DNA of 39,392 nt from an uncultured bacterium (GTDB taxonomy: Bacteria; Bacillota_I; Bacilli_A; RFN20; CAG-826), in NCBI GenBank assembly GCA_949297445.1, contig CASFSS010000012.1, forward strand, positions 1 through 39,392. The letters are read 5' to 3'. Every line of letters begins with the position of its first letter. Position 1 is the stretch's first letter. Shown piece after piece: positions 1 through 39,392 of the stretch. Under the pieces are notes generated by a model. The model was not told the DNA's origin, ran no database searches, and saw only the letters and a list, made by a program, of their open reading frames with translations. Made by a program: the position numbers and the translations under genes.

Positions 1-65
1 TCTTTGAGTATCTTATTCTTTAATTCAGATGGATATTTCTTAAACTTTTGTCCTTTACTTGCCAT
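1..65 (-). CDS. IS3-family-like transposase OrfA, N-terminal 21 codons (partial)
   Basis: ATG at 65-63 is preceded by AGGAGG 8 bases upstream and reads MASKGQKFKKYPSELKN and onward to the window edge. A short basic N-terminus leading into a predicted helix-turn-helix is usual for OrfA of IS3-type elements, which binds the terminal repeats. Only the first 21 codons are present, so domain content cannot be confirmed. It is identical to the copy at the right edge. Confidence 0.65.
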   Translation of the reverse strand, partial: MASKGQKFKKYPSELKNKILK

Positions 66-73
66 AAAGAAAA

Positions 74-101
74 CCTCCTACCGTAAGTATACGATAGAAG
101 G
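74..101 (-). promoter_or_regulatory. Leader hairpin that sequesters the transposase ribosome-binding site
   Basis: The leader of the insertion sequence folds into a 12-bp stem (two G-U pairs) with a TACT loop. Its 3' arm contains the AGGAGG of OrfA, so ribosome access would be blocked when the stem forms. Mirror image of 39292-39319. Confidence 0.6.
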
Positions 102-172
102 CTTTTTCTTTTCCTGTGAACTAAATTGGGTTCAGTTCATTGCGAGGTGCTTTATTCTATAAAAGTAGCAAA

Positions 173-3100
173 TTATAAGCCAAACTTTTTAATTCGTTCG
201 TAGCGATCTTTAGCTCGTTGCTCAGACTTAGTCAATAACTCTTCCGCGTGTTCAGGATTGACAATTGGCAATTGTGAGAAACGCGTTTCGCCCATGACAA
301 ATTCTCTAAATTTGGTGAAGTCCGGCTCTTTCATATCGAGTTCTAGACCCGGCAAACCTTGAGCGACTTTGCGAGGATCATATCTAAAGATGGGGAAATA
401 ACCAGCTTCAACAGCTTTCTTTTCGACCTTCATCGTGTTAGATAAGCCACCCTTAATACCGTGATTAGCGCAAGGTGCATAGCAAATTATTAATGATGGT
501 CCATCGTAACTTTCTGCTTCTTTTAAGGCTTGAATGGCTTTCATTGGGTTAGCACCCATCGAAATTTGGGCCACATACACGTGGCCATACGCCATAGCCA
601 TAAGGGCTAGATTCTTTTTCGCACCGGTCTTACCGGAAGCGGTAAATTTGGCGATTGAACCAGTTTGGGACGATTTAGAAGATTGACCACCGGTATTTGA
701 ATATACTTCTGTATCTAAAACCAAGACGTTGACATCGTCTTCATTGGCTAAAACGTGATCAAGACCACCATAGCCAATATCATAAGACCAACCATCACCA
801 CCGATAATCCAAACTGACTTATCGAGCAAATCGCGTTCAAAATTGAGCACTTCTTTAATCGCTACATTTTTACTCGCTTTAACTTGTTCGACTAAGGTAG
901 GAATGATTTTTCTTGCCGCGTCTTTGTTTTTAATATTATTTAAATATTCGTCGATGGTTGCCTTTAAATCTTGTTCGACGTCATCGCTATTTTTAGCGGC
1001 GGTTAAAATGCGAACAATTTGCGCCAATTTGTAATTAGTAGCAATGCGCATACCATAACCAAACTCGGCGTTATCTTCGAATAAGGAGTTGGCCCAGGCT
1101 ACACCTTGACCATTTTTATCGGTGCAAAATGGAGTCAATGGTGTTGAGCCACTATAGATTGAAGAGCAGCCGGTAGCGTTAGCGACCAACATATCTTTAC
1201 CAAATAATTGTGACACCAAGCGATAGTATGGCGTTTCACCGCATCCGGCACAAGCACCGCTAACTTCCATATATGGCATCAAAAAACCGACACCTTTAAC
1301 GGTATTAGTAGGCACTAAACCACTCTTATATTCAGTGTGCTTATATAAATATTCGGCAGCTTCCTCTTGCACAAATTGCTCTTTGGCCTCTTTCATGACC
1401 AAAGCGTGTTTACCCATCTTGTTAGCCATACATTCAGTCACACATAGGGCACAACCAACACAGTTTTGAGGCGAGACTTGAATGCGGAATTTGTAAGGCT
1501 TTAATGCTGGACCGCCTACCGCTGGTAGCACATCATTTTTAATGATGTCGGGCGCTTTAGCGTACTCTTCTTCGCTAATTAGGAAAGGACGAATCGTCGC
1601 ATGGGGGCAAACGAAAGCGCATTGATTGCATTGAATACAATCATCTTTATTCCAAACAGGCACCATGTCCGCGATGGAACGCTTTTCTTTGAAGGTAATA
1701 TTGTTTTCCATCGTGCCATCAAGTAGCTCAAATTCTTTAAATTTGGACACCGGAATCGTATCGCCATCAAGGCTACCGACCAAAGCGACATATGTGTCAA
1801 AATATTCATCACCGGTCGTTTCTCTTACACGATGAGATGGCAATTCGACCCATTTTGGATCAACTTTAATTTCTCGAAGACCTTCGGCACCGGCATCGAT
1901 GGCTTTATAGTTTAATTCAACGACATCTTGGCCTTTCTTTGCGTATGTTTTCGCCGCAAGTTTCTTCATCCATTCTTGAGCATCTTTATAAGGCATAATG
2001 CCTTGATTTAGATAGAAGAAAGAGGCTTGCAAAGTTGTGTTGGTATGACGACCCATGCCAATTTCATGAGCAATCTTATTGGCGTCAATAACATAAAATT
2101 TGGCTTTTTTGCTGGCTAATTGATGTTTGACCCGATTTGGCAAAGAGCGAATTAATGTCGCATCGTCCATATCGGTGTTAAGCAAGAACGTTCCACCTTC
2201 TTTAAGATTTTTAATCATGTCAAACTTAAATAGGTAAGTATCTAATGAACAAGAAATAAAGTCGGCATTTTCGACATAATAAGTCGAATGAATGGGCGAT
2301 TTGCCAAAACGCAAGTGCGAACGTGTAACACCACCGGCTTTGCGCGAATCGTAAGCAAAATAAGCTTGGGCATATTGATGGGTCGCATCACCGATGATTT
2401 TAATGGAAGATTTATTGGCTGAAACGGTACCATCACTACCTAAACCGTAGAATAAACAAGATGTATAATCACCTTTAATGTGGAACGATTCATCAACTTT
2501 AATTGATAAATGTGTCACGTCATCATCGATACCGACGGTGAAATTATGATGAGGATTAGCATTTAAGAAATCGAAAACCGACTTGATGTGTTTTGGCTGA
2601 GTATCTTTGCTAGATAAGCCATAACGTCCACCATAAACATCAACATGACGATTCATTTGTTTTAAAGCCGCCACAACATCTTCATAAAGAGGCTCGCCGC
2701 TAGCACCAATTTCCTTCGTGCGGTCTAAAACGGCAATCTTTTTAACTGTGGCAGGAATTTTATCAACTAAGTGTTGGGCAGAAAATGGACGGTAAAGATG
2801 AACTTTAACTAAACCGACTTTTTCACCACGATTAATTAATTCATCCACCACTTCAATGGTCGTCTCGGTTACCGAACCCATGGCGATGATAATGCGGTCG
2901 GCATCTTTAGCGCCATAATAGGTAAACGGAGCATATTCGCGACCAGTCAATTCACTGGCAATTTTTAAATATTTTTCGGCAACATGAAGGACTTTTTCAT
3001 AATGTTCATTTTGTGCCTCTCGACCTTGGAAATAAATATCGTCGTTTTCTGCTCCACCGCGAGTCACAGCGTGAGTGTGCGGATTTAAAGCGCGACGGCG

Positions 3101-3715
3101 GAATTCTTCCACCTTGTCTAATGGCAACAATTTGCGATATTCTTCAGCGTCGACAAACTCGACGTTTTGAATTTCGTGCGAAGTGCGGAAACCATCGAAA
3201 AAATGAAGCATTGGACTCATTGAATCAATGGCAATTAGATGAGCGATTGGGGCTAAATCGGCAATTTCTTGCACCGAATGTGAGCAAAGCATCGTGATGC
3301 CGGTTTGGCGCACCGCATAAATGTCTTGATGATCGCCAAAAATCGATAAAGAACGAGTAGCTAACGAACGAGCGGAAACATGCAAAACAGCTGGCAAAAG
3401 CTCGCCCACCCATTTATAAATGTTTGGAATCATTAATAACAAGCCTTGTGAAGCAGTATATGTAGTTGCGTATGCTCCGGCTTGCAAGGCACCGTGGACA
3501 GTACCGCTTGCACCAGCCTCCGATTGCATCTCAACAACTTTTACAGGCTGATTGAAAAAATTCTTTTGTCCTTTTGATGCGTAAACATCAACTAATTCGG
3601 CCATAGGAGAAGAAGGGGTAATTGGATAAATACCGGCTACTTCTGTGAAATAGTAACTACCCATTGCAGCGGCAGTATTGCCATCGACGGATAGAAATGT
3701 TTTTTTAACTTCCAT
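173..3715 (-). CDS. nifJ: Pyruvate:ferredoxin (flavodoxin) oxidoreductase
   Basis: Cytoplasmic enzyme converting pyruvate and CoA to acetyl-CoA, CO2 and reduced ferredoxin or flavodoxin, a hallmark of anaerobic fermentation. The single chain of 1180 residues matches the homodimeric bacterial type (about 1170-1200). Visible in order: the N-terminal pyrimidine domain with YPITPSSPMAE; two 4Fe-4S motifs, CIQCNQCAFVCP (about residue 693) and CVGCALCVTEC (about 750); CAGCGETPYYRL (about 822) and the thiamine-diphosphate motif GDGWSYDIGYGG (about 975). The first in-frame ATG (3739) lies upstream of the predicted transcription start. The ATG at 3715, with AAAGGAG eight bases before it, is preferred. 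It appears monocistronic with a strong promoter over which a palindrome lies. The insertion sequence begins about 30 bases after its stop and no terminator is visible between them. Confidence 0.97.
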   Translation of the reverse strand: MEVKKTFLSVDGNTAAAMGSYYFTEVAGIYPITPSSPMAELVDVYASKGQKNFFNQPVKVVEMQSEAGASGTVHGALQAGAYATTYTASQGLLLMIPNIYKWVGELLPAVLHVSARSLATRSLSIFGDHQDIYAVRQTGITMLCSHSVQEIADLAPIAHLIAIDSMSPMLHFFDGFRTSHEIQNVEFVDAEEYRKLLPLDKVEEFRRRALNPHTHAVTRGGAENDDIYFQGREAQNEHYEKVLHVAEKYLKIASELTGREYAPFTYYGAKDADRIIIAMGSVTETTIEVVDELINRGEKVGLVKVHLYRPFSAQHLVDKIPATVKKIAVLDRTKEIGASGEPLYEDVVAALKQMNRHVDVYGGRYGLSSKDTQPKHIKSVFDFLNANPHHNFTVGIDDDVTHLSIKVDESFHIKGDYTSCLFYGLGSDGTVSANKSSIKIIGDATHQYAQAYFAYDSRKAGGVTRSHLRFGKSPIHSTYYVENADFISCSLDTYLFKFDMIKNLKEGGTFLLNTDMDDATLIRSLPNRVKHQLASKKAKFYVIDANKIAHEIGMGRHTNTTLQASFFYLNQGIMPYKDAQEWMKKLAAKTYAKKGQDVVELNYKAIDAGAEGLREIKVDPKWVELPSHRVRETTGDEYFDTYVALVGSLDGDTIPVSKFKEFELLDGTMENNITFKEKRSIADMVPVWNKDDCIQCNQCAFVCPHATIRPFLISEEEYAKAPDIIKNDVLPAVGGPALKPYKFRIQVSPQNCVGCALCVTECMANKMGKHALVMKEAKEQFVQEEAAEYLYKHTEYKSGLVPTNTVKGVGFLMPYMEVSGACAGCGETPYYRLVSQLFGKDMLVANATGCSSIYSGSTPLTPFCTDKNGQGVAWANSLFEDNAEFGYGMRIATNYKLAQIVRILTAAKNSDDVEQDLKATIDEYLNNIKNKDAARKIIPTLVEQVKASKNVAIKEVLNFERDLLDKSVWIIGGDGWSYDIGYGGLDHVLANEDDVNVLVLDTEVYSNTGGQSSKSSQTGSIAKFTASGKTGAKKNLALMAMAYGHVYVAQISMGANPMKAIQALKEAESYDGPSLIICYAPCANHGIKGGLSNTMKVEKKAVEAGYFPIFRYDPRKVAQGLPGLELDMKEPDFTKFREFVMGETRFSQLPIVNPEHAEELLTKSEQRAKDRYERIKKFGL

Positions 3716-3741
3716 TAATAAAACTCCTTTTAACGCCATTT

Positions 3742-3770
3742 ATTATAATTTTAGAGAAGTTAGATATCAA
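3742..3770 (-). promoter_or_regulatory. PFOR promoter
   Basis: TTGATA (3770-3765), a 17-base spacer and TATAAT (3747-3742) form a near-consensus sigma-A promoter. The start of transcription would be near 3735, which rules out the ATG at 3739 and supports the start at 3715. Confidence 0.75.
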
Positions 3771-3777
3771 TATCTAA
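3760..3777. promoter_or_regulatory. 18-bp palindrome over the PFOR -35 box, candidate operator
   Basis: TTAGATATTGATATCTAA (minus strand) is an inverted repeat with perfect 8-base arms and a 2-base centre, and the -35 hexamer lies inside it. The position is ideal for repression. Its overall size and TT...AA ends resemble Rex operators, but the inner bases differ from the usual Rex consensus. Confidence 0.6.
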
Positions 3778-3814
3778 CAAATGAATTTGACCATTTTTTC
3801 AATTAGCCACAAAA

Positions 3815-3835
3815 GAAAAAAACGCCATAAGGCGC
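3815..3835 (-). terminator. Rho-independent terminator after the Rex-like gene
   Basis: CGCC-TTAT-GGCG hairpin (short 4-bp G/C stem) followed on the minus strand by eight T residues (3822-3815). It lies 22 bases after the stop of the 3857-4267 gene and just before the PFOR promoter. Confidence 0.65.
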
Positions 3836-3856
3836 AAAATAGATATGCGACAAAAA

Positions 3857-4267
3857 TTATTTTTTTCTTCTTGCTACTAGTTCGCTACCAATTATTTTTT
3901 TCAAAATGCGCAAATCGGTGTCACTCAAGACAATATTACGATCAACTAGTCCGCCTACCGTCATCTTTTTATAGACAAAATCGGCAACTGAATCGTATTC
4001 TAAAATCATCTTTTTCTTAATGGTTGTTTGATGTTCTTTTTTGTCTTTTGATGCTTCAATTTCGGAAAGATATTCCTCAATTACAGGCAATAAATCTTTA
4101 ACATTATAAGAAATATCCATGCGAATCAAAGGATCAAAAAAAGATAGTTCCTCGGCGATGATGTCCGGATAGCGGCCAAAAACATGCGAAAGCCTTTCGA
4201 TGGTTACATATTTATTTTTAATAGAAGAAATGGCTTTTTGATATTTTTTGGCCAAGGTTTTATTCAT
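3857..4267 (-). CDS. Rex-like winged-helix DNA-binding protein without an NAD(H)-binding domain
   Basis: A 136-residue basic, mostly helical protein. Residues about 20-60 (YVTIERLSHVFG ... EELSFFDP ... SYNVKDLL) line up without gaps, from memory, with the winged-helix half of the redox repressor Rex (VSSAELSDAV ... RDFSYFG ... GYNVDYLL in B. subtilis). The match includes the L-S, S-x-F and Y-N-V positions. The Rossmann NAD(H)-sensing and dimer-swap half of Rex (about 210 residues in all) is absent; instead there is a charged linker and a short helical C-terminus of unknown role. It sits directly upstream of PFOR, whose promoter carries a palindrome, so it may control PFOR; that is inference. 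No Shine-Dalgarno is present and an extended -10 box lies 6 bases before the ATG, so the mRNA is probably leaderless. An unrelated small winged-helix protein remains possible. Confidence 0.6.
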   Translation of the reverse strand: MNKTLAKKYQKAISSIKNKYVTIERLSHVFGRYPDIIAEELSFFDPLIRMDISYNVKDLLPVIEEYLSEIEASKDKKEHQTTIKKKMILEYDSVADFVYKKMTVGGLVDRNIVLSDTDLRILKKIIGSELVARRKK

Positions 4268-4273
4268 AGTTTG

Positions 4274-4282
4274 ATTATAACA
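4274..4282 (-). promoter_or_regulatory. Extended -10 promoter of the Rex-like gene
   Basis: TGTTATAAT (TGn plus consensus -10) followed by only six bases (CAAACT) before the ATG at 4267. The expected start of transcription is the A of the ATG itself. No good -35 box is seen at the right distance. Confidence 0.65.
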
Positions 4283-4299
4283 CGCTTAAAGACAAGAAT

Positions 4300-4319
4300 G
4301 CATTATTAATTGATAATGC
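4300..4319. promoter_or_regulatory. 20-bp near-palindrome upstream of the Rex-like gene
   Basis: GCATTATTAATTGATAATGC pairs at 18 of 20 positions (perfect 7-base arms). It overlaps the stop codon of the kinase gene and reaches the expected -35 region of the Rex-like gene promoter. It could be an autoregulatory operator; it shares only a TATCAAT core with the palindrome at PFOR. Confidence 0.4.
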
Positions 4320-4767
4320 GCAATTCATCGTAGGCTTCTAAAACTTCTCTCGAAGGCTCTTCGTAAGTTAAGGCAAGTTTTTCTATAATCTCAGGCGGGA
4401 CAATTCGCGCTACATCTCTATTCAAATTTTGACGCAAAATAACTTCCATTGGCTTTTTAAATTCCAATAAAATTTTTCTATCAAAGCCAGGAATAAAAGC
4501 ATATTTAAGACGAAATTCGTTTTTTAAATTCGTTGCATCAGCTATGACGGTCGAATCATCATATATATCTCTAAATTTGCTAATTAACTCATAAAAACGG
4601 GCCCACATTTTAATGTCCATTGAAAAGTTTTGATAATCGCCGGTCATAACTTTTCGTAGTTCGTCGCTAGAAACGATAAATGTGTGCGGATGCTGACTAG
4701 CATACTTTTTGGCGTAAGTTGATTTACCAACCCCTGGTAAGCCGCATAAAAGAATAAATGTTTTCAC
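4306..4767 (-). CDS. P-loop kinase of the AAA_33 / polynucleotide-kinase-like group
   Basis: A 153-residue soluble nucleotide-binding protein. Visible motifs are a Walker A GLPGVGKST (residues 9-17), SSDELR (33-38, the acidic residue where such kinases bind metal or acceptor), DATN (77-80) and a lid-type segment NRDVARIVPPEIIEKL (116-131). This is the plan of small polynucleotide-kinase-like or zeta-toxin-like phosphotransferases; the acceptor substrate cannot be told from sequence. The start is GTG at 4767. No Shine-Dalgarno is visible, and a TAAAAT six bases upstream hints at another leaderless mRNA, with a poor -35. It lies between tRNA-Lys and the Rex-like gene, 38 bases from the latter. 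No antitoxin-like partner is seen, which argues against a toxin. Confidence 0.75.
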   Translation of the reverse strand: MKTFILLCGLPGVGKSTYAKKYASQHPHTFIVSSDELRKVMTGDYQNFSMDIKMWARFYELISKFRDIYDDSTVIADATNLKNEFRLKYAFIPGFDRKILLEFKKPMEVILRQNLNRDVARIVPPEIIEKLALTYEEPSREVLEAYDELRIIN

Positions 4768-4814
4768 ATAACTATTTTAGCGAGAACAATATTTTTTTCA
4801 CTACTTTTTGTAAA

Positions 4815-4840
4815 TAAAAAAGAACCCGTAAACGGGCTCT
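4815..4840 (-). terminator. Terminator of tRNA-Lys
   Basis: GAGCCCG-TTTA-CGGGTTC hairpin (one G-T pair) followed by six T residues on the minus strand, 13 bases beyond the tRNA 3' end. Confidence 0.85.
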
Positions 4841-4852
4841 CTTGAAAATAAA

Positions 4853-4928
4853 TGGTACACCATACAGGAATCGAACCTGCGACCCACTGATTAAGAGTCA
4901 GTTGCTCTTCCAGCTGAGCTAATGGTGC
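4853..4928 (-). tRNA. tRNA-Lys (anticodon CTT)
   Basis: The 76 bases fold as a complete cloverleaf. The acceptor strands GCACCAT and ATGGTGT pair with one G-U at the end; there is a D-arm with AGCTCAGCTGG, an anticodon loop CTCTTAA reading AAG codons, a T-arm with GGTTCGATTCC and an encoded CCA. It has its own promoter and terminator and so is a single-gene unit. Confidence 0.97.
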
Positions 4929-4940
4929 GTATCGACATTT

Positions 4941-4969
4941 AATATAATACAACATTTATTTTCTAGCAA
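4941..4969 (-). promoter_or_regulatory. tRNA-Lys promoter
   Basis: TTGCTA (4969-4964), a 17-base spacer and TATATT (4946-4941), placing the transcript start about 6 bases before the mature tRNA 5' end. Confidence 0.7.
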
Positions 4970-4973
4970 CTAG

Positions 4974-5000
4974 AAAAAACCCCGAAACAGGTTCGGGGTT
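4974..5000 (-). terminator. Terminator of the nuclease/ABC importer operon
   Basis: A perfect 9-bp stem (AACCCCGAA with TTCGGGGTT, 5-base loop) followed by six T residues on the minus strand, 28 bases after the stop of the 5028-6272 gene. No comparable terminator is seen further up to 13270, which supports one long operon. Confidence 0.9.
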
Positions 5001-5027
5001 ATTTGAATGATGTTTAATTTTTAACTA

Positions 5028-6272
5028 TTAGGCAATATCATCGCTATTCCATGGCATAACTTGGTATTCACCAGAGGTGACGCCATTTTCTGGAACTTCC
5101 CAAGTATTTTCTCCAGAAGCCCAAGCAAGAGTTCCTTTAATAGTTAATGTTGTGCTGCCAGCTGTCGCTGCACCAATAACGCGCTTATATTGATCGCCAA
5201 TGGTGCCACCGCCTTTATTGCAGTGATAGTTATATGCGACTGTAACAGTAGCATTACCAACCTTCACATCGAACGTGCAACGCGCGCCAGGAGTAAATTC
5301 AGAAATTGTATTACCATTTTGGTCGCGCAAATTGCCCATATATGTACCGGTGAAGGTAACACGTCGATGGCAATTACCATCATATTGGGTCAAACCGGCA
5401 AACCAAGTGTCGGTTAAAGTAATGTAATCGGCTGGTTGAGCAACGGTAGCGTCTTCAACAACTTGAATCTTTTGTACATAAGATAATTGTGGCGAACCAT
5501 AATATCCAGCGGTTTCAGCAAATACTTCGACTAAGTTACCAACAACTAAAGCTGGATAATTGGTCGGCAATAAAGCTGTTCCGCTACCAGCATAAACGGT
5601 AATGTAGTGATCACCATCGGCAATTAAAGCAGTATTACCATCTGGCAAATAGCCAACAACATAGCCACGGGTTGAAACGTAATAGTAACTGGAGTCGTTA
5701 TTAGATTTACCAATAAACGCGTAACGACCGTCGCTACCTGTTTCATACAATTCGGCAATTGTATAAGCATCGTATTCCAAACTAGATGGTGTCATAATAC
5801 AAGTATAACTGGCTGCTTTTTTAAATTCTCCTAACGAAGCTTCGACATCAAAGACAACAGTAGCAGACTCACCTTCAATTGCATCGTAGTCAAAGGTGAT
5901 TAATTGGTGAGTAATTTCGCCGCCTTCTTCCGTGGCAGGGACATCTTGAATGCCGGCAATCAAAGTACCATACGCTTCTTCATCATAACTCCACGTTAAA
6001 GTGACCGTTTGACGCTCGCTACCGGATTCACCACGAACAGCAATAGATTTAGCAACTTTGACTTCGTCATTATTGGCACCATTTAAATTATTTGTGCCAT
6101 CAGCGGTTTGGACTAATGTGGTACCGCTGCCATTCAAAAAGCAAATGGCAGCAGAAGATAAGGCGTTATTGAGATAAGGAGTGGCAGCTGCTTCATCCAT
6201 GCCACCATCGCAAGCGACGAGCACCACACCCATTGCCAATGCCAAACCTAAACTAAGTAGTTTTGTTTTCAT
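5028..6272 (-). CDS. Lipoprotein with OB-fold-like segments, last gene of the nuclease/ABC operon
   Basis: A 414-residue exported lipoprotein: signal peptide with lipobox LVAC, Cys21, then an acidic Ser/Thr/Ala-rich stretch. The middle (about residues 170-275) is beta-rich, with a segment of the kind YAFIGKSNNDSSYYYVSTRG ... GNLVEVFAETAGYYGSPQL, reminiscent of the OB-fold nucleic-acid-binding modules found in YhcR-like extracellular nucleases. A second beta-rich region follows (about 280-390). No nuclease catalytic motif is visible. It starts 34 bases after the nuclease gene with an AAAGGA ribosome site and is followed by a strong terminator. A role in holding or presenting nucleic acid at the surface is inference; it is otherwise of unknown function. 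Confidence 0.6.
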   Translation of the reverse strand: MKTKLLSLGLALAMGVVLVACDGGMDEAAATPYLNNALSSAAICFLNGSGTTLVQTADGTNNLNGANNDEVKVAKSIAVRGESGSERQTVTLTWSYDEEAYGTLIAGIQDVPATEEGGEITHQLITFDYDAIEGESATVVFDVEASLGEFKKAASYTCIMTPSSLEYDAYTIAELYETGSDGRYAFIGKSNNDSSYYYVSTRGYVVGYLPDGNTALIADGDHYITVYAGSGTALLPTNYPALVVGNLVEVFAETAGYYGSPQLSYVQKIQVVEDATVAQPADYITLTDTWFAGLTQYDGNCHRRVTFTGTYMGNLRDQNGNTISEFTPGARCTFDVKVGNATVTVAYNYHCNKGGGTIGDQYKRVIGAATAGSTTLTIKGTLAWASGENTWEVPENGVTSGEYQVMPWNSDDIA

Positions 6273-6306
6273 AATTTTTTCCTTTCTTTATTTTTTATTT
6301 CTAACT

Positions 6307-7845
6307 TCAATTAATTGGATAAACATATCCGCGAACCAAACCGTCTCCATAAACATCTGTGTCAAAGTATGGATCGCGGGCAAGATTATTCATTAATTGA
6401 AGCTGAAAAGTATTATAATACCGACTAAAATAACCTGTCGCACGGTATGTTTGACCGATTACAAAGAAATCAACATTTTTGCTGCCATATGCAGCAAAAT
6501 CAACACGAAAATTAACTTTTAAGGTCGTGAGGGAAACATAAGCATACGCCGTGTAATCGCCATCATCGGCCATGCGATAATAATTGTGTCCTTCGCTTGA
6601 ATCGGTCGGGGCATCGTCATTTTCATCGGCAGCCCGTATGGTCAAATCAATCGTAACAAATTTGCCAACCATATCTTCAAGCTCATCGGTTGTTGTCGGT
6701 TTAGTAGCGCTTTCAACATAAGAGGTCGGTGATAAGTCGTAAACATAATTTTCATCAAGCGCATGAACAGCTGCTTGCAAATTGTTGACTTTTGTTTCAT
6801 CGAGCCAATCATCATGAGTTTTAATGTCGTATGATTCAACATTGATTAAACGCGTTATTCCCTTGCCCAGAGCAAAATCATCCTGCAAATCTGTCAATTG
6901 AATGTTATTTCCGTATGTAGTAGCCCGGCAATAAACGGTAATGATATCGCCAACATGGTAGAACGTGCGATAACTCTTTCCGTAACCGACAAAGCAGTAT
7001 ATATCCGCTAAAACACCATCACCATCTGGGTCAACGACATCTCGGAAGACAAAATTATGTTCGATCATGCCAATGATGACCGCTGTAACGCGTAAACGAA
7101 CACCGCTCCCGCCTTCTTCCTCGGTAACACCATAGTTTGGATAATTTTCGCGCAATTCATGAATGGAAACATCTAATATTTGATTTGTGTAATCATAATC
7201 AGGATCTCTTTCTCCATTCACGCGTCTACCGGATTCTTTTGCTGCTAAAGCCGCACGAATAAAAACATCTAAATATGGGCAGAAACTACTATATTGGCTC
7301 AATTGATTAGCGGTATAGCATTGTTCAATTAACTCTAAGTTTAAAAGCCGATAATCGTCGCCTTCATTAACTTGATACCAAAGAAAAGCCATATAACGAT
7401 TGGATGAAGTGTTATCGGTTACGCCGAAAGCGCTATAATCGTTTTGCAACACAACCGAATGTACTTTTTGTTTAGATGTTTCACCATCCCACAAGATGTT
7501 TTTGACAAAATTAGATGCCTTAACACCCCAGGGTTGAACCTGAGCGGTTGACTCTGGGGTGTTGATTCCTAATAAACGGCAAGTACTACTTGCAGTACTT
7601 ATTAAATTAGTATTTTCGATACGACCATCAAGAAAATTCATTGTGTCTCCGTCGGTTACTCCGGTTAATGTGACTTCCCCAATCGCATTATTTCCATCAG
7701 CGGGCATCGTGAAGGTTTGCCCTTCAAAGGAAGCACTTAAGTGTAAATTGTCTGTTTCGGGAGTTTTAAATGTGTCACTACAAGAGCCTAAAAATAACGG
7801 CAAAACAAGCAAAACACTTAACGAAAAAACACAAAACTTTTTCAT
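6307..7845 (-). CDS. Surface lipoprotein nuclease, thermonuclease (SNase-like) domain
   Basis: A 512-residue lipoprotein (lipobox LGSC, Cys22). The SNase-like domain spans about residues 55-200: GVTDGDT (62-68, Ca2+ ligand region), RLLGINTPES (90-99) and NRYMAFLWY (149 on). These give the three catalytic positions of staphylococcal nuclease, Arg90, Glu98 and Arg150; the calcium-ligand Asp of the VDTPE motif is Asn here (INTPE). After it come beta-rich OB-fold-like regions (about 240-330 and 380-490), so the protein is longer than a plain nuclease. Predicted to cut DNA/RNA outside the cell. It lies directly downstream of an ABC importer, as membrane nucleases of mycoplasmas do. The upstream in-frame TTG (7863) is less likely than the ATG at 7845. 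This is the only gene here ending in TGA, and an in-frame TAG follows two codons later. Confidence 0.85.
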   Translation of the reverse strand: MKKFCVFSLSVLLVLPLFLGSCSDTFKTPETDNLHLSASFEGQTFTMPADGNNAIGEVTLTGVTDGDTMNFLDGRIENTNLISTASSTCRLLGINTPESTAQVQPWGVKASNFVKNILWDGETSKQKVHSVVLQNDYSAFGVTDNTSSNRYMAFLWYQVNEGDDYRLLNLELIEQCYTANQLSQYSSFCPYLDVFIRAALAAKESGRRVNGERDPDYDYTNQILDVSIHELRENYPNYGVTEEEGGSGVRLRVTAVIIGMIEHNFVFRDVVDPDGDGVLADIYCFVGYGKSYRTFYHVGDIITVYCRATTYGNNIQLTDLQDDFALGKGITRLINVESYDIKTHDDWLDETKVNNLQAAVHALDENYVYDLSPTSYVESATKPTTTDELEDMVGKFVTIDLTIRAADENDDAPTDSSEGHNYYRMADDGDYTAYAYVSLTTLKVNFRVDFAAYGSKNVDFFVIGQTYRATGYFSRYYNTFQLQLMNNLARDPYFDTDVYGDGLVRGYVYPIN

Positions 7846-7872
7846 TAATCGTATACCTAACAATATATTTTT

Positions 7873-9396
7873 TTATTTTGGAACATAACTGCTTAGAGTA
7901 GTGTATGTGTTTTCCAAAATTTGTTCGATGGTCATTTCACCAACGAATACTTGAGCCATGATATAACCAACTTCTGTTCTAATTGAAGAAGAGCCAACAA
8001 AACCAGGATCGACAAATTTAACCCAACCAGCATCTTCGTTCATGTAAGTATTTTCGTTTAAAATCGAACTTTCTTGATAAACGCGGTGAGTAGCATCCAA
8101 TGAGGATGGTTCAGCTTTTAAGAAGTTTTGATAAACAGTAGACTCAGTAGCCGACTTCGAAGCTGGGTAATAGCCGGTCGTAACAGCCCATTGACCTTGC
8201 GCTTCACCGGTAGTCATATAAACTATCGCATCAAATGCTTGTTGCATTTGTTCGGCTGTACCTTGATCAAAGAGGGCGAGCGATGTACCTTGCGAAATAA
8301 CATATTTTCGTGCTACTTCACCTTCTCCAGCGTAGTTAGTAACATTATATGGAATGGAAGCGATACCGACCTCACCATATCCACCAATGTTATAACTTAA
8401 ACCACCAGAAGAACAAATAGTAAACATGCAGTTGCCGGCTTTGAATTGGTCACTAGAATAATCGGAAGTTCCGCCCATATCGGTTGGGAAGCCAAAGATG
8501 TGGGATTGATATAAGTCTTTCCAATATTCAAGCATCGCGACGGTACGTTCAGCATTGGTGTTAGTCTTGTTATAAAATTGGACATAGCCTTGTCCAGATT
8601 CGTTAATGGACGTATATTCAGAACCCCATTGACGAACAAGAGTAATAAACATATTGGCCGTCGAGTCCCAAGAGAAAACACGGAAATTTGAATAATTGAC
8701 CGAACGAAGGTCTAAAACGACTTCTTGACCAGCAGCTGTCGCGGCATCAGGTGTCGCATAAACTTTCATGTCGGCGCCAACAACCTTGCCAAAAGCATCA
8801 CTGCTTTGCATTGCGGTCAATACTTTTGCGCCCAAAGTTTCCATTTCTGCCCATGTTTCCGGTACATCGGTACCAATCGTATTGTCAATGGTGTTTACAA
8901 ATTCAAGCATTGTTCGATTATATGCCATGACTTCGGTAGATTTGTTGAATGGTAATCCCATCGTATATGGTTCGCCATCAGCACGATATAACAAAGTTTG
9001 GTTTTCTGTCATATAGTCGGCATAATAGTCGGCTATTAAATCACCACCATGCTCAAGGTTATAAGCGTCGATATAATCATCTAAAGGAAGAAGAATATCG
9101 GAGCGAATGTAACCAGCAAAGTGATCAGGATAGCCGTTAGCGAAATTGGGGAAACTAGCTGTCGCAACTGAATTGTTAATATTCGACTGCAAGTTATCAT
9201 AGCCACCTTGAGAGGCATGTCCAACAATGACGCCACTTTTTGCTTGATAATTGTCTAATAACGTTTCAAGGGCTGTCGTGTAGCTAGAACCAAAGCCGGT
9301 CCAAAGCGTAATATCTGCTTGGGCACCGCAACTACTAGTGCCAACAACCGCTAAGCCGAGCGCTAAAAACGTCGATAACTTAAGCATTTTGTTCAT
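7873..9396 (-). CDS. ABC importer substrate-binding lipoprotein (SBP family 1 type)
   Basis: A 507-residue exported solute receptor. The signal peptide ends in a slightly atypical lipobox TSSC (Cys23), followed by ADITLWTGFGSSYTTALETL, the typical start of family 1 (maltose/glycerol-phosphate type) binding proteins. Later hallmarks include LPFNKSTEVMAYNRTML, PETWAEMETLGAKVL and F..GNCMFTICSSGGL. An AAAGGAG ribosome site lies 9 bases before the ATG. It is the fourth gene of the operon, after both permeases, separated from them by a 62-base gap holding an 18-bp palindrome, and is followed 27 bases later by the nuclease. The family suggests a sugar or glycerol-phosphate-like ligand; the nuclease neighbour suggests nucleosides, nucleotides or oligonucleotides. 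The ligand is not determined. Confidence 0.88.
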   Translation of the reverse strand: MNKMLKLSTFLALGLAVVGTSSCGAQADITLWTGFGSSYTTALETLLDNYQAKSGVIVGHASQGGYDNLQSNINNSVATASFPNFANGYPDHFAGYIRSDILLPLDDYIDAYNLEHGGDLIADYYADYMTENQTLLYRADGEPYTMGLPFNKSTEVMAYNRTMLEFVNTIDNTIGTDVPETWAEMETLGAKVLTAMQSSDAFGKVVGADMKVYATPDAATAAGQEVVLDLRSVNYSNFRVFSWDSTANMFITLVRQWGSEYTSINESGQGYVQFYNKTNTNAERTVAMLEYWKDLYQSHIFGFPTDMGGTSDYSSDQFKAGNCMFTICSSGGLSYNIGGYGEVGIASIPYNVTNYAGEGEVARKYVISQGTSLALFDQGTAEQMQQAFDAIVYMTTGEAQGQWAVTTGYYPASKSATESTVYQNFLKAEPSSLDATHRVYQESSILNENTYMNEDAGWVKFVDPGFVGSSSIRTEVGYIMAQVFVGEMTIEQILENTYTTLSSYVPK

Positions 9397-9420
9397 AAAT
9401 TTGAACTCCTTTCTTTTTAT

Positions 9421-9438
9421 ATTAACATTAATGTTAAT
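9421..9438. repeat. 18-bp perfect palindrome before the binding-protein gene
   Basis: ATTAACATTAATGTTAAT lies between the second permease and the binding-protein ribosome site. In RNA it could form a 7-bp stem with a TTAA loop; in DNA it is a candidate operator. No convincing promoter overlaps it. Confidence 0.5.
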
Positions 9439-9458
9439 ACCTAATTAATAACATCAAA

Positions 9459-10409
9459 TTAACCTTTGATGCCTGAACGCGATACACCGCGCATGATGTA
9501 TTTATGGAAAATAATAAAGAAGATGAATAGCGGAGCGGTAACCACCACCGAGCCGGCAATTTTAATTGCATCTTGGGTACCATATTCACTTGAGAATAAA
9601 GCCATCAAACCATTAGAGACAAGACGGATATCGTAATCGGAATTGTATTTCCAATTACTATTGGCAACTAATGTCGGCCATACGTAAGAGTTCCATGCGC
9701 CCATTAAGGACAAAATGACAATTGTCATAACGGTCGGCATGCCAATTGGCAACATAACTTTCCATAGATAACCAATGTCGCCAATGCCGTCTACTTTGGC
9801 CGCCAAATAAAGCTCATTAGGTATTTGTTGGAATGTTTGTCGCAAATAGAAAATGTAGAAAACACTGACGCCATGAACGAAAATCAAGGCCGAGAAAGTG
9901 TTCATCCAATCAAGTTGAACAGTTGTTTGATAGTTGGTAATAACCATCATTTCACCAGGAATCATCATGGTAGCTAGCAATAAAGTGAAGAGAAGATTCT
10001 TTCCCTTAAACTCTAATCTTGCAAAAGCAAAGGCCGATAAAACAGCTGTAATTGCAGTAACCAAGGTTGATCCAACAGCGACAACAAATGTGTTGAAGAA
10101 ATATTGAGCAAAGGATGTTCTGGCAACAATGTTTCCTAAACTATCGGTTGTCGTGGAGGCAAAAATAGTTACATAGTTATCGATTGTCCAATTTGAAAAA
10201 TCAAGATACATGAAATTACCAGTCGAAGAGAATAATTGGAACTCCAATGGACTAATAAAGGACGCCACAATCATGAAAACGAACGGCAATAACATAAATA
10301 ACGCAAAAACCGTTAAAAATAGATAGAGTAAGATGCGGGAAATAACAAATCCTGCACGATATCTACGAAGTGCTTTGCGATCTGCAAAATATAATTCTCC
10401 AGTAGCCAT
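9459..10409 (-). CDS. Carbohydrate-type ABC importer permease, MalG-like
   Basis: A 316-residue integral membrane protein of the binding-protein-dependent transport inner-membrane family, with six predicted membrane segments. The EAA loop that contacts the ATPase is visible at about residue 198 (ELYLAAKVDGIGDIGYLWKV), and the C-terminus HKYIMRGVSRSGIKG is typical of MalG/UgpE-type subunits (G-x-x-x-G-x-x-K-G). Length is slightly above the usual 275-300 because of the N-terminus. AAAGGAG lies 8 bases before the ATG, and the gap from the first permease is 15 bases, so the two are surely co-transcribed and form the membrane heterodimer. Confidence 0.92.
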   Translation of the reverse strand: MATGELYFADRKALRRYRAGFVISRILLYLFLTVFALFMLLPFVFMIVASFISPLEFQLFSSTGNFMYLDFSNWTIDNYVTIFASTTTDSLGNIVARTSFAQYFFNTFVVAVGSTLVTAITAVLSAFAFARLEFKGKNLLFTLLLATMMIPGEMMVITNYQTTVQLDWMNTFSALIFVHGVSVFYIFYLRQTFQQIPNELYLAAKVDGIGDIGYLWKVMLPIGMPTVMTIVILSLMGAWNSYVWPTLVANSNWKYNSDYDIRLVSNGLMALFSSEYGTQDAIKIAGSVVVTAPLFIFFIIFHKYIMRGVSRSGIKG

Positions 10410-10424
10410 TTACCTTACTCCTTT

Positions 10425-11702
10425 CTAATAGTGAACGCGCTTTTTGCTTACAGCAAATTGCACGGCGGTAATTAACAAAATAATTACCAACAAAACAAGT
10501 GATCCAGCAGCAGCAATGCCTGGTGTCAATGATGAATTTTGCTTTAATTCACGATAAATCCAGCCGACGACTGGCATCCACTGCGTACCATCACTACCAC
10601 CGAAGTAATAAGTGTTAGAACTTAAGAAGACGGCACGGACACCAGTGTACATCTTAAACGCTCCAATAAATGAAGTAATCGTAATGTATAAGATTTGTGG
10701 TGAAAGCAAAGGCAAGGTGATGCGTCGCCAAATCGTAAAGCGTGAACTTCCATCCACGCGGGCGGCATCATAATATTGTTTATCAATGGTTGCTAAACCA
10801 CTCATAAATACCAATATTTTAAATGCTAGGCCGTTCCAAATGGCATAGACGACAATGACAAAGCCACTTGCCGCTTTTGTTGCTGGCTCCGGTTCACCTG
10901 TTACTGGATTAGTGTATAAATAAAGCAACCAGTTAACTGGTTCTATTCCGAACCAACTCAAAGCAATATTTACTAAGCCACCTTCGCCTTGTTTAAAGAG
11001 AATATTAAAGATTAAACCTAACGCGATGGTGTTAGTGACATAAGGTAAAAAGAAGATTGTTTGAAATAAACCTCGCAAAAACTTGATGGAATTTAAGCAA
11101 GTAGCAATCAATAAAGATATCAAGATTGTGAGAGGAACTTCTAAAACAACTAACAAGGCTGTATTTCCAATTGTACTCAAAAATAAAGAGTCAGTTAAAA
11201 CGGTTTGGAAATTGCCAAAACCAAATGAAGGGGTAACTGCTTTAGAAGACGGATTCAAAACCGCTGAAATGAAGTTTCCTAACGTAAAACTGCCACCACC
11301 GACAACCCAACGGAAATCTTCAATAAAGGCCATGATGAAAGTGTTTATAATCGGATAGAACATGAACATCACAATGAAGATAAGAGCTGGCAATAAAACG
11401 AGCCAAGCCGTCGCCCACTGTGGCAATTGAACTTTGCGACGCTTTGATTCTAGATGAAGCAAACGTGGATTATTAGCCAAATCATCGGTAGAAAACTGTG
11501 GTTGTTCAAGAACCATCGTTCCATCACCTAAGACTTCAGCATTGACTTCTTCTGGTTCAATTTCTTCATCGATTCGAGCAATTGGACCGCCGTTTGCCAA
11601 CTCGTCGCCGCTTTCTGATTCGATTAAATCGGTAGCGAGCAAATCGAGATTATCATTTGCTTTAGCGCCTGTGTTCTTCCTTTCTTTTGTAGTTTTCGCC
11701 AT
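10425..11702 (-). CDS. Carbohydrate-type ABC importer permease, MalF-like, with long acidic N-terminus
   Basis: A 425-residue integral membrane subunit. After about 95 hydrophilic, strongly acidic residues (rich in Glu/Asp) come six membrane segments. An EAA loop at about residue 310 (YYDAARVDGSSRFTIWRRI) docks the ATPase. The usual MalF/UgpA subunit of Firmicutes is near 290-310 residues, so the N-terminal extension is extra; it is predicted cytoplasmic and disordered. A large loop with NPVTGEPEPATKAAS also stands out. GAGG lies 8 bases before the ATG and the ATPase stop is 17 bases upstream. The partner subunit is encoded 15 bases downstream. Confidence 0.92.
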   Translation of the reverse strand: MAKTTKERKNTGAKANDNLDLLATDLIESESGDELANGGPIARIDEEIEPEEVNAEVLGDGTMVLEQPQFSTDDLANNPRLLHLESKRRKVQLPQWATAWLVLLPALIFIVMFMFYPIINTFIMAFIEDFRWVVGGGSFTLGNFISAVLNPSSKAVTPSFGFGNFQTVLTDSLFLSTIGNTALLVVLEVPLTILISLLIATCLNSIKFLRGLFQTIFFLPYVTNTIALGLIFNILFKQGEGGLVNIALSWFGIEPVNWLLYLYTNPVTGEPEPATKAASGFVIVVYAIWNGLAFKILVFMSGLATIDKQYYDAARVDGSSRFTIWRRITLPLLSPQILYITITSFIGAFKMYTGVRAVFLSSNTYYFGGSDGTQWMPVVGWIYRELKQNSSLTPGIAAAGSLVLLVIILLITAVQFAVSKKRVHY

Positions 11703-11719
11703 ATTTTAATCCTCTAAAA

Positions 11720-13270
11720 TTAAATGATTCTTTCGCCTGTTTCTTCAAAGACAAAGAAACGTTTTGGATTAAAGCGCAATTCTTTCTTTCCTAAAACATC
11801 CTTACTTAATTCAGAAGGAATAATAATTTTTAAATTATTGGCTGGTTGATCTTTAACGTTACCAATAATGGTAATATCACGGCCAATATGTTCGATGAAT
11901 TTGACATCTACAAGAATCTTGCCGTCTTTAGGAGCGTAAATAAACGATTCAGGACGAACGGCAATATGAACATCGCGGTTTGCTACTTCTTCAGTCGAAG
12001 TTTCAATGCGAACAATTGGATCATCAGCCGGTGTTCTACCAGGGTAAGTAACTTCTTTTTGAATTGATTTGACATAAGGTTTTTTGTAATTTGGACTCTT
12101 GTCAAAAACATCTTCATTTAAGAATAGTTTACCATCTAAAATTCGACCGTCAAAAACATTGATAGCCGGCGAGCCTAAGAACTTAGCAACAAACAAGTTG
12201 GCTGGTTCGTCATAGACGTTTTGTGGCTTATCAATTTGTTGAATGACGCCTTCTTTCATGACGACAATTGTATCGGAGATGGACATTGCTTCTTCTTGGT
12301 CGTGGGTGACGAACACGGTAGTAATGCCAGTTTCTCGTTGAATTCTTTTAATTTCTTCGCGTGTTTGAAGACGGAGACGAGCATCTAAGTTAGATAAAGG
12401 TTCATCGAGCAACAAAACTTTTGGACGTTTAGCCAAAGCGCGGGCGATGGCTACACGTTGTTGTTGACCACCAGATAATTCTTTTGGCTTACGATCTAAA
12501 TAGCGCTCGATATCGACAATGCGAGCCATTTCGTGAGCGATAGCGTTTTTATCTTGCTTCGATAGACGAGTTCTTGCTAAAAGCGCCGCTTGTTTAGGAT
12601 CAGTTTCTTTTAACTTTTCAAAACGAGCAATGGCTTCATTAAGAGCTTTTTCGTCGTTAGCGAGTTGCTTATCTAAGAATTCAAGCCGATCATTTAATTC
12701 TTTAATTCTAGCAACAGACTTTTCAATAGAATCTTTTGTCGCATTGGCTTTTTCAACTAAAACTTCCACTGCTATTTCAGTTTGTCCAGCATCTTTAGCC
12801 TTTTGAATTTGCACATCTTGCTTTGCTAAATGTTTTTCCAATTTAGCTTTTTGTTTGATGGCGGCGGCTAAATCGCTCTTTGTTGAAGAAATATCGCGTT
12901 TAGTATCATACACACGATTTTTCTCGGCCCCAAAAGCACCTGGTAGACGGACATTATCAAGAGGAAATTGAATGTTTTGTCGAACAGATAAGTGGGGGTA
13001 TAGAGCGTAGTTTTGGAAAACTAAGCCAATTCCGCGGTTTTCTGGCGGAACATTCGTGACGTCTTGGTCACCAAACCATATTTGACCGCTTGTTGGCTTA
13101 TGTAGACCGGCAATCATGTAAAGAGTGGTTGATTTTCCACAACCGGAAGGTCCAAGTAGACCAACAAGTTTACCATCAGGAATGACAAAACTCATTTGAC
13201 TGACAGCGGTTGTTTCAACACCTTTACGGCCAACAAAGGTCTTCGTAAGATTCTCAATTCTTACTTCCAT
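11720..13270 (-). CDS. MalK/MsmK-type ABC importer ATPase with helical insertion
   Basis: A 516-residue cytoplasmic ATPase driving the importer. Motifs: Walker A GPSGCGKST (40-48), Q-loop VFQNYALYPHLSV (84-96), signature LSGGQQQR (265-272), Walker B VLLLDEP (285-291), H-loop VTHDQEEA (321-328), then a C-terminal TOBE-type regulatory region ending near RFFVFEETGERI. In MalK the Q-loop and signature are about 50 residues apart; here the distance is about 180 because of an approximately 125-residue Lys/Glu/Ala-rich coiled-coil-like insertion (114-240) in the helical subdomain. A similar oversized ATPase is known from mycoplasmas (MG187 type), also beside a nuclease. AGGAGGT lies 9 bases before the ATG. 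It is the first gene of the operon. Confidence 0.93.
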   Translation of the reverse strand: MEVRIENLTKTFVGRKGVETTAVSQMSFVIPDGKLVGLLGPSGCGKSTTLYMIAGLHKPTSGQIWFGDQDVTNVPPENRGIGLVFQNYALYPHLSVRQNIQFPLDNVRLPGAFGAEKNRVYDTKRDISSTKSDLAAAIKQKAKLEKHLAKQDVQIQKAKDAGQTEIAVEVLVEKANATKDSIEKSVARIKELNDRLEFLDKQLANDEKALNEAIARFEKLKETDPKQAALLARTRLSKQDKNAIAHEMARIVDIERYLDRKPKELSGGQQQRVAIARALAKRPKVLLLDEPLSNLDARLRLQTREEIKRIQRETGITTVFVTHDQEEAMSISDTIVVMKEGVIQQIDKPQNVYDEPANLFVAKFLGSPAINVFDGRILDGKLFLNEDVFDKSPNYKKPYVKSIQKEVTYPGRTPADDPIVRIETSTEEVANRDVHIAVRPESFIYAPKDGKILVDVKFIEHIGRDITIIGNVKDQPANNLKIIIPSELSKDVLGKKELRFNPKRFFVFEETGERII

Positions 13271-13325
13271 TAAATTATTACCTCCTAGTGGTTAGTAAAT
13301 GTATGAATATTAACTTCATAAAAAA

Positions 13326-13334
13326 ATGATAGCA
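13326..13334 (-). promoter_or_regulatory. Probable promoter of the nuclease/ABC operon (extended -10)
   Basis: TGCTATCAT, an extended -10 box, lies about 55 bases before the ATPase ATG, with only a T-run at the -35 position. No terminator is visible between the RDD genes and this point, so read-through from upstream is possible. Confidence 0.5.
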
Positions 13335-13462
13335 TAATTGCTAAAATAAAAAAATAGAGGAATTCTTGAAGGAAATAGATAAGCGACAAACTCCCATTTT
13401 TTGTACGATAAAAGACGCTGTATATTTATCTAGAAAAATTATTTGAAAATCCCCTTAAGCAT

Positions 13463-14779
13463 TTACTCATCAGTCTTCTTTGTTCTTTTAGACGATTTCT
13501 TTGTTCCTTGTTCACCCTTGCCTTCTTCACCCATAGTTAAAGAAGCAATCTCCTCGGTTTTATTTTCTAAAATTTTATCGCCAATTTGAATTACATTGTC
13601 ATTCAATGAATCACTATTGCGATTGTATTTTGCCATATTTTCTTCTAATTGGGCTTCATGTTCTTCTTCGTCATTAATGTTATCGAACCAAACCGACTTT
13701 CGGGTATCGATTACAAAAGTTAAGGCGACATAATCGTGCAAAGTTCGACGCTTTTTGCTAAACAAAGTTACAATGAATAAAATCAATACGCCAAGACATA
13801 ATGTTGCGATGTAGGTAAAGATAAAACTAGTCGAAAAATTTAATTGAATAATTGCAAAAATAAAGAAGAAGAAGGTCAATTCGGTGATTAAAACCATCTG
13901 TCGCAACAAAATTTGTGGACGCGTCACTTGATATTCTTTAATGTTCAATAAACCAAGATTGAGCATTTTCTTGCACAATGTTTCCCCGTTTTTAAATAAC
14001 ATAGGAATTAGCAAATAATAAAAGAATAAACAAAAGAAAAAGGGCGGAATAAAGGAAACCATTTGTCCATAATTAATTGCCTGAACAACTTCTTGATAAT
14101 AGTCGGCATAATACATATCCGCATTAGCGTCATAGATTGCTTGCTTTAGATAGATTATAGCTTCTTCTTCGCTCGTATTAATCGATAAATATGGTTGTTC
14201 CAAATTTTCATCATCGATAGCGAGCACGAATGGCGAATCGGCGCTATCGACTCGCAAAATATTTGTAAGATACCAATCTTCATTGTAATAATCTTTTGGC
14301 AAAACTTCTTGGCCATCGGATAAAACGATTGGAACATCACAAATAGGCGAAGCATAAATGGCCAAATTTTCATGCATCATTGACTCGGGAGGATATTCGA
14401 TGTTTTGTCCGGTTTTATAGTTCAAATAATAATATCTTAAGTATTGTTCAAAAGTCGAATAATTCACATTTTCGATATAACTATCAATGATTTGGACAGA
14501 AATGATTGACTGAGTGTACGATTCAGTCACTTTATCGAGGGAGGAAACATTTATTATGTTAGAAACACCGCTGCCATCTGTCTCCACCATCACATAAAGA
14601 TGCGAATAAATCATGTAATTCGATAATGTACCGACATTGCCTTCATAATTTAATCCAGCATTAGCAATTGGCGTAAATACATAAAGAGCTAAAACGACAT
14701 AAGTGAATAAGGCAATCACCGCATCTAAAATTGCCGCTAAAAGACGTTTCCCAATATTAGCTACTTCGATATTTTTCAT
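13463..14779 (-). CDS. RDD-family membrane protein with large extracytoplasmic insert (second of tandem pair)
   Basis: A 438-residue membrane protein. The N-terminal segment NIGKRLLAAILDAVIALFTY is an RDD-type first helix. About 200 hydrophilic residues follow outside the membrane, then further membrane helices from about 245 and the conserved RDD end RRTLHDYVALTFVID. The C-terminus is long, cytoplasmic and charged, ending in a Lys/Thr-rich tail. The external domain shares with the upstream gene the pattern YYLNxxTGxNI ... SPxCDxPxVLxDGxEVLPxDYY ... WYxxNIL, so the two are paralogues. Its ATG overlaps the stop of the upstream gene by one base (TAATG), indicating translational coupling. RDD proteins are poorly understood (some act in ion or lipid/osmotic functions); no specific function can be given. 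Confidence 0.72.
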   Translation of the reverse strand: MKNIEVANIGKRLLAAILDAVIALFTYVVLALYVFTPIANAGLNYEGNVGTLSNYMIYSHLYVMVETDGSGVSNIINVSSLDKVTESYTQSIISVQIIDSYIENVNYSTFEQYLRYYYLNYKTGQNIEYPPESMMHENLAIYASPICDVPIVLSDGQEVLPKDYYNEDWYLTNILRVDSADSPFVLAIDDENLEQPYLSINTSEEEAIIYLKQAIYDANADMYYADYYQEVVQAINYGQMVSFIPPFFFCLFFYYLLIPMLFKNGETLCKKMLNLGLLNIKEYQVTRPQILLRQMVLITELTFFFFIFAIIQLNFSTSFIFTYIATLCLGVLILFIVTLFSKKRRTLHDYVALTFVIDTRKSVWFDNINDEEEHEAQLEENMAKYNRNSDSLNDNVIQIGDKILENKTEEIASLTMGEEGKGEQGTKKSSKRTKKTDE

Positions 14780-15966
14780 TATCTTCTATCCTTTTTTGTA
14801 TATTGACTGCGATCATAAGTTAACGGAACTTCTTCGTTTTCCCGCTTCAAAACTTCCTCATCGATTGGTAAATTCTCTTCCTTAGATAAAGCAATATATT
14901 CCTCGAGAGAATTTTTATAAATAGTCGATGTTTTTACATCAATAACGATTGTTTGTGAAATATAATCGTGCAAAGCACAATGCTTAGGAGAGGCAAAAGT
15001 AAATACCCAAGAAACTAGTAAAGGAACGATTATGAGAAAAAGCGGAATTGTAAAAGACCATTCATATCCAAAAAGGAAGATGATTAAGGCGATAACAATG
15101 GCCAATAATGGTCTTAAAATGACTCGCCAACGACTAAGCATATAGCCATCCATATTGGCTAAACCAAGTTTAAATGCCAATTTGCCAACTGTGCAGCCGC
15201 GTTTAAAACAAAGAGGAATAATTAAATAAAAGACAACTAGAGAAATAACGACAGGTATCATTAAGGCTAAACTCTGAAATTGATTAAAACTTGAGCGCAC
15301 CTCGGAATAAAAAGATAAATAAGTCAGATTTTCATACGCTGCCATATAATAATCGTCGTAATAATAACATAAATCTTCGCTAGAAATCGTTATTGTCGAA
15401 CCGCTATCGGCGTCATAACGAGTAGTTTTGGCAACACCAATAGCATCGTAAATATATTCACCATCAGCATTTTTTTGATAAGTAAAATATCCGGTATCAG
15501 TCGGACTGTCTGGATTGATTCCGATTTGCAAAATATTGGCGTTATACCAAGAAATTGTATAGTAATCGCGTGGTAACACTTCACTACCATCATCAAGCAC
15601 CAAAGGTGTATCGCAAGACGGGGAAGCTATCATTCCTTCTTTAATATTTGTGCCAGTTAAAAAATTTAAATAATAATATTCAACTGGTTCGGCATAAACT
15701 AGATAAGATGGATTTTCATCGTCCATTTCATAAAAAGAAACCTCGCCATCCTCTGTTTTATAAAATAAGCCCGACTGAACTTGGTAATAATATAATTCAT
15801 CTTCAAGCGAAGTTAAGGTATTTTGAAAAACTAACCGCGAACCACCATAATAAAGGACCAAAGTCAAAAGAAGCGCTAAAGCAAAATCAACAATCGCGGC
15901 CCCATAACGACCGCCGACAGAAGCAAGATTTGTTTTTCTAGGTAAACTAGCAAGATGATTATTCAT
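14779..15966 (-). CDS. RDD-family membrane protein with large extracytoplasmic insert (first of tandem pair)
   Basis: A 395-residue membrane protein: first helix GGRYGAAIVDFALALLLTLV with RDD-type Arg and Asp, an external loop of about 190 residues carrying SPSCDTPLVLDDGSEVLPRD and two Tyr-rich stretches, then helices from about 235. The family motif RWRVILRPLL and the terminal CALHDYISQTIVIDV follow. It ends in a basic tail. No Shine-Dalgarno is present before the ATG although a leader of about 20 bases is predicted. It lies downstream of the tuf terminator with its own promoter. It is paralogous to the next gene, with which it overlaps by one base; together they may form a heteromeric membrane complex (inference). 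Confidence 0.72.
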   Translation of the reverse strand: MNNHLASLPRKTNLASVGGRYGAAIVDFALALLLTLVLYYGGSRLVFQNTLTSLEDELYYYQVQSGLFYKTEDGEVSFYEMDDENPSYLVYAEPVEYYYLNFLTGTNIKEGMIASPSCDTPLVLDDGSEVLPRDYYTISWYNANILQIGINPDSPTDTGYFTYQKNADGEYIYDAIGVAKTTRYDADSGSTITISSEDLCYYYDDYYMAAYENLTYLSFYSEVRSSFNQFQSLALMIPVVISLVVFYLIIPLCFKRGCTVGKLAFKLGLANMDGYMLSRWRVILRPLLAIVIALIIFLFGYEWSFTIPLFLIIVPLLVSWVFTFASPKHCALHDYISQTIVIDVKTSTIYKNSLEEYIALSKEENLPIDEEVLKRENEEVPLTYDRSQYTKKDRR

Positions 15967-15993
15967 ATCAGTAAATAGATTATCGTTGGTTTT

Positions 15994-16021
15994 ATAATAA
16001 ATTGCAATTGCAATTAGGCAA
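15994..16021 (-). promoter_or_regulatory. Promoter of the RDD gene pair
   Basis: TTGCCT (16021-16016), a 16-base spacer and TATTAT (15999-15994). The spacer is filled exactly by a palindrome. Confidence 0.55.
16000..16015. promoter_or_regulatory. 16-bp perfect palindrome filling the RDD promoter spacer, candidate operator
   Basis: AATTGCAATTGCAATT is fully self-complementary and lies exactly between the -35 and -10 boxes, a classic site for a dimeric repressor or a spacer-binding activator. The regulator is unknown. TTGC repeats are common in A/T-rich DNA, so chance is possible. Confidence 0.45.
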
Positions 16022-16054
16022 AATGCTCCTATATGTCACAAAAAGAAAGCAAAC

Positions 16055-16080
16055 AAAAAAAGGTACGCAAAGCGTACCTT
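16055..16080 (-). terminator. Terminator of tuf
   Basis: A perfect 9-bp stem (AAGGTACGC with GCGTACCTT, AAA loop) followed by a T-run on the minus strand, 22 bases after the tuf stop. Confidence 0.92.
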
Positions 16081-16101
16081 GATAAAATCAACTATTAAAT
16101 A

Positions 16102-17280
16102 TTATTTAATAATATCAGTGACGGTTCCACTACCAACTGTACGGCCACCTTCACGGATGGAGAATTTGGTTCCTTTTTCAATGGCGACTGGGTGAATTAG
16201 TTCAACAGTCAATTCAACGTTATCGCCTGGCATGACCATTTCTGTACCGGCAGGAAGGGTAATGACACCAGTAATATCAGTTGTACGGAAATAGAATTGT
16301 GGACGATAATTGCTTAAGAATGCAGTGTGACGGCCACCTTCTTCTTTCTTTAAAACATAAACGCTGGCGGTAAATTTGGTGTGAGGAACAATTGATCCGG
16401 GTTTAGCTAAGACTTGGCCACGGACAACTTGATCACGGTTGATACCACGTAAAAGGGCACCAATATTGTCACCAGGTTCGGCGTAATCGAGTAATTTACG
16501 GAACATTTCAATACCAGTAACAACAGTTTTTTGGGTTGGTTTGATACCGACGATTTCAACTTCGTCGTTGAGTTTCAAAACACCACGTTCGACTCTACCA
16601 GTAACGACGGTACCACGACCGGTGATAGTTAAGACGTCCTCGATAGGAAGTAAGAATGGTTTATCCTTATCGTGAACAGGAAGTGGGATGTAAGTATCGA
16701 GAGCATTTAACAACTCTTCAATGCAAGCATCATCTTTACCGTCCAAAGCGAGACGAGCAGAACCACGAATAACTGGAATTTCGTCGCCTGGATAGCCGAA
16801 GGATGATAAGACATCACGGACATCCATTTCAACGATGTCGACAAGTTCTGGGTCATCAACTAAGTCAACTTTGTTCAAGAAGACAATAATATATGGAACA
16901 CCAACTTGGCGAGCTAACAAAATGTGTTCACGGGTTTGTGGCATGACACCATCGGTGGCGGCAACAACGAGAATTGCACCATCCATTTGGGCAGCACCAG
17001 TGATCATGTTCTTAACATAGTCAGCGTGTCCGGGGCAGTCAACGTGAGCGTAGTGACGATTTGCGGTTTCGTACTCAATATGAGCAGTATTAATGGTTAT
17101 ACCACGAGCTTTCTCTTCTGGAGCAGCATCGATTTCATCATAACCTTTTTTAGCAGCCATACCTTTCTTAGCAAGGTAGGATGTGATAGCCGCTGTTAAA
17201 GTTGTTTTACCATGGTCAACGTGTCCGATAGTACCAACATTAAGGTGCGGTTTGCTTCTATCAAATTTTTGTTTTGCCAT
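16102..17280 (-). CDS. tuf: Elongation factor Tu
   Basis: Delivers aminoacyl-tRNA to the ribosome as a GTP complex. The 392 residues are close to the usual 394-397. Visible are the G-domain motifs GHVDHGKT (about 19-26), [12 protein letters not shown] (switch II), NKVD and a G5 loop GSARLALDG (more often SALKAL), then the beta-barrel domains with [13 protein letters not shown] and the C-terminal [13 protein letters not shown]. An upstream in-frame ATG (17310) would add ten residues. The ATG at 17280, preceded by AAGGAGG, gives the canonical [12 protein letters not shown] start. It is last in the str cluster, 94 bases after fusA, with its own promoter and a strong terminator. Confidence 0.98.
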
Positions 17281-17324
17281 TTTGTGAATTTCCTCCTTTT
17301 CAGTTCTCAAATTCTAGCGAATTC

Positions 17325-17353
17325 ATAATATAGCAACCAGTTTATAAAATCAA
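17325..17353 (-). promoter_or_regulatory. tuf promoter in the fusA-tuf gap
   Basis: TTGATT (17353-17348), a 17-base spacer and TATTAT (17330-17325). The -35 box lies inside the 3' arm of a weak hairpin (17348-17368) that could also slow fusA read-through. Confidence 0.6.
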
Positions 17354-17374
17354 CACAAAGTGTTAATTCTAGTA

Positions 17375-19453
17375 TTAGCGACCGCTCATCCCAGATTTCT
17401 TAATAATTTCTTCTTGGATGAAGCGTGGGCATTCTCCGTAATGGGAGAATTGCATGGTGTAATTGCCGCGGCCTTGCGTAAACGAGCGCAAATCGGTGAC
17501 ATAGCCAAACATCTCGGCTAACGGCACTTCAGCGTCAACAACTTTCGCATTACCTCTTTGTGTCTCACCAGTCATTTGACCACGGCGGCGAGTAATGTCG
17601 GAAATGACATCGCCATAATATTGTTCAGGGACAGTGATTTCTACCTTCATAATTGGCTCTAAAATTACTGGGTTACATTTTTTAGCTGCCTCTTTTAAGG
17701 CTAAGGATGCAGCAATCTTATAGGCAGCTTCGCTACTATCGACATCATGGCTAGAACCATCGAACAATGTCGCCTTGACATCGATGACAGGATAGCCAGC
17801 GACAAGTCCACGCTGCATGGCATCTTCTAGACCATCTTGGGTAGGACGAATGTACTCTTTAGGAACGGTTCCGCCGACAATCGCATCGACGAATTCAAAG
17901 CCTTTACCTTGATTAGGTTCAAAGCGAATCCAAACGTGACCGTATTGACCACGACCACCACTTTGTTTGATGTATTTACCTTCGCAATCGGCACTGGCAC
18001 GAATGGTTTCACGATAACCAACTTGTGGAGCGCCAACATTGACTTGAACACCGAATTCGCGTTTTAGACGGTCGACAATAATATCGAGGTGAAGTTCACC
18101 AACACCGGCAATAATTGTTTGGCCAGTTTCAGGATTAGTATGAACTTTAAATGTTGGGTCTTCTTCGGCTAACTTCAATAAGGCGATGGACATCTTTTCT
18201 TGATCGGCTTTTGATTTTGGCTCAACAGCTTCTTCAATAACTGGCTCAGGGAATTCCATCTTCTCTAGAATAATTGGATTCTTTTCGTCGCAAAGAGTAT
18301 CGCCAGTTGTCGTATTTTTAAGACCAACCACTGCACCGATATCGCCAGCATGCAAAGCATCGACTTCTTGACGATGATTAGAGTGCATCAAGACGACACG
18401 CGCGATTCTTTCCTTGCCATTTTTAGTAGAATTTAAAACGTAAGAACCGCTGCGCAATGTTCCGCTATAAATACGGACATAAGCTAATCTACCAATAAAT
18501 GGGTCGGTAGCAATTTTGAATGCCAAAGCGGCTAATGGCGCATCATCATCTGGCTCACATGCCACTTGATTTCCATTAAGATCTTCGCCTTCGGCCTTGG
18601 CAATATCTAATGGGCTAGGTAAATAATCAACCACACCATCAAGTAGTAATTGAATACCTTTATTTTTATAAGCACTACCAGCAAAGACAGGGAAGAATTC
18701 ACCGGTCAAAACAGCCTTACGAATAGTGGCTTTAATCATGTCTAATGGAACATCTTCTCCATCAAGAACTAATAGCATTAAATCGTCGTCGAAGGCTGCC
18801 AAAGCTTCAAGCAGTTTTTGACGCAATTCTTCGACCTTCTCCTTGTATTCTTCCGGAATAGGAGCTTCTTTTGGCGCTTCACTTTTATCGTCAGTATAAA
18901 CCCAAGCTTTGCGCTCGATGATATCGATAACTCCTTTTAAAGAAGATTCGCGACCAATTGGATATTGCACCGCGCAGGCATTGGCGGCCAATCGTTCATG
19001 AAGCGAACGAACGCACATATCGAAATCGGCACCAATGGCGTCCATTTTATTAACGAAAACAATGCGAGGAACGCCATATTTTGTTCCTTGGCGCCAAACT
19101 GTTTCCGTTTGTGGCTCGACACCGTTTTTGCCATCAAGAACGGTGACTGCACCATCCAAAACACGAAGCGAACGTTCAACTTCTACCGTGAAGTCAACGT
19201 GCCCGGGAGTGTCAATAATGTTAATACGATTACCCTTCCAAAATGCGGTTGTCGCCGCAGAAGTAATGGTAATACCGCGTTCTTGCTCTTGGGCCATCCA
19301 GTCCATCGTCGCCGCCCCTTCATGGACTTCGCCGATTTTATGAATTTTACCTGTATAGAACAAGATACGTTCTGTAGTAGTCGTTTTACCAGCATCAATG
19401 TGCGCCATGATACCAATATTACGAGTGTGCTCTAAATCATATTCACGTGCCAT
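17375..19453 (-). CDS. fusA: Elongation factor G
   Basis: The translocase GTPase of protein synthesis. The 692 residues match the family. Motifs are AHIDAGKT (17-24), DTPGHVDF (81-88), NKMD (135-138), then domain II-V features including [14 protein letters not shown] and RRRGQMTGE near the C-terminus. GAGGT lies 8 bases before the ATG and the rpsG stop is 15 bases upstream, so the two are co-transcribed. No second, divergent EF-G is present. Confidence 0.98.
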
Positions 19454-19468
19454 AATATGGTACCTCGA

Positions 19469-19939
19469 CTACCAGCGATAATGGGCATAAGCTTTGTTGG
19501 CCTCTGCCATACGATGGGTTTCTTCTTTCTTTTTAATAGAAGCGCCAACTCCGTTAGCGGCATCAATGATTTCGTTAGCAAGACGAGCTTCCATCGATTT
19601 TTCGTTTCTTAAACGTGAGTAATTAACTAACCATCTCAATCCTAAAGTAACTTTTCTTTCTTTAGAAACCTCAATTGGAACTTGATAGTTAGCAGCACCA
19701 ATACGACGAACTTTTAATTCGACTTCTGGCATGATGTTATTGATGGCTGTAGCAAAAACGTCCATTGCTGGTTTGCCGGTTTGCTTTTCAATAATCTTAA
19801 AGGCGTCGTACAAAATTGTTTGTGCGGTTCCTCTTTTACCATCAACCATTAAACGATTAATTAAACGAGTAACAAGTTTAGACGAATAAATTGGATCGGG
19901 TAATACTTCTCGTTTGGCAACATAACCTTTACGTGGCAT
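19469..19939 (-). CDS. rpsG: 30S ribosomal protein S7
   Basis: A primary binder of the 3' major domain of 16S rRNA, nucleating assembly of the 30S head. The 156 residues are the standard length. Signature segments are [40 protein letters not shown] and the end [16 protein letters not shown]. An AAAGGAG site precedes the ATG. It lies between rpsL (19 bases upstream) and fusA, as in most bacteria. The stop is TAG. Confidence 0.98.
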
Positions 19940-19958
19940 ATTTCTCTATCTCCTTTCC

Positions 19959-20378
19959 TTATTTATTGTCTTTTGGCTTTTTAGTTCCGTATAAGGAACG
20001 GCCTTGGCGACGGGCTTCAATACCGGCGCAATCGAGTGTTCCGCGGACAATATGATAACGCACACCTGGCAAATCTTTCACACGGCCACCACGGATAATT
20101 ACGGTCGAGTGCTCTTGCAAGTTGTGACCTTCACCGCCAATATAAGCAGTAACTTCATAACCATTTGATAAGCGAACACGAGCGTATTTACGAAGAGCTG
20201 AGTTTGGCTTCTTCGGAGTCATTGTTCCAACACGAGTGCAGACACCGCGCTTTTGGGAACAATTTTGGTTTGTTTCTTTACTATGAAGAGAATTCCATCT
20301 CTTACCTAGTGCGGGGGCTTTCGACTTTTTGGTCGATTTAGAACGTCCCTCTTTGACTAATTGGTTGATCGTTGGCAT
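19959..20378 (-). CDS. rpsL: 30S ribosomal protein S12
   Basis: Decoding-centre protein of 139 residues (usual 124-139). It begins [12 protein letters not shown] and contains [17 protein letters not shown], with Lys at the position mutated in streptomycin-resistant strains, and [19 protein letters not shown]. It is therefore wild-type at the common streptomycin sites visible here. An in-frame ATG at 20420 would add 14 residues without homology; the start at 20378, with GGGAGG six bases before it, is preferred. It is first in the rpsL-rpsG-fusA transcription unit with a leader of about 100 bases. Confidence 0.98.
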
Positions 20379-20444
20379 GATCTTCCTCCCTTTTCCATCT
20401 TTATTTCGTTTTGTACACATTCTCCGGTGTATCGCACATCTTCC

Positions 20445-20476
20445 AAAAAAAATGTGGCCAGCACCTTCTAAGGCAC
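20445..20476 (-). promoter_or_regulatory. Hairpin plus T8 in the rpsL leader, candidate attenuator
   Basis: GTGCC and GGCCAC (one bulged C) can pair across about 12 bases and are followed by A and eight T residues on the minus strand. This lies between the rpsL promoter and its ribosome site, so it looks like an intrinsic terminator inside the leader. An antiterminator arrangement is not obvious. Confidence 0.45.
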
Positions 20477-20487
20477 AACCATGGACG

Positions 20488-20516
20488 ATTTTATATCATT
20501 AGAAAATGTATTGCAA
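20488..20516 (-). promoter_or_regulatory. rpsL operon promoter
   Basis: TTGCAA (20516-20511), a 17-base spacer and TAAAAT (20493-20488). It lies in the gap after the M6 peptidase gene and gives a leader of about 100 bases. Confidence 0.65.
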
Positions 20517-20522
20517 CAATAA

Positions 20523-20540
20523 TTTATAAAATTTTATAAA
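20523..20540. repeat. A/T-only 18-bp palindrome at the end of the first M6 peptidase gene
   Basis: TTTATAAAATTTTATAAA is perfectly self-complementary and includes the stop codon at 20536-20534. It lies just upstream of the rpsL -35 box, where it might act as an UP-element, or reflect base composition only. Confidence 0.3.
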
Positions 20541-22021
20541 CGGGTGAAAGTAATGGTCGCGGCCGTGTTGGTTAATGAATCGATTTTAAATGTATAACCG
20601 AGTTCACTGCCGTCATTAAAAGTGAAATTTTCAAATGTATTTATTCCGAAAGCATCACCGGCATGGAATAAAGTTTCATCCGTCGCGACTCCCCCATTCA
20701 TAAAACTATTTTCTCCGCTCTTTTCTAAAAGTTGATATAAAGAAATCGTTCCATACATATTTTCTAATGAATAAGTATTATCGTGAGCAAGATATATTTT
20801 ATATTCATTTTTTGGATAACTGCCGTCTTTCACGTACGCAAAAGCGTGCATGGTATTATTGCTTATATATCCTAGACGCGCGTCCACATGGTACACTTTT
20901 ATGCCAATTTCTTTCATTAAAGAAACGGAACTATTGCGCCGCGAATCAACGGTGTTTAAAGAAGTCGGCGAATAAAACTCAAGCAGTAAATATTCGTCCA
21001 TTGGGGTATTATTCCAATTATCTTTTAATAATATTAAATCGCCAGAAACTACAAATGGTCGGATTGTGATAGTAGTTGAATCGGTTATGACATATGGTCT
21101 TGTCCAATTTAAAAGCATTTTTGATAAACCAGTGTGATCACCTAAGGAGCAATCCATCATATCGGCCTGCCCTAATGGATTATATTGCCCGTCATCGGTA
21201 TTGTAATAATCCAATAAGCCCAATAGATGACCAACTTCATGAATATATGTGTGGGCGTCAACTTTATTAAACAAGGTCGGATTTAGCAAAGAATAACTCG
21301 ACCACGAGAAAAGAGCTTTTGATTGATTAATCGTATACGCCCAAAAAGTTTTTTCACCGGCGGTATCGCTATCATCGATTGGATGCGAATATATTAAATA
21401 AACCGGTATACCTTTATTAGCATCACCTTCAATATAAAATTGCTCTAAATCACCATATTTTTCTTCGTACCAGGCAAGAGCGCTGTTATAGATATTGCGC
21501 ACTACACTAGCGCGGTTATAAACATCTTTTATTGAAGAAGCCAAATACGATGAACGATACCAATCGCTCACAAAACCATCGATAACTAATTTTCCGTAAC
21601 TAGAACGATTATAAAATTCTGCGACGGAATAAAATTGATTTTTGCTCGTATCGCCAAAAAAAGCATTTTGAATATTTGCTCTTGCATAATCGGCGCCGCC
21701 AGATAAAGATGTCGCCTCATAATCGGCAAAATCGACAGGTATAACTAAGAGATTAATTTTCCCGGTTGAGGGAGCAACAAGCCGATAATCTTTATGCCTA
21801 GATACATCCAAGAAAGAAACAAAAGAATTAATATCACCATTCTCGTCGATAAATTCATAATTTGAAAAATTGCTTGGTTTATAGTAACCATTGCCTTCTA
21901 TTTGTTCATAAGCGTCTATCACATCAACATAGTCGCTGTATTTTTCAAAAGAAGTTGGCAAATTGCAACTAGAAATTGTTAAACAAATAAGAGCGATTAC
22001 CGAAATTGTTCGTAGTTTCAT
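20534..22021 (-). CDS. M6-type (immune inhibitor A-like) metallopeptidase lipoprotein
   Basis: A 495-residue lipoprotein (lipobox near ISSC, Cys19). The mature part begins with a domain containing KINLLVIPVDFADYEA and FYSVAEFYNRSSYGKL, as in M6 family enzymes. The zinc site YIHEVGHLLGLLDYY (His261, Glu262, His265, Asp271) fits HExxHxxGxxD, and PLGQADMMDCSLGDH supplies the Met-turn region. A beta-rich C-terminus follows. Predicted to degrade proteins at or outside the cell surface. It is homologous to the product of 24852-26468. There is no Shine-Dalgarno; an extended -10 sits 9 bases before the ATG, suggesting a near-leaderless mRNA. It divides from the plus-strand lipoprotein gene and lies upstream of rpsL. 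Confidence 0.85.
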   Translation of the reverse strand: MKLRTISVIALICLTISSCNLPTSFEKYSDYVDVIDAYEQIEGNGYYKPSNFSNYEFIDENGDINSFVSFLDVSRHKDYRLVAPSTGKINLLVIPVDFADYEATSLSGGADYARANIQNAFFGDTSKNQFYSVAEFYNRSSYGKLVIDGFVSDWYRSSYLASSIKDVYNRASVVRNIYNSALAWYEEKYGDLEQFYIEGDANKGIPVYLIYSHPIDDSDTAGEKTFWAYTINQSKALFSWSSYSLLNPTLFNKVDAHTYIHEVGHLLGLLDYYNTDDGQYNPLGQADMMDCSLGDHTGLSKMLLNWTRPYVITDSTTITIRPFVVSGDLILLKDNWNNTPMDEYLLLEFYSPTSLNTVDSRRNSSVSLMKEIGIKVYHVDARLGYISNNTMHAFAYVKDGSYPKNEYKIYLAHDNTYSLENMYGTISLYQLLEKSGENSFMNGGVATDETLFHAGDAFGINTFENFTFNDGSELGYTFKIDSLTNTAATITFTRL

Positions 22022-22030
22022 ACATTGAAT

Positions 22031-22039
22031 ATTATATCA
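22031..22039 (-). promoter_or_regulatory. Extended -10 promoter of the first M6 peptidase gene
   Basis: TGATATAAT lies nine bases before the ATG at 22021, so the mRNA leader would be about 0-3 bases. The -35 region is poor (TTATTG at 17 bases). Confidence 0.6.
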
Positions 22040-22112
22040 ATTGCTGACAAAGACAATAATTATGCTTTCATTTTTTATTAGAAATTAATTTTGGTACTTC
22101 AATAAAAAAATC

Positions 22113-22142
22113 TTGCATTGTTTGCTAAATTTTCTATATATT
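22113..22142 (+). promoter_or_regulatory. Promoter of the plus-strand lipoprotein gene
   Basis: TTGCAT (22113-22118) with TATATA at 16 bases or TATATT at 18 bases (22135-22142), followed by a leader of about 30 bases with a strong AAAGGAGG site. Confidence 0.6.
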
Positions 22143-22179
22143 TTATATATATATTTTTCGAAAGGAGGAAAAATACAAA

Positions 22180-24288
22180 ATGAAGAAAAACTTACTGGTT
22201 TTACTTCCATGCCTTGCTCTTCTTTTAGTTGGCTGCGATGGAAACACCACTACATCAACTGATTCGACATCATCTGAACACGAGATAACTTCAGTTGAAA
22301 AAGCCGTTGCCGCCTTGCAAAATTTAGAAGAAGTCGCATTGAGCGGAAAATTTGTATACAGTGAAACCGGCGAAGAAACCGACGAAGAAACCGGCGAAAC
22401 TGTTACAACAACTAATGAATATGAATACAATACCATCGGATATTGGTCATCTGATACAACACAAGTCACTTCGACCGATGCTGATAATCCTATTTATTCG
22501 TATTCAGAAACATATTTACGAGGTCCCGAGGGCGAACTTGCCGGTGAATATTTAGATAGAGATAACGAGGTGAAATTATCCTATTATAACTATACTTCTA
22601 CTGGCGAAACAGCCTACTATGACGATAATTTCGCTCATCCATTCGCTGGTATCGTCAATGTTGATGATTGCGCTGAATATGACGAGGAAACAAACACATT
22701 AAGCGTTTGGCCCAAATTAACCAATGATGGTCTATACACGTTGCAACAAATTACCGCAATTGATTCTGAAGGCTATTATTATGCTTTTGGTAATGTTATT
22801 GAAATTACTTTCTCAGATGCATTTGTTCCAACTGGCTTGTCTTTCACTAATTCTGTTAGCGGTTCCGACTATATGGCTGATGTATCTTATACCGCCACAT
22901 TTGTTGATCCAAGCACCATAACAATTAATCATCCGGTTCCATATGAAGCCGTAGAAGGACAAGATGAAGTCGGCGAATTGCTTACCGCTTTGAGCGAAGC
23001 GACCAGTTATACCGCTACTTTTGATGGTGATCTCTATTCTTTAGTTCTCACCTTAGTCGAAGGAAAAGGAGTTGTTCTTGCCTACCCTGATGGTAGCGAA
23101 CCAGAAGGAACAATGGCTATTAGCGATACAGAATACGTCGAATTCTATGATGTAGATGCCAACAATGTTCCTAACGCCTCTTCTTATGTGCAGAAAGGAG
23201 ATCCAGTGGCTGCTTTCTATGGTACTTATCCAGTCCCGGATTTTGCCTTTGCCCAAGAATTATTTAATGTTAACGATGATGGAACATTCACGCTTTTAGA
23301 TTGTTATAATAAAGTAAGCTACTTATTGCCCGATAATATTTTGGGATATTCTAGCTACATCGCATCTTTAACAATTTCTGGTAGTGTAGAAGCTGGAATT
23401 ACTATTTCTTATAGTATTTTGGGCTATTTTACGCAAACAATAGTGATTACCGGTCTTAACACCACAGAATTCCCATATACCGAATATAATGAATATAATC
23501 CACCAGAGACATGGTCAGAAGCTCTTGGCAACGATTATAGTTCGGCAAATGAATTTTTAAATCCGAACGGAACAAATTACACCTTAGATGAAAATATTCC
23601 CTATTACTTACCACTTATGAAAGAATGGCAAGAAGATGAATATGTGACTTCTGTAAATCTATATATTTCGGTCGATGGTTTAGACGAATCTCTAGAATAT
23701 TTGGATGAATATGCAGCGATTTTAGATAGTAACGCCGAATGGACAGATGTTACCAATGAATATGAAACTGCAATAAATGCTGTTGCATACGAAAATGAAG
23801 CGACAAATTTACGAATCGTAGTAAGAGCTGGCGAATATTACTTTGATGTATTCGTTTCTAATACCGAATACGGTTGGACGAATATTTTGGGTGGATATGA
23901 ATCAGAAGAGCAATCATACGGAGTACAATTTACAGCTGAATTAATCGCGGAAATTGTTCCATATTTACCGCCAATTTCCCCAGAAGGTAATATGGGTTTT
24001 GGCTTCTTCCGTGGAAGTGATGGCGAATCGGTTGTTTATGCTACATACGATGGATCATATGTTTCACTCGATGAGACATTTGTTTTGGCCTTAAATCAAA
24101 CTTACACAGCTTACAATGAAATATTAGAAGCTGATGGTTGGACAGACGTCAGCGTGCCTGCAAATTATCAATATGCTTGGACAAAGGTAGTTGACGGGGT
24201 CACATATCAAGTTTCTATCCGCTATACTCAAACAAATTATGGTGACTATACGATTTTGACATTGTTTGAAATTATTCAAAACGCATAA
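22180..24288 (+). CDS. Large lipoprotein of unknown function
   Basis: The only sizeable plus-strand gene. A 702-residue lipoprotein (lipobox LVGC, Cys19) with a Thr/Ser/Glu-rich stretch after the cysteine, then a long acidic, Tyr- and Thr-rich, beta-type sequence. No catalytic motif is recognised. Several internal segments have a similar feel, with LLTALSEATSYTATFDG and PDNILGYSS-type turns, suggesting repeated beta domains; no clear repeat unit could be established by eye. A tandem 12-base repeat encodes ETGE/ETDE/ETGE near residue 65. AAAGGAGG lies 11 bases before the ATG and it has its own promoter and terminator. Flanked by two M6 peptidase lipoproteins, it may be part of the same surface inventory. 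Confidence 0.75.
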   Translation: MKKNLLVLLPCLALLLVGCDGNTTTSTDSTSSEHEITSVEKAVAALQNLEEVALSGKFVYSETGEETDEETGETVTTTNEYEYNTIGYWSSDTTQVTSTDADNPIYSYSETYLRGPEGELAGEYLDRDNEVKLSYYNYTSTGETAYYDDNFAHPFAGIVNVDDCAEYDEETNTLSVWPKLTNDGLYTLQQITAIDSEGYYYAFGNVIEITFSDAFVPTGLSFTNSVSGSDYMADVSYTATFVDPSTITINHPVPYEAVEGQDEVGELLTALSEATSYTATFDGDLYSLVLTLVEGKGVVLAYPDGSEPEGTMAISDTEYVEFYDVDANNVPNASSYVQKGDPVAAFYGTYPVPDFAFAQELFNVNDDGTFTLLDCYNKVSYLLPDNILGYSSYIASLTISGSVEAGITISYSILGYFTQTIVITGLNTTEFPYTEYNEYNPPETWSEALGNDYSSANEFLNPNGTNYTLDENIPYYLPLMKEWQEDEYVTSVNLYISVDGLDESLEYLDEYAAILDSNAEWTDVTNEYETAINAVAYENEATNLRIVVRAGEYYFDVFVSNTEYGWTNILGGYESEEQSYGVQFTAELIAEIVPYLPPISPEGNMGFGFFRGSDGESVVYATYDGSYVSLDETFVLALNQTYTAYNEILEADGWTDVSVPANYQYAWTKVVDGVTYQVSIRYTQTNYGDYTILTLFEIIQNA
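22363..22398 (+). repeat. Three tandem 12-base repeats within the lipoprotein gene
   Basis: GAAACCGGCGAA, GAAACCGACGAA and GAAACCGGCGAA follow each other in frame, coding for Glu-Thr-Gly/Asp-Glu units. Copy number changes would keep the frame. Confidence 0.85.
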
Positions 24289-24321
24289 TTTAAACATTTC
24301 GTCTTGCATTAGCGCATTATA

Positions 24322-24346
24322 AAGCACGGTTTATCCGTGCTTTTTT
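24322..24346 (+). terminator. Terminator of the plus-strand lipoprotein gene
   Basis: AAGCACGG and CCGTGCTT form an 8-bp stem with a TTTAT loop, followed by TTTTTT. Confidence 0.92.
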
Positions 24347-24791
24347 ATTTGAAAACAAAATAACTATAAATCTATATAAAACATCATTTTTGTTATTTTA
24401 GATGAAATAAATTTATAAAATTAAGTATATAGAATAACTTTAACAAAATCGAATTGAAATTTATAAACGCAAAATCAATAAATAATATTTTAACTTAAGC
24501 AATGAGCTACACATCATATAAATTCTCCAAACTATCGCTTGCAAAATTGTTTTTAAGCATCAATTACCAATGTGCATCTATAACTCTTCTAAATACTAAA
24601 AAAGACTTCGCTTCGCAGCTATTACTATTAAAATTAGATTAAATAAATTTTATAACCATATAGAATATGATTCATGCATAAAGAATTCACATGCATAGTG
24701 TAATAAGAAATACTTTTATGCTTCGCCATTATATAGCATGGTGCTTCTATATATTTTGTTAATATATCTATATCGTCACATGCTTTTTTAT
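24347..24791. other. A/T-rich intergenic stretch without a recognised gene
   Basis: About 445 bases between the two converging terminators. An open frame of 46 codons (24502-24642, plus) has no ribosome site and no likeness I recognise. A weak hairpin CGCCAT/ATGGTG (24727 to 24746) and scattered ATGCAT words are seen. I find no tRNA, riboswitch or insertion sequence; degraded gene remains are possible. Confidence 0.5.
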
Positions 24792-24821
24792 AAAAAAGAA
24801 GATACGAATTTTCGCATCTTC
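24792..24821 (-). terminator. Terminator of the second M6 peptidase gene
   Basis: GAAGATGCGAA pairs with TTCGTATCTTC (one G-T pair) and is followed by a T-run on the minus strand, about 30 bases after the stop. Confidence 0.88.
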
Positions 24822-24851
24822 TTTATTAAATAAATCCAAGCTATTATGCGT

Positions 24852-26468
24852 TTATTTTACTGGTGTAATACGAATAGTAGCGTTTGTATCGGTGATAGAA
24901 ACAATTTCGATTGTGTAACCAAAGGAAACATCTTTGCCGTTTTGATCTTCGGTATGGAAAGTATAATTCTCATATCCGGCATTGCCACCAAAAACATCGC
25001 CTTCTTGGAACAAACCTTCGTTTGAGAACTTGACGGCATCAGAAGTCTTTCCGCCTCTAGGCAAATAAGAAATTAAATATTCACCGCTACTAATTGTTTC
25101 GGTCTTAGTATTGCTTGTCGCAACTTGAGTATAGGTGCTGGTCGAGGAATTAGAAATGATTCGATCGGTGTAACCATTAAAGACCATAGCGCCGGTGCCG
25201 CTTGAGTAAGTATATTGGCCTAAACGGGAGTCAACGTGGAGAATGCGCACGCCGGAAATGGTTGGGCACTTTGGATAATTGCCACTATAAGCGTGTAAAC
25301 CATCCTCTTCATTTAAGCCGGTTGGTGTATAAAATTCGACCGCTAAATATTCATTAAAATAGGTGTTCTTGTTAATGCTGCTATCACTATAATATCCATT
25401 ATATGGAATAAATATGCAGTCGCCAGTTTCGGTGAAGGAAGAAATAGTAATTTCCGCCGAACCATCAACCATGTAAGGTGTCACCCAACCTAACAAGGAT
25501 TTTGAATAAGAATTGTGATCACCAACATTATTGTCCATCATATCGACAGCACCTAAGGGTGAAACATTCGAATATGAGGTGTCATAATAGTCGGCTAACG
25601 ATAAAGCGTGACCAGTTTCATGAATGATAGTGTGAGCATCAACTTTAGCTACACCATTAGCGATATCTTCTGCGGTCCAATTATGATGGACATTATCTTC
25701 GTCATAATATCCCGCTTCAAATAAAGTGTAGTAACTTTGCCACGCCCATTTGCCGATTGTCGGTTGGGAAACGCTACCGGTAGAACCGGTCGTGCCACAA
25801 TATGCCCAATAGAAATCGGTCGTAACGGCTGGGTCACCACCGGTATATTGAATTGGCGCTAAATAGACCATTTCAATAACGTCGATACTACCATCTCCGT
25901 CACTATCGAAATCTTTTAAGAATTCGCTAGCGCTAGCGTACAATTGATTGCCATCCTCATCGACAAATTGCTTATAACCACCGTCGATAAAATCTTGACG
26001 AATGTTTTGAGCAAAGGCGGCGGCCGTAGTATTTTTAGCAAAATCGACAGCGGAAACAGGTGTCTTTCTCTCCCAGTTGGTGTATGCGTCGAACCAATCA
26101 GTCACAACGCCAGTAAATTTTAAGGCACCATAACTGGCTTCTTCATAATACGAACTAAGCGAGTGCCACGTCGTATCTTCTGGCTCACCAAAATAAACAT
26201 TGTAAATATCTTGAATGGCTTCTTCTTCTGATTTTCCAATCGTTTCCTCAACAGGGAAATCAGTAAAACGGATAGGGACGACAAGTACACGTGCCTCACC
26301 AACGGAAGGACAGTAATTGCCATAACCGCTGCCAATTCTTACTACATCAGAGTTCGTAATATCCAACTCTTCAATTTGGAAATAATTATCGTATGTCTCT
26401 GCACAGCCTGCCAAAGTAATTGTTAATGGGAAGGCGGCTAACAAAGATAAGAGTTTCATTTTATTCAT
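24852..26468 (-). CDS. M6-type metallopeptidase lipoprotein with EF-hand-like loop
   Basis: A 538-residue lipoprotein (lipobox LAGC, Cys22). It contains VLVVPIRFTDFPVEE, SLSSYYEEASYGALKF, a calcium-loop-like DSDGDGSIDVIE (188-199) and the zinc site IIHETGHALSLADYYD (His283, Glu284, His287, Asp293). The Gly usual at the turn of HExxHxxG is Ser. PLGAVDMMDNNVGDH follows, and a C-terminal beta domain. M6 peptidases such as immune inhibitor A are secreted proteases; this one should be anchored on the outer face of the membrane. AAGGAG lies 9 bases before the ATG. It has a strong private promoter with a 7-base-arm palindrome in the leader, and its own terminator, so it is monocistronic and probably well expressed. 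Confidence 0.87.
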   Translation of the reverse strand: MNKMKLLSLLAAFPLTITLAGCAETYDNYFQIEELDITNSDVVRIGSGYGNYCPSVGEARVLVVPIRFTDFPVEETIGKSEEEAIQDIYNVYFGEPEDTTWHSLSSYYEEASYGALKFTGVVTDWFDAYTNWERKTPVSAVDFAKNTTAAAFAQNIRQDFIDGGYKQFVDEDGNQLYASASEFLKDFDSDGDGSIDVIEMVYLAPIQYTGGDPAVTTDFYWAYCGTTGSTGSVSQPTIGKWAWQSYYTLFEAGYYDEDNVHHNWTAEDIANGVAKVDAHTIIHETGHALSLADYYDTSYSNVSPLGAVDMMDNNVGDHNSYSKSLLGWVTPYMVDGSAEITISSFTETGDCIFIPYNGYYSDSSINKNTYFNEYLAVEFYTPTGLNEEDGLHAYSGNYPKCPTISGVRILHVDSRLGQYTYSSGTGAMVFNGYTDRIISNSSTSTYTQVATSNTKTETISSGEYLISYLPRGGKTSDAVKFSNEGLFQEGDVFGGNAGYENYTFHTEDQNGKDVSFGYTIEIVSITDTNATIRITPVK

Positions 26469-26508
26469 TAGATGTATCTCCTTTCCTATAAATTTTACTC
26501 ACTAAACC

Positions 26509-26525
26509 AACTTGCTTAGCAAGTT
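26509..26525. promoter_or_regulatory. Palindrome at the start of the second M6 peptidase transcript
   Basis: AACTTGC-TTA-GCAAGTT begins at the predicted transcription start. It may be an operator just downstream of the -10 box or a 5' stabilising stem-loop in the mRNA. Confidence 0.55.
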
Positions 26526-26531
26526 AATGAA

Positions 26532-26560
26532 AGTATATGCATAAGTTAAAATAAAGTCAA
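26532..26560 (-). promoter_or_regulatory. Promoter of the second M6 peptidase gene
   Basis: TTGACT (26560-26555), a 17-base spacer and TATACT (26537-26532), among the best promoter matches in the window. Confidence 0.78.
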
Positions 26561-26590
26561 AGATTTTTACTTGAGACAAGATAAATTATG

Positions 26591-26615
26591 AAAAAAGGTG
26601 AGTTTTTCGCTCACC
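26591..26615 (-). terminator. Terminator of the rpoB-rpoC operon
   Basis: GGTGAG and CTCACC pair around a CGAAAAA loop and are followed by six T residues on the minus strand, about 30 bases after the rpoC stop. Confidence 0.92.
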
Positions 26616-26643
26616 TATTTTTTAATATGCGCAATTTAAGCGA

Positions 26644-29600
26644 TTATTCGTTAGGACGATCGTGACTTTCAACATATTGTTGTTTAACTTCACGCATCTT
26701 CTCTTCCACGGTAAAATTGCCAATTGCTTTGTCGTGCTCTTCTTCGGTCCATAAACCAGTGCCGGCTGGAATGAGTTTTCCGGCAATGACATTTTCTTTC
26801 AATCCGTGCAGAATATCAGTTTTCGCTTTAATAGCCGCGTCTGTTAATACTCTTGTCGTTTCTTGGAAGGAAGCGGCTGACAAGAATGATTTAGTGCCTA
26901 ATGCCGCTTTGGTAATACCTAAAATCATTTGACGAGCCACCGCTGGTCGTTTGCCTTCTAATATTACCGAGGAGTTTATTGCGGTGAAATCGTCTAAATC
27001 CACCACTGCTCCAGGAATAAGTTCGGTGTCACCACCATCGATAACCATCGCTTTTTTAAGCATTTGTCGAACGATTACTTCAATATGTTTATCGGAAATA
27101 CCAATACCTTGAAGTTGATAAACCTTTTGGATTTCTTTTAACATATAATTTTCAACTTTGACACAATCGCTGACTTCGAGCAATTTCTTTGGCGAGATGG
27201 CACCTTCGGTAATCTTATCACCATTAGAAATCTTTTGGCCTTTAGCGACGCGTAAATGGGCGCCATAAGCCGATACATAGACTTTTTCTTCTAACTCGTT
27301 TGCGATTGTAACAGTATAGATACCATTACTTTCTTTAATATCTTTGACTGTACCATTAATTTCAGTAATCAAGGATTCGCCTTTTGGATTACGAGCTTCC
27401 ACTAGTTCAGCAACACGTGGCAAACCTTGTGTAATATCGCTACCTGCGACACCACCTGTGTGGAATGTCCGCATCGTTAATTGTGTACCAGGCTCGCCGA
27501 TTGATTGAGCGGCCATAATGCCGACCGCTTCACCAAGTTCAACTTCTTTACCTGTCGCGAGATTCAAACCATAGCAATGTTTGCAGACGCCATCTTTTGT
27601 TTCACAACCGAACAAAGAGCGAATTTCTACTTCCTTGATACCGGCATTAACGATTTTATCTGCCATAGCTTCATCCATTAAAACATTGCCTTCAACTAAT
27701 ACTTCGCCAGTTTCTGGATGGACAATTGGTCTTAAAGAATAGCGGCCAATTAAGCGTTGTTTTAAAGGAACAATAATTGCCCCACGTGAGGAATCAATAA
27801 TGTCTTTGACAACAAAGCCATGGTCAGTGTGACAATCTTCTTCACGGACGATAACATCTTGCGCGACGTCGACGAGTCGACGAGTTAAATAGCCGGAGTC
27901 AGCAGTCTTTAAAGCGGTATCAGCACCACCTTTTCTAGCGCCGTGAGTTGCAATAAAGAACTCAGATACCGTCAAACCTTCACGAAGGGATGATTTAATA
28001 GGCAATTCAATTGTTTCGCCTTTAGGATTGGACATAAGACCACGCATACCAGCTAGCTGAGTGAAGTTCGAAATATTACCACGAGCGCCAGAGTCAGACA
28101 TAATGTAAATTGGATTGCGTTGATTCATCTCAAATTGTTTGCTTAGTTTAGCTTGGACTTCATCTTTTACATTGTTCCAAACATCAATAACTGCTTTATG
28201 ATGTTCAACTTCGGACAATAAACCTTGGTCTAATAATTCGTTATATTGTTCAACTTTTTTGTCTCCTTCGGCAAGAATTTCTTCCTTGCCTTTTAAGACA
28301 TTAATATCGCTGATAGAAATAGTGACACCAGCTAAAGTAGCATATCTAAAGCCTTGGTCTTTCATCTTATCCAAAACAGCACTCGTTTTAGATGTTCCAT
28401 AGCGATGGAATATTTCATCGATAATATTGCCTAAATCTTTCTTTTTGAAAGGCGGAACAATTGGCATGGCTGCAATATGCGCTTTAATATCCACGCCTGG
28501 ATCAACGAAATATTCATCCAAATTATTTTTCAAATTGGCGACTGTTACTTTGTTTAAATATGGGAAATCTGCGGGGAAAATGAGGTTAAATATTGCTTTT
28601 CCGACCGTTGTAATTAAATAACCGTTTTCCATGCGAGGGGTTAAATTTGTTTTGTTTAAACCACGAGCTCGAATGGCAATTCGCGTATGTAAATGAATTT
28701 GTTTGGTTTGATAGGCTAAAAGTACTTCATTAACATCCTTAAATACTTTACCTTCACTATTGCCATAAAGTTCATATAATTCAGCTTCTTCCAAATCGCC
28801 TGAGTCAGCACGGCGTTTTGCTCTAGCTAATAAACTTTCTTTTGTTTCTTCTAAAGTTAAATAGTAGTTGCCTAAAACCATGTCTTGGCTTGGTGTAACG
28901 ATTGGCTTTCCATCTTTTGGACCCAAAATATTGTTGGAAGCTAACATTAAATTGAGGGCTTCCCATTGAGCGTCTTTACTAAGGGGAACGTGGACGGCCA
29001 TTTGGTCACCATCAAAGTCGGCGTTAAAACCAGTACACACTAATGGGTGCAATCGAATAGCGCGACCATCAACCAATTTTGGCTGGAACGCTTGAATACC
29101 TAGTCTATGTAAGGTAGGTGCGCGGTTGAGCAAGACTGGGTGATTGCCAATAATTTCTTCAATGATGTCATAGACAACCGAATCGTATCGATCAATTATT
29201 TTGTCCGCTTGCTTATGAGCATTGACATAGCCGCGCTTAATTAAAAGCGAAGCGATAAATGGCCTAAATAATTGGATGGCCATCTCGCGAGGCAATCCGC
29301 ATTGATACATTTTTAAATCTGGACCAACAGCAATGACGGAACGGCCAGAATAATCGACACGCTTACCGAGCAAGTTTTGGCGGAAACGACCCGGCTTACC
29401 TTGTAAACCGGCACTTAAGGATTTAAGAGGTCGACCACCACTGCCTTGAACAGGTTTATTGCGTCGACCATTATCAATCAAGGCGTCGACCGCTTCTTGA
29501 AGCATGCGCTTTTCATTCATCAAAATGACATAAGGCGCGTTCATATCAATTAATTTTTTAAGACGAGTATTACGCGTAATGACACGACGATATAAATCAT

Positions 29601-30495
29601 TTAAATCGCTCGCGGCATAACGGCCACCATCAAGTTGAAGCATTGGTCGCAAATCTGGTGGAATGACTGGCAAAACATCGAGGACCATCCATTCTGGACG
29701 ATTACGACTATTGCGGAAAGCTTCTATGACTTCCAAACGTTTGAGCATTTTAGCGCGCTTTTGGGAAGAAGAATCCTTCAATTCGCGTGAAATTCTTTCG
29801 AATTCCTCGTCAAGGTCAACTTCCTTTAATAAACGTTTAATTGCTTGAGCGCCTTCACCGAATTCAGCACCGGTATATTTAGAGATAAAAGCAGCTGTTG
29901 TGAAGAAATCAAAAGTTTCTTGCTGGTTACCCATTTTCTCAATTAACTCATGCGCTTTTTGGTAGTCGGCGCTTTCAGGATTAATACTAGGTAAGAAGTC
30001 TTCAATAACTTTGACAAAAACTTCTCGAGCAGTCCTTTCATCTAAAAATTGTTTATAAGTTAAAACATTGCTGGTGCCTTTGTTTAAACAAACGTGGGCG
30101 ACGAAATAAACAATTTCTTCAAGCGCTTTAGGTGGAATTTCTAGCACCAAAGAAATTCGGCTAGGAATGCCTTTTAAATACCAAATATGGGTGCAAGGAG
30201 AGGCTAACTCAATATGACCCATGCGCTCGCGACGAACTTCTTTTGAAATAACTTCAACACCACAGCGATCACAAACTTGGCCAGCGTAACGAATCTTTTT
30301 AAATTTGCCACAATGACATTCATAGTCTTTGCTTGGGCCAAAAATCTTTTCACAAAATAATCCGTCAGGCTCTGGCTTTTGTGAGCGATAGTTAATCGTC
30401 TCGGCCTTGGTGACTTCGCCGTGTGACCATTCACGGATTCTTTCTGGTGAGGCTAACCCCACACGCATTGATTTTAATCTTTCGACATCAAACAT
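26644..30495 (-). CDS. rpoC: DNA-directed RNA polymerase subunit beta'
   Basis: Catalytic subunit of RNA polymerase, 1283 residues. The N-terminal zinc site has Cys60, Cys62, Cys75 and Cys78; the active-site magnesium motif [12 protein letters not shown] is near residue 490. The trigger-loop/bridge region includes [17 protein letters not shown] near 985, and the second zinc site has [11 protein letters not shown] near 960. It lacks the large insertions of proteobacterial or cyanobacterial beta'. GAGGAGG precedes the ATG and the rpoB stop lies 18 bases upstream. Terminated immediately afterwards; the L7Ae-like gene that follows rpoC in Bacillus is absent. Confidence 0.98.
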
Positions 30496-30513
30496 CTTTC
30501 ATTAGCCTCCTCA

Positions 30514-33500
30514 TTAATTTAGCAATTCATCAATCTCTTCTGGCTTTTGAATTTCATCGGATTCTTTACCTTCGCCAACGAGATTACGAATTGTGGAATT
30601 TATTTTGCGCTCTTCTTGTTGCGCTTCTTTAGCAAGAACATCGGTATCAATGACATCGCCATTAGTGTTCAATAATTGGACATCTAAGCCTAGTGCCATT
30701 AATTCTTTACATAAGACCTTAAAGGCTTCAGGAATACCTGGTTTTGGTATATCGAGGCCCTTAATAATTGCTTCATACGTTTTTCTACGACCGACTCGAT
30801 CATCAGATTTAATCGTATCAATTTCTTGGAGAGTATGGGCGGCGCCATAAGCTTCTAGTGCCCACATTTCCATTTCGCCAAAACGTTGACCACCGTTTTG
30901 TGCTTTACCGCCAAGCGGTTGTTGCGTAACTAATGAATATGGTCCAGTTGCCCGGGCGTGCAATTTGTCATCAACCATGTGAACCAATTTAATCATATAC
31001 ATGACACCAACCGAGATACGTTCATCGAAACGTTCACCAGTTCGGCCATCGTAAAGAATGGTTTTACCATCCGTATCAATATTAGCTTTCTTCATTAAAT
31101 CAAATATTTCATCGTTAGAAATACCATCGAAGACTGGTGTCGCAACTTTTAAACCAAGTTTTTTGCACGCTAAGCCTAGATGAATCTCTAAAATTTGACC
31201 AATGTTCATACGGCTAGGAACACCGAGTGGATTTAACATGATATCAATGGGTGTTCCATCGGCCAAAAACGGCATATCTTCGACCGGTAAAATGCGTGAA
31301 ATAACGCCTTTATTACCATGACGTCCACTCATCTTATCGCCTTCGCTGATTTTACGCTTTTGAACGATATAAATACGAATGGATTTATTGACGCCGGCAG
31401 GCAATTCATCGCCGTTTTGGCGAGAGAAGATTTTTACATCCAAGACGATGCCACTGCCACCGTGAGGAACACGCAAGGAAGTATCCTTACCCTCTTTGGC
31501 TTTTTCGGCAAAAATGGCCATTAGTAATTTTTCTTCAGGAGTTGGTTCAGATTGACCTTTTGGTGTCGTCTTACCAACTAAAATATCACCCTCATGCACT
31601 TCAGCACCAGGAATAACAATGCCGTTTTCATCTAAGAAAGCTTTAGCTTCCTCACTAACATTAGGAATATCTCTCGTGATTTCTTCAGGACCTAATTTGG
31701 TATCACGGCATTCGATTTCATATTCTTCAATATGAATAGATGTGTATGTATCGTCTTTAACTAGACGTTCGCTCATAATGACGGCATCTTCGTAGTTATA
31801 ACCTTCCCAGGTCATAAAGGCGATTGTCACATTTTGTCCTAATGCTAAGTCGCCATTTTCCATTGATGGACCATCGGCTAATACATCACCTTTATGGACG
31901 GTTTGGCCAACTTTGACTATCGCCGATTGATTGATGCAAGTTCCTTGGTTAGAACGTTCAAATTTTAAAAGTTGATAAACACGATCAAAATTTTCCTCTT
32001 TGACGACGACCATTTGACTATCAATGTACTTAACAACACCATCATTCGCAGCGATGACCGCTAAACCGCTATCGGTAGCAATCTTGTGCTCTAGACCAGT
32101 TCCAACATAAGGAGCGTGTGGTCTAAGAAGCGGAAGAGCTTGTCGTTGCATGTTGGCGCCCATCAAAGCACGTGTTGTATCATCGTTTTCAAGGAAAGGA
32201 ATACAAGCACTAGCAATAGAAACGATTTGCTTTGGTGAAACATCGATATAATCGATTAATTCTTTGCGAGCAACAATATTTTCACCATTATGTCGGCAAA
32301 TAACTTCTTCATCTAAAATTTCGTGTGTTTTTGGGTCTTGGCGAACGTTGGCGCTAGCAATGTAGTGGTCGCGTTCATCGTCGACGGCTAAATAAACCGA
32401 TTCATCGGTGATGATACAATCTCTAACAATGCGATACGGGGTTTGAATAAAGCCATATTGGTTCACTTTAGCGTATGTCGCAAGATTATTAATTAAACCG
32501 ATATTTTGACCTTCAGGGGTCTCAATTGGACAAATTCGTCCATAGTGAGTTGGGTGAACGTCACGTACATCCATCGAGGCGCGATCACGCGTTATACCGC
32601 CTGGACCTAGAGCAGAAATACGACGCTTATTTGTTAACTCTGCAAGTGGATTAGTTTGATCCATAAATTGCGACAATTGGCTAGAGGCGAAAAATTCGCG
32701 AATAGATGTCGACAAAGGTCTTGTGTTAATTAAGGATTGAAGCGTGACACTGCTCATGTCAGAAATAGACATTTTTTGTTGAACAGTCTTGGCCATTTTT
32801 GATAAGCCAATGCGGAATTGTGTTTGAATCAATTCGCCGACAGAACGGATACGACGATTTGATAAATTATCAATATCGTCAGTCTCTCCAAATCCTTCGA
32901 TGATATCAATAAAATATGAGAAGATAGCGATTATGTCTGAGAAAGTAACACAACTTACCGTCAAATTTAAGTCAGTACCAATGATTGGCACAACTCTCTT
33001 TTTTTCTTCGTCGGCATATACGTCAATAATGTTGACAATACCGCCAAATTCTTCTTTAATTTGATTTTTAGTTTCAGCGGCATTCTTACCTTTCGGAGAA
33101 ATGCGTTCCAAAGCCTCCACTAAAGCTTTATTAGCTTCAACTTTTCTAGCGTGCGCGCCTTTTTCAAATACCTCATTATCGCGCAAGGATTCAACATCTT
33201 CTTTGGTTAATGTATAACCTTTGCGATATAAGACTTCTCCTTCGGCGCTAACTAGATTTTCTGCTAATGTTCGATCAACCAAACGATTATAAATACCTAA
33301 TTTAGTCTTGTATTTAAAACGACCAGCAATACCAAGATCATAACGTTTGTGATCGAAGAATTTTTGAACTAAAAAGTTAGAAACACCTTCGGCGGTAATT
33401 GGTTCGCCCGGTTTCAATTTTTTGAAGATTTCCACCAAAGCATCGCTAGGACGAGCAATATCTTCATTTTTAGCAAGTGTCTCCACCAACATTTCATTCT

Positions 33501-34137
33501 TGCCAAAAAGATTCAAAATTGTTTTGTCTTCTAAGCCAATTGCCTTAAGCATAATTGTTGCAGGCATTTTTCTTTGGCGGTCGATACGAACGTGCAATAA
33601 ACCCTTCGTATCCGACTCGAACTCTAACCACGTTCCGCGCGTAGGAATGAGGTCAGCATTATATAAAAACTTACCACTTTTAACATCAACCGATTTTGCT
33701 AAATATGCACCTGGTGAACGAACAATTTGGCTGACGATAACACGTTCAGCACCATTGATGACGAATGTTCCGCTTTCTGTCATTAAAGGTATATCACCCA
33801 TAAAGGCATTGGCTTCTTTCATCTCGCCAGTTTTCGCAAAGCGTAAGCGTAATTTAGCACGCAATTTAGCACTATAAGTTTTGTCTCTTTCTTTGCATTG
33901 GAAGTAGGTATATTCAGGCTTTTGTAATTCGCTTGATACATAATCAATGAAAACATCGTCACTATAATTAGCTATTGGAAAAACTTCTTGCAATACTTCT
34001 TCGATACCTTTTTCCAAAAACCACTTATATGAATCAGTCTGAATTTCCACTAAATATGGAAGCGATAAACTTCCACTAATTTTTGAGAAGTTGATGCGAT
34101 CATTTGGTAAAGTTTTGTAATCTTTGTAACTATTCAT
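30514..34137 (-). CDS. rpoB: DNA-directed RNA polymerase subunit beta
   Basis: A 1207-residue catalytic subunit. Beginning at [10 protein letters not shown], it shows the rifampicin-pocket segment [17 protein letters not shown] followed by [13 protein letters not shown], then [20 protein letters not shown] and [11 protein letters not shown]. The residue equivalent to E. coli His526 is Asn503 here (AAT at 32629-32631), while the Asp516 and Ser531 equivalents are unchanged. The in-frame ATG at 34164 lies within the methyltransferase gene. The ATG at 34137, six bases after AAAGGAG and overlapping the end of the methyltransferase gene by 8 bases, is the likely start and implies coupled translation. 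Confidence 0.98.
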
Positions 34138-34756
34138 GCATGGCTCCTTTTTTATCATTTTCAATCATTGTGGCTTGAATTATTACGTAACCTTTTTTCT
34201 TTCTTAACACTTGTACAAACGAATAATGTTTTTGTAAGAAGTTAAGGGTAGAATCAGCACCTTGTGCCTTTCTAATAACCACAAATAACGAACCGCCATC
34301 GATTAAATGTTCTTTGGCCCCCACATAGATGTTTGTAAGAACTTTCTTACCGGCTCTAATTGGAGGGTTAGAAACAATTGAATCGAATTTTCCTTCAATA
34401 TTTTGGTATACATCGCTTTGAAGGATAGCTACTTGTTCATGTATACCCATGCGCTTCGCGTTCTCTTGCGCTAACGCTAGCGCGCGATTATTTATGTCGC
34501 ACATGGTAACGTGCGACTTTTTGACATAGGCTAGAACAAGACCAATTGGACCATATCCGCAACCTAAATCAAGAATTTTTTTGCCTAGATTGAGGGGCAA
34601 GAGAGTTTCTAATAATATCTCTGTCCCTCGATCTAATGCATTCTTAGAAAAAACTCCGTTATCGCTTATAAAACTATATTGATGTCCATTAAGTTCAAAT
34701 TTTATTTCTCGTAAACGAGAAATAAGTTCTTCGTCATTCTCAAAATAGTGCGACAC
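34130..34756 (-). CDS. Class I SAM-dependent methyltransferase, RsmC-like
   Basis: A 208-residue soluble protein with the small-subunit-rRNA guanine methyltransferase fold (MTS). Motif I is [12 protein letters not shown] (61-72), the acidic SAM ribose position is MCDINN (85-90), and the catalytic NPPI is at 130-133 within SNPPIRAGK. It corresponds to the B. subtilis ybxB position between rplL and rpoB, and so probably modifies 16S rRNA (RsmC-type N2-guanine); the exact base is not shown by sequence. Only a single MTS domain is present, unlike the double-length E. coli RsmC. The start is GTG at 34756 with TAGGA seven bases upstream. The stop is TAG, inside rpoB. Confidence 0.88.
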
Positions 34757-34773
34757 AAAAATTTCCTAAATAA

Positions 34774-35151
34774 TTATTTAATTTCGACTTCGGCACCAGC
34801 TTCGACGAGCGCTTTCTTGTGCTCTTCAGCTTCCACTGGAGAAATGTGTTCCTTAATGTTTGTAGGAGCGGCATCAACAAGTTTCTTGGCATCCATAAGG
34901 CCTAATCCAGTAATAGCTTGGACGGCTTTGATGACAGCAACTTTGCTCGCGCCAACACTCTTCAAAATTAAAGTGACATCAGCTGGACCAGCATTGGCGG
35001 TTTCCTCCTCTTGAGGAGCAGCGGCTACTGCTACAGGAGCAGCGGCTGTGACGCCGAATTCTTCTTCAACAGCTTTGACAAGTTCATTCAATTCAAGAAC
35101 TGTCATTTCTTTCAATGTGGCAATAATTTCTTCTTTTGTTAATTTAGCCAT
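34774..35151 (-). CDS. rplL: 50S ribosomal protein L7/L12
   Basis: Stalk protein that recruits translation GTPases. The 125 residues show the N-terminal dimerisation helix ([19 protein letters not shown]), an Ala/Glu-rich hinge and the C-terminal factor-binding domain with [22 protein letters not shown] and [20 protein letters not shown] precedes the ATG. It lies 22 bases after rplJ and the methyltransferase gene follows after 17 bases. Confidence 0.98.
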
Positions 35152-35173
35152 TTTTGTTTCCTCCTTAAAGTAA

Positions 35174-35662
35174 TTAATTCTTTGCTTGGCTCACCGCATC
35201 AACAGCGCGTGCAAACGCAGTGATAGGAGCATTGAGGCAAGATAAGAACATGGCAAGCAAGCCTTCCTTGCCTGGCAATTTAGCGATTGCGTTGACACCG
35301 TCGGCGTCAAAAACTTTTCCTTCAATAACGCCTGCTTTAATGACAAGCTTTGGGTTTTTCTTAGCAAATTTAGCTAATACATTTGGTGCTGATGTAACAT
35401 CTTTCGAAAAGACATACGCATTCGAGCCAGTTAAGTATTGATCTAAATCTTTAAAAGAAAGATTATCGACCGCTCGACGCAACATAGTATTTTTGTAAAC
35501 ATTACATGTCGCACCAACTTCGCGAAGTTTTAAACGCAAATCGTTTAATTCCTGGACCGTCAAACCGCGATATTCCACTACAACTAAACATTGTGATTCT
35601 TTGATTTGATCAGTCAAATGCAAGACGAGGTTTTTCTTGGCTTCGAGAATTTTTTGGTTCAT
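35174..35662 (-). CDS. rplJ: 50S ribosomal protein L10
   Basis: Base of the ribosomal stalk, binding 23S rRNA and several L7/L12 dimers. The 162 residues are slightly shorter than usual (about 166). Visible are [31 protein letters not shown] and the C-terminal helix ending AVSQAKN that carries the L7/L12 sites. AAAGGAGG lies six bases before the ATG. Its mRNA leader contains a recognisable L10-binding fold (35693-35757), so autoregulation is expected. Confidence 0.97.
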
Positions 35663-35692
35663 TTTAACCTCCTTTTGAATTTAAGAAGGCTA

Positions 35693-35757
35693 CAATATAC
35701 TGACATTACCTCAGCAACGGATTAAGTCCGAAGACGGTTGCTATCTATGGTATATTG
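35693..35757 (-). ncRNA. Ribosomal protein L10 leader (autoregulatory mRNA element)
   Basis: Outer arms CAATATAC and GTATATTG pair over 8 bp and enclose AGCAACCG, GTCTTCGGACTTAATCC and GTTGCTGAGGTA. This is the layout of the Firmicutes L10 leader, with its kink-turn-like GCTGAGG part. When L10 (with L7/L12) is in excess it binds here and lowers rplJ-rplL expression. It sits 30 bases before the rplJ ATG. Confidence 0.85.
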
Positions 35758-35770
35758 TGCTTCTAAATGA

Positions 35771-36448
35771 TTAGTTGAGTGCAATTCTAATCGATGGTCC
35801 CATCGTTGTATGGATGGAAGCCGACTTGATGTAAACACCCTTAACAGCGGCTGGGCGAACCTTTAATAAGGTATCAATCAATGCAGTTAAGTTGGTAGCA
35901 AGTTTTTCAGCGTCAAAACTGACACGACCAATTGTTAATGCCATATTGGCCTCACGGTCTAGACGATATTCAACTTTACCAAGTTTGATTTCATTAATTG
36001 CTTTAGCAATATCGACGGCAACAGTACCAGTTTTTGGGTTAGGCATCAATCCTTTAGGACCTAAAACGCGGCCTAATTTACCAATTTCGCCCATCATGTC
36101 TGGCGTTGCAACAATGACGTCATAGTCAAACCAGTTTTCCTTTTGAATTTTTTCAAGAAGTTCTTTGCCACCATAATAATCAGCACCAGCTGCCTTGGCT
36201 TCTTCAACTTTAGAAGTAATTGCAACAATCTTTTTAGTTTTGCCATTACCATGTGGAAGAATTAAGGTGCCACGAATTTGCTGATCGGCTTTCGTAGTGT
36301 CAATATTAAAACTGATTGAGACATCAACCGTTGCATCGAATTTGACTGTTGAAGTCTTTTTAACAAGTTCACAAGCTTCAGCGATGGAATAAGTTTTTGC
36401 GCTGTCGATTAACTCAAGACTAGCACGATATTTTTTACTTCTTTTCAT
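35771..36448 (-). CDS. rplA: 50S ribosomal protein L1
   Basis: The mobile L1 stalk protein, which helps release E-site tRNA and commonly represses its own operon. The 225 residues are near the usual 229-235. Characteristic are [22 protein letters not shown], the [18 protein letters not shown] segment that contacts rRNA and the C-terminal [24 protein letters not shown] lies 9 bases before the ATG and only four bases separate it from the rplK stop, so the pair is one unit. Confidence 0.98.
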
Positions 36449-36452
36449 AAAA

Positions 36453-36866
36453 TTAATCCCTCACTGTGATGCCCATATTACGGGCGCTGCCTTCGACAAT
36501 GCGCATCGCCGCTTCCACATCATGACAATTCAAATCGGGCATTTTGTATTCAGCGATTTCCTTTAGTTGAGCTCTAGTGATAGAACCAACAATAGTAGTT
36601 TTCGGATTAGCACTGCCTTTTTTGACGCCGGCTGCTTTCAAAATCAAAGAAGCAACTGGAGAAGTTTTGATGACAAAATCGTGTGACTTGTCTTCATAAG
36701 CCGTGATAATAACAGGAACAATTTCACCCTTTCGGTCAGCTGTTTTTGCATTAAAATCGGTGCAAAATTTAGGCATAACAACACCAGCACTAGCTAGTTT
36801 TGGACCAGGTTTAGCTTCGCCACCAGGAAGTTCCATCTTCACGACCTTTACGATTCTTTTACTCAC
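36453..36866 (-). CDS. rplK: 50S ribosomal protein L11
   Basis: GTPase-centre protein binding 23S rRNA, 137 residues (usual about 141). It shows LPGGEAKPGPKLASAGVV with the proline-rich N-domain and NCHDVEAAMRIVEGSARNMGI at the rRNA-binding C-domain. The start is GTG at 36866, nine bases after AAAGGAG. It opens the rplK-rplA unit behind its own promoter and a leader of about 110 bases. The secE and nusG genes usually found upstream are missing here; a metal ATPase gene lies there instead. Confidence 0.97.
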   Translation of the reverse strand: MSKRIVKVVKMELPGGEAKPGPKLASAGVVMPKFCTDFNAKTADRKGEIVPVIITAYEDKSHDFVIKTSPVASLILKAAGVKKGSANPKTTIVGSITRAQLKEIAEYKMPDLNCHDVEAAMRIVEGSARNMGITVRD

Positions 36867-36975
36867 GTGACTATTCTCCTTTCTTTAGAAATATTCAGTG
36901 TCGTAGTTAACGAACGGAACGTGCGCTCTCCTACGAAACGTAACTTGCGAATACGCACTCAAATAAACGCAAGCG
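36867..36975 (-). promoter_or_regulatory. Structured leader of the rplK-rplA mRNA
   Basis: The untranslated leader is more G/C-rich than other gaps and can form a CTTGCG/CGCAAG hairpin (36944-36949 with 36968-36973) and other short stems. L11-L1 operons are often autoregulated by L1 binding to such a leader; I cannot identify a definite L1 site. Confidence 0.35.
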
Positions 36976-36980
36976 CAAAA

Positions 36981-37010
36981 AGTGTATCACAAACGCTCGC
37001 ATATATGCAA
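36981..37010 (-). promoter_or_regulatory. rplK promoter
   Basis: TTGCAT (37010-37005), an 18-base spacer and TACACT (36986-36981) with TGA immediately before it, an extended -10. Confidence 0.65.
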
Positions 37011-37014
37011 TAAG

Positions 37015-37041
37015 AAATTTAAAAAACATTTATTTATGTTT
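37015..37041 (-). terminator. Weak terminator overlapping the stop of the metal ATPase gene
   Basis: AAACAT and ATGTTT can pair around AAATAA, which includes the stop codon, followed by more T residues. The stem is A/T-rich, so efficiency is doubtful. Confidence 0.4.
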
Positions 37042-39159
37042 TAATCTACGTGCTAAAATCAATAGCGAGTTAATGACCAAAACAATCGTTAAACCGGTAT
37101 CTGCCAACACGGCAATAATCATGTTTGAATAACCAAATAAGGATAAAACAAGGACCAAAACTTTCACAAAAATGGCAAAGGCAATATTAAAGATAGCAAC
37201 AAAACGAGCAATCTTACCAATTTGAATTGCGTCGTATATTTTAAGTGGGTGATCTTGCATGATAATTACGTCGGCATTTTCGACAGCAATGTCACTGCCA
37301 ATTCCGCCCATCGCGATACCAATATCAGCACGAATGATTGATGGTGTGTCGTTTATGCCATCGCCGGCAAACGCAACCAATTTTTTAGGCTTAATATTTT
37401 TCTGTTTTTCAATTTCGCGTTCCAAAAATTCCGTCTTATCTTGTGGTAATAATTTATAATGATATTCTTCGATGCCTACCTCATTGGCGACCGCCACAAC
37501 ATTGGCCTTAGTATCCCCAGATAATAAGACTACTTTAATGCCTAACTCATGCATCTTGTTAACAAGCAATTTCGCTTTTTCACGTACGGTGTCACCAATA
37601 ATAACATAACCAACATATCGACCATCAACAGCCACATAAATTGCACATCCATAAGTGTCAATTTCTACAAAATTATCCGTTTTTGACTGTATTAACTCTG
37701 CATTTCCAGCATAAATTGTGTGATTTTTATAAATTGTTTTGACGCCGAGACCCGCCAGTTCTTCATATTCTTGTTGTTCTAATGTCATGCTCGCAACTTT
37801 TTGATGAGCACAAATGGCTTTTGCGATTGGATGGTTACTGCGGCACTCTGCGGCAAGTAGATATTCCATGAAAAGACTCTCATTCATACCAAATGATTCA
37901 ATTTTGATAACTTGAAAATTGCCATATGTTAGTGTGCCAGTTTTATCAACAAATAATACGCCAACTTTCGTTAGGTCATCCAAGTAAGAACCGCCTTTAA
38001 TTACTAAACCATTTTTGCTTGCTAAACCTAGGCCGGCAAAGTAGGCAAGCGGTACCGATATGACAATCGCGCAGGGGCAGCCGATTAAAAGCACCTCTAG
38101 ACTGCGATATACCGATTCTGCCCAGTCATTTGTGACGAAGCCGAAAATCAATAAAAAAGATAAAGCAATGGCAAATACAATCGGTGTGTAAATTCTAGCA
38201 AAACGGGTAATAAAACGTTCGGTCTTAGTCTTTCTTTCACCGCTAGTTTCAACAAGTTCGAGGATTTTCGATATCGACGAATCAGAAAAAACTTTATCGA
38301 CACGGATGGTTATTGACCCACTCGTCAAAATTGAACCGCTCAATGCATTTTGTCCAGCGGAGGCATCAACCGGCAATGGTTCGCCAGTTAGACTGGACAT
38401 ATCAAGCGATCCAGCACCATCGATTATTGTTCCATCAACAGGAATAATTTCTCCTACTCGCACCATAATGGTATCGCCAATTTTTAAATCTTCTGGCTTA
38501 ACACGCACAATATGATCACCATCAATTAGATTGGCAAAATCAGCGCGCAGGTCAATTGCGTTTGAAATTGCTTCCTTTGATTTTCTTGTTGCAATATCTT
38601 CAAATAGTTGCCCAACTTGCCATAAAATGACAACCATAACGCCTTCAAAATATTCGCCTTCGCCTAAGATACCCATTAAGAAAGCGCCAATTGAAGCAAT
38701 TGTAATAAGTAGATATTCGTCAAGCGGGTTGGTTAATTTAAATATATTTCGAAAAACTTTATAAATAATATCGTATAAAACGATAGCAAGTGCGACTGAA
38801 TAAAAGACAATTTCCACTACCTCGTTAATGTTTGGAACAAAACGTAAAACAAGTATTATCGCTAAAGAAACAAGAATTCTTGTTAAAGTAATCCAAAATT
38901 TGGCAGTTAGAATTTTTGTTTTTGGCTTATTTTCTTTACCATATTTTGTTATTGAAATATCATCAGATTCAACTTCTTTAATTTTTTTAATCAATTCCGC
39001 CTCGGACATAGGAGCGTCTTTATAAGTGACAAAAAGGCGTTCGCCAACAAAATCGATGCTAGCTGAATCAATTCGTTCATCTTTATTTAAATGGCGTTCG
39101 CTTTTTAGCGCACAATTAGCGCAATCAAAGCCTTTTATACGATAGACTACATGTTTCAC
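37030..39159 (-). CDS. Heavy-metal P1B-type ATPase, Zn/Cd/Pb class
   Basis: A 709-residue membrane pump predicted to export Zn2+, Cd2+ or Pb2+. An N-terminal heavy-metal-associated domain holds DCANC (residues 12-16). Six to eight membrane segments carry the metal site GCPCAIVISVPLAYF (CPC near 360). Cytoplasmic motifs are SLTGEPLPV (actuator), DKTGTLT (phosphorylated Asp near 405), SNHPIA (nucleotide domain) and AGDGINDTPSI (near 598). CPC with a DCANC domain fits the CadA/ZntA class rather than the Cu pumps. The start is GTG at 39159 with a weak AAAGG site 12 bases before it. No metal-responsive regulator (ArsR/CadC type) lies in the window. It is transcribed alone, beside the insertion sequence. 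Confidence 0.93.
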   Translation of the reverse strand: MKHVVYRIKGFDCANCALKSERHLNKDERIDSASIDFVGERLFVTYKDAPMSEAELIKKIKEVESDDISITKYGKENKPKTKILTAKFWITLTRILVSLAIILVLRFVPNINEVVEIVFYSVALAIVLYDIIYKVFRNIFKLTNPLDEYLLITIASIGAFLMGILGEGEYFEGVMVVILWQVGQLFEDIATRKSKEAISNAIDLRADFANLIDGDHIVRVKPEDLKIGDTIMVRVGEIIPVDGTIIDGAGSLDMSSLTGEPLPVDASAGQNALSGSILTSGSITIRVDKVFSDSSISKILELVETSGERKTKTERFITRFARIYTPIVFAIALSFLLIFGFVTNDWAESVYRSLEVLLIGCPCAIVISVPLAYFAGLGLASKNGLVIKGGSYLDDLTKVGVLFVDKTGTLTYGNFQVIKIESFGMNESLFMEYLLAAECRSNHPIAKAICAHQKVASMTLEQQEYEELAGLGVKTIYKNHTIYAGNAELIQSKTDNFVEIDTYGCAIYVAVDGRYVGYVIIGDTVREKAKLLVNKMHELGIKVVLLSGDTKANVVAVANEVGIEEYHYKLLPQDKTEFLEREIEKQKNIKPKKLVAFAGDGINDTPSIIRADIGIAMGGIGSDIAVENADVIIMQDHPLKIYDAIQIGKIARFVAIFNIAFAIFVKVLVLVLSLFGYSNMIIAVLADTGLTIVLVINSLLILARRLKHK

Positions 39160-39185
39160 AATTAGTAAATGCCTTTCATTAAAAA

Positions 39186-39215
39186 ATTTTAATATTATTC
39201 ATAATTTATTTTCAA
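39186..39215 (-). promoter_or_regulatory. Probable promoter of the metal ATPase gene
   Basis: TTGAAA (39215-39210), an 18-base spacer and TAAAAT (39191-39186) in very A/T-rich DNA close to the insertion-sequence end; other -10 choices exist. Confidence 0.45.
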
Positions 39216-39291
39216 ACGATACGCAAAAAAATAAATAAAAAACAGCCGATAAATGAACTGAACCCAATTTAGTTCACAGGAAAAGAAAAAG

Positions 39292-39319
39292 CCTTCTATC
39301 GTATACTTACGGTAGGAGG
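39292..39319 (+). promoter_or_regulatory. Leader hairpin that sequesters the transposase ribosome-binding site (right copy)
   Basis: CCTTCTATCGTA pairs with TACGGTAGGAGG around TACT (12 bp including two G-U). The AGGAGG at 39314-39319, eight bases before the ATG at 39328, is thereby buried. Confidence 0.6.
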
Positions 39320-39327
39320 TTTTCTTT

Positions 39328-39392
39328 ATGGCAAGTAAAGGACAAAAGTTTAAGAAATATCCATCTGAATTAAAGAATAAGATACTCAAAGA
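39328..39392 (+). CDS. IS3-family-like transposase OrfA, N-terminal 21 codons (partial, right copy)
   Basis: ATG at 39328 with AGGAGG eight bases upstream begins the same 21-codon start (MASKGQKFKKYPSELKN and onward) as the left-edge copy and runs off the window. Basic start typical of IS3-type OrfA; the DNA-binding domain and the frameshifted OrfB are outside the window. Confidence 0.65.
   Translation, partial: MASKGQKFKKYPSELKNKILK

Follow-up and report, generated by a model that had tools for sequence, protein, structure and literature searches.

A sensor-less derivative of the Rex DNA-binding domain linked to pyruvate:ferredoxin oxidoreductase in uncultured Bacilli

The gene pair and its conservation

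The window (the whole stretch of 39,392 nucleotides that was analysed) encodes a protein of 136 amino acids, denoted here REXL, that is derived from Rex, the usual sensor of NADH in Gram-positive fermentation. The REXL open reading frame (ORF) is located 117 bp upstream of the ORF for pyruvate:ferredoxin oxidoreductase (PFOR), on the same strand, and a terminator-like hairpin and a palindrome at the PFOR promoter lie between the two coding regions (Table 1). The family assignment of PFOR agrees with the preliminary description of this DNA, which had placed the small protein beside the main fermentation gene.

Table 1. Features of the REXL-PFOR locus (positions in the window)
Feature	Position	Strand	Remarks
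REXL, Rex-derived protein, 136 aa	3857..4267	-	ATG start; real ORF
Rex-type winged helix, REXL N-terminal residues ~5-70	within 3857..4267	-	profile and fold searches
REXL C-terminal domain, residues ~90-136 (~45)	3860..4000	-	helix, short hairpin, long helix, basic tail
Terminator-like hairpin and T run	3822..3835	-	after REXL; separates REXL from PFOR
18-bp palindrome TTAGATATTGATATCTAA (7-4-7)	3760..3777		inside 20-bp palindrome 3759-3778; overlaps PFOR -35 box
PFOR promoter TTGATA-17-TATAAT	3742..3770	-	11/12 consensus
PFOR	173..3739	-	TIGR02176, 1577 bits; likely start 3715 behind AGGAG box

Directly upstream of REXL is a gene for an AAA_33/polynucleotide-kinase-like P-loop kinase (4306-4767, minus strand), a neighbour common to only a few loci (L033, L036, L040, L041, L042 and L046). 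Elsewhere in the window, the ATPase of a sugar ABC transporter (11720-13270, minus strand) appears, from inspection of the translation by eye, to carry a long, charged, coiled-coil-like insertion in the nucleotide-binding domain.

Of 95 genomes searched, 50 gave a REXL match, counting the genome from which the window comes, and seven more loci were found on further contigs. The pairing with PFOR, which the preliminary description had proposed to check, is widely conserved: in 42 of 49 genomes (the window counted; of the seven exceptions, two lie at contig ends), at all seven of the further contig loci, some of which possibly come from the same species, and, within about 3.1 kb, in 17 of 17 later genomes, PFOR is located downstream of REXL and on the same strand. 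At 15 loci, galU is found between the two genes, and in family f2, REXL, galU and PFOR are tightly packed, with galU abutting or overlapping PFOR, so that REXL-galU-PFOR is probably the older arrangement. The genes upstream of REXL vary from genus to genus, and in the window the REXL-PFOR pair stays adjacent despite the intervening terminator.

Among the exceptions, PFOR lies about 8.5 kb away in one genome (G052), REXL and PFOR are on different contigs in two (G010 and G040), and in two more REXL is present and no PFOR was found (G041 and G071). In one of the latter (G041, locus L077, 2529-7428), REXL is located beside lipoprotein genes that resemble those at 5028-9396 of the window. Many genomes of the same order encode PFOR and yielded no REXL in searches with the family profile at a loose threshold. 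No REXL orthologue was detected outside the order, in 395 genomes of the class and 392 genomes of the phylum, barring weak matches that represent Rex or chance.

Homology to Rex and the missing sensor

Single-sequence searches of Pfam and the PDB with the REXL of the window yield nothing usable: there is no match to PF06971 (Put_DNA-bind_N), and the match to one Rex NCBIfam model (E 0.0046, residues 7-68) is below the threshold. Among the 36 orthologues from which the REXL family profile was built, 11 match PF06971, albeit weakly (best E 6.8e-5), and up to 24 match Rex models (best E 3e-8). The relationship to Put_DNA-bind_N that the preliminary description had proposed to check is thus detectable in part of the family but not in the window protein, and no REXL locus among the relatives reaches the gathering cut-off of 27 bits, the best score being 25.5 (G017).

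At the family level, the homology is clear. Comparison of the 36-member profile with all PDB chains places Rex at ranks 1-4 (3wg9 with E 5e-7, followed by 2vt2, 5zz5 and 3keo), and the three REXL-Rex alignments examined contain no gaps over 55-65 residues, with the S-x-F and Y-N-V positions of REXL aligned with S52-Y-F54 and Y64-N-V66 of Rex, as had been read from the sequence at the outset. The hhalign values for REXL and Rex are 93.8% for the whole protein and 95.2% for the N half, compared with at most 3.6% for the controls (20 column-shuffled profiles and one reversed). An AlphaFold model of REXL (8-row alignment, pLDDT 81, pTM 0.48) is closest to Rex as well, the best 14 Foldseek rows and the best 16 VIA-align rows all being Rex, over model residues ~1-72; the best VIA-align match is 5zz5 (Z 8.3, rmsd 2.8, 67 residues aligned). 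The next structural rows, MntR/DR2539 and MarR-type winged helices (Z about 5-6.4), are, like REXL, small winged helix-turn-helix proteins but rank below Rex and show no sequence match. The N half of REXL is, accordingly, homologous to the winged helix of Rex, and in a tree of this domain the REXL and Rex sets fall cleanly apart (100/99).

REXL stops at residue 136, so that the NAD(H)-binding Rossmann domain is absent, as noted originally, and the C half shows neither similarity to Rex (hhalign 0.1%) nor a Pfam match. This half contains a conserved domain of its own, distinct from Rex, with the consensus Y-x-S-V-x-D-F-V-Y-x-K-M-T-x-G-G-x-x-D-R in the first part and L-S-D-x-D-L-x-x-L-K-K-L-I-x-E-E ... 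R-K-K in the later part, and conserved to about the same extent as the N half. When the C-terminal domain was searched by itself, neither profiles nor folds matched: in the PDB, a designed protein came up at E 0.11, and the best VIA Z was 2.8. This negative result is not evidence for a new fold. REXL resembles Rex in the gapless N-terminal winged helix but differs from it in having no Rossmann domain, in the residues at the base-reading positions (A/E/M/D) and in the unrelated C-terminal domain. No description of a free-standing Rex N-terminal domain was found in the literature searched. Altogether, REXL genuinely derives from the DNA-binding domain of Rex, is conserved and is linked to PFOR, and it is not a Rex because neither of the two defining Rex features that were tested was found.

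Base-reading residues and promoter palindromes

In the structure of Thermotoga Rex bound to DNA, the bases are read by R48 and K49 of helix 3 and by R60 and G61 of the wing (PMC8836258). The counterparts of these residues in the REXL of the window are A38, E39, M50 and D51, and the respective family columns are mostly N/A, E/D, M/L and D, the Rex readers being replaced in almost all of the 55 aligned orthologues; arginine is present at the 48-equivalent position in four of these rows and at the 49-equivalent position in three. The Rex proteins of the same clade retain V-R/K-K-D or V-R-R-D. Three of the four REXL rows with the R48 equivalent (L080, L081 and L084) occupy the branches closest to Rex in a tree built from few columns, which tentatively suggests a stepwise loss, whereby this residue would have been kept in early branches and lost later.

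The known Rex operator, TTGTGAAW4TTCACAA, is a palindrome of 7-4-7 geometry (PMC2883068). The 18-bp palindrome at PFOR has the same geometry and also occurs at a fermentation promoter but differs from the operator in sequence. It is identical in all three congeners, with diverged flanks, and only one other exact copy exists in the genome, inside a coding sequence; it is a real, PFOR-specific element and a putative REXL site. Other genera have different palindromes at the same place in the PFOR promoter, for example, TAAGTATNNNNATACTTA over the -10 box. The motif TAAGTAT-N(2-5)-ATACTTA accounts for 24 sites in the 95 genomes, seven of which are at PFOR promoters and the rest at unrelated places with no common function; two of these seven genomes (G007 and G037) have no REXL. 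The PFOR promoters of these two genomes (loci L124 and L125) contain a perfect 21-bp palindrome, AATAAGTAT-N3-ATACTTATT.

Palindromes at PFOR (p<0.1) are not significantly more common in the presence of REXL (27/59) than in its absence (6/15; Mann-Whitney p 0.21), these counts being drawn from related, hence not independent, species. In genus g24, judged at the -10 box, a palindrome is present in four of five cases with REXL and in none of five without it, but this pattern is contradicted by genera g6 and g26, and assignment of the palindrome to REXL by presence and absence fails. Upstream of REXL in the genomes with tight operons, no palindrome stood out by eye.

A full-length Rex is encoded elsewhere in the genome from which the window comes. 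In 20 REXL genomes without a PF06971 match over the cut-off, there is no Rex over the Rex-model cut-off either. The motif TCAGTA-N6-TACTGA is recurrent: several genomes, among them that of the window (TCAGTAAAAAAATATTGA), carry it upstream of rex, and it is found at none of the PFOR promoters examined. Given its position and recurrence, it is a candidate Rex operator. The palindrome TCAGTAAAAAAATACTGA, recurrent at rex promoters of the clade (L001, 1409-1426; also L101, L103, L105, L111, L113 and L114), is a candidate for an autoregulatory Rex operator, one that differs from the usual TTGTGAA-N4-TTCACAA.

Possible roles of REXL

The preferred reading, with a probability of about 0.5, is that REXL is a Rex-derived, dedicated regulator of PFOR with changed specificity. 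Under this scenario, REXL would go back to a Rex-like ancestor, of which it would have kept the DNA-binding half, and would have become dedicated to the neighbouring PFOR. Because the NAD(H) sensor is lost, it cannot respond to NADH in the manner of Rex, and because the base-reading residues are replaced, it should not bind Rex operators. REXL would most likely act as a dimer, held together by the C-terminal domain, and recognise a short palindrome in the PFOR promoter that differs from the Rex operator; in the window, this putative site is the palindrome over the -35 box, where binding would block PFOR transcription. A signal, if any, would reach REXL via the C-terminal domain. The homology to Rex, the conserved pair with PFOR next to changing upstream genes, the palindrome that is identical in the congeners, the seven motif sites at PFOR promoters and the net basic charge of REXL, with its lysine-rich first helix and basic tail, count in favour of this reading, whereas the acidic recognition helix, the lack of a significant excess of PFOR palindromes where REXL is present, the genomes in which REXL and PFOR are on different contigs, those where PFOR was not found, and the many PFOR-encoding genomes of the order that lack REXL count against it.

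The main rival, a possible but doubtful one, is that REXL has ceased to bind specific DNA and that the winged helix now serves for contacts with proteins (or, non-specifically, with nucleic acids), with PFOR, RNA polymerase or some other partner as its target. The loss of all four base readers and the acidity of the recognition helix (P-E-V-I-N-E), a charge at odds both with reading of the Rex type and with obvious reading of the major groove, point in this direction, as does the fact that the most conserved REXL positions (L26, G31, F44, P46, D96, F97, G106, L119 and E129) are structural or belong to the C-terminal domain, and that the presence of the palindrome does not track REXL; conversely, the basic first helix and tail are conserved, and adjacency to a single gene with a terminator in between is a typical setting for a local regulator. 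It is also conceivable, although rather unlikely, that the winged helix gave up DNA reading of the Rex type and that REXL, with its new C-terminal domain, is a dedicated PFOR partner or sensor that operates without Rex and NAD(H), responding, for example, to pyruvate, ferredoxin or the iron-sulphur state.

An explanation of the linkage through inherited gene order, with no functional tie between REXL and PFOR and with the palindrome belonging to an unrelated regulator, would fit the palindromes at PFOR in relatives without REXL and the retention of REXL in two genomes without a detected PFOR; it is improbable in view of the persistence of the downstream pair across families f1, f2 and f6 while the upstream neighbours change. 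Competition with full-length Rex for Rex operators is very improbable because, despite the common winged helix-turn-helix fold and the presence of Rex in the same genome, the base readers of REXL are replaced, REXL occurs in the 20 genomes with no Rex over the cut-off, and the candidate Rex-type site of the rex promoters is absent from the PFOR promoters. From the initial interpretation, then, the winged helix, the missing sensor, the separate C-terminal domain and the linkage to PFOR are supported, but the role as a competitor of Rex is not, and action as a repressor is a putative role.

These small-genome, uncultured Bacilli keep a sensor-less Rex derivative beside a central enzyme of pyruvate metabolism, and Rex itself is often missing. 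If REXL controls PFOR, the control of pyruvate oxidation would be separated from NADH sensing in these bacteria. The apparent stepwise change of the base readers would also clearly exemplify how a repressor domain alters its reading code.
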